64,000 bases of DNA from Bifidobacterium asteroides (GTDB taxonomy: Bacteria; Actinomycetota; Actinomycetes; Actinomycetales; Bifidobacteriaceae): positions 124,001-188,000 of the forward strand of contig NZ_CP132384.1 of the NCBI RefSeq assembly GCF_030758775.1. Reading direction: 5' to 3'. The position numbers were made by a program, and so were the translations under genes. Positions 1 through 64,000 of the stretch are shown piece after piece. Within the stretch, counting starts at the first letter, position 1. Each line of letters begins with the position of its first letter. The notes below the pieces were generated by a model. That model saw nothing but the letters and a program-made list of their open reading frames with translations, had not been told where the DNA came from and ran no database searches.

Positions 1-2
1 TC

Positions 3-1184
3 TCCGGCGTGCCGACCCGTTTCGCCCAGGTTCTGGTCCTGGCAACCCCCTGCCCTCTGCTGATCGCCGCCCCTGTGGCCTACATGGCCGGAACCGGAAG
101 GCTGGCCAAGGCGGGGCTGCTGATCAAAACCCAGGACGTGATCGAGAACCTGGGCCGGGTCTCGCACATCTTCTTCGACAAGACCGGCACGCTGACCGTC
201 AAACGTCCCCAAGTGGCCAAGATCGACCTGCCTGACGGCAGGGAGCAGAAGGTGGATACAGACCGGATTCTGGCCATGGCGGGCGCTGTGGAGGCCTACT
301 CGGTCCACATCCTGGCCAACGGAATAGCTGAAGCCGGCGCCGCTGCCCAGGAGCGACTGCGGGCGCAGAGCAGTGACGAGATCCATCTGCATGCGCAGGA
401 GGTTCAGGAGGACTCCGGCAACGGGGTCCAGGGTATGGTCGACGGCCATCAGGTCAAGGTGGGCAGGGCTCAGTTCGTGGCCGACGGGAATTCAAGTGAT
501 TTCTTTGGCCCCCTGGCACCTGACGAGATGGCCTCCTACATTTCTATCGATGGAGTCCTGGCCGCCAGAATTGTCATGAAGGACGTGCCCAGGTCGGATG
601 CCGCCCAGACCATCGCCCAGCTTCGGGAGTTGGGGATCACTCGTCTGTCCATGGTCACCGGTGACAAGGAGGACTCGGCCCGGATCATCGCCGACCAGGT
701 GGGCATCACCGACGTGCATGCCGGCCTCTTCCCTGAGGACAAGGCCGATCTGATCGCCAAGGCCTCCAAGGAGGAGCCCAACCGGCAGCCCCTCTGGGAC
801 ATCTGGCTGTCCAAATTCCTGGGGGAGTCAGTGACCAAATCCATCACCGTGATGGTGGGGGACGGGGTCAACGATGCTCCGGTCCTGGCTGCCGCCGACG
901 TGGGTATGGCTATCACTGACGGCACCACCACGGCTGCCTCTGAGTCCGCCCAGGCCGTAATCATGAATGACGACATCGCTTGTCTGCCAAGGTCAATCAC
1001 CATTGCACGCAGAACCAAGCGGGTCATGCTCCAGGCGGTCATGCTGGGGCTGACCCTGGCTACAGTGGGCATGCTCTGCGCCGCCTTCGACCTGATTCCG
1101 GTGGTTGTCGGCGCCTTTACCCAGGAGGCCATCGATGTGGTTTCCATCCTCTGGGCCCTGACCGCGCTGATAGACCGGGACTGA
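3..1184 (+). CDS. Heavy-metal P-type (P1B) ATPase, C-terminal part
   Basis: The gene runs in from the left edge, so its N-terminal metal-binding and first membrane segments are missing. The visible part starts in the ion-channel helix with a TPCPLLIA motif, the position of the CPx metal-binding motif of P1B ATPases. Next come the phosphorylation site DKTGTLT (Asp near residue 57 of the visible part), the nucleotide-binding domain, the MVGDGVNDAP hinge motif and two C-terminal membrane helices. P1B ATPases pump soft or transition metals across the membrane using ATP; the metal cannot be told here because the N-terminus is missing and the motif is TPC rather than CPC. The usual His-Pro pair of the nucleotide-binding domain (SEHPLA type) reads SVHILA. 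The family is secure, the substrate unknown. Confidence 0.9.
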   Translation, partial: SGVPTRFAQVLVLATPCPLLIAAPVAYMAGTGRLAKAGLLIKTQDVIENLGRVSHIFFDKTGTLTVKRPQVAKIDLPDGREQKVDTDRILAMAGAVEAYSVHILANGIAEAGAAAQERLRAQSSDEIHLHAQEVQEDSGNGVQGMVDGHQVKVGRAQFVADGNSSDFFGPLAPDEMASYISIDGVLAARIVMKDVPRSDAAQTIAQLRELGITRLSMVTGDKEDSARIIADQVGITDVHAGLFPEDKADLIAKASKEEPNRQPLWDIWLSKFLGESVTKSITVMVGDGVNDAPVLAAADVGMAITDGTTTAASESAQAVIMNDDIACLPRSITIARRTKRVMLQAVMLGLTLATVGMLCAAFDLIPVVVGAFTQEAIDVVSILWALTALIDRD

Positions 1185-1272
1185 GACCATTTCGCGACGC
1201 TTGGTGAAAGTCCCGGGGATGGAGACCGCCTGGCTCTGTTCCCGACCGTCGCTTTGCGTTAGGCTGACAAGC

Positions 1273-2769
1273 ATGAGCGATATTAATGTCAACGATTCCA
1301 CCATGCCCGCACCGGCCCGCGGCGAGGAAGCCGGCTCACCCCTGCGCGTGGCCGTCATAGGCGCGGGGCCTGCAGGGGTCTATGCCTCTGACATTCTGTT
1401 GCGGCAGCTTCGGGAGAAGGGTGCCGACCTGGGTCTGGGCGACCGGGCCCGTATCGATCTGTTCGAGAAACTGCCTGTTCCCTTCGGCCTGGTCCGTTAT
1501 GGCGTGGCCCCGGACCATCCCAGCATCAAGTACATCGCCGGCGCCTTGGAGAAGACCCTGGACAACCCCGAGATCCACCTCTATGCGGATGTGGAGTTCG
1601 GCAGGGACGTCAACCTGGATGATCTGCTGCAACGCTACGATGTGGTCCTCTTCGCCACCGGTGCGGTGGACGACCGCCCCCTGGAGATCGCCGGGCACGA
1701 GCTTGATGGCGTTCACGGGGCCGCCCACTTCGTCGAATGGTATGACGGCTATCCCGACGCTGACCAGGACTGGCCCCTGGATGCCAAGCAGGTGGCCGTC
1801 ATCGGAGGCGGGAACGTGGCCATGGATGTCTCCAGAATCCTGATGCGGCGGGCCGACGACCTGCTGGGCACGGACATCCCCGGCAATGTCTACCAGGGGA
1901 TTCAGGGCAACCAGGCCCGCGAGCTGCACATGTTCATCCGCCGCGGCCCGGCCCAGGCCAAGTTCTCGGTCCAGGAGCTGCGCGAGCTGGAGAAGCTGCC
2001 CGGAGTGCAGATCATCATCAACGAGGAGGACTTCGACCTGGATCAGGAGACCATCGACCGGGCCGGTGCCGACAAGCTGACCCGCCAGATGCTGGAGGAG
2101 CTCTTCACCATCAGGGAAATGGCCGAGGACATGGCTGAGGACGGCGGTGTCGACTTCGAGGGCAATCCCGCCGACCGCCGTTTCTATATGCACTTCTACC
2201 GGATGCCTGCCGCAATCATCGGCCAGGACGGCAGGGTGACCGGCATTCGCGTGGAAAAGACCAAGGTCACGCCCGAGGGCGCCATGGAGGAGACCAGCCA
2301 GTACGAGGAGTATCCGGTACAGGCCGTCTATCATGCCATCGGCTACAAGCCCGCCGAGGTTCCCGGCATTCCCTACGATTTCTCCGGCTACACCCTTTCC
2401 AACGTCCACGGTCGTGTGACCACTGCTCCCGAGGGGCAGGACGGCCGACCCATCGACCGTCTCTACGCCACGGGCTGGGCCAAGAGGGGGCCTGTGGGCC
2501 TGATCGGGTCCACCAAATCCGATGCCCTGGAGACCATCGGCAACATGCTGGATGACCTGGCGGCCAGCCCGTCTCGCGGCCGCTTCGCCCAGGACCGGGA
2601 CGACGATTCGATTGATCGCTTCCTGGCGGACAAGGGCATCCAGCCTATCGACTTCGCCGGTTGGAAGCGGGTCGATGCCTATGAGCGGGCCGAGGGCGCC
2701 AAGGTCGGACGCGAGCACATCAAGGTCATCGACCCAGACCAGCTCCGCCAGCTCGCCCACGGCGAATAG
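1273..2769 (+). CDS. FAD-dependent ferredoxin-NADP(+) reductase (FprA/adrenodoxin-reductase type)
   Basis: About 498 residues. An N-terminal FAD-binding Rossmann motif (VIGAGPAGVYASDIL) is followed by a FEKLPVPFGLVRYGVAPDH segment and a second, NADP-binding glycine-rich motif (VIGGGNVAMDVSRIL). The C-terminal GWAKRGPVGLIGSTKSDA segment is typical of FprA and mitochondrial adrenodoxin reductase. These enzymes pass electrons between NADPH and ferredoxin. I chose the ATG at 1273 because it begins a low-complexity leader just before the FAD motif; an in-frame TTG at 1201 is possible but has no better ribosome-binding site. It appears to be a single-gene unit ending at the terminator downstream. 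Confidence 0.9.
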   Translation: MSDINVNDSTMPAPARGEEAGSPLRVAVIGAGPAGVYASDILLRQLREKGADLGLGDRARIDLFEKLPVPFGLVRYGVAPDHPSIKYIAGALEKTLDNPEIHLYADVEFGRDVNLDDLLQRYDVVLFATGAVDDRPLEIAGHELDGVHGAAHFVEWYDGYPDADQDWPLDAKQVAVIGGGNVAMDVSRILMRRADDLLGTDIPGNVYQGIQGNQARELHMFIRRGPAQAKFSVQELRELEKLPGVQIIINEEDFDLDQETIDRAGADKLTRQMLEELFTIREMAEDMAEDGGVDFEGNPADRRFYMHFYRMPAAIIGQDGRVTGIRVEKTKVTPEGAMEETSQYEEYPVQAVYHAIGYKPAEVPGIPYDFSGYTLSNVHGRVTTAPEGQDGRPIDRLYATGWAKRGPVGLIGSTKSDALETIGNMLDDLAASPSRGRFAQDRDDDSIDRFLADKGIQPIDFAGWKRVDAYERAEGAKVGREHIKVIDPDQLRQLAHGE

Positions 2770-2800
2770 ACGATCGCGCCTAGGTCGTCGGTGGCAGTGG

Positions 2801-2847
2801 CAGGGCCTGGATGAGGTTCATGAATCCTCACCCAGGCCCTGTTTTCT
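2801..2847 (+). terminator. Rho-independent terminator
   Basis: A strong hairpin, CAGGGCCTGG...CCAGGCCCTG with an inner TGAGG/CCTCA extension, is followed by TTTTC. It lies about 30 bp past the reductase stop and ends that transcription unit. Confidence 0.85.
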
Positions 2848-2940
2848 TGGTATGCCCTACTGGGTGCTTACGGCAGACGGACAGGCCTGGTGCAGCTATC
2901 ATTGTCATTAGAGCCCCTCACGGAATCGAAGGAGCGTGAC

Positions 2941-4122
2941 ATGGCTAATCTGACTCTCTATCCGGCCACCCTCCAGTGGGCCGTTGAGGAGAGCGATGCC
3001 GATCCAGTGGCCCTGTCTCAGCGCCGGGGACTTGGCCAGTTGCCGGATTGGCTGGAATCCAAGGAACCCGTATCCTTATCCTTCAACAAGGTTGAGCAGC
3101 TCAGCAGGGCCCTGCATGTGCCTTTCGGTGCCCTGGTCAGGTCGGTTGTGCCCCAGCGTCGCCTTGAGCCTCTGGTTCGTTACCGGACCGTAGGCAACAC
3201 GTCTGTGCAGCCCAGCAAAAATCTGCAGGACACCATCGACCAGATGCGGTTTAGGCAGGAGTGGGCCAGGGATGAATTGCTTGAGTCCGGCTTGGATGCC
3301 AACCCGCTAGTCGGTTCGGTGCGCGATGCCGAGCAGGACAATTCCCTTGCTGATGCGCTTCGCTCCACCCTTGGGCTGGATGGGCGCTCTGCCTGGGAGG
3401 GCGGCAATTCCAGCGACCGTTTCCGTGAGCTCAAGGAACGTGCCTCCCATGCGGGCATCATGATCATGCTCAACTCCCAGGTGGGTTCCGTGAGTTCTCG
3501 AAAGCTGGATCTTCAGGAGTTCCGGGGATTCGTGCTGATCGACGATATGGCTCCGCTGGTGTTCATCAACAGAAATGATTCCTTTGATGGCATGATCTTC
3601 ACCTTGATTCACGAGGTGGGGCACGTACTGCTGGGCACTCAGGAGCTCTTCGACGGCATTGGCGGCCAAGGGGACCGCAAGGCCACGGAGCGCGCGATAA
3701 ACCGGGCGGTGGTAAAGGCCGTGATTGACGATGAGCGCTTCCGGCAGGTGTGGCGAGAGCAGCTGGTAGGTGATAAAGAGCCGGCCAGTGCTGCGGAGTC
3801 CATAGCTGGTGAATTCCATCTGAGCCCTCTTGCCATGGGGATGCAAGCCCATCAGCTCGGCTTGACTGGCGAGGATACGCTTGAGGAGCTGCAGGCACGA
3901 ATGAATCGGCATCTTCATGACAGGGCCGTCCACCGTCAGGAACGGGAGTCCCATGGTAATGGCAACAGGACCAATGCCTCCAGGGTCGATACCGGTTTCG
4001 TCCGCCTGGTCAATGCCGCCATGGACGGGGGAAGACTGGCTCCGACTGAGGGCTTCGACCTGGTGGGGGTGCGTTCCCCGCAGTCTTATCAGGGGTTGAT
4101 TCGTGAAAAGAAGCTGATATGA
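2941..4122 (+). CDS. ImmA/IrrE family metallo-endopeptidase with N-terminal HTH-like region
   Basis: About 393 residues. The first ~75 residues (QRRGLGQLPDWLESKEP... VEQLSRALHVPFGALVRS) look like the XRE-type helix-turn-helix often fused to these peptidases. The catalytic zinc motif HEVGH lies near residue 224 within LIHEVGHVLLG, with the family hallmark DDMAPLVFINRNDS just before it. ImmA/IrrE peptidases cleave repressor-like proteins or act in toxin-antitoxin-like modules. The ATG at 2941 has GGAG at good spacing. The stop overlaps the start of the next gene by ATGA, so the two are translationally coupled. The pairing with DUF4411 suggests a toxin-antitoxin-like unit, which is inference from gene neighbourhood. 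Confidence 0.88.
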   Translation: MANLTLYPATLQWAVEESDADPVALSQRRGLGQLPDWLESKEPVSLSFNKVEQLSRALHVPFGALVRSVVPQRRLEPLVRYRTVGNTSVQPSKNLQDTIDQMRFRQEWARDELLESGLDANPLVGSVRDAEQDNSLADALRSTLGLDGRSAWEGGNSSDRFRELKERASHAGIMIMLNSQVGSVSSRKLDLQEFRGFVLIDDMAPLVFINRNDSFDGMIFTLIHEVGHVLLGTQELFDGIGGQGDRKATERAINRAVVKAVIDDERFRQVWREQLVGDKEPASAAESIAGEFHLSPLAMGMQAHQLGLTGEDTLEELQARMNRHLHDRAVHRQERESHGNGNRTNASRVDTGFVRLVNAAMDGGRLAPTEGFDLVGVRSPQSYQGLIREKKLI

Positions 4123-4718
4123 CCGCCACCCTCTACCTGCCCGATTCCAACGTCTTCATCGCCTCCTGCCGGCTCAACCATCCTTTCGACTACAAGGAAT
4201 TCCACCCCTTCTGGCGATGGATGGAAAAGCTGGCTGAGGACAAGGCGATCGCCTTGGTGGATGTCGTCTACGACGAGTTGGTCAACGAGCAGGCCGCTGA
4301 TCCCGATATGCTGGATCTTTGGGTGCGTGCAATGTTCAAAGGTCGTCAAATAAGTCATAAGGATGACAGGTATGGGCAGGTCTATGCGCAAATCCAGGAT
4401 TATCTGGTCACCTGCGGGAAGTATACGGAAGAGTCGCGCCGATACTGGGAGCCGGAGAGCAAGGCGGATCCCTGGCTGATCGCCGTGGCCAAGGTCGAGG
4501 GGGCAGTCATTGTGACGGATGAGGCCCGGGTTCCGCTGCAGCAGGGGCAGCACATGAAGAAAGAGCCCAAGATTCCTAACATCGCAGACCATTTTGGGGT
4601 AAAGACCATGAATCTTCGCCGGTTCTTCGATGAAAACGGGAGGATGAAGAAGGTCCAATATGTTCTTCCTAAGCCTCAAGGCGAGAGGAAAGACGTGAGC
4701 CAACCAGGCCTGTTCTGA
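4119..4718 (+). CDS. DUF4411 family protein (PIN-like)
   Basis: 199 residues. The N-terminus LYLPDSNVFIASCR has the first acidic residue of PIN-type nucleases (D-S-N). A conserved acidic residue follows in VVYDELVNE, and the C-terminal half has IVTDEARV, again as in PIN domains. The length fits DUF4411. It overlaps the ImmA/IrrE peptidase gene by 4 bp. By analogy with other peptidase-DUF4411 pairs, this is probably the effector (putative RNase) and the peptidase its partner or regulator. No nuclease activity can be proved from sequence. Confidence 0.85.
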   Translation: MTATLYLPDSNVFIASCRLNHPFDYKEFHPFWRWMEKLAEDKAIALVDVVYDELVNEQAADPDMLDLWVRAMFKGRQISHKDDRYGQVYAQIQDYLVTCGKYTEESRRYWEPESKADPWLIAVAKVEGAVIVTDEARVPLQQGQHMKKEPKIPNIADHFGVKTMNLRRFFDENGRMKKVQYVLPKPQGERKDVSQPGLF

Positions 4719-4796
4719 AAGGACAGTAGGGGGAGGAGCCCAGCAGTCCTATCTTTTCAGAGGTCGTTCAGCAAAAATTCAGCGGCATTGTCTACC

Positions 4797-5741
4797 ATGG
4801 AACCCATGAATGGCAAGCTGAAGGTTCACGGACATTTCAACGGCCTGAAAACGACGCTTTTGTTCGCCCTTATGTGGGCCGTTATTATGCTCATCTGGTG
4901 GCTGACCGGCGGTCGCCAGGGGACGCTGGGCGTCTATATCCTCATAGGCCTGGCCACCACTTTTGGATCCTACTGGTTCTCCGACAAGGTGGCGATCGCC
5001 TCCATGCATGCCCGGCCGGTCAGCGAGCAGGAGGCTCCCGACCTTTATCGGATTGTCCGGGAGCTGTCGGGGAGGGCCGGCAAGCCCATGCCCCGCATCT
5101 ACATCGCCCCCACCGACTCGCCCAATGCCTTTGCCACAGGCCGCAACGAGCGCCATGCCGCCGTCTGCTGCACCCAGGGGATCCTGCGCATCCTCAACGA
5201 GCGTGAGATTCGCGGTGTGCTGGGCCACGAGCTCATGCATGTCTACAACCATGACATTCTGACTTCTGCAGTTGCTTCGGCCATGGCCACGGTCATCACC
5301 TATCTGGGGTACTCCCTCATGTATTTCGGCGGCGACAGCCGGGACAGGGATAACGATTCCGGTGTCTTCGGCCTCCTGGGCGTGCTGATCAGTTCGATTC
5401 TGGCCCCCTTGGGCGCCTCCCTGATCCAGATGGCCATTTCGCGCACCCGCGAGTATGACGCCGACGAGGACGGCAGTCGGCTGACTGGGGACCCGGCGGC
5501 TCTGGCATCGGCGCTGAACAAAATATCCTACGGGTCTCAGGCCGCGCCCATGCCGCAGACCGCCGGCACCCAGAGCGCCGCCGCCATGATGATCGAGAAT
5601 CCCTTCTCTGTCCGGGGATTCAGCAGGCTCTTCTCCACCCATCCGCCCACCAATGAGCGCATAGCCCGCCTGATGCAGATGAGCCAGGAGATGGCTCAGA
5701 CCCAGGTGAATTCCGGGCATGGAGCCCAGGTGGGGTACTGA
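4797..5741 (+). CDS. htpX: HtpX-like M48 family membrane metalloprotease
   Basis: About 314 residues. Two N-terminal membrane helices (TTLLFALMWAVIMLIWWL and LGVYILIGLATTFGSYWF) precede the zinc-binding motif HELMH near residue 144, in VLGHELMHVYNHD. Two more hydrophobic segments flank the downstream REYDADEDG motif that supplies the third zinc ligand (Glu). HtpX proteases degrade damaged membrane proteins. ATGs at 4797 and 4806 are both possible starts. No clear ribosome-binding site is present, so the message may be near-leaderless. The gene converges on nagA. Confidence 0.9.
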   Translation: MEPMNGKLKVHGHFNGLKTTLLFALMWAVIMLIWWLTGGRQGTLGVYILIGLATTFGSYWFSDKVAIASMHARPVSEQEAPDLYRIVRELSGRAGKPMPRIYIAPTDSPNAFATGRNERHAAVCCTQGILRILNEREIRGVLGHELMHVYNHDILTSAVASAMATVITYLGYSLMYFGGDSRDRDNDSGVFGLLGVLISSILAPLGASLIQMAISRTREYDADEDGSRLTGDPAALASALNKISYGSQAAPMPQTAGTQSAAAMMIENPFSVRGFSRLFSTHPPTNERIARLMQMSQEMAQTQVNSGHGAQVGY

Positions 5742-5873
5742 AAGAACAGCGGTCTGAGGCGTCTGTACACCTGTCGATAGTGGTGACCGTTTCCGCCTTG
5801 GTGCCCCCAGTTGCGAAGAATCCAGCTTGTCATAGAGGCAACGAGGAACCCGAGGCTTTAGGTTATCCGTGCT

Positions 5874-7181
5874 TTAGATCTGAATTCTGCGCCCGTTGCA
5901 GACCACGGTTTTGACGGACCAGTCTGCCGGGTTCAGGAGGAGAAGGTCGGCAGCATAGCCAGGTGCCAGAAGACCCAGCGGAGCATCGGTGATCGGGTTG
6001 GGACGGTCAAGTCCCAGGGCCCGGGCAGGTGTCAGAGTGGCGGCTTCCACTGCCTGTGGGGCTGGGACGCCAATGTATCGGACGGCTCTGCCGACCGCTA
6101 CATCCAGGGTTAGCGTTGAACCAGCGATTGCTCCGTTGGAGGTCAGGCGGGCGTGGCCGCCCTTCACTGTTACGTCCAGGGAGCCCAGCTTGTAGGCGCC
6201 GTCCTCGCAGCCGGTGGCCTCCATGGCGTCGGTGACCAGGGCTATCCGATGGGGGAAGAGCCTGAAAGCCAGATCGACGCAGGGGTCCTGCACATGGAAA
6301 CCGTCGTTGATCAGCTCGGCCGTGACCCGAGGGTCCTCCACGGCGGCCGGAATGGGTCCTGGCTGACGGTGGTGGATGCCGTTCATGGCGTTGAAGACAT
6401 GTGTGAGTATGCGGGCGCCGGCATCGAAGGCGCGGCGGGTCTGGTCGTAGTCGGCATCGCAATGGCCGACCGCGGGCACCACGCCGGATCCGGCCAGGCG
6501 TGATATGGCCTCGTAGCCGTGGTCGCGCTCGGGGGCCAGCGTCACCTGGCGTATGCAACCGTCGGCGGCCTCCAGAAGACTGTCGAGAACCGCGGGTTCA
6601 GGGTCGCGCAGGCACTTGGGATCGTGCGCCCCCTTGCGGGAGAGGGCGATGAAGGGCCCCTCCAGGTGGGCGCCCAGCACGTCGGGTCTGGAGTCCATGA
6701 CCCGCCTGACCGAGCGCAGATTGATGCACATCGTGTCGACCGGGTTGGTGATCAGGCTGAGCACCTGCCGGGTGGTTCCATGGACCATATGGCAGGCCCT
6801 GGCTGTGCGAATGGCCTCGTCACCGTCATCGAAGGAGTGAACCCAGCCGCCGTGGGAGTGGATGTCGATGAACCCGGGGGTGAGGATGAAGCCGGCTGCG
6901 TCGATGAACTCCACACCGCTCGCATTCACGCCATGGTTATCGGATCCAGGCTGGAAGGAGGGTGGCAAGCTGGGCAGGCCAGCGGCTCGCAGTGCGGATT
7001 CCAGGCTCTCTCTACCTTGTCCGACCTGTTCAATCCTGCCCTCTAGGGCCAAAATCCAGCTATCTTCCCTGATGCCCCGGGCATCTATCAGCCTTGCGCC
7101 GGTCAGGACAAGGGGATGGGCCGGTCCATTCAGGGATGACTCGACCGCTAGCCCCGCCGACTCGTATGCTTCCTTGGACAT
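5874..7181 (-). CDS. nagA: N-acetylglucosamine-6-phosphate deacetylase
   Basis: 435 residues, last gene of the amino-sugar operon. Metal-dependent amidohydrolase: the HSHGG metal-site motif, HLEGPF near the middle, GHCDADYDQTRRA with a metal-binding His, THVFNAM, and the catalytic Asp in LVTDAMEATG are all present. It removes acetate from GlcNAc-6-phosphate to give glucosamine-6-phosphate, the substrate of NagB encoded just upstream (14-bp gap). The length is slightly above the ~380-400 residues usual for the family because of an insertion near residues 60-80. Confidence 0.95.
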   Translation of the reverse strand: MSKEAYESAGLAVESSLNGPAHPLVLTGARLIDARGIREDSWILALEGRIEQVGQGRESLESALRAAGLPSLPPSFQPGSDNHGVNASGVEFIDAAGFILTPGFIDIHSHGGWVHSFDDGDEAIRTARACHMVHGTTRQVLSLITNPVDTMCINLRSVRRVMDSRPDVLGAHLEGPFIALSRKGAHDPKCLRDPEPAVLDSLLEAADGCIRQVTLAPERDHGYEAISRLAGSGVVPAVGHCDADYDQTRRAFDAGARILTHVFNAMNGIHHRQPGPIPAAVEDPRVTAELINDGFHVQDPCVDLAFRLFPHRIALVTDAMEATGCEDGAYKLGSLDVTVKGGHARLTSNGAIAGSTLTLDVAVGRAVRYIGVPAPQAVEAATLTPARALGLDRPNPITDAPLGLLAPGYAADLLLLNPADWSVKTVVCNGRRIQI

Positions 7182-7195
7182 GTTTGGTTTGCCTT

Positions 7196-7984
7196 CTAGA
7201 TGGACTGCCAGTCAGGCTTGTTGGCATAGGCCCACTTGTAGTAGTCGCGGTTGCGCAGGCGGGAGGCGGCGGCCTCGTCCACGATCACGGTGGCGTGGGG
7301 GTGCATCTGGAGGGCGGAGGCCGGGCAGAAGGACGATATGCCGCCCTCTACGCTCTCGGCCACGGCTTCCGCCTTGCCGGCTCCGAAGGCCAGGAGGACC
7401 AGCTGGCGGGCCTTGAGTATTGTCCCGATTCCCTGGGTGATGCAGTGGGTGGGCACCTGGTCCATGTCATTGTCGAAGAATCGGGCGTTGTCGATGCGTG
7501 TCTGCTCGGTCAGGGTCTTGATGCGGGTGCCCGAGGCCAGGGAGGATCCGGGCTCGTTGAAGCCGATGTGTCCGTCGGTGCCGATGCCCAGGATCTGCAG
7601 GTCGACGCCGCCGGCATCCTCGATTGCCTGGTCGTACACGCGGCCAGCGTCCTTGATGGTTTCCAGGTTCCCGTTGGGCACCCTCACCTTGGCAGGGTCC
7701 AGGCCCAGAGGCTTGACCACGGTCCGGTCGATGGTGGACCGGTAGGACTGGGGGTGGGCCGGATCCAGCCCCGCATACTCGTCCAGGGCGAAGCCGCGTA
7801 CCTGGGATACGTCGATCCCCTCCTTGTGGACCAGATCAGCCAGCGCCTGGTATGCCGCCAGGGGGCTGGACCCCGTGGCCAGACCCAGTACGCAGTCAGG
7901 CTTGCGCCGGATCAGGTCGGCCGTGCAGCGGGCATAGATTTGGCCGGCTTCCTCCTGGGACTTGACGATGATGATTTCGGTCAT
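7196..7984 (-). CDS. nagB: Glucosamine-6-phosphate deaminase
   Basis: 262 residues, the normal length. The glycine-rich LGLATGSSPLAAYQAL loop, the DEYAGLDPAHPQSYRS segment and the catalytic GTDGHIGFNEPG motif are all present. It isomerises and deaminates GlcN-6-P to fructose-6-phosphate, which feeds the fructose-6-phosphate phosphoketolase shunt of bifidobacteria. Its start overlaps the stop of the upstream ROK kinase gene by ATGA, so the two are translationally coupled. Confidence 0.96.
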   Translation of the reverse strand: MTEIIIVKSQEEAGQIYARCTADLIRRKPDCVLGLATGSSPLAAYQALADLVHKEGIDVSQVRGFALDEYAGLDPAHPQSYRSTIDRTVVKPLGLDPAKVRVPNGNLETIKDAGRVYDQAIEDAGGVDLQILGIGTDGHIGFNEPGSSLASGTRIKTLTEQTRIDNARFFDNDMDQVPTHCITQGIGTILKARQLVLLAFGAGKAEAVAESVEGGISSFCPASALQMHPHATVIVDEAAASRLRNRDYYKWAYANKPDWQSI

Positions 7985-9087
7985 GATGCGATTTCCTTTC
8001 CGATAAAGTCAGATGGGCGACTGTCGGCGGCCATGCGTCCTGCCAGGGCGGCGCCGATGGCTGCGATGGGCAGGTCGGCCGTGGCCAGGCGCAGCCGGTC
8101 GGGCAGATTCAGCGAGGCGATGAAGTGGCTGCAGGCCGCGCTCCTATTCAGATGCTCGGTGACCAGATCCAGCAGGGGCTGGCCGGTTTTGCTCATGCCG
8201 CCGCCCAGGATGATGATTGCGGGATCGATGGTCAGGGCCACGATCTGCACGGCCAGGGCAATGCCATGGCCGATGATGTCCTCCACTCTCTGGGCGCGCT
8301 GATTCCCTTGACTTGCCTGGGCGATCAGGTCGGGCAGGGGATGGGCGATTCCCGGCCAGAGGGCTTCCACGGCCGAGCCTGAGGCCACGGTCTCCAGACA
8401 GCCGCGCTGGCCGCACTTGCAGGGGAACTGGTGGGCATCCACTGAGATGTGGCCGATTTCGCCGATTGCCCCGCTGGCTCCGTGTTCGATCCTGCCCCCG
8501 CGGATGATGCCCGCTGCCAGACCGGTGCCTAGGTTGATGAAGGCCACTACGTGGTCGTCCTGGTCGGGCACGGCCCTGGGTTCGTCACGCCCGGGCTCTG
8601 ATGCGGAACGTCGGGCCTGGTCCCGGGCAGCCTCGGAGTGGGGTGTGGTTCCATGGGTCATCAGGGTATTGCCAGCCTGCGAGGCAGCTCCCAGAGCAGC
8701 GATGTTGACATCGTTCTCAACGCGGACGGGCAGACCGGTCGTCTTGGCCACGGCAGGGCCCAGAGCCATGTGGCGGATGCCTAGGTTGACCGCGTCATCC
8801 ACCATCCCCCGATTGGCATCCACTCGCCCCGGGATGCCTAATCCTACGGTGACCGGACCCTGGTTTGGGCCCACCTGATCCAGCAGGTGGCGGACAAGTG
8901 TCACTGTGTCGTCATGGACCGCCTGGTTGCCCTGGCGCGTGGGGGTTCGACGGCAGGCCAGCAGGTGTTCGTCACCATCTATGGCCACGCCCTCGATCTT
9001 GGTGCCGCCGATGTCAATTCCCAGGCTGATCGGGCCGGCCTGGACGCTGTCTTTGTCCGCCCTGGGATGCGGGGTCGATGTTGCCAT
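7981..9087 (-). CDS. ROK family sugar kinase (probable N-acetylhexosamine kinase)
   Basis: 368 residues. The N-terminal ATP-binding motif LGIDIGGTKIEGVAI, the catalytic ENDVNIAALG segment, HGASGAIGEIGH and the ROK zinc-binding signature CKCGQRGCLE are present. ROK kinases phosphorylate glucose, GlcNAc or ManNAc. Placement between an AGE epimerase and nagBA makes GlcNAc (or ManNAc) the likely substrate. The protein is longer than the usual ~300-320 residues because of a charged, low-complexity insertion near residues 130-160. It is 6 bp downstream of the epimerase gene and overlaps nagB. Confidence 0.9.
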   Translation of the reverse strand: MATSTPHPRADKDSVQAGPISLGIDIGGTKIEGVAIDGDEHLLACRRTPTRQGNQAVHDDTVTLVRHLLDQVGPNQGPVTVGLGIPGRVDANRGMVDDAVNLGIRHMALGPAVAKTTGLPVRVENDVNIAALGAASQAGNTLMTHGTTPHSEAARDQARRSASEPGRDEPRAVPDQDDHVVAFINLGTGLAAGIIRGGRIEHGASGAIGEIGHISVDAHQFPCKCGQRGCLETVASGSAVEALWPGIAHPLPDLIAQASQGNQRAQRVEDIIGHGIALAVQIVALTIDPAIIILGGGMSKTGQPLLDLVTEHLNRSAACSHFIASLNLPDRLRLATADLPIAAIGAALAGRMAADSRPSDFIGKEIAS

Positions 9088-9093
9088 GAGGTT

Positions 9094-10398
9094 TCAGCGG
9101 GCCTGGCCCTGGTCCGTCCGTCCCTGTCCGCAGGCCTGCTTGACGGCCGTAGCGATGGAGACCGCCGGGTCGTTGTAGGGAATCAGGGTGGACTGGAAGG
9201 CGTGATAGAGGTCGGACTTGCCGGGCCAGACCGTGCCGATCACGTGGTTGCCTGCATCCAGCTGATGCCACCAGGATCCGCCCTGGTGGTCGATCAGATA
9301 GTGGTCTACGTAGCTGCAGAAGGTGGCGTACCAGTCGGCGTAGGTGGCCTTGCCGGTGGCTGCGTAGAGGGTGGACGAGGTGTTCAGGGCCTCGGCCAGG
9401 GTCCAGTGCATGCGGTCGTGGACCACCGGGCGGCCCTGCCAGTCCGTGGTGTAGACCAGGCCCTCGGCTCCGTCGGCGGCCCAGCCATCCTCAACAGCCC
9501 TGGCGAACAGGTGCTCGGCAGCTTCGATGTAGCGGCGGCGGTCGGTCTCCTGATCGAACCTGCTTAATGCGTACTGGGTGATCAACCTGGCCCATTCGAT
9601 CCCGTGGCCCGGTGTGGCCCCGTAAGGCTTGAACTGATCGGCCTTGTTGTCCTGGTTGTAGTCCAGGTCAGCCTGCCAGTCGCTGTTGAAATGCTCGGGA
9701 ATGCGCCACTGGTTGTTCTCGGCCCAGCTGATGACCTGGTCGATGATGCGGCCGGCGCGCTCGCGGTAGTCCTCCTTGCCGGTGGCATCGGCCACGGCTA
9801 GGAAGGCCTCGGTGCTGTGCATGTTGGCGTTGAGTCCCCGGTAGGGGTCCAGCCGGGTGAAGCCGCTGTCCCAGGTATCGACGGCCAGGCCCTTCTTGTC
9901 ATCCCAGAAGTAGCGGTTGAAGATCTCCAGCGCCTGATCCAGCAGCTCCTGTCCATCGGGATCGCCGGCCAGCATGGCCGAGGAGGCAGCCAGGACCACG
10001 AAGGCGTGGGTGTAGCAGGACTTGCCGCTCTCGGGCTGGCCCTGCCAGGAGACTGAAGGGTACCAGCCGCCGTGTTCATCGTCGTGCAGGTTGCCTTGAA
10101 GGGCCTGGACGCCGCGGTGGACCAGCTCCGAGGCTCCCGGGTAGCCCAAGAGGCTGCCGATGGCGTAGACGTGGGTCATCCGGCAGGTGATCCAGGTCTG
10201 AATGCCCTGGTCGGGGTCGATGCTGCCGTCGTCATTGAGCCAGCCGGCGCCGCCCTGCTCGGTGGGGAACCCGCGCCCGAAGTCCAGGAAACCGTAGGTC
10301 TGCGAGGCCATGAAGATGCGGTTGGCCTCGTTGCCTAGTAGGTACCGGGGATTGATGGCGGACGGTGAGGTTCCCGAATGGTTCGGTGTCGTGGTCAT
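9094..10398 (-). CDS. AGE family epimerase/isomerase (N-acylglucosamine 2-epimerase-like)
   Basis: 434 residues, first gene of the operon, with a strong AAAGGAG ribosome-binding site 8 bp before the ATG. (alpha/alpha)6-barrel family features include the RxxxH-type MTHVYAIG, GHGIEWARL with the catalytic-type His, and the C-terminal DWYATFCSYVDHYLIDHQGGSWWHQLD. AGE enzymes interconvert GlcNAc and ManNAc, or act on free mannose, glucose or fructose. In this operon a ManNAc-to-GlcNAc step before the kinase, NagA and NagB is the simplest reading, but a mannose isomerase role cannot be excluded from sequence. Confidence 0.9.
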   Translation of the reverse strand: MTTTPNHSGTSPSAINPRYLLGNEANRIFMASQTYGFLDFGRGFPTEQGGAGWLNDDGSIDPDQGIQTWITCRMTHVYAIGSLLGYPGASELVHRGVQALQGNLHDDEHGGWYPSVSWQGQPESGKSCYTHAFVVLAASSAMLAGDPDGQELLDQALEIFNRYFWDDKKGLAVDTWDSGFTRLDPYRGLNANMHSTEAFLAVADATGKEDYRERAGRIIDQVISWAENNQWRIPEHFNSDWQADLDYNQDNKADQFKPYGATPGHGIEWARLITQYALSRFDQETDRRRYIEAAEHLFARAVEDGWAADGAEGLVYTTDWQGRPVVHDRMHWTLAEALNTSSTLYAATGKATYADWYATFCSYVDHYLIDHQGGSWWHQLDAGNHVIGTVWPGKSDLYHAFQSTLIPYNDPAVSIATAVKQACGQGRTDQGQAR

Positions 10399-10696
10399 GG
10401 CGATCGCTCCTTTGCTCAGCGAGGGGATGCAGCTGTTTCTGGTATCTGTTCACAGCCTAACACGCAATTGTTAGGAAACTAAACTTTTTACTGGCAGCCC
10501 CCGTGGTCTTGTCTACGATGCTATTGCGCGGTCTTGAAAACGAACCGTTTTGATGTTGCTGTGGCGAGATCTGGATCTGCCTGGACAAGGAAGTTTACAA
10601 TATAAGGAGCAAGCATGGATGGGCATGGTCACGGGGTTCAAGGCCCAATCCCCATGGCGGGTCCCCGTTCCCGCATTATCTATCGTCAGGCGAATC
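10399..10696. promoter_or_regulatory. Divergent regulatory region of the amino-sugar operon and its ROK regulator
   Basis: About 300 bp between the epimerase start and the regulator start. It holds the palindromic operator listed separately and an AT-rich tract (TTTACAATATAAGGAG, 10592-10609) with a ribosome-binding site next to in-frame and out-of-frame ATGs. No other gene is evident. Confidence 0.6.
10456..10482. promoter_or_regulatory. Probable ROK-regulator operator
   Basis: CCTAACA-N6-TGTTAGG is a perfect 7+7 inverted repeat (10456-10475). Overlapping it is TTAG-GAAA-CTAA (10471-10482), a second short dyad. It lies in the divergent promoter region about 58 bp from the epimerase start. 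The obvious binder is the ROK regulator encoded next door, which is inference. Confidence 0.65.
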
Positions 10697-11815
10697 ATGA
10701 CCAGCAATACCGGCAACCTGTCCAAGGCGCTGCCCAAGTCGGTGCGGCACCACAATCGAGCCATCCTGCTCAGGCTGCTCTACCCCGATGTCAGTATGAC
10801 CAGGGCTGATCTGGCCCGTGCTTCAGGGCTGACCAGGGTCGCCATATCAGACATCGTGGCCGAGCTGCTGGGCGAGCATCTGCTCGTAGAGGTGGGCTAT
10901 AGCAAATCCACTGGGCCGGGCAAGCGGGGACGGCTGCTGCGCATCAATCCTGACGGGCGCAGCATCCTGGCCCTGGATCTCTCCACGCCCTACGTCTTCA
11001 GGGGGGCGGTGCTCAACCTGACCGGGCAGGTGGTGGCGCGTGAGGAGATCCCGCTGACTGCTGACGGCAAGATTCCCCTGGACTTGGTGGGGGAGCTGAC
11101 CGATTCATTGATGCAACGTGCAACCCATCCCATCATGGGGATCGGCGTATCCAGTCCCGGCATTGTCAGTGCTGAAGGCGTGGTCGATGATGCCACCAAC
11201 CTGGGCTGGGTTCAGACCGACCTGCGCGGCTATCTGCATGAGAAGACAGGCCTGGATGTGACAGTCAACAACGATGCCAACAACGAGGTTCTGGCCGAGC
11301 AGCAGTTCGGCTCAGGACAGTCCGACCTATTGCTGGTCCATCTGGGCGACGGAGTTGGGGCAGGATTGCTGGTTTCCGGCGAGCTGGTGACCGGTTGCAA
11401 CCGCGCGGCCGGCGAGATTGGCCATGTGGTGGTGGACCCCACCGGTCCTCAGTGCCGCTGCGGCAAGCGCGGCTGCTTGGAATCGCTGATCAGCGTTCCT
11501 AAGCTGACTGCTGCAATGGACAGGGATCCTGACAATCTGGCCAGCATTCTGCGCCGGGCCGGTGAACTGCTGGGCCGTGCCCTGACCATGCCTGCCGGTC
11601 TTATGGACATTCCTCGCGTGGCTGTTCTGGGCGACTCCAGAGTGGTCAACCGCATCTTCCTAAGCGCCATGGAGAAGACCATGAACGATGCCTTGGCCGC
11701 TGATTTCCGGCGGCCCCTTGTGGTCGATCGCTCGGCCCTGGGTGAGGATGCAGCCTTGCTCGGGGCCTGCAGCACAGTGGTGGCGGACCTGATCGAGCCT
11801 GACGGCACCGTATGA
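10697..11815 (+). CDS. ROK family transcriptional regulator (NagC/Mlc-like)
   Basis: About 372 residues from the ATG at 10697. An N-terminal winged helix-turn-helix (RHHNRAILLRLL... SMTRADLARASGLTRVAISDIVAELL) precedes a ROK sugar-sensing domain with INNDAN-like VNNDANNEVLAEQ, NRAAGEIGHVVVD and the zinc motif CRCGKRGCLE. It most likely represses the divergent operon until an amino sugar or its phosphate is bound. The frame stays open upstream. An ATG at 10619 has AAGGAG 9 bp ahead and would add 26 residues, so the start is uncertain. Confidence 0.9.
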   Translation: MTSNTGNLSKALPKSVRHHNRAILLRLLYPDVSMTRADLARASGLTRVAISDIVAELLGEHLLVEVGYSKSTGPGKRGRLLRINPDGRSILALDLSTPYVFRGAVLNLTGQVVAREEIPLTADGKIPLDLVGELTDSLMQRATHPIMGIGVSSPGIVSAEGVVDDATNLGWVQTDLRGYLHEKTGLDVTVNNDANNEVLAEQQFGSGQSDLLLVHLGDGVGAGLLVSGELVTGCNRAAGEIGHVVVDPTGPQCRCGKRGCLESLISVPKLTAAMDRDPDNLASILRRAGELLGRALTMPAGLMDIPRVAVLGDSRVVNRIFLSAMEKTMNDALAADFRRPLVVDRSALGEDAALLGACSTVVADLIEPDGTV

Positions 11816-11938
11816 AAGTGGACTGAAGACCTGTCTCGCAACCGTGCCCGGTGTTGGTGATTCGCGCACATCGCCGAGACCTGCTACCATGGTGACTCGC
11901 ATGCGGTTGGCCGAGGTCTGACCCCGGTAGCCGGATTT

Positions 11939-12009
11939 GCGGGCGTAGTTCATTGGTAGAATGGAAGCTTCCCAAGCTTCAGAGGCGGGTCCGATTCCCG
12001 TCGCCCGCT
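11939..12009 (+). tRNA. tRNA-Gly (CCC)
   Basis: A complete cloverleaf of 71 nt. The 7-bp acceptor stem GCGGGCG pairs with CGCCCGC, the D arm is present, and the anticodon stem GAAGC/GCTTC has loop TTCCCAA, giving anticodon CCC. The T arm is GCGGG-TCCGATT-CCCGT. CCA is not encoded. It lies at the left edge of a lower-GC accessory stretch. Confidence 0.95.
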
Positions 12010-12119
12010 CTTGACTGGATTGCTGGGCTATCAAGGAAAAAGTTATTTGTTTAAGTATGATAACTGATTGATGTTAGCAGTTTGGCAACAGTTATAGTGC
12101 GAGAGGAAAGGGGTCAACG

Positions 12120-12623
12120 TTGACGTATAGCTATACAATAGGCAAAAAGGCTGCCACCCTTGATCGTTATACAGGCGGAAATGAGCAGTATTGCAGAGCA
12201 AGAGAATGGTGGTTGGAGCACCCTCGTTGTAGCGAAAGGGAACTGCAGGAATACTTGATCCACGATTTTGGGTTTATCGCAGACTCGGGTACAGGCTCTG
12301 GTACAGAATCGGGTACAGGCTCTGGTAAAGGCTCGGCTGATGTTGCAGAACGTGCTCATAAGATTGCGGTGTGTCTTTGCGAGAGTAAGCCACGTCAGAC
12401 GACATCAATAGGGTCTGTGTCATTACTGGTCGCATTACTGGCGTTGGTAATTTCTATTTGCTCGGCGCAGTTTAACAAATATCCGGAGTTGGTAGGAGAG
12501 GTTCTTCTCGCCGCTATATGTCTTGTAGTGCTCTTTACGGCTGTATGGGTCGTCATAAAGATTAAGACTGATCGTCGTCTCACTCTTGACACTGAATTTC
12601 GCGGGAGACTTTCGGCTCTTTAA
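12120..12623 (+). CDS. Hypothetical two-TM membrane protein with Gly-Ser/Thr repeat linker
   Basis: 167 residues, no family recognised. The N-terminal soluble part (~55 residues, KAATLDRYTGGNEQYCRAREWWLEHPRCSE) is joined by a repetitive Ser-Gly-Thr-Gly linker to a cytoplasmic-looking segment. Two hydrophobic helices follow (SLLVALLALVISICSA and VLLAAICLVVLFTAVWVVI). The start is probably TTG at 12120, with AGGAAAGG a few bases upstream. Codon use and GC content are well below the core genes, which suggests horizontal origin. Function unknown. Confidence 0.6.
   Translation: MTYSYTIGKKAATLDRYTGGNEQYCRAREWWLEHPRCSERELQEYLIHDFGFIADSGTGSGTESGTGSGKGSADVAERAHKIAVCLCESKPRQTTSIGSVSLLVALLALVISICSAQFNKYPELVGEVLLAAICLVVLFTAVWVVIKIKTDRRLTLDTEFRGRLSAL
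12285..12332 (+). repeat. 24-bp tandem repeat (two units)
   Basis: Two adjacent 24-bp units beginning TCGGGTACAGGCTCTGGTA differ only in the last few bases. They encode the Gly-Ser-Thr linker of the membrane protein. The unit is a multiple of three, so copy-number change would keep the frame. Confidence 0.8.
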
Positions 12624-12727
12624 TCGCTTATTTAGTTGTTGCTGCGCGCCGCCCTAGATTGAATCCGGGGGCCTGACCTTAACTCTAGGTTAGAGTCTGT
12701 TCTTGGTCTTATGCCTGAAGGAAGGAG

Positions 12728-13111
12728 TCAACCACTATACGGTTCTTGTGATGGTTTGGTTTTCCTTAGGCATACACGCTTGATTGCTTCGAAAGGATGA
12801 TGGGGATCCTGTAGATAGCTGGAGTGGGACTGCTGGTCATGTCGATGGCGATGAGGAGTAATATAGGTGACAACTTCAGCGCTATGGATCCGATTCTGTT
12901 CGCCTGTTCTCCTTCCTAGAAAATTCCCAATAGCATTGACATTTGGGTTTAGAAAGATTCCATTTTCGGTAAGGATAAACAGTTGAGTGAACCTGGTATT
13001 GACCGGCTTCCTGCCAAGGATGTAGCGCATGCCTTCGCTCGAGCATATGTTGCGTTCCTTGCGAATCCATATCGTTAGGTCAATCTGATTGAGCCTACAG
13101 TCGGTAAGCAA
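12728..13111 (-). CDS. Hypothetical protein (doubtful)
   Basis: 127 residues from a TTG. The protein is soluble-looking and His-rich (ITPHRHRHDQQSHSSYLQDPHH). There is no convincing ribosome-binding site and no family is recognised. It could be a decayed gene. Confidence 0.25.
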   Translation of the reverse strand: MLTDCRLNQIDLTIWIRKERNICSSEGMRYILGRKPVNTRFTQLFILTENGIFLNPNVNAIGNFLGRRTGEQNRIHSAEVVTYITPHRHRHDQQSHSSYLQDPHHPFEAIKRVCLRKTKPSQEPYSG

Positions 13112-13206
13112 ACATCAGCATCGGCGTTTACTCACCTGAGAAATGTTGCTGACGTCTATCGAGAGGAACAGTATCTCGCCCAGACTATGCAGTAAGACGA
13201 TCAACA

Positions 13207-13626
13207 TCACTGAAAAAACAGGACTTTTGCGACGACGCTCCACCATTTCCGGGCTTTGCGTGACTTCCTTTTATACAAGGCAACAATATGGACGATGCCG
13301 CTTATCAGCCAGCAGACGAGCCCTTGAACAGTCGTCGCAATTATTCTGTTTACCCAAGTGTCTGACGAAAAATCAACGGCATACGGGAATGCCATAAAGA
13401 GCCGAATAGGAGTTTCGCGATACAAGCCCCAGCTCATTGGCAGTAACAGAACCAGGCCCAGAAACCCTGGGATAGCTTCGGCACGAACGGGTACGTGGAT
13501 CATGCGGCGAAGGTCGGTCTTCTCCGTATCCTCGCCTGTTTTATCCGCTTTCCGTCCCCTGCATGCCATAGTCGCAAGGCTGCAGTATCTGTAGGTATGA
13601 AGAGCCACATGCAGACGCTTCTTCAC
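13207..13626 (-). CDS. Hypothetical membrane protein
   Basis: 139 residues from a GTG preceded by a GGGG stretch. Two hydrophobic segments (AIPGFLGLVLLLPMSWGLY and IIATTVQGLVCWLISGIVHIV) and a basic C-terminus (KRKSRKARKWW) suggest a small inner-membrane protein. No family is recognised. It lies in the low-GC accessory stretch. Confidence 0.4.
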   Translation of the reverse strand: MKKRLHVALHTYRYCSLATMACRGRKADKTGEDTEKTDLRRMIHVPVRAEAIPGFLGLVLLLPMSWGLYRETPIRLFMAFPYAVDFSSDTWVNRIIATTVQGLVCWLISGIVHIVALYKRKSRKARKWWSVVAKVLFFQ

Positions 13627-14362
13627 ATTCCCCGTTAATCCTGTTCTACGTGACCGCTAGTTTTCACTGAAGCGTTTCTCGTCTGTGAAAGGTTTGACTG
13701 TGCAATCCCCAAGGAGGGCGACTAAAGCAAAAGATGGTACAAATCGCGGCGTGACCCCGTTTATGTTTCCAAGTTTGATTGAGGCGTATGCCCAGACTTT
13801 TGCTCGCTTAATCCGATGTGAGGAAGTTTTATCGCAGTTTGGCTAGTTAGCATGAGATTTAGAAGTGAAGTATTGCGTGCCAACTCGACCCGCAACTATG
13901 CTGACGTGATGCCTGCTGACCAGTTGATGGATTGCTTCCTCGAAGCCATTATCAACATTTGGCGGCTCCCGGGCACACTGCTTCTCGCATCGGCGAAACA
14001 ATCGCGTCTATGGTTGCAACCAGGACTCTGCTCAAATCTCTAGAATCTTAAGGTTGACGCAGATGAGTCCACCTTGCCTAAATATGCATCTACCCCAGGT
14101 CCTGTATTCAAATAGGTAACCAAACATCCGTAGTTTCGCCCCACTTAAATCACCTCATAGGAATTGCTCTGGTCCTTTTATTTTCTTCTCCATAATCGAA
14201 TCTTCCGCATCTGGCCTAAAAGTTACAAGCCTGGCAACAATGGAGAAAAGCCCTTCCTAGCTGAACGATATTCCTGAAATTTCCGGAGTGTCGAAGCACG
14301 GTGCCTCTGGTCGGGCAGTGGAAGATGAGGGGGTACAGGGAAGTACGGAAAGGACGGCCATC

Positions 14363-14596
14363 ATGGCTGATTATCACGTGCAATACGACGGGGATCGCGA
14401 TCTCTGGACAGTCAAGCGGGCCGGGGCCACACGCGTCTCCCGCACCTTCGCCACCAAGGCAGAGGCCACCAAGCAGGCCAAGGTCTTTGCGGACCGGTCC
14501 GGCGGCGGCGAGGTCAACATCCATAACAAGGGCGGCAACAAAATCCGCGACAAGCGCACCATAGGCAAGAAGGATCCCCGAGACATCAAGGGGTGA
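14363..14596 (+). CDS. DUF2188 family protein
   Basis: 77 residues. The pattern HVQYDGDRDLWTVKRAGATRVSR...TKAEATKQAKVFADRSGGGEVNIHNKGGNKIRDKRTIGKKDP matches the small DUF2188 family. Members are usually 60-80 residues and of unknown function, with a conserved W-V and a C-terminal H.kdG-type strand. The ATG at 14363 follows a GGAAAGGA stretch. The GC-rich codon use marks the return to core sequence. Confidence 0.85.
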   Translation: MADYHVQYDGDRDLWTVKRAGATRVSRTFATKAEATKQAKVFADRSGGGEVNIHNKGGNKIRDKRTIGKKDPRDIKG

Positions 14597-14800
14597 ACGC
14601 TAACTGAGCTCTGGGACCTTTCGCCGTCACCGGGCCTGTGCATGTGCCGAACATCGCGGCGATAAGCACCTATGCCTATAGAACTATGCTTACCTATCAG
14701 CCCAGCAGGATGTTGGGATGGTGAAGCATTGGCCGCCCTCGCTGGTCTGCTTGTGTCCGCCCCCATAGACTGAAACCAACCGTGAAAGGTGGCGAGGTCG

Positions 14801-15610
14801 ATGGCCGATGGATTCAACCAGCTGGATCAGCGGCTGGCGGACAGCGGGTATGATGAGGGTCTGCCGGCCTCCTACCCTCCTCGCCCGGATATTGATGAGC
14901 GTCCTATTCAGATAGCCCATGCCAACATCTGGAGCCGGTTTGCGGCAGTCACGGGGCTGGTCTCGGCCCTGGCGGGCGCGGCCTTGCTGGCCCATGCCAT
15001 AGCCCCCTCCAGGCTGGGGGTCATAGGCCAGGTGGGCATCTCAGCCTGGGTGGGCGTCTCTGTGGCCTTTGCCCTGTTGACCATAATCCTGGTCGTCATA
15101 GCCCGTCATTCCGGACCAGTCCCGAACCGGCCATCGGTAGGCTCGGCAGGCATTATTCTTCTGATCTGCGGAATGCTCTTGACCGTGGCAGGCCTGCTCA
15201 TCGCCAACTCTTTTCCCAAGGGCATCATCAAGGCTCCTGCGCGCGACGAAGCGCCCATCAGCTCGGCCCAGGCTATGACCGACGGTATCGACAAGGCTAT
15301 CGGTCAGTGCGCTTCGGGTTGGCATGACATCGGCCTAGACGGGTATGTGGGCATCTCCCAGGCCCGGTATTGCACGGATACGACCATGGCCTACGTGGTT
15401 TTCGACAACGATTCAGCGGCATCCCTGGCCAAGGGGCCCATCCGCGCCCGCGTGCCTGACCTGCTCTCCCGCTACGGAGGTGGGCTGCAGCCTCAGGATC
15501 TATGGATGCTGACCGGCAAGCGTTGGATGGTGATTGGTAGCAAGGCCCAGGTGACCGGGCTGCAGAGCCAGTGGGGTGGCCAGGCTGAGCCGCTCATGAG
15601 CCAGCATTGA
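14801..15610 (+). CDS. Hypothetical membrane protein with extracytoplasmic domain
   Basis: About 269 residues. A short acidic cytoplasmic N-terminus is followed by three hydrophobic helices: AVTGLVSALAGAALLAHAI, VGVSVAFALLTIILVVIA and GIILLICGMLLTVAGLLIA. A C-terminal ~120-residue domain with two Cys (GQCASGWHD, SQARYCTDT) is probably outside the cell. The ATG at 14801 has AAAGG upstream. No family or function is recognised. Confidence 0.7.
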   Translation: MADGFNQLDQRLADSGYDEGLPASYPPRPDIDERPIQIAHANIWSRFAAVTGLVSALAGAALLAHAIAPSRLGVIGQVGISAWVGVSVAFALLTIILVVIARHSGPVPNRPSVGSAGIILLICGMLLTVAGLLIANSFPKGIIKAPARDEAPISSAQAMTDGIDKAIGQCASGWHDIGLDGYVGISQARYCTDTTMAYVVFDNDSAASLAKGPIRARVPDLLSRYGGGLQPQDLWMLTGKRWMVIGSKAQVTGLQSQWGGQAEPLMSQH

Positions 15611-15641
15611 ATGACCGGACCAGTCGACTATCGTGGCAGAT

Positions 15642-16397
15642 ATGGATCAAGCACAAAAGGATGATGGCGGATTGGTGGGTCGGCCCTCCACGGTGGTGCC
15701 CGGACGTTTTGGGCAGGAGCTCAAGGTCGAGCAGGCCCGCTGGTCCCGCAAGCAGGGCACGGGCAACCCCTCGCGGCCCATTTTTGTACTCATGCACGGC
15801 TGGGGCTCCAATGAGGAGGACATGGCTGACCTGATGCGCTACGTGGCCCCCTACAACGACTACGCATCCCTTCGGGCGCCCATGGTGGTGCCGGGCAGCG
15901 AACGCGGCATGTTCGGCCCGGGGTACACCTGGTTTCATGATATGCGCCCCGAACAGGAGGACCTGGATCGGGATGGCTACGCAGCGGCTCGGGCTGTGGA
16001 CACCTGGGTTTCAGCCAACATTCCCGAGGACCGACCTGTGGTGGCCATGGGCTTCTCCCAGGGGGCTATGTTGGCGGTTCATCTGCTTCGGGTCAACCCT
16101 GAGCGCTACCGGGCATCCATATGCCTGTCCGGGTTCCTTGCCCCAGGCCTGGTGCCCGGCACTGCTCCGGCGGATGAGCGCCTGGCTGGCTTGAACAAGC
16201 CGGTCTTTCTGGGCTTCGGTTCGGATGACACCACGGTGCCCAAGTACGAATTCCGGGCCCTGGCCGCCTGGCTGGACGAGCACGTATGGCTGCACACCAC
16301 CGAGTACGACCATTTGGATCATGCCGTCGACATGCGCGAGATGAACGACCTTCGCCAGTGGCTGGGCGAGATCGACGTGACCTCGGGCCTTATGTAG
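15642..16397 (+). CDS. Alpha/beta hydrolase of the phospholipase/carboxylesterase family
   Basis: About 251 residues. The oxyanion-hole region VLMHGWGSNEEDM, the nucleophile elbow GFSQGAM, GFGSDDTTVP with the catalytic Asp, and a late His in TTEYDHLDHAVD complete the Ser-Asp-His triad of small carboxylesterases. Substrate unknown. A GTG at 15633 is an alternative start. It converges on the antiporter gene. Confidence 0.85.
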   Translation: MDQAQKDDGGLVGRPSTVVPGRFGQELKVEQARWSRKQGTGNPSRPIFVLMHGWGSNEEDMADLMRYVAPYNDYASLRAPMVVPGSERGMFGPGYTWFHDMRPEQEDLDRDGYAAARAVDTWVSANIPEDRPVVAMGFSQGAMLAVHLLRVNPERYRASICLSGFLAPGLVPGTAPADERLAGLNKPVFLGFGSDDTTVPKYEFRALAAWLDEHVWLHTTEYDHLDHAVDMREMNDLRQWLGEIDVTSGLM

Positions 16398-16403
16398 ATC
16401 GGC

Positions 16404-18623
16404 TCACAGGGCCGAGTCGGCGTCTACCTGCATGACGTAGACGTTGCGGCGCATCTTCCTGGCTGTCGTACGCGAGATCTCCCCGGATTCGACCATGTCT
16501 TGGATCTGACCCAGCTCGATGGCATACCCTTCGCGCTTGGCTTCCTCCACCTGGTCTCTGACGGCAGGCATGCCCGCGTACTCGGTCTTCCCCTCCGCCG
16601 AGGATTCGATCATCTGGTGGTTGATGATGGTGTTGAGCAGGTCCTCGGTCTTGAAGCGTCCCTTGCCCAGTTCGGAGTAGAGCTTTTCAATCAGGAAGTG
16701 GTTCATCTCCGCCTGCAGGTGGCGTCCGGCCACGAAGACACGGTCCTTGTCGATCGGCTGGGTCAGGTGCTTCAGGCGGTGGAACTGGCTGTGCAGCAGT
16801 CCCCTGAGTCGTCTGCGAGCCGTGTAGGCCCTCCAGCGGAGCTCCCCGCCCCTGTCCAGGTGGAAGAGGGATCCGGATATGGTGGACAGGATTCTGCGGG
16901 CGGCCTGTTCCTGGCTGCGCAGATTCAGCAGTTCCTCCTGGTCGTCTCCGCGGTCGCTGCGCCGGTCGATCAGCTGGGCGTCGGCATCCCTGTCGGCCAC
17001 AGTCTCGGCCTCGGTGCTGGGTTCGGCTTCGGCCGCAGGCTGTGTTGATGCAGGTGCCTGCTCAATACTTGTGTTCTCGTTCTTGAGCCGCTCCTCCAGC
17101 TGGTCCTGGGCCTCCTCGATCCGGCTCAGCCGTTCCTCCATGTAGTCCTGCTCCCACTCCATGGTCTGCACCTGCAGGTCCTGGAAGTCCTTGGGGGAGT
17201 ACTGGCCGATCCGCGACTTGAGCTTGGCGATGCGGTGGTTGTACTGCTTGATCACCTGCTGGATGGCCAGCCGGTTCTCGTCAGTGATCCTGCTGGAGAG
17301 CTCCCGGACCGTGCCCCTGAGCACCTTGATGGATTTTTCGACCTGCTGGGCCGGCACCTCGTTGCTCTGTGAGGGGGCCAGCAGCGGCAGGGCGAAGTTG
17401 GCCAGCACCAGGGTGACGATGATGACCCCGGCGGCCACGAAGATCAGCTCGCTGCGCATGGGGAAGGCGGACCCGTCGTCGGTCATATAGGGGATGGTCA
17501 GGGCCAAGGAGAGGGTGATGGTCCCCTTGGGGCCGCCGAAGGTCATGACGGCCGCCGACCTCAGGAGCTTGGATGTGATCCTTCGTCTGCTGCCGGTTTC
17601 ATGGTCCTTGGTGAAGATCAGGACGCTGGCCGTCCAGAGGAAGCGCAGCACGATCACGGTCAGGCAGACCAGGGTGATGGTGGCCACGAGCATCCAGTTG
17701 CTGACCCGCCGGTCTCGCCAGCTGGTGCCCATGGCCGCCGGCAGCAGCATGCCCAGAAGGACGAAGACCGCGCCGTTGAGGCTGAAGGAGAGCACCTTCC
17801 AGACGCTTGATGAGACGATGTTGGCCTTGGAGGTATTGGGTCCCACTCCGGTGTGGTCGAAACGGACCAGCAGCCCGGTGGAGACCACGGCCAGGACTCC
17901 GGACACATGCAGGATGTTCTGCCCGACCATGTAGATCAGGAAAGGAAGGAAGAGCTCCAGCAGGATCCTGGTGGTGGTGGTCTCCCAGCCCAGGCGGCGA
18001 GCGGACTCAAAAAGCCAGTTGACCACAAATCCCATGATCAGGCCGAAGCCGATGCCGCCCACGAACTCGAGGAGGAACTCGCCCAGGGCCCGGGGCAGGG
18101 AGAAGGACCCTGTCACGGTGGCCAGGATAGCGAACTGGAAGCCGATGACGCCGGTGGCGTCGTTGAAGAGCGATTCGCCGGCAAGAATGGAATGTTCGTC
18201 CGGTGTGAGATCGGCGCTCTCGCCCAGGGAGGAGACGGCCACGGCATCGGTGGGCCCCAGGGCGGCGCCCAGGGCCATGGCTGCAGCCAGGGGAAACATG
18301 GGCCAGGCGGCGTGCAGGATGACGCCCACCATGATCATGGTCAGGGCAGCCAGGCCAATGGCCAGGGAAAGGGATGACCGCAAGCCCTTGAGCAGCTCCA
18401 CCTTGTTGATGGTGTGGGCCTCGTAGTAGAGCAGGGGCGCGATGAAGAGGACCATGAACAGCTCAGGATCCAGCCGCATCCGCGGGAAAATGGGCAGCAG
18501 GGCCATGACTGCGCCCAGGGAGATCTGGACCAGAGGGGTGGAGATCCGGGGAATGAATCTGGAAATGAAGGAAGAGACGAGGACGGCAGCAAGTATGCAC
18601 AGAATGAGGATGAATGTTTCCAC
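16404..18623 (-). CDS. Na+/H+ antiporter of the CPA1 family (NhaP/NHE type)
   Basis: About 739 residues. The N-terminal ~400 residues form some 12 membrane helices with ALGAALGPTDAVAVSSLG and ESLFNDATGVIGFQ, the conserved ion-translocation motifs of CPA1 exchangers. A long cytoplasmic tail follows, with a coiled coil (RLSRIEEAQDQLEERLKNE), an acidic low-complexity stretch and a charged C-terminal domain. It exchanges cytoplasmic Na+ (or K+) for protons and would help with pH and salt balance. I prefer the GTG at 18623 because GGAAAGG precedes it by 6 bp; a GTG at 18641 would add six residues. Confidence 0.9.
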   Translation of the reverse strand: METFILILCILAAVLVSSFISRFIPRISTPLVQISLGAVMALLPIFPRMRLDPELFMVLFIAPLLYYEAHTINKVELLKGLRSSLSLAIGLAALTMIMVGVILHAAWPMFPLAAAMALGAALGPTDAVAVSSLGESADLTPDEHSILAGESLFNDATGVIGFQFAILATVTGSFSLPRALGEFLLEFVGGIGFGLIMGFVVNWLFESARRLGWETTTTRILLELFLPFLIYMVGQNILHVSGVLAVVSTGLLVRFDHTGVGPNTSKANIVSSSVWKVLSFSLNGAVFVLLGMLLPAAMGTSWRDRRVSNWMLVATITLVCLTVIVLRFLWTASVLIFTKDHETGSRRRITSKLLRSAAVMTFGGPKGTITLSLALTIPYMTDDGSAFPMRSELIFVAAGVIIVTLVLANFALPLLAPSQSNEVPAQQVEKSIKVLRGTVRELSSRITDENRLAIQQVIKQYNHRIAKLKSRIGQYSPKDFQDLQVQTMEWEQDYMEERLSRIEEAQDQLEERLKNENTSIEQAPASTQPAAEAEPSTEAETVADRDADAQLIDRRSDRGDDQEELLNLRSQEQAARRILSTISGSLFHLDRGGELRWRAYTARRRLRGLLHSQFHRLKHLTQPIDKDRVFVAGRHLQAEMNHFLIEKLYSELGKGRFKTEDLLNTIINHQMIESSAEGKTEYAGMPAVRDQVEEAKREGYAIELGQIQDMVESGEISRTTARKMRRNVYVMQVDADSAL

Positions 18624-19131
18624 GGGCTTCCTTTCCGCCACGCAATCCCGGGCGGGCTGCCGCAGGCCCGACTAGCAGGGTTCGTTCGACCAATGAAGGA
18701 ATCTTCGAGTGCAGGGTCGCATGAGGATCGACGTCGCATAGTCCAGTATACGGAATGGCGATATCCAGGAACAGTATTGATGGACAATGTGCGCTAAGTT
18801 GACACCTCCAGTCAAAACGGTGGACAGACTGCGCTCGCGATAGGCGAACATTTGTGAAAATCCGGCCCGGGGGTCCCCGCAAGCGCATGAAAGGCCGGCT
18901 TAATCGGTATACTCGTGAAGACCGGGAAGGCTCCGAACCTCCCAGCGGGCACTGCTTGCGGCGGCTGACCATGGAGCCCCATCTCCTGACCCCGGGGATT
19001 TGCGCGCACGCTATTGTTTCCCCGACGCTTTTGGACATCCCCCGGTCCAGAAGGAAGATTGCAAGAACGACTGCAGAGGGTCGCATGCGGGGACAAATGA
19101 CCGATCCGGTTTGGAAAGGCCAGGTTGAACG
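18624..19131. other. Divergent intergenic region between antiporter and Ca-type ATPase genes
   Basis: About 500 bp. A TTGACA at 18799-18804 faces the ATPase, and an AGTATA (TATACT on the minus strand, 18745-18750) is a possible -10 for the antiporter. I see no convincing gene. Confidence 0.4.
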
Positions 19132-21930
19132 ATGACATCATCCATGACATCTACAAATATCAAGAATCAGAACGCATCGGCGGCAGGGACTGACATGCGT
19201 TTCGACGACACCGACTGGCACAGCTTGGAGACCTCGGCTGTGCTGGAGACCCTGCACGCCGGGGATCAGGGTTTGGATACGCAGGAGAGCGCACGCCGAC
19301 TGGAGATCTTCGGGCCCAACAGCCTGGCTGAGGCCCAGGCCAAACCCCGTTGGAAGCTCTTCCTGGAGCAGTTCGCCGGCCCCCTGATCGCCGTTCTGAT
19401 GGTCTGCGGCATCATCACCATTTTTCTGCAGCACTATGTGGACGCTGCGGCCATATTCCTGGTCCTTTTCCTCAACGCCATCATCGGCTATGTGCAGGAG
19501 TCCAAGGCCGACAAGGCCGTGGAGGCCCTGACGACCCTGTCCACCCCCACCACACGGGTGGTGCGCCAGGGCCGGATGGAGCAGATTGACGCCGACCAGC
19601 TTGTTCCGGGTGACCTGGTCCTCCTGGAGAGCGGCGATCGCATCCCCGCCGACCTGCGGTTGATCGAGGCCCTCCACCTGCGCATCGACGAGGCCATGCT
19701 GACGGGCGAGAGCGAGGATGCCAAGAAGAATACGGACCCCGTGGACCGTGACGCAGCCTTGGGCGACAGGCGATGCATGGCCTTCTCGGGCACCATGGTC
19801 ACCAGCGGCCGTGGCCGAGGGCTGGTGGTGGCCACCGGTTCCGACACTGAGCTGGGCGAGATCAACGATCTGGTCCATGTGGCCAAGGGCCGCACGCCCC
19901 TGCAGCGAATCATCCACCGCACCGAGGTGGGCATCGCCGTCGCCGTCATTCTGGTGGCCATCTTCGTCTTCATCGGCGGAGCCATCCTCAATGGCGATGC
20001 CACGGGGGCCTTCCTGTCTGCAGTCTCTCTGGTGGTAGCCTCCATGCCCGAGGCTCTGCCCATCGTGCTGACCGTGGCCATGGCCTTGGGAGTCTCGAGG
20101 ATGGCCGAATACCATGCCATCGTCCGTTCGCTGCCAGCGGTGGAGACTCTGGGCTCCATCACCGTCATCGGCTCGGACAAGACCGGCACGCTGACCCAGA
20201 ACCGCATGACCGTGGAACAGTTCACCCTGGGCGGCGGCCAGCCGGTCCCCGTAGAGGGCCTGGACCTGGGCGCAGCGGCTGTATCCGACGACGACCGTAT
20301 GAGCGGCCTGGCCGCCCTTGCCCGGGCCGGGGCTCTGACCAATGAGGCCCACCGGCAGCCGAATGAAGAAGGCGGCATCGAATACAGCGGCGACGCGGTC
20401 GACATGGCCATGGCCCGCCTGGCCGACCAGACCGGGGCCGTAACTACCGAAGACCTGGACGCTCCTATCGTCATGGAGACCCCTTACGAGCCGGAGCTGC
20501 TCCACTCCATGACCATCCGCCGCAGTCCGGACGGCACCCTGACCCAATACGTCAAGGGCGCCCCTGACGCGGTCATGGCCATGAGCCGAACCATGCTGGA
20601 TCCGGATGGCCAGGTCGTTCCTCTGGACACCCAGGCCGTCCACAAGTCCTACGAAGCCATGGGTTCCCAGGGGCTGCGCGTCATAGGCGTGGCCAGCAGG
20701 GTCCTCTCCTCTGACCAGGACCCCGCCTCCCGCCGTCGACCTGACGACCTGACCTTCCTGGGGCTTGAGGGCATGCTCGACCCGCCCCGACCCGGCGTGC
20801 GCGAGGCCATCGCCGAATGCGCAGGGGCCGGCATCCGCGTGGTCATGATCACCGGCGACCACCCGGTGACCGCGGCCGCCATAGGCCGCCGCCTGGGTCT
20901 GGAGCACACCGACCAGGCGCTGACCGGCAGCGAGATGCTGGAGATGAGTGACGAGGTCCTTCGGGCCCGTCTGCGCGAGACCTCCATCGCCGCCCGTGTC
21001 TCCCCCCAGGACAAGCTGCGCATTGTGGAGGCTCTGCAGGAAGAAGGCCACGTGGTGGCTGTGACCGGCGACGGCGTCAATGACGCCCCGGCATTGAAGG
21101 CAGCTTCAGTGGGCATCGCCATGGGCCGTTCCGGCACTGACGTGGCCCGGGAGGCCAGCGATGTGGTCCTGACTGACGACAACTTCGTCACCATCACCCA
21201 GGCCGTGCGCCAGGGGAGGGTCATCTTCAAGGCCATCCGCGGGTCCGCCTACTTCCTCCTGTCCACGGCTGCGGCCGCCATGATCGCCGTGGGGGTCAAT
21301 GTGATCGCCGAGGAGCCCCTGCTCTTCCTGCCCCTGCAGATGCTCTGGATCAACTTCGTGACCAACGGCGTCCAGGACATCGCCCTGGGATTCGAGCCAG
21401 GCAACGGTGATGAGCTGGAGTCGCCCCCGCGTTCGGCTGGAGAGGGCCTGCTCTCGCGAGTGCTTTGGGCGCGACTTGCCGTCTGCGGGCTCTGGATGGC
21501 CACCTGCATCCTGGTCCTCTTCCGCCTCAACATCAACGCGGGGATGGATCTGGCCCAAGCCCGGACCATGGCCCTGACCCTGTTGGTCCTCTTCAACTTC
21601 TTCGTCGCCATGTCGGCCAGATCCGAGAACAGGCTGATCTTCCAGCTCAATCCCTTGGACAACACCTTCCTTCTGGTGGCCTCGTTCGTGGCCTTGGGCA
21701 TCCATGCGGGGGCCATGTATCTGGCTCCGGTTGCGGGCGTTCTGGGCATGGCCCCCTTGAGCGCGAGCCAGTGGCTCATCTGTCTGGTGATTGGACTGAC
21801 GGTCCTGATCTTCAGCGAGGGCGACAAGATGGTTCGTGCCTTCCTTGCCAAGCGGGGCATCGACACGTCCGGGCGGCCCAAGAGCCACCTGCACCATATG
21901 CGCCGCCGCATCGCCGGCATGATCAACTGA
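19132..21930 (+). CDS. Cation-translocating P-type ATPase (Ca2+-ATPase-like, P2 type)
   Basis: 932 residues with full P2 architecture: cation-ATPase N-terminal domain, actuator domain with LTGESE, PEALPIVLTVAMALGVSRMA membrane motif, phosphorylation site SDKTGTLTQN, KGAPDAV in the nucleotide-binding domain, and TGDGVNDAPALKAASVGIAMG. The final helices include LPLQMLWINFVTNGVQDIALGFEP. Such pumps expel Ca2+ (some move Na+ or K+) using ATP. PEAL rather than PEGL in helix 4 fits bacterial members. In-frame ATGs at 19144 and 19195 are alternative starts. Confidence 0.93.
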   Translation: MTSSMTSTNIKNQNASAAGTDMRFDDTDWHSLETSAVLETLHAGDQGLDTQESARRLEIFGPNSLAEAQAKPRWKLFLEQFAGPLIAVLMVCGIITIFLQHYVDAAAIFLVLFLNAIIGYVQESKADKAVEALTTLSTPTTRVVRQGRMEQIDADQLVPGDLVLLESGDRIPADLRLIEALHLRIDEAMLTGESEDAKKNTDPVDRDAALGDRRCMAFSGTMVTSGRGRGLVVATGSDTELGEINDLVHVAKGRTPLQRIIHRTEVGIAVAVILVAIFVFIGGAILNGDATGAFLSAVSLVVASMPEALPIVLTVAMALGVSRMAEYHAIVRSLPAVETLGSITVIGSDKTGTLTQNRMTVEQFTLGGGQPVPVEGLDLGAAAVSDDDRMSGLAALARAGALTNEAHRQPNEEGGIEYSGDAVDMAMARLADQTGAVTTEDLDAPIVMETPYEPELLHSMTIRRSPDGTLTQYVKGAPDAVMAMSRTMLDPDGQVVPLDTQAVHKSYEAMGSQGLRVIGVASRVLSSDQDPASRRRPDDLTFLGLEGMLDPPRPGVREAIAECAGAGIRVVMITGDHPVTAAAIGRRLGLEHTDQALTGSEMLEMSDEVLRARLRETSIAARVSPQDKLRIVEALQEEGHVVAVTGDGVNDAPALKAASVGIAMGRSGTDVAREASDVVLTDDNFVTITQAVRQGRVIFKAIRGSAYFLLSTAAAAMIAVGVNVIAEEPLLFLPLQMLWINFVTNGVQDIALGFEPGNGDELESPPRSAGEGLLSRVLWARLAVCGLWMATCILVLFRLNINAGMDLAQARTMALTLLVLFNFFVAMSARSENRLIFQLNPLDNTFLLVASFVALGIHAGAMYLAPVAGVLGMAPLSASQWLICLVIGLTVLIFSEGDKMVRAFLAKRGIDTSGRPKSHLHHMRRRIAGMIN

Positions 21931-21965
21931 ACTGGCTTGTCGGGCTGGACTGCCAGACTGAACGC

Positions 21966-22418
21966 GTGCAGGAACGGTGGAAGGCGCCCATGGAGGAGGC
22001 CCTGCGGCTGGCTGGGATAGCCGGAGACCGGGGGGACGTGCCCGTGGGCGCCTTGGTCTTGGATGCCTCGGGCCGGGTCATCGGTCGGGGCTTCAACCAG
22101 CGGCAGGCCCTGGGCCGTCCCCTGGCTCATGCCGAGATGGAGGCCATCGGGGAATCCGACGCGGGCTGGGATCTGGCAGGGTGCACCATGGTCGTCACCC
22201 TGGAGCCCTGCCCCATGTGTGCCGGAGCCCTGATGGCCTGCCACTTCAGCAGAGTGGTCTTCGGCGCCTGGGACCCCAAGATGGGAGCCTGCGGGTCGGT
22301 CTGGGATCTGCCCCGTGACCCGCACACCGGGTCAAAGGTCGAGGTGCTGGGCGGCGTGTGTGAACAGCCATGCGCCGGGATTCTTGCCGACTTCTTCACA
22401 CGGCACCGCCGGGACTGA
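21966..22418 (+). CDS. tadA: tRNA-adenosine deaminase-like nucleoside deaminase
   Basis: About 150 residues. The zinc deaminase signatures are complete: HAEMEAI (zinc His and proton-shuttle Glu) and PCPMCAGAL (two zinc Cys). The core VPVGALVLDASGRVIGRGFNQRQ matches TadA, which converts A34 to inosine in tRNA-Arg(ACG). The GTG at 21966 gives the usual N-terminus (ERWKAPMEEALRLA); an ATG at 21990 would be slightly short. The gene starts about 35 bp after the P-ATPase stop. Confidence 0.9.
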   Translation: MQERWKAPMEEALRLAGIAGDRGDVPVGALVLDASGRVIGRGFNQRQALGRPLAHAEMEAIGESDAGWDLAGCTMVVTLEPCPMCAGALMACHFSRVVFGAWDPKMGACGSVWDLPRDPHTGSKVEVLGGVCEQPCAGILADFFTRHRRD

Positions 22419-22427
22419 GTCTTGTTT

Positions 22428-23225
22428 TCAGCGGTGGCTGTGATTGGCTCTGTACCGCTGGAAGGCCGGGGTGACCTGGAGGGCCGCCCAGATGCAGCGC
22501 AGGACGATCAGGCAGAGGTAGGCGGCGAACAGATTGGCGCCCACTCGCGCGCTGACCCCTGAGGCTGCCCAGGTGCCCACCGGCGTGGTCAGAGCAGCCA
22601 CGATGCCTAGAAGCAGCCCCTGACCGGCGTGGACCAGGTGGTGCCGCAGGTTGGTGAATGTCCCTGACAGTGAACTGGGCAGGATGGCCAGCAGGGAGGT
22701 CCCCCTGGCGATCAGGTCGCTGGCGCCCAGCAGAGCCAGGGCAGGGACCGCTATGGCTCCGCCGCCAACGCCCAGCAACCCTGACAGGGTTCCGATCAGG
22801 ATGCCGACCAGCAGAATGATCAAAGCCACCGCCGGGCTCAGCTGGATGCTGCTATCTCTGGAGGGCGTGGACAGCAGCTGCTGGGCAATGACTGCCATCA
22901 GGAAGCCCACATAGAGCCACCTGAGTATCACCTCTGGAAGCCGGTCCAGCAGCCAGGTGCCGATCTGCGCCCCAATGACCGTGCCCACGGCCAGCAGCAG
23001 GGCGGCCAGCCAGTCCACATGCCCGCCCAGGGCGTAGGAGGCCACACCGGCCAGCGACATGGGGATCATGGATGCCAGCGAGGTAGCCGAGGCCTGCCGT
23101 TGCTGCAGTCCGGTCCATACCAGGGCAGGCACGATGATCGATCCGCCGCCGATGCCGAACATCCCCGACAGGAATCCGCTGATCACGCCCACCAGGATCA
23201 GGATGGCCAGGGTCCGCCGATCCAT
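22428..23225 (-). CDS. TauE/SafE family membrane protein (sulfite/sulfonate exporter type)
   Basis: About 265 residues, eight hydrophobic helices. It has the duplicated family motif: SGMFGIGGGSIIVPALV near the N-terminus and SGLLGVGGGAIAVPALALLG near the middle. TauE/SafE proteins move sulfur-containing or other small anions; the substrate here is unknown. The ATG at 23225 has GAGGAG upstream, and an earlier ATG at 23255 has none as good. It converges on tadA with a 9-bp gap. Confidence 0.88.
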   Translation of the reverse strand: MDRRTLAILILVGVISGFLSGMFGIGGGSIIVPALVWTGLQQRQASATSLASMIPMSLAGVASYALGGHVDWLAALLLAVGTVIGAQIGTWLLDRLPEVILRWLYVGFLMAVIAQQLLSTPSRDSSIQLSPAVALIILLVGILIGTLSGLLGVGGGAIAVPALALLGASDLIARGTSLLAILPSSLSGTFTNLRHHLVHAGQGLLLGIVAALTTPVGTWAASGVSARVGANLFAAYLCLIVLRCIWAALQVTPAFQRYRANHSHR

Positions 23226-23477
23226 CCTTCCGGCTCCTCTCTGTTCTTTCTGCATGGGTTCCAGCCTAGGTCGACGTTTTCGTCGGGATGGCGGGATGTC
23301 CGTGTATGCGACCAAGTCCTCCAAGGTGCAGGAATTCAGGCATATTCCAGTCCTTATGTCCACCATGCGACCGTTGCCTTGGTTCCCTTCTGCCGTCTCG
23401 GCATACTGCTTGGTATCCCCCGGGCCGGTCCCCGGAGGTGCGTTGTCTAATCAAGAAAATGAAGAGGGTGTGTTTCG

Positions 23478-24452
23478 ATGCGTTATACGGTCATCGGTGC
23501 CGGAGCCATGGGCTATCGTCTGGGTGTGCTGCTGCAGGAGCAGGCCGGCCTGCAGGTGGATTTCGTGGATACCTGGATGCCCAATATTGACAAGGTTCAT
23601 GACCAGGGAGGCGTCTATGTCTCCCGCGATCACGAAAATCGTCATTTGGTGCCCGTCAACATTTACACCCCCGAGGACTACAAGGGCGACCCCGATGTCT
23701 GGATCGTCATGCTCAAGCAGATGCAGCTGGAGGCTGTCCTGGAGCGTTGCGCACCGCTCTTCCGCGACCATCAGGTGGTCTTCTCGGCCATGAACGGCTG
23801 GGGGCATTTCGACAAGCTGCTCAAGTACTTCCCCAAGGAGCGCATCTACGGCGGCACGGCCATGATCGGCACAGTCCTCAACGGGCCGGGCGACGTGGAC
23901 TTCATCGGCAAATCCGGGGCCGGCTCCATGCACCTGTGCGCCATGACCGAGCAGACCAGCGACCTGGAGCGCGGAATGGCCGAGGACTTCAAGGCCGCCA
24001 ACCTCAACCCCATCCTGACCGAGAACTTCGAGGGCACCTGCCTGGCCAAGATCATCTTCAACTCGGTGGTCAACACCATCTGCACCATGTACCAGATCAC
24101 CATGGGCCAGTTCATCTCCTACCCGGGCGCCAAGGATATGTCCCGCCAGCTGATCGACGAGGCCTATGACGCCTGCGAGCGGGCCGGCAAGCAGCTGATC
24201 CAGACCCGTCAGGAGACCCTGGACGAGGTGGACTATGTCAGCCGCGTGGGCAATCCCCTCCACTACCCCTCCATGTATCAGGACATGTCCAAGGGCCGCC
24301 CGACCGAGGTGGATTACATCAACGGCTATCTGGCACGTCTGGGACGCGAGCATGACTACGTCTGCCGGACCCAGGAGTTCCTGACCCACGGCGTCCATCT
24401 GGCCGAGCTGGCTTTCCGCGTCCATCATGAGGAGCAGGCCAACCAAGGGTGA
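23478..24452 (+). CDS. Ketopantoate reductase-like NAD(P)-dependent oxidoreductase (ApbA/PanE family)
   Basis: 324 residues. The N-terminal Rossmann motif VIGAGAMGYRLG, the catalytic-type Lys in LTENFEGTCLAKIIFNSVVNTICTM (K-x2-N) and the C-terminal SMYQDMSKGRPTEVDYINGYL match the PanE family. PanE reduces ketopantoate to pantoate with NADPH. Bifidobacteria carry several PanE paralogues, so the exact substrate is open. Confidence 0.85.
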   Translation: MRYTVIGAGAMGYRLGVLLQEQAGLQVDFVDTWMPNIDKVHDQGGVYVSRDHENRHLVPVNIYTPEDYKGDPDVWIVMLKQMQLEAVLERCAPLFRDHQVVFSAMNGWGHFDKLLKYFPKERIYGGTAMIGTVLNGPGDVDFIGKSGAGSMHLCAMTEQTSDLERGMAEDFKAANLNPILTENFEGTCLAKIIFNSVVNTICTMYQITMGQFISYPGAKDMSRQLIDEAYDACERAGKQLIQTRQETLDEVDYVSRVGNPLHYPSMYQDMSKGRPTEVDYINGYLARLGREHDYVCRTQEFLTHGVHLAELAFRVHHEEQANQG

Positions 24453-24512
24453 ATGGGTGATTTATAGTGGGGGTGGCACAAGGACGTCCGAACCCGTCCG
24501 GCCAGGAGGATC

Positions 24513-26423
24513 ATGACCCAGGAAGAACGCATGCAGCTGCCCGACCGGGTGCGGACCAACGGAGCCACCCCCAACCCCTGGTGGGCCAATGCGGTGGTCT
24601 ACCAGATCTATCCACGGTCCTTCCAGGACACGAACGGCGACGGTTACGGCGACCTGCCGGGCATTACCCAGCGTCTGGACTACCTGGCCGATCTGGGCGT
24701 GGACGTGATTTGGCTGAGCCCTGTCTACCGATCTCCCCAAGATGACAACGGGTACGACATCTCCGACTATCAGGACATCGACCCCATCTTCGGCACCATG
24801 GACGATATGGACGAGCTTTTGGACCAGGCCCACCGTCGGGGCATCAAGGTGGTCATGGATCTGGTGGTCAACCACACCTCGGACGAGCACGCCTGGTTCC
24901 AGGCCTCCCGCAACAAGGATGACCCGCACGCCGACTGGTACTGGTGGCGTCCCGCCAAGGCCGGCCACGAACCCGGCACCCCGGGCGCAGAGCCCAACCA
25001 ATGGGGGTCCTACTTTGGGGGCTCCGCCTGGCAGTACGATCCACAGCGAGGCGAATACTACCTGCACCTGTTCTCTAAGAAGCAGCCTGACCTCAACTGG
25101 GAGAACCCCCAGGTCCGGCAGGCCGTCTTCGACATGATGAATTGGTGGATGGACCGGGGCATCGACGGGTTCCGCATGGATGTGATCGTCATGATCTCCA
25201 AGACCGTCGACCCCGAGGGTCGTCTGCCCGGCGAGGACGGATCGGCCATCGCTGACGGTCCCGTGGGGCCTGAGGGGTACTCGTCCTCGGTGCCCTTCTG
25301 CGTGGACGGCCCCAGGCTGGATGAGTTCCTCCAAGAGATGCGCAGCCAGGTCTTCCAGGGTCGGCAGGGTTACCTGACCGTGGGGGAGGCTCCCAGTCTG
25401 GCGCCTGCCCGCAGCGGGCAGATCACCGATCCGGCCAACCACGAGCTGGACATGCTCTTCCTCTTCACCCAGACCGAGGTTGACACCGGGGACAGCAAGT
25501 GGGACATCCGCCCCTTCCAGGTCTCCCGGCTCAAGGCGGTCATGGACGAGCAGCAGCAGGCCGTGGCCAAGGCCGGATGGGCCAGCCTCTACTTCGACAA
25601 CCACGACCAGCCCAGGATCGTCTCCCGTTGGGGCGACACCTCCAGCGAGGAGCTGCGCTCGCGTTCGGCCAAGGCCCTGGGGCTCCTCCTGCACATGCAT
25701 CGGGGAACCCCCTACATCTATCAGGGCGAGGAGCTGGGCATGACCAACGCCGGTTTCACCAGCCTTGACCAGTACCAGGATCTGGAATCCATCAACCTCT
25801 ACCATCAGCGGGTCGACCAGGCGCACGAGCAGGATCCGGAGTCCATGATGGCCGCCCTGGCCTATATGAGCCGCGACAATGCCCGCACCCCCATGCAGTG
25901 GGATTCCACCAAGTTCGCCGGCTTCACGGCTTCTTATGCTCCCAAGGAGCCCTGGCTGGCCGTCAATGCCAACCGGGACAAGGTCAATGCCAAGACCGAG
26001 CTGCGTGACCCTGAATCGGTCCTGGCCTTCTACCGTGAGCTGATTCGTCTGCGTCATACCAATCCGGTCGTGGCGGCCGGCGACTTCACCCTTCTGGATC
26101 CGGATGCGGACCAGATTTACTCATTCACCCGTTGCCTGGACCAGGCGCCGGAGCCCAAGTCGGGACCCGAGGCTGCCAGTGTTCTGGATGCCCTGCCCTG
26201 CCTGCGCCTGCTGGTTGTGGTCAATCTGAGCAGCCGCCCGGCCTCGCTGCCTCCTGAAACCGCAGCGCTTCTGGGCTTGGACCAGACCGGATTCACCTCT
26301 ATGGCTCTTGGGGCTGTGGACCCCGACCGGATCCTCATATCCACCTACCGGCCCGAGCAAACTGCCAGCTCACTGCTGACCGGTCGTCTCTCCCCATGGG
26401 AGGGTTTCGTCTACCGACTCTGA
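24513..26423 (+). CDS. GH13 alpha-glucosidase (oligo-1,6-glucosidase type)
   Basis: 636 residues. The GH13 conserved regions are present: DLVVNHTS, GFRMDVI with the nucleophile Asp, TVGEAP with the general acid Glu, and FDNHDQPR with the transition-state-stabilising Asp. The N-terminal WWANAVVYQIYPRSFQDTNGDGYGDLPGI is typical of exo-acting alpha-glucosidases that release glucose from maltose, isomaltose, sucrose or trehalose-like sugars. An AGGAGG site precedes the ATG. It lies just upstream of the trehalose-phosphate synthase gene. Confidence 0.93.
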   Translation: MTQEERMQLPDRVRTNGATPNPWWANAVVYQIYPRSFQDTNGDGYGDLPGITQRLDYLADLGVDVIWLSPVYRSPQDDNGYDISDYQDIDPIFGTMDDMDELLDQAHRRGIKVVMDLVVNHTSDEHAWFQASRNKDDPHADWYWWRPAKAGHEPGTPGAEPNQWGSYFGGSAWQYDPQRGEYYLHLFSKKQPDLNWENPQVRQAVFDMMNWWMDRGIDGFRMDVIVMISKTVDPEGRLPGEDGSAIADGPVGPEGYSSSVPFCVDGPRLDEFLQEMRSQVFQGRQGYLTVGEAPSLAPARSGQITDPANHELDMLFLFTQTEVDTGDSKWDIRPFQVSRLKAVMDEQQQAVAKAGWASLYFDNHDQPRIVSRWGDTSSEELRSRSAKALGLLLHMHRGTPYIYQGEELGMTNAGFTSLDQYQDLESINLYHQRVDQAHEQDPESMMAALAYMSRDNARTPMQWDSTKFAGFTASYAPKEPWLAVNANRDKVNAKTELRDPESVLAFYRELIRLRHTNPVVAAGDFTLLDPDADQIYSFTRCLDQAPEPKSGPEAASVLDALPCLRLLVVVNLSSRPASLPPETAALLGLDQTGFTSMALGAVDPDRILISTYRPEQTASSLLTGRLSPWEGFVYRL

Positions 26424-26584
26424 GGAAACCCCGTCGCCGGCACAACTTCCAGGCTAGAGTGGAAGTCAGCGATGCCCCGATGGGCCTGTGGGACCGGATG
26501 GGTCCCCCGGGTCCAGGGGCGATGGGTCCGCGCCGTGGTCAATCCCGACGATTCCGGTACGGACGGGAATAGAAAGCGGGTTGC

Positions 26585-29050
26585 ATGTCTCGTCTGATCA
26601 TTGTCTCCAATCGTTTGCCCATGTCACTGCAGGCGCAGGAAGACGGCTCCTACACCTTGCACCAGAACGTGGGGGGACTGGCCACGGCCATCGGCCCCTA
26701 CCACCGTTCCCATAAGGACTGCCTCTGGATCGGCTGGAGCGGCATCGATCCTCAGAAGTACTCGGAAAAGGAGCTGGACCGCATCCGTCAGGCCTACCGG
26801 GAGAGCCGGTGCATTCCTATCTTCCTGAGCAAGGAGGAGCTGAACGGATACTACGCCGGGTTCTCCAACAACACCCTCTGGCCGCTCTTCCATGACTTCT
26901 CGCACGAGGCCGTCTTCCGCCAGGAGGACTGGGAGATGTACCGCAAGGTCAACATGCGTTTTGCACAGGTGGTGGAGCCGCTCATCCGCAAGGGCGACAC
27001 CATCTGGGTCCAGGACTACCACCTGATGCTCCTGCCCAAGATGTTGCGCGAACGTTACCCTGATGCCTCCATCGGCTGGTTCCTGCACGTGCCCTTCCCC
27101 AGCGCCGAGATCTTCCGCTCCCTGCCCTGGAGCCGCGAGATCCTGGAGGGCGTCCTGGGCGCCAACCTGATCGGCTTCCACACAGTGGACTTCTCCGCCA
27201 GCTTCCTGGCTTCGCTGCACAGGCTGCTGCCCGAACTGCCGGTCAACCGGGACGGCGTGGTCGAGATGCCTGACGGCCACCGAGCGGCCATCGACGCCTT
27301 CCCCATCGGCATCGACTACAACCTCTACCGGCGTACCGCCCACTCCGGCCTGGCCCGGGCCATGCGTCGAGGAATCGATGAGGTCTGCGGCAAGTCACCC
27401 CGTCATCGCTACCGCACCTCGGTGACTGCCGAGGGCGTGGCGGCCAACGAAGCCGCCACATCGGACGCCAACTGGTGGAGCCACTACATGGAGAAGGACA
27501 TCCCCGAGTCCACGCTGGCCAAGCAGGCGGCTTCCTCGGTGGGCAGCCGCTCCAACAAGGTCATCGTTTCGGTGGACCGGCTGGACTACACCAAGGGTCT
27601 GCCCGAGCGGCTTCAGGCCTTCGGCCGCATGCTGGACAAGTACCCTGAGTGGGTGGGCCATGTCACTTACTACCTGCTGGCCACCCCCTCGCGCGAGGTC
27701 GTCGAGTCCTATCAGCGGCTCAAGGCCCAGGTGGACCAGTTGGTGGGGGAGATCAACGGCCGCTACTCCCTGTTGGCCTGGACCCCCATCCATTACATCA
27801 CCCGCTCCCTGTCCATCAAGCCGGTCTGCGGCATCTACACGGCTGGAGACGTAGCCCTGGTCACCCCCCTGCGTGACGGGATGAACCTGGTGGCCAAGGA
27901 GTACCTGGCCTGCCATGACGGACGCGACGGCACCTTGGTCCTGTCGGATATGTGCGGGGCTGCCGACGAGCTGACCGATGCCTTCATCGTCAATCCCTAC
28001 GACATCGACATGGTCTGCGAGGCCCTGCACAACGCCCTGGAAATCACCCCCGAGGAGTCCAAGCGGCGCAACATCCGCATGCAGGCCCGGCTCAAGGTGC
28101 GCACCGCAGCCAACTGGTGCACCTCATTCCTCGACTCCCTGCGGCAGGTATCCACTCCGGGCATGACAGACAGGAGGCTGCGTATGGATCACCACAACGC
28201 CATCGTTCGTCAGTGGGACGGCGCCCATCGTCGTCTGGTCCTGTGCGACTATGACGGGACGCTGACCCCGCTTGTTCGCCGTCCTGAGCGGGCCAAGCCC
28301 ACCCAGGCCCTTCGCCGCCTGCTGACCCAGGTGGGAAGCAATCCCGATGTGGACTTCCTGCTGGTCTCCGGCCGCAGCCATCAGATCATGCAGGACTGGT
28401 TCGGCGACCTGCCGGTGGGGCTGATTGCCGAGCATGGCGCCTGGAACCGCAACCTGCCCGGCAGCGAATCGGACGAGTGGCAGCGGGCGCAAGGCCTGCC
28501 CGACTCCGATACCTGGCAGAAGGTGATCCGGCCCATCATGGATGAGTCGGCCACCAGGGTCCCCAACTCCTTTGTGGAGAGCAAGTCCGATGCGGTGGCC
28601 TGGCACTACCGGATGAGCGATGCCCAGGTGGCGGAACAGGAGCGTCAGGATCTGCTCCATCGCCTGCGCGGAGTAGTGGTCGGCCTGGGGCTGATGATCA
28701 TGGAGAACTCCAAGGTCGTCGAGGTCACCCCTGTGGCCACCAGCAAGGGTCAGGCCATCCTGCCCTTCGTCAACAGCGATGATTACGACTTCATGATGGC
28801 CTTGGGCGACGATGAAACGGACGAGACCATGTTCGCCGTCATGCCCGATAAGGGCTGGACCATCAAGGTTGGGCCGGGCCAGACCAAGGCCCGGTTGCGG
28901 GTCAATGACCCGACCGCGGTCACTTTGCTGCTGGCCGACCTGGGTGCCGGTGTGGCCCGTGACTCCAATGAGCCCGTGGCCTCCCATGACTTCCGCGACG
29001 ACCATACCGTGGTCGACGAGGCGCATGCCCAGCTCACTGACGAGAAGTGA
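26585..29050 (+). CDS. otsAB: Bifunctional trehalose-6-phosphate synthase/phosphatase (OtsA-OtsB fusion)
   Basis: 821 residues. The first ~500 are a GT20 glucosyltransferase: [55 protein letters not shown] and [14 protein letters not shown]. After a short linker, residues ~550-800 are a HAD phosphatase with nucleophile motif DYDGTLTPL, an SGRSH segment and [10 protein letters not shown]. It makes trehalose-6-phosphate from UDP-glucose and Glc-6-P and then dephosphorylates it to trehalose. Bacteria often have these as separate proteins, so the fusion is notable. The ATG has no strong ribosome-binding site. Confidence 0.95.
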
Positions 29051-29510
29051 GGCAGACGGCCGCCGGCCGTCGCCGGTGACTGCTCGTGAAGTCCGTCAAG
29101 TTCACGGGCGGGCTGTTGGCAATTGCCACCCACCGGTGACGGCTTGTGGCGACCACAGACGGATGACCATTGGCGGTCGGTTGCGACCGTTGCCTGTTGG
29201 TGGCGACTGGTGAGGGCTGTCGGCAACTATTGGCTGCAGACGGACTTTTTGTTCATCCATCATGCCCACTTGTTTGCCCGACTCGGTCGCATCGGCGTAC
29301 CAATCTGTCTGTCGGAACTGATTCATTTGTTGTTTGCTTGGTTGTTGGTCTAGTTGTTTTTGGTTGTTTCAGATCCGCTCTCATGCCTGTTCGGTCCTCG
29401 GGTGCCCAAACGTTCGATTGCTCACATGTTTTGGATTTTCAGTATGTTTAGGTGTCCACCATGTTGACGGATGACCCCATTGGTCGGGCCCGGCCGACCA
29501 TACTTGGAGC
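29051..29510. other. Intergenic region, nothing recognised
   Basis: About 460 bp between the trehalose gene and ilvA. An imperfect hairpin (GCTCGTGAA...TTCACGGGC, around 29083-29110) follows the trehalose gene but has no T-run. The rest is G/T-rich with short GGCGAC-like repetitions. No gene is called. Confidence 0.4.
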
Positions 29511-30776
29511 ATGGATACTTCAACAATCACTGCCTGTCTTGAGTCCGATCATGCCGCTGATCTGCGCAAAGCCGCCCAACGTCTGGAAGGTGTGGCCCGT
29601 CATACCCTTATCGAGGAATCCGATGACCTGGGTGCTCGGATAGGCCATCGTGTTCTGCTCAAGCCGGAGAATCTGCAGCTGACCGGATCCTTCAAGATTC
29701 GCGGAGCTTACAACAAGGTGGCCTCGCTGAATCAGGACGAGCTGGATCGCGGGATCGTCACCGCTTCCGCTGGCAATCATGCCCAGGGGGTGGCTTTTGC
29801 TGCCCGCAGCCGGGGCGCGAAGGCCACGATTGTCATGCCCCGGATCACGCCGCCCCTCAAAGTCGATGCCACTCGGGCCTATGGTGCCGAGGTTGTCCTG
29901 CAGGGCGAGGTCTTCGATGAAAGCTCTGACTACGCCTTGGGTCTGGCACGTGATCGCGGCATGACCTTCGTCCCGCCTTTTGACGACTACGAGGTCGTCT
30001 GCGGTCAGGGAACCATCGCCATGGAGATTCTTCAGGACGTGCCCGATGTCACCGATATCGTGGTTCCCCTGGGTGGGGGCGGGCTGGGCGCCGGAGTGGC
30101 GCTCGCTGTAAAGACTTTCAAGCCAGACGTCAGGGTCATCGGAGCCACCCCGGTCGGTTCTCCGGCCTGGCGTGAATCTCTGACAGCTGGTCATGTGATC
30201 GCAGCGGATCAGATGCGTACGGCCGCCGAGGGCGTGGCCGTCAGGCGTCCCGGCGATCTGAACTATGCCCTGCTCAGCCGCTATATGGATGATCTGGTCC
30301 AGGTGACCGAAAGCGACATCTCCGAGATGATCCTATTCATGCTGGAGAAGCACAAACTGGTGGTCGAGGCAGCTGGCGCCGTCTCCCTGGCAGCCCTGGG
30401 ACAGTTGGATCTGCAGTCCGATGTCTTCCGGTCGGCCCCAGGGCCGCATGTGATTGTCCCCATCATCTCTGGCGGTAACATCGACACTGTCACCATGGGT
30501 GCGGTCATCCAGCGGGGGATGATCTCCCGCGGGCGCATCATGCAGTTCGGCGTGGAGCTGCCCGACGTTCCTGGTCAGCTGGTCAAGGTGGCCACGGTCC
30601 TGGCCGATCTGCGTGCCAATGTGATCGAGCTCAACCACGACCAGTTCAAATCCTCCGGCCACTATGACAACGGCGTGCTCTTGGAGGTGACCGTGGAGAC
30701 CAACGGCCCCGACCACATCACCCAGATTTTGGATACCTTGCGCAGTCGAGGCTTCCAGGTCCATCAGAACTACTGA
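29511..30776 (+). CDS. ilvA: Threonine ammonia-lyase with C-terminal ACT domain
   Basis: 421 residues. PLP-dependent fold type II enzyme: the PLP lysine is in GSFKIRGAYNK, the phosphate-binding loop is PLGGGGLGAG, and residues ~335-415 (RIMQFGVELPDVPGQLVKVATVL...) form a single ACT domain. It deaminates threonine to 2-oxobutyrate, the first step of isoleucine synthesis. The length with one short ACT domain resembles the TdcB/IlvA-like ~400-residue class rather than the 510-residue E. coli IlvA. TTGGAG precedes the ATG. Confidence 0.93.
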   Translation: MDTSTITACLESDHAADLRKAAQRLEGVARHTLIEESDDLGARIGHRVLLKPENLQLTGSFKIRGAYNKVASLNQDELDRGIVTASAGNHAQGVAFAARSRGAKATIVMPRITPPLKVDATRAYGAEVVLQGEVFDESSDYALGLARDRGMTFVPPFDDYEVVCGQGTIAMEILQDVPDVTDIVVPLGGGGLGAGVALAVKTFKPDVRVIGATPVGSPAWRESLTAGHVIAADQMRTAAEGVAVRRPGDLNYALLSRYMDDLVQVTESDISEMILFMLEKHKLVVEAAGAVSLAALGQLDLQSDVFRSAPGPHVIVPIISGGNIDTVTMGAVIQRGMISRGRIMQFGVELPDVPGQLVKVATVLADLRANVIELNHDQFKSSGHYDNGVLLEVTVETNGPDHITQILDTLRSRGFQVHQNY

Positions 30777-31307
30777 GCACTATGTCAAGATTGGATCCGG
30801 TGCCCGTGCCCGGCATCCGATGTTCGGGGACAATGATGGACAATGATCATCGCCGCGAGAACAGTCGGAATCGCCGATGCCTTTGCTGGGCTTGGCTGAT
30901 GGGCCCTGCTGGTTCTTGAAGGTCCAATCTATGGCGATTCTTGTGCTGCCTTGCGTCTCATCACAGTCGGAGTCCCTTTCTTGATGCTCTCATGAGGCCT
31001 GCCCTCTGCGCCGGCATCGGTCAGGGCCGCGACCCAGAGAGCGGCCACATGCTTCAGCGACTGTTTGAATCTGGTGACGAAGTTTCGTGTTTTGGCGTAG
31101 TTCGAGCCCATTTGGTTCTGGAGCGAATTCCGTGTCTCGGCCTGTGGAGGGGAGCATGATGACGCGGCTGGTGTTGTGCTTCTTCTGGCGCACGACTTGG
31201 GTGCTTATCCGCACCATGAGCAGCCTGGCCTTCTCCCTGTACGGCCGGATGCGGGTAATGCCCTTCCCCGGGGTCGTCACGGTCTGCGGGTGGAGGACGT
31301 GGGTGTA
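30777..31307. other. Intergenic stretch at the left end of the accessory island
   Basis: About 530 bp after ilvA. It contains a hairpin-like sequence (30898-30935) related to one beyond the far end of the island. A basic minus-strand frame from ~31280 to ~30990 breaks off without a start; it may be a decayed transposase or recombinase end, but I cannot identify it. No intact gene. Confidence 0.4.
30897..30945 (-). repeat. Island-flanking hairpin-like element, left copy
   Basis: It reads CTGATGGGCCCTGC, then 18-19 variable bases, then CTATGGCGAT in the plus direction. The same two blocks appear in opposite orientation at 42172-42213. This copy is the more degenerate, since its hairpin arms no longer pair fully. 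Confidence 0.45.
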
Positions 31308-31979
31308 TCAGCCTATTTCGATGATCGATGAACAGATTTTCTTTATTTCCTCATTGTGTGTTGAGATGATGACGGCAGAGCCTTGTTGGGCAAGTTCGCA
31401 TAGTATGTGTATGACGACGTTGGCGTTGTCTTGATCCAGCGCAGAAGTCGGCTCGTCTGCAAGAATGACACCCGGCTGTTTGAGCAGGAGCCTCGCGAGG
31501 GCGATTCTCTGTTGTTCCCCGCCCGATAGGGTGTAAATCTTTTTCTTCTGCGCGCCATTCATTCCGACGATGTCAAGTACGCTTTCGATTCGTTCGTCCC
31601 GTTCCTTGCGATGCTCGCGCTTCTTTATTTTGAGTGGGATCTGCAGGTTACGCGATACATTCCACTGTTCGACAAGACCATAGTTCTGGAATAGGAATCC
31701 TATCTTTTCGCGAAGACACACCCGCTGCCCCTTCCGGCTCTTATGCAAATAACCGGAACGGAATGTCCTTTCATTGTAAGTGACCGATCCTTCATCGAAG
31801 TCCTCCAACAAGCCGATGCAGTTGAGCAGGGTCGTCTTGCCTGCGCCGGACGGCCCGCTCACTGCGACTATGGAACCGGGTCCAGCGTCGAAGGACAGCC
31901 TCGACCATAACGTGTGTTCCGCAAATCTCTTGGTAAGTCCTTCGACTTGCAATGTCGGCTGCCTGCCTGCGTCTGTCAT
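31308..31979 (-). CDS. ABC transporter ATP-binding protein, lactococcin-972 export group
   Basis: About 223 residues. Walker A (SGPSGAGKTTLLN), Q-loop (FLFQNYGLVEQWNV), signature (LSGGEQQRIALARL), Walker B (GVILADEPTSALD) and H-loop (ISTHNEE) are intact. Short ATPases of this kind with an adjacent long permease of the 'bacteriocin-associated integral membrane protein' type export or give immunity to lactococcin-972-like bacteriocins. The start at 31979 follows GGAGGGAG at 6-bp spacing. It is the last gene of a minus-strand operon. Confidence 0.85.
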   Translation of the reverse strand: MTDAGRQPTLQVEGLTKRFAEHTLWSRLSFDAGPGSIVAVSGPSGAGKTTLLNCIGLLEDFDEGSVTYNERTFRSGYLHKSRKGQRVCLREKIGFLFQNYGLVEQWNVSRNLQIPLKIKKREHRKERDERIESVLDIVGMNGAQKKKIYTLSGGEQQRIALARLLLKQPGVILADEPTSALDQDNANVVIHILCELAQQGSAVIISTHNEEIKKICSSIIEIG

Positions 31980-32004
31980 ATGCATCTCCCTCCGCACCGC
32001 GGAT

Positions 32005-34077
32005 TCACAGGCGTTTGATGTCGTCGGCACGGAACCTTGATTCGTATGCCGATACGGTAATGGCCATGATGAGGCTGGATCCGGCGAAGAGCAATGCTCC
32101 AGCCACCAGATCCGCAACCTTGTTCATCGAGCCGATAATGCCGACTGCCATGAGGACCAGCAGCACCCCGGTATTCTGCATGACAAGAAAGCCTCCATGT
32201 CTTCTGAAGAACCCGTATCCATGGATGAATTGGACGAAGGAGAGTCTGCGCCGCCTTGCACAATACGCGGCCGAGCACACAAGGATGGCCATCATGGCAG
32301 CGGCCAGACCGAACGATATGGCTATGATGTCCCCGCGTTGCTCGTTCCGGGATAATGACAACGTATACGCTACCGAGTCCTTGGCGTTATCAATACCCTG
32401 GAAGTATCCGGAGATTCCATAATGGTCCAGCTTGCTTTGCAAGAGTTCCGGATCAGAGAACAATACACTATCGCTTGATGTGTATGACAGGTATACCATG
32501 GGGCTCATCAACCCTGACGATGGGGATGTGACGGCTACCACTGGATCCTTCAAAGACAGCTTCTGCTGATCTTCCGCAGGCATGAACTGCGTTCCCGAGA
32601 AGAGGGATATGTCTTGGCCCGAACGTGTGCGGACCAGGACGCCGTGAGGGTTGCAGGAATGTCGTTTCTGTTTCTGGGTGACACCCAGTTGGCACTTTCC
32701 CTTGAAATATTCGGCGTATTCCTTCAACAAGGCTCCGGGGTCCCTTTTATATGATGAAGGCACCAGGAGTGTGAAAGCCCCGATATCTTTTCCAACCACT
32801 CTAACCGGTTTCCCATCAAGTCCGGCAATGGGTTGTTTGTCGAGATAGTTCGGGCTCACTATCACCGAATCGGATCCGTCCGGTTCATAAGGATCATCGT
32901 TGCCATCATCGGAAAAAACGGAGTCACCGTTATACCCGACCAACATCACCTTCCCTCTGCTGTCAAGATCCTCGATCACTTTCATCAGGGGAGGCGCTGC
33001 CCGGAGCCCATCCTCGTGTGGGGTGTTGGTGTTGACTGACAGCCTCAGGACATATTGATCCGAGATGCGAGACCACTGTGCCAGGGACCGGCTGGTGCTC
33101 CGTACCGCGCTGATCCTATTCAGAGACCCGCTGATGGTGCCAAAGAGAACAGCCACCACCATGAACTGGGCAAAACCCGCGATGATGCCATCACGGAGTT
33201 CGTCGCCCTCTCCGTTGAGAACGGCGGGTATTCGATCGCGGAATGTACTGGCACCACCTAAAGCCAACGCCAGGAAGACAAGATATGCTGTCAATACAGC
33301 CACGGCGATAAGCAGCGCTCGGAGGAGTCGCCAAATCTGGTGGAAGCCGTTGACAAGCCAGAGGAAAGGCAATCCCATCAAGGCAATTGTCATCAATCCC
33401 ACGGCGAGCGTGGCGAGCAGCGGAACCAGCTCGCCGACGAGTATCCTTCCGCTGGTATAACCGTGCATCGCCTTGACCGCATGTATCTTCCTGTTCCTGG
33501 ATAGGGAATACGCGGTGGACACCACCAATGTGATGGCGATGATAGCGACTCCCGCCCAAAGGCCACCCTTTCCTAACGCGTATACCGTCGCATTCATCCA
33601 GAGGCCTCGTGATTCGTCAACCACTATCCGAGAACGTGACAAAGCCTTGGCGAGCTGTTCCATATGCGACCTATCCGCATTGGTCGCATAGCTTCCGCGC
33701 AAGTCCTGGGTGGTAATCTCTTCAAAAGAAACCACCTTCGTTGACTGGCCACGCGTTGAAAAGGAAGGATAATCGTACCCTCCATTTCGTTGAAAAGACT
33801 TTTGGTCACCCACAAAGGCCACGAGAACACGAGAATTCATTGAGTTACGAAATGAAGGTTGGATCTTGAAGACATTGATCCCCAAAGTTCTTGAAGCTTG
33901 GGCAATCGCACGCACAGCATCCGCCTTCGTCGCGGTATCAACCCTCTCGACGGTGAAAGAGGTACCAGTACCCGCAGGAAGCTCCTGGTCGATGGTGATA
34001 AGCATCTCGAATGTCACCACCATGGTGAGAATCAAGGAAGCCCAAATCGTCAACCGTTGAATCCAGTGAATTCGCAA
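32005..34077 (-). CDS. Bacteriocin-associated integral membrane protein (FtsX/MacB-like permease)
   Basis: 690 residues from a TTG. One N-terminal membrane helix is followed by a large extracytoplasmic domain (~residues 35-170), three helices (to ~270), a second large outer domain and three C-terminal helices. This is the architecture of the ~700-residue permeases paired with lactococcin-972 ABC ATPases. The ATPase gene lies 25 bp downstream. The GC content is lower than in core genes. The direct substrate is unknown because the presumed bacteriocin gene upstream is reduced to its signal peptide. Confidence 0.8.
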   Translation of the reverse strand: MRIHWIQRLTIWASLILTMVVTFEMLITIDQELPAGTGTSFTVERVDTATKADAVRAIAQASRTLGINVFKIQPSFRNSMNSRVLVAFVGDQKSFQRNGGYDYPSFSTRGQSTKVVSFEEITTQDLRGSYATNADRSHMEQLAKALSRSRIVVDESRGLWMNATVYALGKGGLWAGVAIIAITLVVSTAYSLSRNRKIHAVKAMHGYTSGRILVGELVPLLATLAVGLMTIALMGLPFLWLVNGFHQIWRLLRALLIAVAVLTAYLVFLALALGGASTFRDRIPAVLNGEGDELRDGIIAGFAQFMVVAVLFGTISGSLNRISAVRSTSRSLAQWSRISDQYVLRLSVNTNTPHEDGLRAAPPLMKVIEDLDSRGKVMLVGYNGDSVFSDDGNDDPYEPDGSDSVIVSPNYLDKQPIAGLDGKPVRVVGKDIGAFTLLVPSSYKRDPGALLKEYAEYFKGKCQLGVTQKQKRHSCNPHGVLVRTRSGQDISLFSGTQFMPAEDQQKLSLKDPVVAVTSPSSGLMSPMVYLSYTSSDSVLFSDPELLQSKLDHYGISGYFQGIDNAKDSVAYTLSLSRNEQRGDIIAISFGLAAAMMAILVCSAAYCARRRRLSFVQFIHGYGFFRRHGGFLVMQNTGVLLVLMAVGIIGSMNKVADLVAGALLFAGSSLIMAITVSAYESRFRADDIKRL

Positions 34078-34119
34078 ATCAACTCACCCACCCAAAACAA
34101 AGAGCAGTCCTGCCGGCAT

Positions 34120-34157
34120 GTGTCTGCACCGCATCACCGGTGATGCGGTGCAGACAC
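34120..34157. repeat. 38-bp perfect palindrome
   Basis: Two 19-nt arms, GTGTCTGCACCGCATCACC and its exact complement, meet with no spacer at 34138/34139. It overlaps the last codons and stop of the small leader-peptide gene. It could act as an attenuating hairpin before the permease gene, or be the scar of an inverted duplication. Confidence 0.9.
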
Positions 34158-34220
34158 CATTCCAGCCGACAAGGCAGGAGCTGCCAGTGATGAAGCAACA
34201 ACTTTCCCAAACTTCCTCAT
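34134..34220 (-). pseudogene. Signal peptide-only remnant of a lactococcin-972-like bacteriocin gene
   Basis: 28 codons with a perfect AAAGGAG site 6 bp before the ATG. The product starts MRKFGKVVASSLAAPALSAG and ends MVSA-PHHR: a basic n-region, a hydrophobic core and an AxA-like cleavage site (VSA), then only four residues. Lactococcin-972 precursors have just such a ~25-residue Sec signal before a ~65-residue mature peptide. They are encoded upstream of the same kind of permease and ATPase. The mature part is missing, and the frame ends inside a 38-bp palindrome. Bacteriocin identity is inferred from position and signal peptide. Confidence 0.6.
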
Positions 34221-34556
34221 AGGCTTCTCCTTTGAAAGCAAATATGAGGCGAAAACATTCTACCGCTGACTATTTTACTCCATAAACACAGCTAACTCAT
34301 TCCGGCCTCTCACACATTGAGACTGCTCTCATGTCACTGACACCGATGTGGAAATCCGAACTGGTACGATGACGCCACCACTCCTGGAACAATACCCCTG
34401 CCGGAATTCGAACAATACATCCAAGACCAGTTTGCTTGGCTACACTCACACTATGAGCATGGGATGTTTAGTGGATGCAGTGCGGAATCATGTAGAGGAT
34501 CCCGCTGGTGATGACACTGGGGGGATGCCGGCGGTCAGCCATTTGCGGATCTGGTG
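34221..34556. other. Intergenic region with the promoter of the bacteriocin-type operon
   Basis: AT-rich upstream of the leader peptide. On the minus strand a TAAAAT (around 34270-34275) is a plausible -10. The remainder toward the decayed coiled-coil gene holds no recognisable gene. Confidence 0.35.
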
Positions 34557-35149
34557 TCAGTCGAGTCGGATGCTCAATCGTCCGATCTGCTCGCTGGCCT
34601 GTTGTCTATCGAGTGAGGCCAGGGCCTCGTCGAGGTGCCGTGGACGTTGTGGGCGAGCGAGTCGAGCCTGCTTTTCTGCTCGCTCTGCAGCCTCAAGGGC
34701 CGCTCGTTCACGCGCCGCTGCTCGTCGTGCATCTTCCTGAGCTGTGTTTCATTCCTGCTGGCCGTTTGCTCCACGCTCTCCTCGAACGCCTTGTAGCCAG
34801 AGAGGATGACCTTCCTTGAGGCTTCGTTCTGCCTGTCGCCTAAGTCCTCTAATCGCTGCAAACTGGTCAGCAGCATCTGGTTGGCCTGTTCCGTCGTGCA
34901 GGTTATCGCCTCCAACTGCTCCTTGAGGTTCAACTGGCTGCTGAAGGCGAGCCGTATCTGCGCGCTCTGGTAGTTTCTGAGCTCCTCGAGACCTGCCTCG
35001 CCTCGCGCAGTCGTGCGCTCAGGTCCTCCTTGTTGCTCTGGTTCGGGTTCTCGTCCAGGTCTCCTTGTTTCGTCCAGCAAGGATTGCAGTTCCCCGGCCA
35101 CGCTCTTAATCTGTTCGCGCAGCTTCTCGATGGGCGTCTCTCCAATGAC
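34557..35149 (-). pseudogene. Frameshifted coiled-coil protein gene
   Basis: Reading across three frames gives a continuous-looking helical protein. IEKLREQIKSVAGELQSLLD is followed by GDLDENPNQSNKEDLSARLRE in a second frame, and then GLEELRNYQSAQIRLAFSS back in the first. Near the C-terminus an Ala-rich coiled coil (ERAALEAAERAEKQARLAR) continues in a third frame to LSIRLD and a stop. No ATG is left at the 5' end. This pattern of at least three shifts indicates a decayed gene, possibly of plasmid or mobilisation origin; no family is recognised. Confidence 0.5.
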
Positions 35150-35171
35150 CGCGAAGCGAAGTCATCCACCG

Positions 35172-35229
35172 TCAAAATCAAAATCAAAAATTCAAGTTTT
35201 CTAGTATAGGTATATAGGTATATAGGTAT
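35172..35229. repeat. Short AT-rich tandem repeats
   Basis: Three exact tandem copies of ATAGGTAT (35206-35229) are preceded by three copies of a TCAAAA motif with 6-bp period (35172-35189). They lie just upstream of the coiled-coil pseudogene. They may be promoter-proximal slippage tracts or iteron remnants. Confidence 0.7.
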
Positions 35230-35781
35230 ATAAGGGATCTCTGATTAGATTTAATGCGCGTGGGGCTAAGAGGGTTTGCTGCATTCAAAGTCCCTCAAAT
35301 TACATTCAAGGTCCATCTCTTGAATTTGGTCTGATTGTGGCTTATCTGGACGTGATTGCTGTCTGCGCTGGTTGATGCACTTGGGGTGTGTTGATGATGG
35401 TGGTTTCGTGATTGCTGGTGGGTCTGATGCTTGGGTGGTTACGTTTGGTGGGCTGTGATTGCTGGTGTTTTATGGATGTGGTGGGCTGGTTTCGGACCCT
35501 TTCTGGGATAACGGTGAAATGCTCGTTTCTGACTGCGGCAGTTCTTCCGGCGCGCACGCCCAGCTCTGTTCTTTCCTGCCGGCTCCGGCAGGCTTGTACC
35601 GCATGCATGGAGGTGGAGAATCTGTCCACCAGGAGGATGGCCCAGGACCGGCTGGCCGTCCTGGACATGCCCTGCGGGATCGCCTACGTGCAGCCAACCG
35701 CATGACCGCATAAACGAAGGCACCCCCGGACCCGTCATTCATGGGTTCCGAAGGCGCCCTTGCGTCTTGGTGCGGTGGCCA
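35230..35781. other. Stretch without a recognisable intact gene
   Basis: About 550 bp. A plus-strand frame (end ~35705) closes with a Cys-containing tail (QACTACMEVENLSTRRMAQD) but has no start signal. An imperfect inverted repeat at 35718-35762 (AAGGCACC...GGCGCC) could be a terminator for either strand. Confidence 0.35.
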
Positions 35782-36150
35782 TCAGGCGGTTGTCGGCTGC
35801 TTGTCTGTGGCCTGGACGTCCCGAGCGACGGCCTTGCGGATGATGGCCGACTTGGGGATGCCCCCTTCTTGGTCAGCCGGCTGGCCTTGTCGTCCAGGTC
35901 CTTGGGCACCCTGACCCTTCAGGCGCGTCGAGCGGTCCGTGCCTTGGCCCGCCGCTCCTCCAGCTTCTCCAGATTCACCAGACTCTGGGCCATGAGCAAT
36001 GCGGCCTGCTCGTCGGTCAGCAGCGGGGCGCCGGGGTCCCGCCGGACGGCGGCCTCCGGGTGGTGGATCAGCTCCCCCCCCCCCCCGGTCGGCTGCGCGG
36101 ATCATCGCATCGATGTCCTCCTGGTTCTTGGATGTGATTTGCCTGGCCAT
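35782..36150 (-). pseudogene. Frameshifted ribbon-helix-helix (CopG-like) protein gene with poly-G tract
   Basis: It starts with ATG after AAAGGAG and reads MARQITSKNQEDIDAMIRAA, then hits a run of 13 G (13 C on the plus strand). One G fewer would continue into ELIHHPEAAVRRDPGAPLL, a well-behaved helical region. A second shift near a GGG run restores VPKDLDDKASRLT...GGIPKSAIIRKAVARD, which looks like a CopG/RHH DNA-binding fold. As sequenced the single open frame is 122 codons with an implausible Gly/Pro/Arg-rich middle. Two homopolymer-associated shifts point to decay or sequencing error; phase variation at the G tract is less likely. Confidence 0.55.
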
Positions 36151-36193
36151 TTTGCGCTCCTTTCCCTTCCTGCACGCCTGTCGCTCTCCGCCC

Positions 36194-36409
36194 TCACCGG
36201 GTGGTCTCGGCCCGGCGCAGGCGCATCTGGTCGAATTCCTCCTGGAGGTCGCGGAAGAACTCGTCCTCATCCACTCCGCGGTTCGGATCCTTGCGTCGTA
36301 CGGAGCCTGGTATGACGTCCAGGCGCTCCCCGCGTTCGGCCTTGGCGTTCATCTCCTCCATCTGCTGGCGCTCCTCTTCCGTCTTAGGTTCGTACTCGTA
36401 TTCGTTCAT
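36194..36409 (-). CDS. Small acidic hypothetical protein
   Basis: 71 residues, highly charged, rich in Glu (EYEPKTEEERQQMEEMNAKA; DEDEFFRDLQEEFDQMRLRR). AGGAG lies 8 bp before the ATG. It is 43 bp upstream of the RHH-like gene in the same direction, forming a small operon with it and with the frameshifted gene before it. Intact but unrecognised; it could be a partner of the RHH protein. Confidence 0.6.
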   Translation of the reverse strand: MNEYEYEPKTEEERQQMEEMNAKAERGERLDVIPGSVRRKDPNRGVDEDEFFRDLQEEFDQMRLRRAETTR

Positions 36410-36472
36410 GGCTATTCTCCTGTACCCAATAACATGGCTTTTTTAAATTATTGGTCGGTGTTGTCTGGCCGT

Positions 36473-36789
36473 CTATCGGTCGTGCTTGTGCGACCTGATC
36501 AGCCACCGCCACACGTCGGTGACGGTCATGATCTGGAAGGCGACGAAATCTCCTGGCCCGGCTTCCTTGATTATGGCCTCGTTATGGCCTTGATGCAGTC
36601 CTCTTCGAGCGCCTCAGGATGCCTGGACCCGACGAACACCACGGCATCCAGCCCATTCCGATCCTGAATCTCCTCTTTGCCTGCACGATGCAGGACGGCA
36701 TAGCCGATTTCCTGGCAGGCGTTACACCATGCCCGCCGCCACTTCTGGCCATCTTGAGCGTTTGAGCTCCTCTCTCCCCCGCCCTCCAT
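36473..36789 (-). pseudogene. Small conserved-looking gene broken by an 11-bp duplication
   Basis: From an ATG at 36789 the frame reads ...WRRAWCNACQEIGYAVLHRAG...LDAVVFVGSRHPEALEEDCIKA, then goes out of frame. Removing one copy of an 11-bp near-perfect direct duplication (36571-36581 / 36582-36592) restores IIKEAGPGDFVAFQIMTVTD and VWRWLIRSHKHDR to a stop at 36473. The repaired protein would have about 101 residues. Function unknown. Confidence 0.6.
36571..36592. repeat. 11-bp tandem duplication (frameshifting)
   Basis: TTATGGCCTCG is followed directly by TTATGGCCTTG (10 of 11 identical). Eleven is not a multiple of three, so the duplication breaks the reading frame of the minus-strand gene across it. 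Confidence 0.85.
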
Positions 36790-37057
36790 CCATATGGCAC
36801 CACACTGACGACCTACAGTCAAAGGCCGCACTCTTTTCCTCTGGGTGTTCCTTGGATCTTCCAGCCGCGGCCCTGCTTTTCCACCTGGCTCCGGCAGGCC
36901 CACGCCTTATACACGCCCAAAGCTGTCAAGCCGTATTTTGGCAAGCATCCTATGATCGACCTGATCCAGGTCGCCGGAGCGCGGGGCGGGAGCCCCGCCG
37001 TCACGCCCGGCCTTTTTCCATGGGCGTACGCCCCCATGCGTCTTTACGATAAGGGCC

Positions 37058-37411
37058 ATGGCAAGCGAGGAAGTGTCTCCGGAGGACAAGGCCAGGACCG
37101 AGCAGGTGGCCGACAGCATCATCGGCCAGCTGCTGGCGGGCCAGCGGATGACCCTGCTCGACGAGGACTCCCCCAGGGGCCGCTACCTGCACGCCCTGAT
37201 CGAACGGGGCCGGCAGGAGCACCTGATCGACATAGGCCGGTCCATGGGGCACCTGGCCTGGGTCACCCGCGAGCAGGCCGAGCAGATCAACGAGTGGTAT
37301 GCCAGCCGGCGGCCTCGATGGTGGCCAGGGCCTGGGCCTTGTAGCCCAGGTAGAAGGCGCTCCGGGCCGGGGCGTCCAGATGGTCCGGGTAATGGTCGCC
37401 CACCGGGGTGA
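37058..37411 (+). CDS. Hypothetical protein, 3' end probably truncated
   Basis: 117 residues as read. The first ~85 (EEVSPEDKARTEQVADSIIG...GRYLHALIERGRQEHLIDIGRSMGHLAWVTREQAEQINEWYASRR) look like a real helical protein. After ~37310 the frame runs antisense into the cas8c-like fragment and becomes Gly/Pro/Arg-rich. The gene therefore probably lost its true end at a junction there. No family is recognised. Confidence 0.45.
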   Translation: MASEEVSPEDKARTEQVADSIIGQLLAGQRMTLLDEDSPRGRYLHALIERGRQEHLIDIGRSMGHLAWVTREQAEQINEWYASRRPRWWPGPGPCSPGRRRSGPGRPDGPGNGRPPG

Positions 37412-38096
37412 CGGCCCGTGCCAGATGCAGGTACCATCTCCGGTCGGCCTTGGAGGGGCCTGTGCGCAGGCGCCGATCGAGCGCGGGGATGCCGTGGGAC
37501 GGGCGGGCGGCTGTGCTGCATAGCGTCTGCCTGAGAAGGGGTTTGAACGTTCCCGGGCTGTTGAGCCGGCGGATCTGCGCCGCGTACATGTAGTAGACCC
37601 TGCCCAGCCGGTAGCCCAGGCAGTCGGAGTCCTCGTGCGTGCCCGGCCCGAGTATCCCATGGGGGCAGGCCTTGTCGGGCCTCCTGGCGTAGTAGGCGCG
37701 CAGGAGCATGGCATCCGTGCCGCTCACATCGCCGGCCCTGCGGATGTCCTCCTCCACCAGGCGGGGCAGCTCGGCCGGGTAGGGGCCGTCGGCGTCTTCG
37801 GGCGGCGGGGTCTGCCGAATGCCGGCCTGATGCAGGAGGGCGTCAGGGTACCTGGAGTCGGCGTCGTCGGACCAGCAGACCACCGAGACGGCCCTGCCGA
37901 TGGGCGCATGCCATCCTGGCGTCGCCAGCATGTAATTGAGCGCATCCGCATAGGCTGTCGCCTCCTGGGCGCCGACCGGGGACACCAGGCCCCGCTGCTT
38001 GCCGTATGACCATATGGAATATGTGGTACATATTTTATGAATTTTGGCCAGAGGCGGGTAAATACTGTTGTCCATAACGGCGTGGTGGGGAGGCAT
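37287..38096 (-). pseudogene. cas8c: Orphan fragment of Cas8c/Csd1 (type I-C CRISPR large subunit)
   Basis: 269 residues, against roughly 570-630 for complete Cas8c. Residues ~30-75 (SYGKQRGLVSPVGAQEATAY, ALNYMLA...IGRAVSVVCWSDD) match the conserved SYGKxQGxNxPVSxxAAxAYxxALNxLL...IGDxTxVFWA block. GYRLGRVYYMYAAQ matches the YxLGRLFAxLExxQ block, STAARPSHGIPALDRRL the SSTPxxVFPRLxRL block, and YPDHLDAPARSAFYLGYKAQ the C-terminal FPxHLxxxxQGxFxLGYYHQ block. The N-terminal half is absent. No cas5, cas7, cas3, cas1-2, cas4 or repeat array is in the window. The ATG at 38096 has no ribosome-binding site. Identification is from remembered family motifs. Confidence 0.65.
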
Positions 38097-38098
38097 CC

Positions 38099-38630
38099 AT
38101 GATGGGGATACGGAAGAAATTCAAGGAGCTAAAGAATCAAAAACTGACTCTTTTTCGCCCAGACGATACTCAATGGCTAACCCTTGGACAGCTCCAGCAG
38201 AGGTATGACGACCTCAAAGACCAGCGCGACAAGCAAATGGATCATGCACAGCGCCTGCTCGCGTTGTGCGCAGTGTCCAGCTTCATCTCCTTCATGTCGC
38301 AGCCCGCCTGGAAGAAGCTTAAGAGCACTCCGCCGAAAGTATTGCTTGTTATCTGCACTATCTCATTGGTGACCATTGTATTTTTGATCGCTGCGGTGAT
38401 CATAGCTGATCTATACAGCCCCATAAAAACCCCCCATGCTGGTAAACGCCACAGCACAGGCACAGCCACAATCCACGGGGGAAAACCAAAAAAACCTCCT
38501 TGACGAGTGGAAGGCACAGGTCGATATATTGGAATCTCATAATAACTTACGAGAAGCCATAATTATCTTTGCCTATGCCGCTTATGCAGTTGCCTTGGAT
38601 GGAATCATTGTTTGTTTTCTCCCCGTGTAA
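38099..38630 (+). pseudogene. Frameshifted small membrane protein, partner of the DUF4062 gene
   Basis: GGGGAGG precedes the ATG. The first frame (134 codons) has a charged coiled-coil-like segment (LQQRYDDLKDQRDKQMDHAQ), a hydrophobic stretch (LLALCAVSSFISFM) and a clear helix (VLLVICTISLVTIVFLIAAV). At A5C6 (38425-38435) a +1 shift continues into LLDEWKAQVDILESHNNLRE and a further helix (AIIIFAYAAYAVALDGIIV) to a stop at 38630. The combined ~177-residue protein would be a multi-helix membrane protein of the kind often paired with nucleotide-sensing defence proteins. Without the shift the second helix is lost. Confidence 0.5.
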
Positions 38631-38687
38631 TCCGAGAGGGAAAGCAGCTGAGCCAGGAATCTTGTAGCTTGGTCTTATGATTTTCCT

Positions 38688-39884
38688 ATGGAAAGCTATG
38701 CAAAAAAGAAAATAAACCATACCATAAATGCACTTAAACAATTCGATCCAGACAAACACCCCGAGCTTTTCGATGAAATTCTCTATGGAAGGTACCTGGC
38801 TAGGCAAAGCGATTTTCCAGAGTTGGCCAAATTTCTGACCGTTGCTCAAATTAAACTGGCCAGCTGCGTCCTGCCTCTTAATAAGTCGATAAGCGGCGAA
38901 AGTAAATTAGAAATTCTTCTTAAAAACTTAATAGATACAATAGGTGCTCTGAGTGCTTTCGACAAAACGATAAGGAATGAAGCCGATTATGAGGTGGATT
39001 ACGGCAATAACTTTCCGGAGGCGCAGATTCAACACGCCATTCAAGTTCTACAATACAGGCCTTCATATTGGGAGGAACCTGGACCTCAGGATAGATTCAA
39101 TGTACTGCCGTTAACGAGACGCCCCATGTTTGCAGTGAAGCGTGTTCATACTCCAGGCTATGTTATAAATTCACCAAAAATTCATTCTGATGCAGCGGAG
39201 TCACTACCACAGCATTTGATCTTGTCCAACGGAACCTACCGATTACACGTATCGCAAGCAAATTCGCCAGAAAAAGGACAGGATCCGCAGGGGCACCAGC
39301 AGGGCACAACACAAGCGGAGCAGGCTGGGCGGAAGCATTACACGGTGTTCGTCGGCTCGACCTTCGAGGATATGAAAGACATCCGTGCGGCTGTGCTGCG
39401 GCGGCTGAACTCCTCGGAGGAATACAAAGCGATCGGCATGGAAGACTTCACGGCCGCCAACGGAAGACAGCTCCCATACATCAAGGAAAGGCTCAAGGAC
39501 ACCGACATCTACGTGCTTATCCTGGGCGGCAAGTACGGCAGCCTCATATCCAAGGACGACAAGGACCGGCCGGACGAGGAGGACAAGAGCTATACGCAAA
39601 AGGAATATGAGCTGGCCATGGCAGACCCTGATATCAAGGTGCTGTGCTTCGTGTGCGAGAAGCCTGAGGAATTGCCTCCTGATAAGCGAGAAGAGACCGA
39701 CTGTAAACGCAAACTGCTCACAAAATTTAAAGATAAAGTGGGAGCCGAACACAAGTACATGCCCTGGGTCGCCCAAGACAGCCCGGAGAAGATCGCAGGC
39801 GACGTTTACCAGTCTCTGGCCCAAATGGACAAAAGCGCCCTGCGAGGCTGGGTCAGAGGAACATCGGGTTCCTCGGCCAAATAG
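38688..39884 (+). CDS. DUF4062 domain protein with novel N-terminal domain
   Basis: 398 residues. Residues ~1-200 are a helical domain I do not recognise (KKINHTINALKQFDPDKHPE...). A Gln/Gly-rich linker leads to DUF4062 at ~220-330: HYTVFVGSTFEDMKDIRAAV, MEDFTAANGRQLPYIKERLK and DTDIYVLILGGKYGSLI. A charged C-terminal region (~330-398) follows. DUF4062 is a Rossmann-like domain seen in signalling and conflict proteins, often fused to NACHT or TPR modules; its activity is not established. AT-rich codon use in the N-terminal half and GC-rich use in the DUF4062 half suggest a domain joining. It lies 57 bp after the membrane-protein gene. Confidence 0.75.
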   Translation: MESYAKKKINHTINALKQFDPDKHPELFDEILYGRYLARQSDFPELAKFLTVAQIKLASCVLPLNKSISGESKLEILLKNLIDTIGALSAFDKTIRNEADYEVDYGNNFPEAQIQHAIQVLQYRPSYWEEPGPQDRFNVLPLTRRPMFAVKRVHTPGYVINSPKIHSDAAESLPQHLILSNGTYRLHVSQANSPEKGQDPQGHQQGTTQAEQAGRKHYTVFVGSTFEDMKDIRAAVLRRLNSSEEYKAIGMEDFTAANGRQLPYIKERLKDTDIYVLILGGKYGSLISKDDKDRPDEEDKSYTQKEYELAMADPDIKVLCFVCEKPEELPPDKREETDCKRKLLTKFKDKVGAEHKYMPWVAQDSPEKIAGDVYQSLAQMDKSALRGWVRGTSGSSAK

Positions 39885-39942
39885 GGCTGTCTGGCCCGGA
39901 CAAGCGGCACCGTCCCGTCAGAGGCAGGGCCAGGCAGGCGCC

Positions 39943-40542
39943 TTAAGCCGGCGCGGCTGTTCCTTCAGAGGTTTGCCTGGTGCTGTTTTTCCCTGCCCGT
40001 CCGATCGCCTTGTAGATGGTGCTTCGGCTGACGTTGAACCTGGCGGCTATCTCCTTGACGGTCACGGTCCTGGAGTCGTACAGCTGGCGCACCATGGCGA
40101 CGTCCTTGTCGGAGAGCTTGTATGGGCGGCCTCCTTTCCTGCCGCGCGCCCTGGCCGCCGTCAGGCCGGCCATGGTGCGTTCCCGGATCAGGTCCCGCTC
40201 GAACTGCGCCAGGGCGGAAAAGATGTTGAAGACCAGCACCCCTCCAGGCGTGCTGGTGTCCATGTTCTCGGTCAGGCTGCGGAACCCCACCCCCTGCTTA
40301 TGGAACCGGTCCATCAGATCGACCAGGTTCTGCACGCTGCGCCCGAGACGGTCGAGCTTCCACACCACCACCGTGTCGCCCTCGCGCAGCGCCTCCAGCA
40401 TCCGGTCCAGCTGGGGGCGGCTGGCCTTGGCACCGGAGGAATGATCGACATAGATCCTCCCGCAACCCGCCTTCCTCAGCGCGTCGGTCTGCAGATCCTC
40501 GTTCTGCTCAAGCGTACTCACCCTCGCATAGCCGATCAGCAT
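39943..40542 (-). CDS. Serine recombinase (resolvase/invertase family)
   Basis: 199 residues, the normal length. The catalytic N-terminus is intact: IGYARVST with the active Ser, LDRLGRS with conserved Arg residues, and FSALAQFERDLIRERTMAGL. The C-terminal HTH_7-type domain is VTVKEIAARFNVSRSTIYKAI. Such enzymes catalyse site-specific resolution or inversion. Its start overlaps the stop of the membrane-protein gene by ATGCTGA. I found no obvious paired crossover sites. Confidence 0.93.
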   Translation of the reverse strand: MLIGYARVSTLEQNEDLQTDALRKAGCGRIYVDHSSGAKASRPQLDRMLEALREGDTVVVWKLDRLGRSVQNLVDLMDRFHKQGVGFRSLTENMDTSTPGGVLVFNIFSALAQFERDLIRERTMAGLTAARARGRKGGRPYKLSDKDVAMVRQLYDSRTVTVKEIAARFNVSRSTIYKAIGRAGKNSTRQTSEGTAAPA

Positions 40543-41396
40543 GCACCCTCCCCCCGGCCGGCCGACGGCGACTTCAGCCGCCTTACATGGGCCCGCTTTG
40601 GAAACCGACGGTGATAGACCGGACGGTTACAGACCGGACGGTTACAGACCGCCATATGGGTCTCTTTGTATGGGCCTTCCCTGGGAACGATGCGTTCGTT
40701 GATGATCTGCACCAGATAGTCGACCGCCAGCACGGTAACAGCCACAGAGAAGATCAGCGAATAATCTTCCCCTCCGCCGTGATCCTCGTTCCACAGATTG
40801 AAGAACAGCAGGAAGATCATGCCTATGACGGGATAAGGCGTGGTGCGGATCCACCATCTGCTCGGCCGCATACGTTCAAGATCGAAAAAAACGTCGTGAA
40901 AATAGAGAAACCATGCCGTTAGCTCAACCAGGGTAAGAAGCCCGAGACAAACGGATGGCATTGTCGGCACCCTGTTCGTAGGAACGAGCTTATCTCCATC
41001 GATTTCTGAAGTGAATTGCACAAAGGAGACTGAAATACAGAAGACGTATACCAAGTGAAGAAGCAAACAAGTTAGCATCTTGCTTGTAATCCTCATACGC
41101 AGAGAGGCTGAACGTCTGCTTACCTTGAGGATAAGATACACCGGTCCGGATAACAAACTCAGAACTGCAACTATATACCACAGACCAAAATAGGCTAGAT
41201 CAGCTTTGCCAAAGAAGACTAGGCCTATATGAACACAGCAGGCGAAAGACAGGACCTCTAACGCAAGAAACACGAAGAGTCCGCGTAGTTCGTGCGGTTG
41301 GGATGACGGTATTTCCCTAATAAACGAATCTATATAATCACTTGTATAAGCGTTGATTCGCTTAAACACACGCACATACTTGCTTAGTAGCTTCAT
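40536..41396 (-). CDS. Polytopic membrane protein, function unknown
   Basis: About 286 residues from the ATG at 41396 (AGGGAG upstream). Six hydrophobic segments are visible, for example LRGLFVFLALEVLSFACCV, FGLWYIVAVLSLLSGPVYLIL, MLTCLLLHLVYVFCISVSF, VCLGLLTLVELTAWFLYF, VIGMIFLLFFNL and IFSVAVTVLAVDYLVQII. A basic C-terminal tail contains a duplicated VCNRP. GC is low at the 5' end and rises in the tail, which overlaps the recombinase start by 7 bp. No family is recognised. Confidence 0.65.
   Translation of the reverse strand: MKLLSKYVRVFKRINAYTSDYIDSFIREIPSSQPHELRGLFVFLALEVLSFACCVHIGLVFFGKADLAYFGLWYIVAVLSLLSGPVYLILKVSRRSASLRMRITSKMLTCLLLHLVYVFCISVSFVQFTSEIDGDKLVPTNRVPTMPSVCLGLLTLVELTAWFLYFHDVFFDLERMRPSRWWIRTTPYPVIGMIFLLFFNLWNEDHGGGEDYSLIFSVAVTVLAVDYLVQIINERIVPREGPYKETHMAVCNRPVCNRPVYHRRFPKRAHVRRLKSPSAGRGEGAC
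40616..40651. repeat. 15-bp direct repeat (2.4 units)
   Basis: AGACCGGACGGTTAC occurs twice in tandem and then partly a third time (AGACCG). It lies inside the 3' end of the membrane-protein gene and encodes VCNRP twice. As 15 bp is a multiple of three, copy-number change keeps frame. Confidence 0.85.
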
Positions 41397-42171
41397 GTCC
41401 ACTCCCTGCCCTCGAATCAGTTTATCTTCCCATACGATTATCGTACTTAGATTAAAGAACAAGTAAAACGACAAATAGGCAACATTGGTTCTTCGGATAT
41501 GGAGGACAAGCCAGATGTCTATAAAACGGTCGTTTCTTCAGCAGGCGAGAGACGCTGGTGCTTTTCACGATGAATTCGGACTTGTGATCATGCCTTTCAG
41601 GCGAGTTTGGGCTCGGCCATTACATGTTTGATCTACTTGGTGACTATCTGAAAGCTAGATTCTATATCGGAAGCGTCGGAGTTCTGCTGGGATAAGACGT
41701 TTCAGGCTTATGGCTCTACTAAAAGTATGCTATCGGGCATGAAAGGGTTCCGATGGGACGTATGGCTGGAAGCCAGCGGGGTGCCCGCTGATCATTGTGG
41801 CGTGGCTATGGGTATTTTGAAACAAAGGATTGACTCTGTTGGTGCTGCAAATAGGTTGAGAGACAGGATGGGGCGAGTTGAATGCCGAGGAGCGGGGGAG
41901 TGCGGTTATTCCTATCCGAATTTTAAAGGCCCTATTGGTATCTGGTCCCAGTCCTCGTCAGTACTGATGGGGCGTGTCCAGGGCATCATAGCTTTGCTCG
42001 GGCGGGAAGACTTTAGCTTCCGGAGTCGGTTCGCCGTCCCTCTTCTGAGGCAGGGTTACGCTTCCTGATGCAGAGTATCCGCGTGATAGGGGCGCCGAGG
42101 TTCCGAAGCGACGCTGACAAGGGACCGTACAGGCGGAGTCTGTCTGTAGTGAGACGGAAGACGGCTCAAGG
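41397..42171. other. Intergenic stretch at the right end of the island
   Basis: About 775 bp. A 113-codon plus-strand frame (41727-42068) has no ribosome-binding site, no family resemblance and a Gly/Ser-rich composition, so I do not call it. No tRNA or complete insertion sequence is seen. Confidence 0.4.
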
Positions 42172-42213
42172 ATTGCCATAGTGGGCCCTGCAGGTTCTTG
42201 CAGGGCCCATCAG
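42172..42213 (+). repeat. Island-flanking hairpin element, right copy
   Basis: A perfect 11-bp stem TGGGCCCTGCA / TGCAGGGCCCA with loop GGTTCT (42182-42209) is framed by GCCATAG and CATCAG. It lies 56 bp past the cobB stop and may terminate that gene, though no T-run follows. A diverged copy lies in the opposite orientation after ilvA. Confidence 0.65.
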
Positions 42214-42265
42214 AAATCTGCAAATCGCAGACCTGTTCCAATAATTGCGTGGAAAGGTTAGGGAA

Positions 42266-43021
42266 TCAACTCTGGCCGGCGATGGTCTTGTCAACGAGCT
42301 TGGGCAGCGCTTCTTCGATGGGTTCGTGGATGAGCCGGGTTGCCAGGGAATCATACTGGGTCGAACCCATGTTCATGATGGTGATTGGCACGCCTGCCTG
42401 GGCTGCCACCGGCACCAGCGAGGCCGCCGGATAGACCTCCAAGGTGGAGCCGATCACCCAGAATTGATCAGCCTGGCTGGCCAGTCTCATGCTCTTTTCC
42501 ATGGCTCCCTCGGGCAGGGCCTGACCGAAATAGACCACATCAGTCTTGATGATGCCATTGCAAGGCATGTTGCCTTGGTAGGGCATGGGCTTGTGGCAGT
42601 GTGGATCGGGTTCCTGATCGAGCTTGGCCATGATGTCGGCCGTCCGATATGCCTGACCGCATTTCATGCAATGGGAACTGCCGATGGTCCCGTGAAGGTT
42701 CACGATGACGTCCTCGGAGTTGCCGGCTTTCTCGTGAAGGGCATCGAAGTTCTGCGTAGCCAGCAGGTTCAGCATGCCTGCCTGCTCCAGCTTGGCCAGT
42801 GCCTTGTGCGCTACTCCGGGCTGGGCCTTCCAGACAGGCGACTCCTTCTGCCACCGCCATGAATACTCCCGCTGCTTCTTGTCGCTCATGAACAGGTCCA
42901 GGTCATAGACATTCATCTGATCGGGATGCTTGGTCCAAACCCCGTCAGGCCCGCGAAAATCCGGTATGCCGGCGGAAGTCGAGATTCCCGCCCCGGTCAG
43001 TACTGCAATTGTTGTGCTCAT
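42266..43021 (-). CDS. cobB: NAD-dependent protein deacylase, Sir2 family
   Basis: 251 residues. The NAD-binding GAGISTSAGIPDFRG, TQNFDALHEKAG (commonly TQNID), the catalytic His in VNLHGTIG, and the four zinc Cys (CMKC; DPHC...MPC) are present, with a C-terminal GSTLEVYPAASLV. It removes acyl groups from protein lysines using NAD. It is transcribed away from the rRNA operon and marks the right boundary of the accessory island. Confidence 0.93.
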   Translation of the reverse strand: MSTTIAVLTGAGISTSAGIPDFRGPDGVWTKHPDQMNVYDLDLFMSDKKQREYSWRWQKESPVWKAQPGVAHKALAKLEQAGMLNLLATQNFDALHEKAGNSEDVIVNLHGTIGSSHCMKCGQAYRTADIMAKLDQEPDPHCHKPMPYQGNMPCNGIIKTDVVYFGQALPEGAMEKSMRLASQADQFWVIGSTLEVYPAASLVPVAAQAGVPITIMNMGSTQYDSLATRLIHEPIEEALPKLVDKTIAGQS

Positions 43022-43674
43022 ACACCCGTCTTACCATCCGCCAACAGAATCCACGGTCCGAAGCCCAGCATTGTGCGCGAATATGCATCTATATCAACAT
43101 GAACATTTATGAGTTGTGGATGACTGACGATCGGAGACGGAAAGAGGACTCCGCACCGGATATGGCCGCCTATAAACAAAATTCGGAAGGATTATGACAG
43201 GGCAATGCTGACACGCCGATTCAGCTGTAATCTGACCGATACTTTGTGAATAAAGTGTGTGTATGGAGCTGTGATGCTGCGCTGAAGTCCCGTCTCGGTG
43301 AGGCTCGAAGTTTTAAAAGGACGTGTTGCGACACGCCGTTTAAAGGCTTGTTATTGCTTGTTTTTAGGGTCTTCGCAGGAGAGCTGAGTTGCGTTTTGGC
43401 CGGCTCGTGGTAAGTTTATCTCTTGCTGCTCAACACGGCGGTTCTTCTTCCGGGAGGAAGTAGGATGGCTTGTTGGTGTGGTGGTGGTTTGAGAACTCAA
43501 GAGCGTGTTTGTGCTACTTATAGCTTTTTGATTGCCAGTCCGATGCCCGCCCGGCTGTTGTCGGGTACGTGGGAGCGTTGTGAGGGGTGTCGGGGTTTTT
43601 CGTGGGTTGGTTTCCTCCTTATGGAAGCTGGCCCGTCAATTTATTATGAGAGTCGTTTCGGCTTCTTCATGGTT
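43022..43674 (+). promoter_or_regulatory. rRNA operon promoter and leader region
   Basis: About 650 bp before 16S. Two possible tandem promoters are TTGCGA-N17-TGTTAT (from 43326) and TTGCGT-N16-TAAGTT (43389-43416). A leader segment TTTGAGAACTCAAGAGCG (43488-43505) resembles CTTGAGAACTGGATAGTG in the 16S-23S spacer, the usual place of boxA-type antitermination signals. No gene is evident. Confidence 0.5.
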
Positions 43675-48677
<5,003 letters not shown>

Positions 48678-48849
48678 ACACCACACCCGCCCCCGTGAGG
48701 GGCGGCGGCATCAACCCTGCTGCGAAACACATGCCTGCGGCAATATGCACGAACACGCACAGGCGATCAGACAATCGGAACACGCGTCCACCATCCGGTC
48801 CCCAAGCCGCCAGGAGACCCCGACCCGGCAGGGTCGGCAGAATTGAAGA

Positions 48850-48968
48850 TTCGCGGCGGTCATGGCCTGGGGGAGACGCCCGGTCCCATTCCGAACCCGG
48901 AAGCTAAGACCCAGCACGGCAATGGTACTGCACCCGGAAGAGTGTGGGAGAGTAGCACACCGCCGCCA
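48850..48968 (+). rRNA. rrf: 5S ribosomal RNA
   Basis: 119 nt. The terminal stem pairs GCGGCGGT with ACCGCCGC, and the core contains CCCATTCCGAACCCGGAAGC, the conserved loop B/C region. Confidence 0.95.
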
Positions 48969-48980
48969 CTAAACGTGATT

Positions 48981-49026
48981 AAGGGAGGCATCTCCAGGAC
49001 AATATCCTTGGAGATGCCTCCCTTTT
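48981..49026 (+). terminator. rRNA operon terminator
   Basis: A 15-16 bp stem AAGGGAGGCATCTCCA...TGGAGATGCCTCCCTT is followed by a T-run, 12 bp after 5S. It is a textbook intrinsic terminator. Confidence 0.95.
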
Positions 49027-49295
49027 TCATATCCGCAACAGACCTGGGCTTAAAGATTCATGCCTTCTCGCAAAGCCACATTCCAAGTAACTGAACACGG
49101 TTAAGCGGAATATGAAAAAGCTGCTTCGTACCCATGCTGACTTGTATTTGAGCGGCCTGCGATTTGATATTCGAAATCACTGATCCGGAAGCTCTGGCTT
49201 GTTTTGCCGCCTGTTGTTTCTGGTCCAGGACATCTAGAATGGAAAGCAGCCGAATCGGGCGCACAAAAACACATATGCGGAGAAAGCGGATAAAC

Positions 49296-49955
49296 ATGGG
49301 CAAAAGAATCATTCTTGTAGGAGCCACAGGCAGAGTAGGTGCATTGACCTGCGCTGATCTGGTAAAAGCCGGTCATGAAGTGGTTGCCTGCGCACGAGGG
49401 GCCTCGAAGATTCCCGCCAGCCAGCAGGTGGAACCAATGACTCTGGATTTGCATGACCCGCTTTCCCAAGTAACCGACGCATTCCGCAAGTCGCATGCGG
49501 ATGCTGTCGTCTTCACTGCAGGATCGCGTGGCAAGGACATCAACCAGATAGACGCCCTGGGAGCCATGAAGACCATACAGGCCGCTAAAGCGGTCGGCAT
49601 CACGAGGTATGTCATGCTGGGAGCCATGTATGCAGCCGATTGGCTGCGCTGGGAGCAGCCCCAGGTCAAACCTGCCATCGATGCCCTCGCTGACTATTAC
49701 GTGACCAAGAACATGGCCGACCAATACCTGATCAGCTCCGGGCTGGACTACACCATTATCGAGCCAGGCAGTCTGACCGAGCAGGAAGGCACAGGAACCA
49801 TCCAGGTCGAGCCAGACGGGCCCGGTCCCATACCGATCGCCGATGTGGCACAATGCCTGGCCGACTGCATCGACCTGGAGCAGACCATAGGCAGGATCTA
49901 CAACATCATCGGAGGCAGCACGCCCATCAGCAAGGCCCTGACTGCAAACCAGTAA
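49296..49955 (+). CDS. NAD(P)-binding protein (atypical SDR, NmrA/YwnB-like)
   Basis: About 219 residues. The N-terminal GATGRVGALTCADLVKAGHEV is a GxxGxxG dinucleotide-binding motif. It is followed by a short Rossmann fold with VFTAGSRGKD and LDYTIIEPGSLTE, as in NAD(P)H-binding atypical short-chain proteins. Substrate unknown. The ATG at 49296 starts the fold directly. Confidence 0.82.
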   Translation: MGKRIILVGATGRVGALTCADLVKAGHEVVACARGASKIPASQQVEPMTLDLHDPLSQVTDAFRKSHADAVVFTAGSRGKDINQIDALGAMKTIQAAKAVGITRYVMLGAMYAADWLRWEQPQVKPAIDALADYYVTKNMADQYLISSGLDYTIIEPGSLTEQEGTGTIQVEPDGPGPIPIADVAQCLADCIDLEQTIGRIYNIIGGSTPISKALTANQ

Positions 49956-50149
49956 CAGAACCCGCCAATTCCTCAAGAGCAACGTCCGCCTACAGACTAT
50001 GGCGTGTCTGCAGAGCAACAGGAATGGTACCTTGGTTGCATTGCTTGTTGCCTTTATGCTGTTGATCGCGCGCTGGCGCATTGCGTCCCAGTGACCTTTA
50101 TGAAGGTGGGGTTGACGTGGGGACTGGGCGCAACCGAAGGAGGTCGTCA

Positions 50150-50902
50150 ATGAACATCACCAATTTTCGGGATCTGGGTGGCATGCGGACCATCCACAGC
50201 CGCCGGGTCCGCCAGCATAAGTTCATCCGATCAGGGCAGCTGGTGGGTCTGGACGAAGATACGGAGAGGGAGTTGGTCGACCGCTACCAGGTGACACAGG
50301 TTGTGGATTTCCGCCGGCCCTTTGAGAGACAGGAAAGTCCGGACGACAGGATCGATGGTGTGACCTTCACCAACATCGATCTGCTGGAGCAAAGTGGCAC
50401 CAGCGGCGCCAGCCTGGACGATTTCGCCTCGCTGGGTTTGGCGGATCAGGTCAACGGCCACATGTTGAATGTCTACCATGACCTGGTCATGAATCCTGCG
50501 GCCCAGCAGGGGTATGGGAAGTTCCTGCGCATCGTCGTGGGCAACATCCAGGGGGCTACTCTCTTCCACTGCTTTGCCGGCAAGGACAGGACCGGGTTCG
50601 CCGCGGCCCTGGTGCTTTGGCTGCTGGAGGTGGACGACGACCAGATATTCGCGGACTATCTGAAGACCAACCAAGAGAGGGTCGCGGCCAACAATCAGCT
50701 GCTGGACCAATTCCGCGCCAAGGGCTTCGACCAGGATTCGTTGGACGCGCTAGAGATTGCGCTCTGCGTCAAGAAAGAATACCTGGCTCATGCCCAACAG
50801 ACCATGATCGAGGCCTATGGGGACGTCTTTACCTATGCACATCAGGCCCTAGGGTTCGGGCCAGACCAGGTGGAGGCCCTGCGTCGCAACCTGCTTGAGT
50901 AA
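50150..50902 (+). CDS. Tyrosine-protein phosphatase (dual-specificity-like)
   Basis: About 250 residues. The phosphatase P-loop HCFAGKDRTGFAAAL (C-x5-R) is near residue 145, and the N-terminal NFRDLGGM is the NLRDLGG hallmark of this bacterial family. Such enzymes dephosphorylate protein phosphotyrosine or phosphoinositides. A perfect AAGGAGG site precedes the ATG at 50150, and TTGACG (50112) is a possible -35. Confidence 0.88.
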   Translation: MNITNFRDLGGMRTIHSRRVRQHKFIRSGQLVGLDEDTERELVDRYQVTQVVDFRRPFERQESPDDRIDGVTFTNIDLLEQSGTSGASLDDFASLGLADQVNGHMLNVYHDLVMNPAAQQGYGKFLRIVVGNIQGATLFHCFAGKDRTGFAAALVLWLLEVDDDQIFADYLKTNQERVAANNQLLDQFRAKGFDQDSLDALEIALCVKKEYLAHAQQTMIEAYGDVFTYAHQALGFGPDQVEALRRNLLE

Positions 50903-50971
50903 CCGCATAAGGCTGGAAGGCGGCTGGAGCGGGTAGACTCGAGCCTAGACGTTAATTGCGAGGAGGACATT

Positions 50972-51910
50972 GTGCGATACATGAACTTAGGACAGTCCGG
51001 ATTCCGGGCCTCCCGTGTGGCCCTGGGGGTCATGCGGATCGATCAGAAGAGCCGCGAGGAAGCGCGGACCATTGTGGAGACGGCCATGAATGCGGGTGTC
51101 GACTTCTTCGACACTGCAGACTGCTACCATGCCGGGGCCAGCAGCCGGGCTCTGGGGCAGGCTCTGAAGGATCTGAGCGTAGACCGGGACAGCGTGGGCA
51201 TCCAGACCAAGTTCGGCATCTTCCGCAACCCGGACAGCGACCAGATCACCCGCTACGACTTCTCCAAGGATCACCTGCTGAAGGCCCTGGATGAGGAGCT
51301 GGTCAACCTGCAGACCGACCATGTCGACTTCGTGCTGCTGCATCGCCCGGACACCCTGGTCGACTTGGACGATCTGGCCGAGGCCTTCAATGAACTGCAG
51401 ACCAGTGGAAAGGTTCGGCACTTCGGTGTCAGCAACGTCAACCCCATGCAGGTGGAGCTGCTGCAGAGCGCGGTAAGCCAGCGGCTGGAGGTCAACCAGC
51501 TGCAGTTCGGCCTGGGGCACACCGGCATGGTCGACCAGGAGATCCACGTCAATATGGGCGACGATCCCAGCCTGGATCATGATGGCGGTCTTCTGGCCTA
51601 TTCGCGGCTGAAGTCCATGACCATTCAGGCCTGGAGCCCCTTCCAGACCGGATACTTCGACGGGGTCTTCCTGGACAATCCCCGCTATCCCGAACTCAAT
51701 GCGGAGTTGGACAAACTGGCCAAGCAGCATGGGGTAGCCAAAAGCGCTATTGCTGTGGCCTGGATTCTGCGGCATCCCGCCGGCATACAGGTGCTTCTGG
51801 GATCTATGAACCCCGGGCGCATCACGCAGATGGCCGCTGGTGCGGATGTGGATCTGACAGCCCAGGAATGGTACGACCTCTACCTGAGCGCCGGTCACGA
51901 CCTGCCCTGA
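50972..51910 (+). CDS. Aldo/keto reductase
   Basis: 312 residues. The catalytic tetrad is visible: Asp and Tyr in DFFDTADCYHAG, Lys in GIQTKFG and His in FVLLHRPD. The NADP-binding C-terminal LGSMNPGRI matches the YdhF-like AKR group. GTG start at 50972 behind GAGGAGG. Substrate unknown. Confidence 0.9.
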   Translation: MRYMNLGQSGFRASRVALGVMRIDQKSREEARTIVETAMNAGVDFFDTADCYHAGASSRALGQALKDLSVDRDSVGIQTKFGIFRNPDSDQITRYDFSKDHLLKALDEELVNLQTDHVDFVLLHRPDTLVDLDDLAEAFNELQTSGKVRHFGVSNVNPMQVELLQSAVSQRLEVNQLQFGLGHTGMVDQEIHVNMGDDPSLDHDGGLLAYSRLKSMTIQAWSPFQTGYFDGVFLDNPRYPELNAELDKLAKQHGVAKSAIAVAWILRHPAGIQVLLGSMNPGRITQMAAGADVDLTAQEWYDLYLSAGHDLP

Positions 51911-52105
51911 TCTGTGCTCTAGGGTCGCTCACGTCCATCCGGCTTTAACTGCTTCGGGTTATGAACGATTGCACCCTGCCAGTCTGATCTTGCATCATCG
52001 GCTTGCGTCATCTGGCAGGGCCTGTCTGGCCGGGCGTTGGGCGCTATGAGTGTATAAGTGCGCAGAAGGAAAGTCAGATCGGTTTCGAGGTAGTCGTACG
52101 CTGTC

Positions 52106-52357
52106 ATGCATTATTTCACCCCACGACGTTGCGCTGCTACGTCCAAGATCATGTATCACGATCGGGCCAAGGCCCAGCAGGCCGCCGACCGCAGCATGCT
52201 CGAACGCAACGTTCTTCTGTGGGTCTACCGTTGCGACTACTGCGGGAGCTGGCATCTGACCAGTCATGAGCCGGGCTCCTACCAGCGCACGAGGATGGGC
52301 TCGCGAACTTTGAAACCGCATAGCCGCAAACGTGGGTACAAGCCTCGTCGCAGGTGA
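52106..52357 (+). CDS. Small basic hypothetical protein with CxxC motif
   Basis: 83 residues, strongly basic (GSRTLKPHSRKRGYKPRRR). One CDYCGSWHLTSH motif (C-x2-C-x3-H-x3-H) could bind zinc. It resembles the small Zn-ribbon-like proteins common in actinobacteria. No strong ribosome-binding site; a terminator follows. Confidence 0.6.
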   Translation: MHYFTPRRCAATSKIMYHDRAKAQQAADRSMLERNVLLWVYRCDYCGSWHLTSHEPGSYQRTRMGSRTLKPHSRKRGYKPRRR

Positions 52358-52393
52358 GGCAGTCATTGCCGAGTTGATTCTGATTGACTCTGC

Positions 52394-52443
52394 CGGCCCC
52401 TAACAGCAAGATCGGATTCCGCTGATCTCGCTGTTAGGGGCCG
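52394..52443 (+). terminator. Long hairpin, probable terminator
   Basis: A 14-bp perfect stem CGGCCCCTAACAGC...GCTGTTAGGGGCCG has an inner AGATC/GATCT pairing. It lies between the small basic protein and the converging nitroreductase gene. The T-run is weak on both strands. Confidence 0.65.
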
Positions 52444-52539
52444 ATTGGGCTTTGTCTGTTCACCTAAGGCCGGTGAACTAGGCTGGTGAACATATCAGGT
52501 GAGCCCTACAGTTGTCTGGCCAGCAGGGATTTCGTTGCC

Positions 52540-53358
52540 CTAGCAGGCTGGGTCGAAGCCCTGTCGGCGAATCGAATCCAGCATGGGTTCATGGCCGGAG
52601 GCGGGATTGCGAACCTTGTCAGCCATCATGGCGCTGAACGAGCGGTGGGGGTCGTCCAGGTGCCGGATGTCGCGATAATAGCGGGTGACCGTCTGATCGA
52701 AGCCAGCCAAGGCATCCTTCATGTCTGCATCATCGTCGGCCCGCTGATAGGTGTTGGTAAAGATTTGCGCCTGACGAGGCATCCTGGGCTTGGGATCCGG
52801 ATCCTGGGCCGGATGGCCGATGGCAAGACCCAGCACCGGATAGACCAGTTTGGGCAGCTTCAGCAGATCAATCAACCTGTTCGTGTCATTGATGACGCTG
52901 CCCAGAATGACGCCGCCCAGGCCCAGGGCGTTGGCTGCGGTCTCCATGGCGTGCAGGGCCAGAACCGCATCATTCTGGGACTGCAGGAAGACATACCCGG
53001 AGTTGAGCAGGGTGGTATCCGGATCCAGATCATCGGCGAATTGTCGGACCAGATCGGCATTGCGACGCTGGTCGGCCAGGAAGATGTAGAGCAACGGGGC
53101 TTCGGCAACATAGCGCTGATGGGCCATATCTGCGATAGCCAGCGCCTCATCATGGTCAGTGACCCTGATGGCCGACCATTCATGGAAGTACCGGCTGGTC
53201 GCTGCATGCTGAGCCGCCTGCTCAAGCAGGGCGATGGTCTGGTCGTCGATCGGTTCGTCGGTGAATCCACGGATGGAGCGTCGTTCAAGCAAGGTCCGTA
53301 TGGTGGGGTTGTCGGCCGGATTCGCGGCCGGGGTTTTCTGTGAATTTGATAAGGTCAT
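52540..53358 (-). CDS. Nitroreductase family protein (NADPH, NfsA/Frp-like)
   Basis: About 272 residues. TIRTLLERRSIRGFTDEPID is the FMN-binding start of the family, followed by AMETAANALGLGGVILGSVIND and the C-terminal LGLAIGHPAQDPDPKPRMP. It reduces nitro or quinone compounds with NAD(P)H and FMN. The ATG at 53358 has no ribosome-binding site. A TTGACA about 25 bp upstream suggests a leaderless message. Confidence 0.88.
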   Translation of the reverse strand: MTLSNSQKTPAANPADNPTIRTLLERRSIRGFTDEPIDDQTIALLEQAAQHAATSRYFHEWSAIRVTDHDEALAIADMAHQRYVAEAPLLYIFLADQRRNADLVRQFADDLDPDTTLLNSGYVFLQSQNDAVLALHAMETAANALGLGGVILGSVINDTNRLIDLLKLPKLVYPVLGLAIGHPAQDPDPKPRMPRQAQIFTNTYQRADDDADMKDALAGFDQTVTRYYRDIRHLDDPHRSFSAMMADKVRNPASGHEPMLDSIRRQGFDPAC

Positions 53359-53464
53359 TTTGACATTCTGGCCGTCAATGCCTGTCAATGCAAGACCTTG
53401 TCGTCAAAATCACGCAATCAGCGTTATCAGGACCAGCCTGGTTATCAGTCAGCGTCCCTTGCTT

Positions 53465-53830
53465 TCAGCGCTGGTGACGACGGTCGATCAGAGCCTGGGA
53501 ACCACGCTCGGACAGACCAGAGACCAGGGCGGTGACGGCTGCCGACAGAACGCCGAAGAGAAGACCGGCAGTAGCACTCTCCTGATCTTCTTCGGGGTTG
53601 TCAACGCCTCCGTTGCGCTTGCGGACCAGTCCGCTCCAGAAGGATTGGAAGAGTTTGCCTGCCAGCAATGCAGCGATGCCGGGAAGCGCAAACTTGATCA
53701 GCTTGTCTGTCAGCGATTCCGGATCCGATTCAATCGAGTTGCGCATGTCATTCACCTTGCCATCCACCTGATGAAGCATGCCGACCACTTGGTCGGCCAT
53801 CCCGCCAGGTTCCCGTCCTGAGTCCGTCAT
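53465..53830 (-). CDS. DUF4235 family membrane protein
   Basis: About 121 residues. An N-terminal polar helix is followed by LIKFALPGIAALLAGKLFQSFWSGL and, after a charged loop, AGLLFGVLSAAVTALVSGLSERGSQAL, as in the two-helix DUF4235 proteins of actinobacteria. Function unknown. A GATAAT 6 bp before the ATG suggests a leaderless start. Confidence 0.75.
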   Translation of the reverse strand: MTDSGREPGGMADQVVGMLHQVDGKVNDMRNSIESDPESLTDKLIKFALPGIAALLAGKLFQSFWSGLVRKRNGGVDNPEEDQESATAGLLFGVLSAAVTALVSGLSERGSQALIDRRHQR

Positions 53831-53895
53831 GGGTCCATTATCCCACACGCCTGGGGGTCTGGGGCGTGACCGGACCGTGGGTTAAACTGCTATCC

Positions 53896-54606
53896 ATGGA
53901 CATTGCGAAGAATACGTCGGGCAATGATGCCTCGACCGAGAGCGAAGGCTACGCTGTGCTGTTGCGGCATGGTCAGACAGTTTGGAGCGAAACCGGGCAA
54001 TATACGGGGCGCACTGATATCCCCTTGACTGACCAAGGGCGTGAACAGGCCAAAGAGGCGGGTCAAAGGCTGGCTAAGGCCTTCCCCAATGGGTTTGACC
54101 CTGACTGCATTTTTTCCAGCCCCCTGCAACGAGCCCGGCAGACAGCCGAGCTGGCCGGTTTCCCTGATCCGGCGCCGATGGATGAGATCTTGGAGTGGGA
54201 TTACGGTCCGGCCGAGGGGCACCGTCCTCAGGATGTGGTGGCCAGCCTTGGCCGAGAGTGGAAACTGTGGATTGACGGTCCGCATGCTTTGGGCATCGGT
54301 GAGCTGAGTGGCGACCGGGTGGTCGATCTGCCTTCGGGCAGTCCCGTTTCCGTACATGTGACTCAGGGCGAAAGTCTGGATCAGGTAGCTGCCCGTGCGC
54401 GTGGGATCGTCGAATGGCTCGAGCCCCTGGTGTGTTCGGGGCGGCATGTGCTCCTGGTGGCGCACGCCCACATCCTGCGCATCCTGACGACGCAGTGGCT
54501 TGACTTGGATCCCCATAAGGCCCAGCTGTTCCGGATGAATACGGCGCATTACGGTGTTCTTGGCATCTACCAGGGCAAGCGTGTGCTCAGGCAGTGGAAC
54601 GTGTGA
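53896..54606 (+). CDS. Histidine phosphatase family protein (phosphoglycerate mutase-like)
   Basis: About 236 residues. The RHGQT phosphohistidine motif is at the start (LLRHGQTVWSETGQYTGRTD). It is followed by SPLQRARQTAE, the acid-type Glu in EWDYGPAEGHRP and the second catalytic His in VAHAHILRIL. Members remove phosphate from small metabolites; the specific substrate is not evident. Divergent from the DUF4235 gene with overlapping leaderless-type promoters. Confidence 0.9.
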   Translation: MDIAKNTSGNDASTESEGYAVLLRHGQTVWSETGQYTGRTDIPLTDQGREQAKEAGQRLAKAFPNGFDPDCIFSSPLQRARQTAELAGFPDPAPMDEILEWDYGPAEGHRPQDVVASLGREWKLWIDGPHALGIGELSGDRVVDLPSGSPVSVHVTQGESLDQVAARARGIVEWLEPLVCSGRHVLLVAHAHILRILTTQWLDLDPHKAQLFRMNTAHYGVLGIYQGKRVLRQWNV

Positions 54607-55368
54607 TTGAGCTGAATATCAGTTTGTCTTAGTGGGTTTGACGATTTCGAAACCCGCTCAGGAAGTAATCCCTGTGGGCCATAATTATAGCCCAGACCTT
54701 AGGCTTTCAGCCCCATGCCTTGGACAGACATGCAGTTGCCCAGAATCAACCTGGCTGGAAACTGTTTTTTGCATGAGTCGGTTAATTGCGCTTGCCAGTG
54801 GTCAGGTCCACGACTTTTCTGGTGGCGATCTCTTCTATCTGTTTGGGTTCTTGATGGGGACCGGGGTCACTTTGCACCCGCGAGCGTGCAGACTGTCGTC
54901 AAAACCTTGCCCCCGCGACTTGTTGTCGGCGCCCTAACGTGGCTCTTTCCCAGTACGAGCATAAGCAATACTGCTATGCCATACTCCTGGCAGGCTATAG
55001 CCGCGGGAAAGGACCTAATGCTGAATGTTTGGTCTATCTGCCCACGGCTTTCTGCTATCTTGACGACTGTGGGCTCTGCCTGGCTGGCCCGACAGGCACA
55101 GTTATAAAAAAGCATTGACTCGTTTTGCGTACTGAGAATGGTGCACAGAAGCGTGTATCCCGGTAATTGAGAAGGCAATGTTTCTAGGCCTCAGAGTGAG
55201 GATATTACGTATCGATTCCAGGAAAGAGCGGCCCTGTCAAAGCTTATGCGCGTGTTTCGCGGATCGTGGTCGCATCGGATCTGCGCTCTGATGTGCCGTT
55301 TCTGCAGTCGATGATGGCAGGGGGAGTCACCTGTCAAGATAGTGTACTGATTTCGAGAGTTTTTCTAG
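54607..55368. other. Intergenic region before the sugar-uptake locus
   Basis: About 760 bp. A 130-codon plus-strand frame (54715-55107) has no ribosome-binding site and no family resemblance, and may be noncoding or decayed. No RNA gene is recognised. Confidence 0.4.
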
Positions 55369-55602
55369 ATATTATGCAAACGTTTGTACAAGAGAGCACA
55401 TTTATCCTTAAATAATAATGGGAATGAATTATTAAGGTTGATAAATGAGCATAATTAAGTCACGATCTAAAATGCTAGCGTTTGCAATTTGCTCGGAAAA
55501 GTGGGAGATTATGAGTATAGGCGGTTGATGAAGCCTTGCTTGATCTGCGCCGCCGCGTAAGTGATTGCGGGATACCTCGCGATCTAGAGGAAAGGTTCAA
55601 AG
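55369..55602 (+). promoter_or_regulatory. Promoter and leader region of the first binding-protein gene
   Basis: AT-rich. A TATTAT -10-like box (55370-55375) directly precedes operator O1, GCAAACGTTTGT (55376-55387, core palindrome CAAACGTTTG). A second box TAAAAT (55468-55473) directly precedes O2, TGCTAGCGTTTGCA (55474-55487). Both are LacI-type palindromes with a central CG. They fit repression by the LacI regulator encoded downstream. Confidence 0.65.
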
Positions 55603-56941
55603 ATGAATAATACGGTCAAGGCGACCATAACCGCGGCGGTTGCTGCAGTTGTGACTCTTGGAGCCGTTGCCGGGTGCGGGGCTTCCGGAACTGCCGCCAA
55701 AAGCGATCAGGGAAAGGTGTATTTCCTCAATTCCAAGCCAGAGGTTTCGGACAGCTGGAAGAAGATTGCCGATGAGTATACCAAGCAGACAGGTGTCCCG
55801 GTCACGGTGGAAACCGCTGCTTCAGGAACTTACCAGCAGTCACTGAAATCCGAATTTGCCAAGTCTGAACCCCCTACGCTCTTTCAGCTCTCTGGGCCGG
55901 TGGACATGGAGACTTGGAAGGATTACACGGCTGATCTGACTGACACGGCAATCTATAAGCAGATGAAGGATCAGACCCTCGCCTTGAAATCTGCGGAAAC
56001 CGGCAAGCCCGTAGGTGTGCCTTTCGTTATAGAAAGCTATGGCTTGATTTATAACAAGGACATCCTGGACAAGTACACCAAGACCAGCGGTGCAGCGGTC
56101 AAATCTGTCAAAGACATTAACTCTTTTGCCAAGCTCAAGGCTGTTGCCGACGGGATGCAGAAGCATAAGGATGAACTTGGCATCAAGGGAGCTTTTACTT
56201 CAGCCGGTTTCGACTCGAGCTCCATTTGGCGGTATGACACTCACCTTGCCAACATGGCGCTTGATAGGGAATTCAAAGACGACGGTATCACGCAGGAACC
56301 GGCCAGCATCAAAGGCACCTATCTGCCTCAGTTCAAGAACATCTTTGACCTGTATCTAACGGATTCGACCACTCCGCGTACGCAGCTCAGCAGCAAGACG
56401 AACGATGATGCGAACTCTGAATTTGCCTTGGGGGATGCTGCATTCTATCAAAATGGCACTTGGGCTTGGACTGATCTGCAAAATGCTGGGATGGATGCCG
56501 ATAAGGTCGGTATGATACCCATCTACATGGGTTTGCCCAATGAGCACCAGCAGGGATTGGCGACTGGTTCCGCGCAGTACTGGTGCTTGAATAAGAAAGC
56601 TGATTCTAAGAACATCAAGGCAACCGAGAAGTTCCTTGACTGGATGATCACTTCAGAGCAAGGCAAGAATGCCATAGCCAAGGATATGGGTTTCACCACC
56701 CCCTTCAAGACTTTCAATAAGGTGAAGGCCGATAATCCTCTGGTCGCCGCTATGCAGAAAGACTCCGATTCCAAGCGTGAGCGTGTGGGCTGGAGCTTCA
56801 CGGTTGCGCCTTCGGAGCGTTGGAAGGATGATCTCGGAAGCGCCATGCTCGAATACGCCCAGGGGACTGCCGGCTGGGATGGCGTCCAGAAGGCCGTTCG
56901 TGGACAACTGGGCGAGGGAGTATCAGGCCAACAAGCACTGA
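55603..56941 (+). CDS. Carbohydrate ABC transporter substrate-binding lipoprotein, frameshifted at its 3' end
   Basis: Signal peptide with lipobox AGCG (lipidated Cys near residue 25), then an extracellular solute-binding fold (VYFLNSKPEVSDSWKKIADEY, ASGTYQQSLKSEFAKSEPPTL). The frame stays intact to QKAV. As sequenced it then reads on antisense to the lacI gene and stops at 57216 (537 codons). One base fewer near 56899 would give VDNWAREYQANKH and a stop at 56941, the normal C-terminus, 17 bp short of the converging lacI gene. A GAGGAAAGG site precedes the ATG. It delivers sugar to the permease pair encoded downstream. Confidence 0.88.
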
Positions 56942-56958
56942 TCGTTGCAAAGATGATT

Positions 56959-57963
56959 TCAGCGCTTGAGCGGAGCGGTGGACGACCGGAGAATCAATGT
57001 GGGAGGGATCAGCTCATGCGGATTCTCCGGCTTCTTTCCCTCAATAAGCTGCAGGGTCTTCTTGGCAAGCGAAACAGCCATATCGTAAGGCTTCTGCCGA
57101 ATGGTGGTCAGTCCAATGTCCTCTGCGAATCTGCTGTCGTCATACCCTATGACGGACATATCAGAGGGAACGGCGATGCCGAACCGTTGCAGTTGAAAAA
57201 TCAGCGGTATGGCTAATGAATCCTCCTGACCCGCAATTGCGGTGGGACGGGTTTTCAGGCTTTCCAGCTGTGCCAGAACAGCACTGGTGGGGTTTCCGGT
57301 TGCAGGGGCTGCCAGGACTGTTGGCTCGATATTGGCAGCCCTGCAGGCGCTGAGGAATCCCTCCAATCGGGCTCGAACGCTGAAGTGAAGTGAAGCAACA
57401 GGAGTTGATCGAATATATGCAATACGGGTGTGACCCAGAGCTATCAGATGATTGGCCGACAGCATGCCGCCATTGAAATCGTCGATGCGGACCGAGGCCA
57501 TGAAACCGTTCTCCTCAGTAACGTTAAGGCTGAGAATCGGGACGTTGATGCTGGTGAGGCGAGAGACCTCGGCAGCCTCAATATCAAAAGAGGTGACTAT
57601 GACGGCGTCAACGTTGCGTTTGACCGGCAATGCCTCGAAGAATTCTCTTCGTGCGTGGCCACTGATGATCTGGCAGATAGAGATGTCGTATCCATTGCGT
57701 GAAAAGACCGCGTTAAATCCTTCCATGATGGTCGAGTTGAACCAAGTGCTCAAGTGGTCGTTGATGAGCACGGCCACTCGTAAGGACTGGCCTGATTTGA
57801 GCGCGGTCGCAGAGCGTGAAATCGAAAAGTTCAATTTCCGCGCAGTTGACAGGACCCTGGAACGCGTGCGCTCGGATACCAGCTCCGGCCGGGTGAACGA
57901 TCTGGAGACAGTGGACACAGAGACATTCGCTTGTTTGGCCACGTCCTGGATTGTGGATTCCAT
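56959..57963 (-). CDS. LacI family transcriptional regulator
   Basis: 334 residues. The N-terminal HTH is TIQDVAKQANVSVSTVSRSF followed by the hinge (ISRSATALKSGQSLRVAVLI). The periplasmic-binding-like domain carries SVRIDDFNGG, LGHTRIAYI and MSVIGYDDSRFAEDIGLTTIRQ. It most likely controls the neighbouring binding-protein and permease genes via the central-CG palindromes. The start (57963) has a GAGGAG site. Confidence 0.93.
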   Translation of the reverse strand: MESTIQDVAKQANVSVSTVSRSFTRPELVSERTRSRVLSTARKLNFSISRSATALKSGQSLRVAVLINDHLSTWFNSTIMEGFNAVFSRNGYDISICQIISGHARREFFEALPVKRNVDAVIVTSFDIEAAEVSRLTSINVPILSLNVTEENGFMASVRIDDFNGGMLSANHLIALGHTRIAYIRSTPVASLHFSVRARLEGFLSACRAANIEPTVLAAPATGNPTSAVLAQLESLKTRPTAIAGQEDSLAIPLIFQLQRFGIAVPSDMSVIGYDDSRFAEDIGLTTIRQKPYDMAVSLAKKTLQLIEGKKPENPHELIPPTLILRSSTAPLKR

Positions 57964-58174
57964 GGGTAACTCCTCGTCAATGCTGAGCCAAGACCAGCTC
58001 CTGCAATTGGATGCCGTTACAGTGCTCAGATATCTGATGATAGCGCGCTTGATTGAAATACTGTCAGTCCCGCATATGTCGTCTTCGGCTGTTGCAGGGA
58101 GCCATCAATTTGCAAAGGAGCAAGCGTATGTGTGAATCAATGGACGTGTCGTACCGAATGAGAAAGCAGGAACG
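57964..58174. promoter_or_regulatory. Divergent promoter region lacI / permease operon
   Basis: It contains an AGCGCGCT palindrome (58042-58049) inside TGATAGCGCGCTTGATTG, a possible LacI-type site. It also holds a leader mini-gene with a strong AAAGGAG that overlaps the permease start (listed separately). Confidence 0.45.
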
Positions 58175-58178
58175 ATGA
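58128..58178 (+). CDS. Possible 16-residue leader peptide coupled to the permease gene
   Basis: AAAGGAG lies 7 bp before an ATG; 16 codons (MCESMDVSYRMRKQER) end with TGA overlapping the permease ATG as ATGA. The permease itself has only a weak AGGA. The arrangement would let ribosomes re-initiate on the permease. It may equally be chance. Confidence 0.3.
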   Translation: MCESMDVSYRMRKQER

Positions 58179-59029
58179 TTTCGATGGTTGGTCGGTCGAT
58201 TCGTAGGTGGTGGGGGTTGTTTGTGTTGCCTACGTTGTTGGCGTTTGTGGTTGGTTTTGTGGTGCCGTTTGTGATGGGCGTGTATTTGAGTTTTTGCCGG
58301 TTCACGACGGTGGTGGATGCCCGGTTTGTGGGGTTGGGCAATTATGCTGCGGCGTTGTCGGATAAAGAGTTCTGGCATGCGATGTGGTATACGGTGGCGT
58401 TCACGGTGGTGACGACGCTGGTTATCAATGTGTGTGGTTTCGCGGTGGCGTATATGCTGACCAAGGCGATCCGTGGGGCGAATGTGTTCCGTTCGGTGTT
58501 TTTCATGCCGAATCTGATCGGCGGGATCATCCTGGGGTATATCTGGCTGCTGTTGTTGAACGGGGTGCTGGCCCATTGGGGTCGTTCGATCACGTATTCG
58601 GGGGTGTATGGCTTCTGGGGGATGGTGCTGTTGTATTGCTGGCAGCAGATCGGCTATATGATGATCATTTACATTGCCGGCCTGCAGGCGTTGCCTGGGG
58701 ATGTGGTGGAGGCTGCTTCGGTTGACGGGGCCAGCGGCCGTCAGATCCTGTTCCGGATCACGTTGCCGTTGATGATGCCTTCGATCACGGTGTGCACGTT
58801 TTTGACGATGACCAACGGGTTCAAGATGTTCGATCAGAATCTGGCGTTGACCAACGGGGCGCCGTCGAACACGTCGGAGCTGCTGGCGCTGAACATCTAC
58901 CGGACGTTCTACGGGCGCACGGGCTTCGAGGGCGTGGGCCAGGCGAAGGCGGTGGTGTTCTTCGTGATCGTGGCGGTGATCGCGGTGGTGCAGAACAGGC
59001 TGACGACCAGCAGGGAGGTGTCGGCATGA
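58175..59029 (+). CDS. Sugar ABC transporter permease (MalF/UgpA type)
   Basis: 284 residues, six helices. The first is GLFVLPTLLAFVVGFVVPFVMGVYLSF, and the EAA-loop is GLQALPGDVVEAASVDGASGRQILFRITLPLMMPS. The C-terminus fits the MalF-like half of a CUT1 importer. The 5' third uses unusually many TTG and GTG codons. The stop overlaps the next gene by ATGA. Confidence 0.92.
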   Translation: MISMVGRSIRRWWGLFVLPTLLAFVVGFVVPFVMGVYLSFCRFTTVVDARFVGLGNYAAALSDKEFWHAMWYTVAFTVVTTLVINVCGFAVAYMLTKAIRGANVFRSVFFMPNLIGGIILGYIWLLLLNGVLAHWGRSITYSGVYGFWGMVLLYCWQQIGYMMIIYIAGLQALPGDVVEAASVDGASGRQILFRITLPLMMPSITVCTFLTMTNGFKMFDQNLALTNGAPSNTSELLALNIYRTFYGRTGFEGVGQAKAVVFFVIVAVIAVVQNRLTTSREVSA

Positions 59030-59862
59030 GCGGCAAGGTGAGGCATTCGGGCCTGTGGACCCTGTTCTTTGCTCTGGTGTCCTTGTTGTGGGTGTTCCCG
59101 ATCGTGCTGGTGGTCGTGAACTCGTTCAAGAACAAGGCGTATATCTCGCGCAACGCGTTCTCGCTTCCCACGGGCAGGACGTTCGTGGGCCTGGAGAACT
59201 ACCGCAGGGGGGTGGAGCGGACCAACCTGCTGGCCAGCTTCGGCTGGACGGTGTTGGTGACCGTGGGCTCGGTCCTGCTGATCCTGTTGTGCACGTCCAT
59301 GTGCGCCTGGTGGATCGTCAGGGTCAACACGCGGGTGGCCAAGTTCCTGTACCTGCTGTTCCTGTTCAACATGATCGTGCCGTTCCAGATGGTCATGTTC
59401 ACGCTTTCCAAGCTTGCGGACATGCTGGGCCTGAACACGCCGTGGGGGCTGTGCGTGGTGTATCTGGGGTTCGGTGCCGGCCTGGCGGTGTTCATCTTCA
59501 CGGGCGTGGTCAAGGGCATCCCCCAGGAGCTGGAGGAGTCGGCCATGATCGACGGGGCCAGCATCCCGCGCACCTTCTTCGGGATCGTGGTGCCGATCAT
59601 GCGTCCCTCGATCGTGTCGGTGGCGATCCTGGAGGCCATGTGGATCTGGAACGACTTCCTGCTGCCCTACCTGACCCTGGACATGCGCCGGTTCAAGACC
59701 ATGAGCATCGCCATCCAGTACCTGAAGGGCGGGTACGGCTCGGTGGACATGGGCGCGATGATGGGCTGCCTGGTCCTGGCCATCATCCCCATCATCGTCT
59801 TCTACCTGATCTGCCAGAAATACATCATCAAAGGCGTCCTCGCCGGCGCCGTCAAAGGATAA
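59026..59862 (+). CDS. Sugar ABC transporter permease (MalG/UgpE type)
   Basis: About 278 residues, six helices. The EAA-loop is GVVKGIPQELEESAMIDGASIPRTFFGIVVPIMRPS. The N-terminal helix is LWTLFFALVSLLWVFPIVLVVVNSFK. It pairs with the MalF-type permease and a binding lipoprotein; no ATPase gene is in the window. CUT1 systems often share an MsiK-like ATPase encoded elsewhere. Confidence 0.92.
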   Translation: MSGKVRHSGLWTLFFALVSLLWVFPIVLVVVNSFKNKAYISRNAFSLPTGRTFVGLENYRRGVERTNLLASFGWTVLVTVGSVLLILLCTSMCAWWIVRVNTRVAKFLYLLFLFNMIVPFQMVMFTLSKLADMLGLNTPWGLCVVYLGFGAGLAVFIFTGVVKGIPQELEESAMIDGASIPRTFFGIVVPIMRPSIVSVAILEAMWIWNDFLLPYLTLDMRRFKTMSIAIQYLKGGYGSVDMGAMMGCLVLAIIPIIVFYLICQKYIIKGVLAGAVKG

Positions 59863-59966
59863 ACTGATCTACGCCAGTTAGCAGTGGGTTATCATGGGAA
59901 CCGGTATCACGATATGGAACGAGTGTCGTTGCCGGTTTCCTGCCCTTTCTTGGCTTGGGGGTCCCG

Positions 59967-60626
59967 TTGAGTTTTCTTTCTCCTGATTCAGGCTTCATGA
60001 GAGGTCTCGCCGATCTTATTGATGCCATATGGATCAACATCCTCATGCTGGTCACGTCAATCCCCCTGATATCCATCGGAGCCGCTCTAACCGCCGGCCA
60101 TGACGCCGCCAGAAGAAGCCTTGAAGGGCGAGGGCATGTGACATCGAACTATTTCCGTGCCTTCCGTTCAAACTTCATCAAGGCAACCATGATCTGGCTC
60201 CTTTTCGGGCCATTGCTGCTGCTGTTGATCTACGCTTGGGTAGTTCTCCAAATCACGCCCTTGTTGATCGTCAAGTTTTCCTTCAGTATTTTGTGGGTGC
60301 TGGGGTTCGAGTGGGTATGGGCCTTGCAGTCCCGTTTTGAAAACACTGTTGGTCGAACTTTGCTTAATGCATGGGTATTTGCCTTGGCCAATCTTGGGAG
60401 AACTTTGATCATGGTGCTTTTTGACGCCGCATATCTTGTCCTGCTGGTCCTATCGTGGTTCTACATGCCGCAAGGGCTCTTCTTGTTGCTCCTTCTCGGC
60501 TATGGGACTTTGATCATGGTGCACACGCCCCTGCTTAATGGTGCCTTTAAACATTTTGTTGCGAATGCCCCGATGTCACGGTCCGCTGCCGTTGAAGCAG
60601 GTCAGAAGAAGAGCGAAGAGCGCTGA
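59967..60626 (+). CDS. YesL-like family membrane protein
   Basis: About 219 residues. The N-terminus SGFMRGLADLIDAIWINILMLVTSIPLISIGAA is the YesL/DUF624 signature, with five or six membrane helices following. YesL-like genes usually accompany plant-glycan uptake and glycosidase genes, as here. TTG start at 59967 behind GGGGG; a TTG at 59955 is possible. Function unknown. Confidence 0.85.
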   Translation: MSFLSPDSGFMRGLADLIDAIWINILMLVTSIPLISIGAALTAGHDAARRSLEGRGHVTSNYFRAFRSNFIKATMIWLLFGPLLLLLIYAWVVLQITPLLIVKFSFSILWVLGFEWVWALQSRFENTVGRTLLNAWVFALANLGRTLIMVLFDAAYLVLLVLSWFYMPQGLFLLLLLGYGTLIMVHTPLLNGAFKHFVANAPMSRSAAVEAGQKKSEER

Positions 60627-60660
60627 CTGAGGTTGGCTCGCAATATTACAATGAGGATCC

Positions 60661-61710
60661 ATGGTTACACTTCAGGATGTCGCTCGAGCCGCAGGTGTTT
60701 CGATTGCCACGGCGTCCTGGGCAATCAATAACAATAAGAACGTCAGGATTCCCGAGTCCACCATGAGGAAGGTCCGCAAAGTTGCGGCGGATCTGGGATA
60801 CAGGCAGAATGCCATGGCCCGAAGCCTTGCCAGAGGACGATCCGATCTGATCGGGTTTATTAGCGATGGGGTGGCTACTTCTCCTTTTGCCGGACAGGTC
60901 ATCCAGGGGGCTCAGGATGAAGCTTGGCGCAACGGGAAGATCCTGCTGATTGTCGATACGCATGGAGATCCCGATATTGAGCGCAGAGCCTGCGCTTTCA
61001 TGCTGGAACGGCAAGTAGAAGGAATTGTGTATTCGTCTTGGGTTCACCACGAGGTTCGCCCTCCGGAGGACTTGGCTCGGGTGAATTCCATCCTTGTGAA
61101 CTGTTTTGACCGTCTGGGTCGTTTCCCGGCAGTGGTGCCGGATGAAGTTCAGGGAGGCCGCACAGCTACGGAAATGCTGACGAATGCAGGTCATAAGCGT
61201 ATAGCTTTCGTCAACGCCACCGAGCAGTCGCCAGCCTCGCAGGGCAGGTTGGAAGGGTACCAGGAGGCCCTGGCTGCAGCAGGATTGCAGTACGACCCAG
61301 ACATGGTGATGACGTGCACGGTGGATCAGGAAGGCGGGTATGGCATCATGTCTCAGGTCATGCAGACTGGCGCCACGGCGGTATTCTGCCATAACGACCG
61401 CACTGCCATGGGCCTGTTCGATGCGCTTCGTGAACGAGGAATGCATGTGCCAGACGATATTTCGGTGGTGGGATTCGACAATCAGAAATTGATTTCCGCC
61501 CATCTCCATCCGGCGCTCTCCACAGTTGGTCTGCCGCAGTATGAACTCGGGGTGCTTGGAATTCGCATGCTGCTGCAGCGCGAGGATGTCGGCGAGAAGG
61601 GTGAGGGTGGCAGTGCTGATGCTGCTGGTGAGCACGGACCCTATTCACCCATCAGGGTGGCCTGCCCTTCAGTGCCCCGTGACTCCATACGTATCCTCGC
61701 GGCTTCTTGA
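60661..61710 (+). CDS. LacI family transcriptional regulator
   Basis: 349 residues. The HTH is TLQDVARAAGVSIATASWAINN, the hinge region is GYRQNAMARSLARGRSDLIGFI, and the sensor domain has AVFCHNDRTAMGLFDAL and ISVVGFDNQ. It is in the same direction as the YesL and GH32 genes. Its likely target is the operator over the GH32 promoter just downstream. Confidence 0.93.
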   Translation: MVTLQDVARAAGVSIATASWAINNNKNVRIPESTMRKVRKVAADLGYRQNAMARSLARGRSDLIGFISDGVATSPFAGQVIQGAQDEAWRNGKILLIVDTHGDPDIERRACAFMLERQVEGIVYSSWVHHEVRPPEDLARVNSILVNCFDRLGRFPAVVPDEVQGGRTATEMLTNAGHKRIAFVNATEQSPASQGRLEGYQEALAAAGLQYDPDMVMTCTVDQEGGYGIMSQVMQTGATAVFCHNDRTAMGLFDALRERGMHVPDDISVVGFDNQKLISAHLHPALSTVGLPQYELGVLGIRMLLQREDVGEKGEGGSADAAGEHGPYSPIRVACPSVPRDSIRILAAS

Positions 61711-61795
61711 TTTATGGATCACTGGGATACGGGTATCTGTGTTGCCCTATGAAGCTCTCCCTGTGAAATCGATATCCCCTGGTTTATGACCTTGT

Positions 61796-61843
61796 TTGAC
61801 TTTTAACTTGAGGCTAATATAATAAGTGCTTAATCGCTTAAAC
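61796..61843 (+). promoter_or_regulatory. Promoter with LacI-type operator before the GH32 gene
   Basis: -35 TTGACT (61796-61801), 16-bp spacer, -10 TATAAT (61818-61823). Directly downstream is GCTTAATCGCTTAAAC (61828-61843), a TTAA-TCGC-TTAA dyad placed to block initiation. Confidence 0.8.
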
Positions 61844-61894
61844 AATGATGTAGCTGAGGATCCGACATATGCGATCCTCGACGGAAAGGTTGCG

Positions 61895-63289
61895 ATGACC
61901 AAGCTGTATTATCAATTCCCGGGCACCTGGTTCGGAGACTGCATGCCCTTCGGCAAAGGGGATGAGTTCTTCCTCTTCCATCAGCGCGATAATCGGGACC
62001 CTGAACCATTCGGTAAGCCGTTTGGGTGGGACTTGGCGACGACTAAGGACTTCGTTCATTATCGGGATTGTGGCGTTGCCATTCCGCGAGGCGGAGACGC
62101 AGATCAGGATCAGTTTATATATGCGGGAAGTGTCTGTGAGGGTGAAGGCGCTTATCATGCCTTCTACACCGCCTATAACAGGGATTACTCTGCGCAGGGA
62201 AAGCCGGCGCAGGTCCTCATGCATGCAGTGAGTCATGACCTTTATCATTGGACGAAGACTCATGATGCCCTGACCTTCTCCCCCCAGGAAGGCTACGATC
62301 CTGATGATTGGCGGGATCCCTGGGTTATCCGCGACGATGAGCATGATCGCTATCTATTGATCCTTGGCGCACGTAAGCAGGGTCCTAAAACCGTACAGTC
62401 GGGACGAACCGTGGCATTCTCGTCAAAGGATCTGAAGCACTGGAGCTTTGAAGGTGATTTCTGGGCGCCCAACCTTTACACCATGCATGAAATGCCTGAT
62501 CTTTTCAAAATGGGCGATTGGTGGTATCACATCGTCACTGAATACAGTGACAAGCATGGAATGGTCTACAGAATGGCCCACTCGCTCGAGGGACCTTGGA
62601 CTGCTCCTACCGACGATGCATTTGATGGCAGCGCCTACTATGCCGGCCGCACCTTTGAACTGAACGGCAAGCGGATAATGTTCGGTTGGGTCGGCACCAA
62701 GGAAAACGAAGATGACAGGTCCAATTATGAATGGGGCGGGACTTTCGTTCCTCATCAGGTCTATCAGCGTGAGGATGGGTCGCTTGGCGTGCAGCCGGTT
62801 GACACCCTTTGGAGCGCTTTCGATCACCGTCGCGAGATTGCAGACTTCGACATAGATGCGTCGGCCGGACGAGCAGAGAAGACCGTTGTCCAAGACTGCG
62901 GTGATCTGTATTCGTTTGAGGCAGATCTGACCTTCTCCCCAGGAACCCGTTCATTTGGTCTGCGGCTGAATGAAAACGAAGACACCGGTGAGTCCTACCA
63001 GTTCATATTCAAGGTTGGCGAGAACAGGTTCCTCTTTGAAAACAACCCGAACTATCCCTGGTTCGCCAATATGAACATAGGGTTGGAGCGGCCGCTTGAA
63101 TTGGTTGCAGGGCAGAAGTATCACCTGCAGCTCGTAGTTGACGACACCATTGCCACCCTATACGTAAATGGCGTGGCTTTGAATTCCAGGATGTACAAAA
63201 GACCCGGTGACCATCTGGGAATCTTCGTGACAGAGGGGTCGTTGCAGACCACCAACATGACATTTTCCAACACGTTGAAAGAGGGGTGA
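61895..63289 (+). CDS. GH32-type glycoside hydrolase (clan GH-J)
   Basis: 464 residues. A five-bladed propeller has the three acidic residues in clan GH-J positions: WFGDCMPFG (nucleophile Asp in place of the usual NDPNG), DDWRDPWV (RDP) and MHEMPDLF (acid/base Glu, in place of EC). A C-terminal beta-sandwich follows from about residue 330 (SFEADLTFSPGTRSFGLRL). Family members release fructose from sucrose or fructans; the altered nucleophile and acid/base surroundings may mean another fructoside. No signal peptide, so it is intracellular and acts after uptake. GGAAAGG precedes the ATG at 61895. Confidence 0.85.
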   Translation: MTKLYYQFPGTWFGDCMPFGKGDEFFLFHQRDNRDPEPFGKPFGWDLATTKDFVHYRDCGVAIPRGGDADQDQFIYAGSVCEGEGAYHAFYTAYNRDYSAQGKPAQVLMHAVSHDLYHWTKTHDALTFSPQEGYDPDDWRDPWVIRDDEHDRYLLILGARKQGPKTVQSGRTVAFSSKDLKHWSFEGDFWAPNLYTMHEMPDLFKMGDWWYHIVTEYSDKHGMVYRMAHSLEGPWTAPTDDAFDGSAYYAGRTFELNGKRIMFGWVGTKENEDDRSNYEWGGTFVPHQVYQREDGSLGVQPVDTLWSAFDHRREIADFDIDASAGRAEKTVVQDCGDLYSFEADLTFSPGTRSFGLRLNENEDTGESYQFIFKVGENRFLFENNPNYPWFANMNIGLERPLELVAGQKYHLQLVVDDTIATLYVNGVALNSRMYKRPGDHLGIFVTEGSLQTTNMTFSNTLKEG

Positions 63290-63449
63290 CTTCCTTAGCT
63301 GTTGAGATTTGATCGCCGGCGCCTGGCGACGTTGCCACAGGTGTCGGCGAGCCAAGCAATGAACCATTGAGCTTAAGCGTTTATCCGTTGGTCGAGAGGC
63401 ACGAATAAGCGCCCGATAAAGTAGTCGGTCAAAGAGTAATGGAGTAATG
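63290..63449 (+). promoter_or_regulatory. Intergenic region with LacI-like operator before the second binding protein
   Basis: GCTTAAGCGTTTATCC (63371-63386) shares TTAAGCG-N-TTA with the complement of the operator at the GH32 promoter, which suggests common control by the upstream LacI. Confidence 0.5.
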
Positions 63450-64000
63450 ATGAGGAAAATCACTAAAGCAGTGGCTCTGGCAGGAGCGCTCGCTATGTCC
63501 CTAGGCGGATTAAGCGCATGCGGAGGCTCTCAGGCCAGCGCCGACAAGGGTCACGTCTATTATTTAAGCGCCAAACCCGAGCAACAGGACGAGTTCAAGG
63601 ATTTGGCCAAGCAGTTCACCAAGGATACCGGAGTACCTGTTGATGTGTCTGTTGCTTCTTCCGGTACGTATGAGCAGTCCTTGAAGAGCGAGCTGGCAAA
63701 ATCCAACGCGCCCACCATGTTCGACGTTGATAACAATGATTTCCAGAACTGGGGAGATTACTATCGCGACATGTCCGGGACGAAGATCTACAAGGATCTG
63801 AAGAAACAGGACTACGCCCTTAAGCTTAAGGACAAGGTTGTAGCCGTTCCCTTCGTCATGGAACGCTATGGCATTATCTATAACAAAGCACTGATGAAGA
63901 AGTACTTCGATGCTAAATGGTCCAGCATAAAGTCCATAGACAAGGTCAACAACTTCAAGGCGTTGAAGACTGTTGCTGATGAAATCCAAGAGCACAAGGA
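63450..64000 (+). CDS. Carbohydrate ABC transporter substrate-binding lipoprotein (partial)
   Basis: The gene runs off the window end. Lipobox LSACG, then HVYYLSAKPEQQDEFKDLAK and ASSGTYEQSLKSELAKSNAPTMF, closely parallel to the first binding protein (VYFLNSKPE, ASGTYQQSLKSEFAKSEPPTL), so the two are paralogues. GGAG precedes the ATG at 63450; another ATG is at 63447. It probably serves the same permease pair or a second one beyond the window. Confidence 0.93.
   Translation, partial: MRKITKAVALAGALAMSLGGLSACGGSQASADKGHVYYLSAKPEQQDEFKDLAKQFTKDTGVPVDVSVASSGTYEQSLKSELAKSNAPTMFDVDNNDFQNWGDYYRDMSGTKIYKDLKKQDYALKLKDKVVAVPFVMERYGIIYNKALMKKYFDAKWSSIKSIDKVNNFKALKTVADEIQEHK

Follow-up and report, generated by a model that had tools for sequence, protein, structure and literature searches.

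Gene content of the locus

The locus lies in the window, that is, the whole stretch of 64,000 nucleotides that was analysed, and the genome around it is a single contig of 2.08 Mb. Its central gene is intact and encodes a 398-residue protein in which an N-terminal helical domain precedes a TIR-like DUF4062 domain. It is preceded by the two frames of a gene for a small membrane protein (membrane1) and followed by a serine recombinase gene and a second membrane protein gene (membrane2; Table 1). An earlier note on this DNA had placed a serine recombinase and a CRISPR fragment nearby, and the family matches agree with both. Its two-gene pair holds for the 398-residue reading frame and the 57-bp gap in front of it, but not for an intact membrane protein gene, since a frameshift divides membrane1 between two frames.

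Table 1. Features of the locus, in window coordinates
Feature	Position	Strand	Remarks
Cas8c/Csd1 fragment (type I-C)	37287..38096	-	PF09709, E 3.3e-13; best stretch at profile positions 222-278 of 559
membrane1, first part	38099..38503	+	N-terminal region and two hydrophobic segments; ended by frameshift
membrane1, remainder in other frame	38436..38630	+	C-terminal region and third hydrophobic segment
DUF4062 (TIR-like) gene, intact, 398 aa	38688..39884	+	N-terminal helical domain and C-terminal TIR-like domain
N-terminal helical domain	38688..39143	+	Residues 1-152; predicted helices, strands at 101-105 and 148-152
Recombination junction between halves	39249..39287	+	Residues 188-200; blastn block edges, conflicting half identities
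Predicted TIR-like NADase domain	39333..39860	+	Residues 216-391
PF13271 part of TIR-like domain	39345-39617	+	Residues 220-310
E306 codon	39603..39605	+	Aligned with catalytic E97 of KpSwz
Serine recombinase, resolvase/invertase type, full-length	39943..40542	-	PF00239, E 1.3e-48; convergent with DUF4062 gene
membrane2, membrane protein of 312 aa	40536..41474	-	Overlaps recombinase start

The C-terminal TIR-like domain

The PF13271 match of the 398-residue protein (E 1.7e-19) scores 70.2 bits against a curated cut-off of 24.7, and the 88 residues that follow it align to the remainder of the TIR-like domain. The NADase role of DUF4062 was shown only in 2026: according to a preprint (PMC13174449), DUF4062 is a TIR-like NADase and the executioner of the anti-phage system Swarozyc. 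The same preprint describes KpSwz of K. pneumoniae as depleting NAD+ once a phage portal protein has triggered it, names E97 as a catalytic residue, and assigns about 20% of the bacterial DUF4062 homologues to predicted defence islands. In a full-text literature search on DUF4062, this was the only work found to treat function, as judged by title, start of abstract and term counts.

The solved KpSwz chain aligns at its positions 4-170 with residues 216-395 of the window protein, the C-terminal half of which has a TIR-like fold. E306 occupies the position of KpSwz E97 and is invariant in all five sequences of the alignment, and the Trp of the intertwined strand of KpSwz is retained. The likeness to Swarozyc thus extends over the whole alignable TIR-like domain, including the catalytic Glu. 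The solved chain, 10wc_A, has Ala at the E97 position and was taken for the E97A protein of KpSwz. The dN/dS ratios of the DUF4062 half were 0.28-0.64 in all ten pairs compared, which shows that this half is under purifying selection. Open DUF4062 genes with the catalytic glutamate number five in this lineage (the window, G010, G011, G012 and G020), copies with a stop (G019 and G012:C5) being left out of this count. Judged by sequence, it is close to certain that the protein belongs to the TIR-like NADases, and a defence role is likely. The earlier note had cast DUF4062 as a Rossmann-type nucleotide sensor; it is probably the effector, so that the assigned roles were probably reversed.

Outside this domain, the two proteins differ. 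The alignment stops at KpSwz position 170-171 of 326, and no similarity to KpSwz was seen outside the TIR-like domain. In the preprint, the five bacterial DUF4062 proteins tested have C-terminal auxiliary domains, and in KpSwz the TIR-like domain comes first and is followed by a stalk and an HTH/winged domain that binds the phage portal trigger (PMC13174449). In contrast, the window protein begins with a helical domain, ends after the TIR-like domain, without an auxiliary HTH/winged domain behind a helical stalk, and has membrane1 upstream. The domain order is inverted relative to KpSwz. Fusion of DUF4062 to other domains is shared with the animal proteins TEP1, NWD1/2 and NPHP3, among which TEP1 has been shown to be an NADase; these carry a NACHT ATPase beside DUF4062, according to the same preprint (PMC13174449), whereas the window protein has no Pfam match for one.

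Nature and distribution of the N-terminal domain

Residues 1-213 have no Pfam, NCBIfam, PADLOC or PHROGs match at E <= 1, which confirms that an unrecognised N-terminal domain is fused to DUF4062. The structure model of this domain has blocks of residues 1-150 at pLDDT 77-93 and no PDB or viral match at E <= 0.001. Its profile matches four of 189 genomes of the family (those of the window, G011, G012 and G020) and one of 396 genomes in a phylum sample, the window's own. No homologues outside DUF4062 proteins were found in either set, and homologues in housekeeping proteins, which the earlier note had named as evidence against its reading, were accordingly not found in the genomes searched. In these genomes, the domain is confined to one genus.

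DUF4062 itself is more widespread, occurring at 13 places in 11 of the 189 family genomes and at 41 places in 35 of the 396 phylum genomes. Within the family, the four proteins with the front domain have 172-255 residues in front of DUF4062 and 88-90 behind. Domain order in the phylum was surveyed at 29 loci besides the window's own, 11 places without a locus being left out. With starts chosen mechanically, only one of these loci has at least 100 residues before DUF4062 (L070, 189 before and 288 after), and L063 has 97. An upstream reading frame of 173-481 residues with a hydrophobic segment was present at six of the 29 loci by a crude hydropathy test.

The front domain is most likely the sensor of attack. 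It is not essential for keeping the gene, because the DUF4062 gene of G010 is open without it.

Exchange of the two halves

The GC content is approximately 40-46% in the front half and 52-58% in the DUF4062 half (200-base windows), and GC3 in the window protein is 41.5 versus 71.6. The contrast between an AT-rich and a GC-rich half described in the earlier note is therefore real, but its suggestion of a recent joining is not sustained: the GC3 step does not date the joining, because the homologues in G011, G012 and G020 carry the same step (41-53 versus 68-77 in the four genomes). The junction is nevertheless a recombination point. Identity between the window and G011 is 67% in the front half and 56% in the DUF4062 half, whereas G011 and G012 share 25% and 87%, respectively. 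The edges of blastn blocks fall at residues 188-200 when the window is compared with G012, G010, G019 and G012:C5, and when G011 is compared with G012; the G019 and G012:C5 copies are near-identical pseudogenes. The block shared by the window and G020 begins later, at residue 218. By these comparisons, the species relationships drawn from the front half conflict with those drawn from the DUF4062 half, and the halves have been exchanged between lineages. Only the front domain is missing from G010, since its homology with the window runs to about the second codon and resumes at residue 200.

Cassettes for the front domain, invertible or silent, on which the recombinase would act were considered and rejected, as the genome holds no second copy of 38000-40600; nor was a second front domain found in it. 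A search of 36500-42300 for repeats of at least 14 nt yielded two inverted pairs, 37161-37190 with 37607-37636 (70% complementary) and the 15-nt pair 36626-36640 with 39344-39358 (93%), the second arm of which falls where the DUF4062 part begins. Both were taken for chance.

Apparent rapid evolution of the N-terminal domain

The front domain appears to evolve at an unusual speed, in the manner of immune sensors. Over 150 gap-free codons, the window and G011 differ by 60.5 replacement changes at 355 sites and 7.5 silent changes at 95 sites, corresponding to a dN of 0.193, a dS of 0.084 and a ratio of 2.3 (bootstrap P(dN<=dS) 0.005; one-sided Fisher 0.025). Changes at codon positions 1, 2 and 3 number 31, 28 and 9 (Fisher 4.9e-5). 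The selection signal comes from one genome pair; divergence among the remaining front domains is too high for a dN/dS test. In membrane1, compared between the same genomes in three separate pieces, there are 11 replacement changes at 406 sites and six silent changes at 116 sites (dN 0.028, dS 0.054); the replacement rates of front domain and membrane1 differ (P 5e-12), but the silent rates show no difference (P 0.41). Counted in steps of 100 bases, the two genomes diverge by 0-4% from 37901 to 38600, with 1-4% in membrane1, by 12-19% from 38701 to 39200, 10-39% from 39201 to 39900, 1-5% in the recombinase gene (40001 to 40500) and 31-67% in membrane2 (40701 to 41500).

The replacement excess is of the kind seen in recognition domains and supports a defence role. 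A surface patch is not indicated, as changed and unchanged columns are alike in hydropathy (P 0.88). A diversity-generating retroelement was rejected as the source: 42 of the 68 front-domain changes involve A on either side and 26 do not (13 C/T, 8 G/T and 5 C/G). An overlapping gene behind the conservation of silent sites was likewise rejected, because the replacement excess extends over all 150 codons and the sole other overlapping reading frame of at least 50 residues, on the opposite strand, spans codons 1-54.

The upstream membrane protein gene

The open relatives of membrane1, of 257 residues in G010 and 198 in G008, are one protein with three hydrophobic segments. An upstream hydrophobic reading frame ends 57 bp before the DUF4062 gene in the window, G010 and G011 and 59 bp before it in G020. 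Membrane1 is a genuine gene that has long been linked to DUF4062 by position. It is present, at least as a remnant, ahead of four of the five open DUF4062 genes and is broken at three of these four. The break in the window falls in a run of C and may be a read error; that in G011 is at a different place, and G020 has a remnant in two frames with stops, recognised by eye in a three-frame translation and not listed by the membrane1 profile search. Both genes are open at one of the five loci, that of G010. No open membrane1 accompanies the front domain at any of its four loci, and the sole open DUF4062 locus that lacks this domain does have an open copy; with only five loci, the pattern does not allow a statistical claim. 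In G012, a membrane2 relative lies head to head with the DUF4062 gene and membrane1 has no match, and in G008 the open membrane1 lies beside a recombinase gene without DUF4062.

Among the 189 family genomes, the membrane1 profile matched G000, G008, G010 and G011 and gave one weak match, and among 386 genomes of the order it matched the window's and again one weakly (weak matches: G127, E 9.9e-5; G889, E 7.2e-4). Four matches to P0002 in other genera (E 9.3e-5 to 1.0e-3) were taken to be due to its repeat-rich linker. A conserved pairing of the two genes, another point raised by the earlier note, is hence found within this genus only as a kept position, and mostly not in working order.

These results bear on a two-gene system, in which membrane1 would be a sensor, anchor or membrane effector required by DUF4062 and the arrangement in G010 would be the working form; the window copy would then be inactive, or its membrane1 break a read error. 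Consistent with such a system are the constant spacing and the dN/dS of 0.30 between the open G010 and G008 copies over the first two hydrophobic segments, at a high dS of 1.3; the C-terminus gives 0.43, with dS near 2 and hence saturated. Against it, constraint is weaker when the broken window copy is compared (0.57 with G010 and 0.61 with G008; bootstrap P 0.058 and 0.054), DUF4062 is open in all three genomes in which membrane1 is broken or decayed, and each gene occurs without the other, in G012 and G008. We regard this explanation as improbable, though not negligibly so.

A more specific form, a Pycsar-like nucleotide-signalling pair, found no support. Like PycTM, membrane1 is a small protein with hydrophobic segments, and the open copy P0008 matched the PADLOC PycTM model over residues 49-194 at a weak E of 0.1; P0002 gave no match to this model. 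The profile-profile comparison did not bear the match out: hhalign of membrane1 (A6) with a profile of seven PycTM relatives from four of ten genomes searched (A7) covered 21 columns at 0.2% probability (E 0.35), no better than the membrane2 control (A4; 0.1%, E 0.54). No cyclase domain was found in those neighbouring reading frames that were scanned with Pfam. Because membrane1 is broken in three of four loci and the PycTM match was not confirmed, the two-gene nucleotide layout that the earlier note had proposed is not supported. A defence role does have support, from homology to TIR-like NADases.

Genomic neighbourhood and mobility

In the window, the segment is flanked on one side by a 690-residue gene whose match to DUF1430 barely exceeds the cut-off, and on the other by a sir2 gene. 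The left flank is common to the window, G011 and G012; of the right flank, a part is shared by the window and G012, the right flank of G011 being outside the stretch compared. G022 has the recombinase and membrane2 genes without DUF4062, beside two genes that were taken for these neighbours from their size and the start of their sequence. The segment has the character of a variable site with fixed genes on either side. The membrane2 family occurs at 15 places in nine of 27 genomes of the genus, three of them in the window's genome.

The DUF4062 gene adjoins a recombinase gene in the window, G011, G010 and G012, with a split recombinase frame in G012. In G010, the locus is on a contig of 12,570 bases with a ParA-type ATPase (L011 321-1055). 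A ribbon-helix-helix-like reading frame was also seen on this contig (L011 2085-2414); together with the ATPase, it suggests that this copy is on a small plasmid.

The window offers little defence context. Of seven reading frames compared with PADLOC, four had no match, among them the DUF4062 protein and membrane1; the matches concern the Cas8c fragment, generic HTH models (recombinase) and SIR2-bearing models (sir2 gene). Phage records contained no match for the DUF4062 protein (P0001) or membrane1 (P0008), no relative was found in viral contigs, and plasmids gave no P0008 match. The plasmid matches of P0001, in 13 records, lie in the part that begins at query residue 200, and none has 80% covered. 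Relatives of the DUF4062 half do occur in phage-derived collections, because two PHROGs families match P0001 over that half.

The proximity of recombinase genes and the ParA gene on the 12.6-kb contig of G010 are compatible with a selfish or addiction function, in which a mobile element would keep the NADase under the restraint of membrane1 or membrane2. This we consider unlikely: DUF4062 is open where membrane1 is broken, G010 has no membrane2 match, and an unsystematic look revealed no other candidate antitoxin gene common to the five loci. Even less probable is that the gene is decaying cargo of a recombination hotspot, with no present function. The broken membrane1, the Cas8c fragment and the stops in the G019 and G012:C5 copies fit such decay, but five DUF4062 genes are open with the catalytic glutamate, and dN/dS departs from the neutral expectation near 1 in both parts of the gene (2.3 in the front domain, 0.28-0.64 in the rest).

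Proposed function

The best explanation, which we favour with moderate confidence, is that the window protein would be an NADase acting in abortive infection as a single chain. It would be of the DUF4062/Swarozyc kind with the domain order inverted; its N-terminal part would be a fast-evolving sensor that can be swapped, and membrane1 a neighbour that has become dispensable. The N-terminal helical domain would recognise a phage product or a sign of infection and draw the C-terminal TIR-like domains together; these would hydrolyse NAD+, so that the infected cell would stop before phage release. That the protein cleaves NAD+, that phage triggers it and that the front domain acts as the sensor are inferences. 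Membrane1 may have been a neighbour since ancestral times, perhaps serving earlier as trigger or membrane anchor, and would no longer be needed where the front domain is present. The features of this variant are its inverted order, a front domain confined to one genus, replacement-rich evolution and exchange of the front domain. No printed report of an inverted-order DUF4062 protein with a fast-evolving front domain was found in the literature searched, most subscription journals lying outside the search.

More tentatively, the loci could form a series of alleles of one TIR-type NADase across a bee-gut genus, in which the sensing domain is under diversifying selection and exchanged as a module at a fixed junction; we see this as a possibility rather than as the probable case. 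Plant TIR-NLR immune receptors join a TIR NADase to a fast-evolving recognition part, although no ATPase or repeat domain was matched here, and the domain order and the recognition part differ. If the proposal is correct, an immune-receptor allele series with an evolutionary logic like that of the plant receptors would be present in one small protein. It would also mean that the DUF4062 killing domain is re-used with new sensors, and that a natural allele series is available for finding what the sensor sees in the phages of bee-gut bifidobacteria. Bifidobacterium choladohabitans and B. mellis are bee-gut species.

Further observations

A promoter and terminator scan of 37800-41800 was uninformative: it yielded no promoter-like and one terminator-like site, both below the shuffled mean. 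By eye, G011 has only the start of the Cas8c/Csd1 reading frame, joined to other sequence. The open membrane1 of G010 (L011 5794-6567, minus strand) contains a long AAQTVT-type repeat linker between the second and third hydrophobic segments, which is absent from the other aligned copies. In G008, a 375-residue protein without a family match over the cut-off is encoded approximately 1.5 kb from membrane1 (L045 3071-4198, minus strand). Membrane2, at 31-67% divergence from G011 compared with 1-5% for the recombinase gene, may be a second fast-changing cargo gene, and three tandem 15-base direct repeats are present near its end, at 40607-40651.
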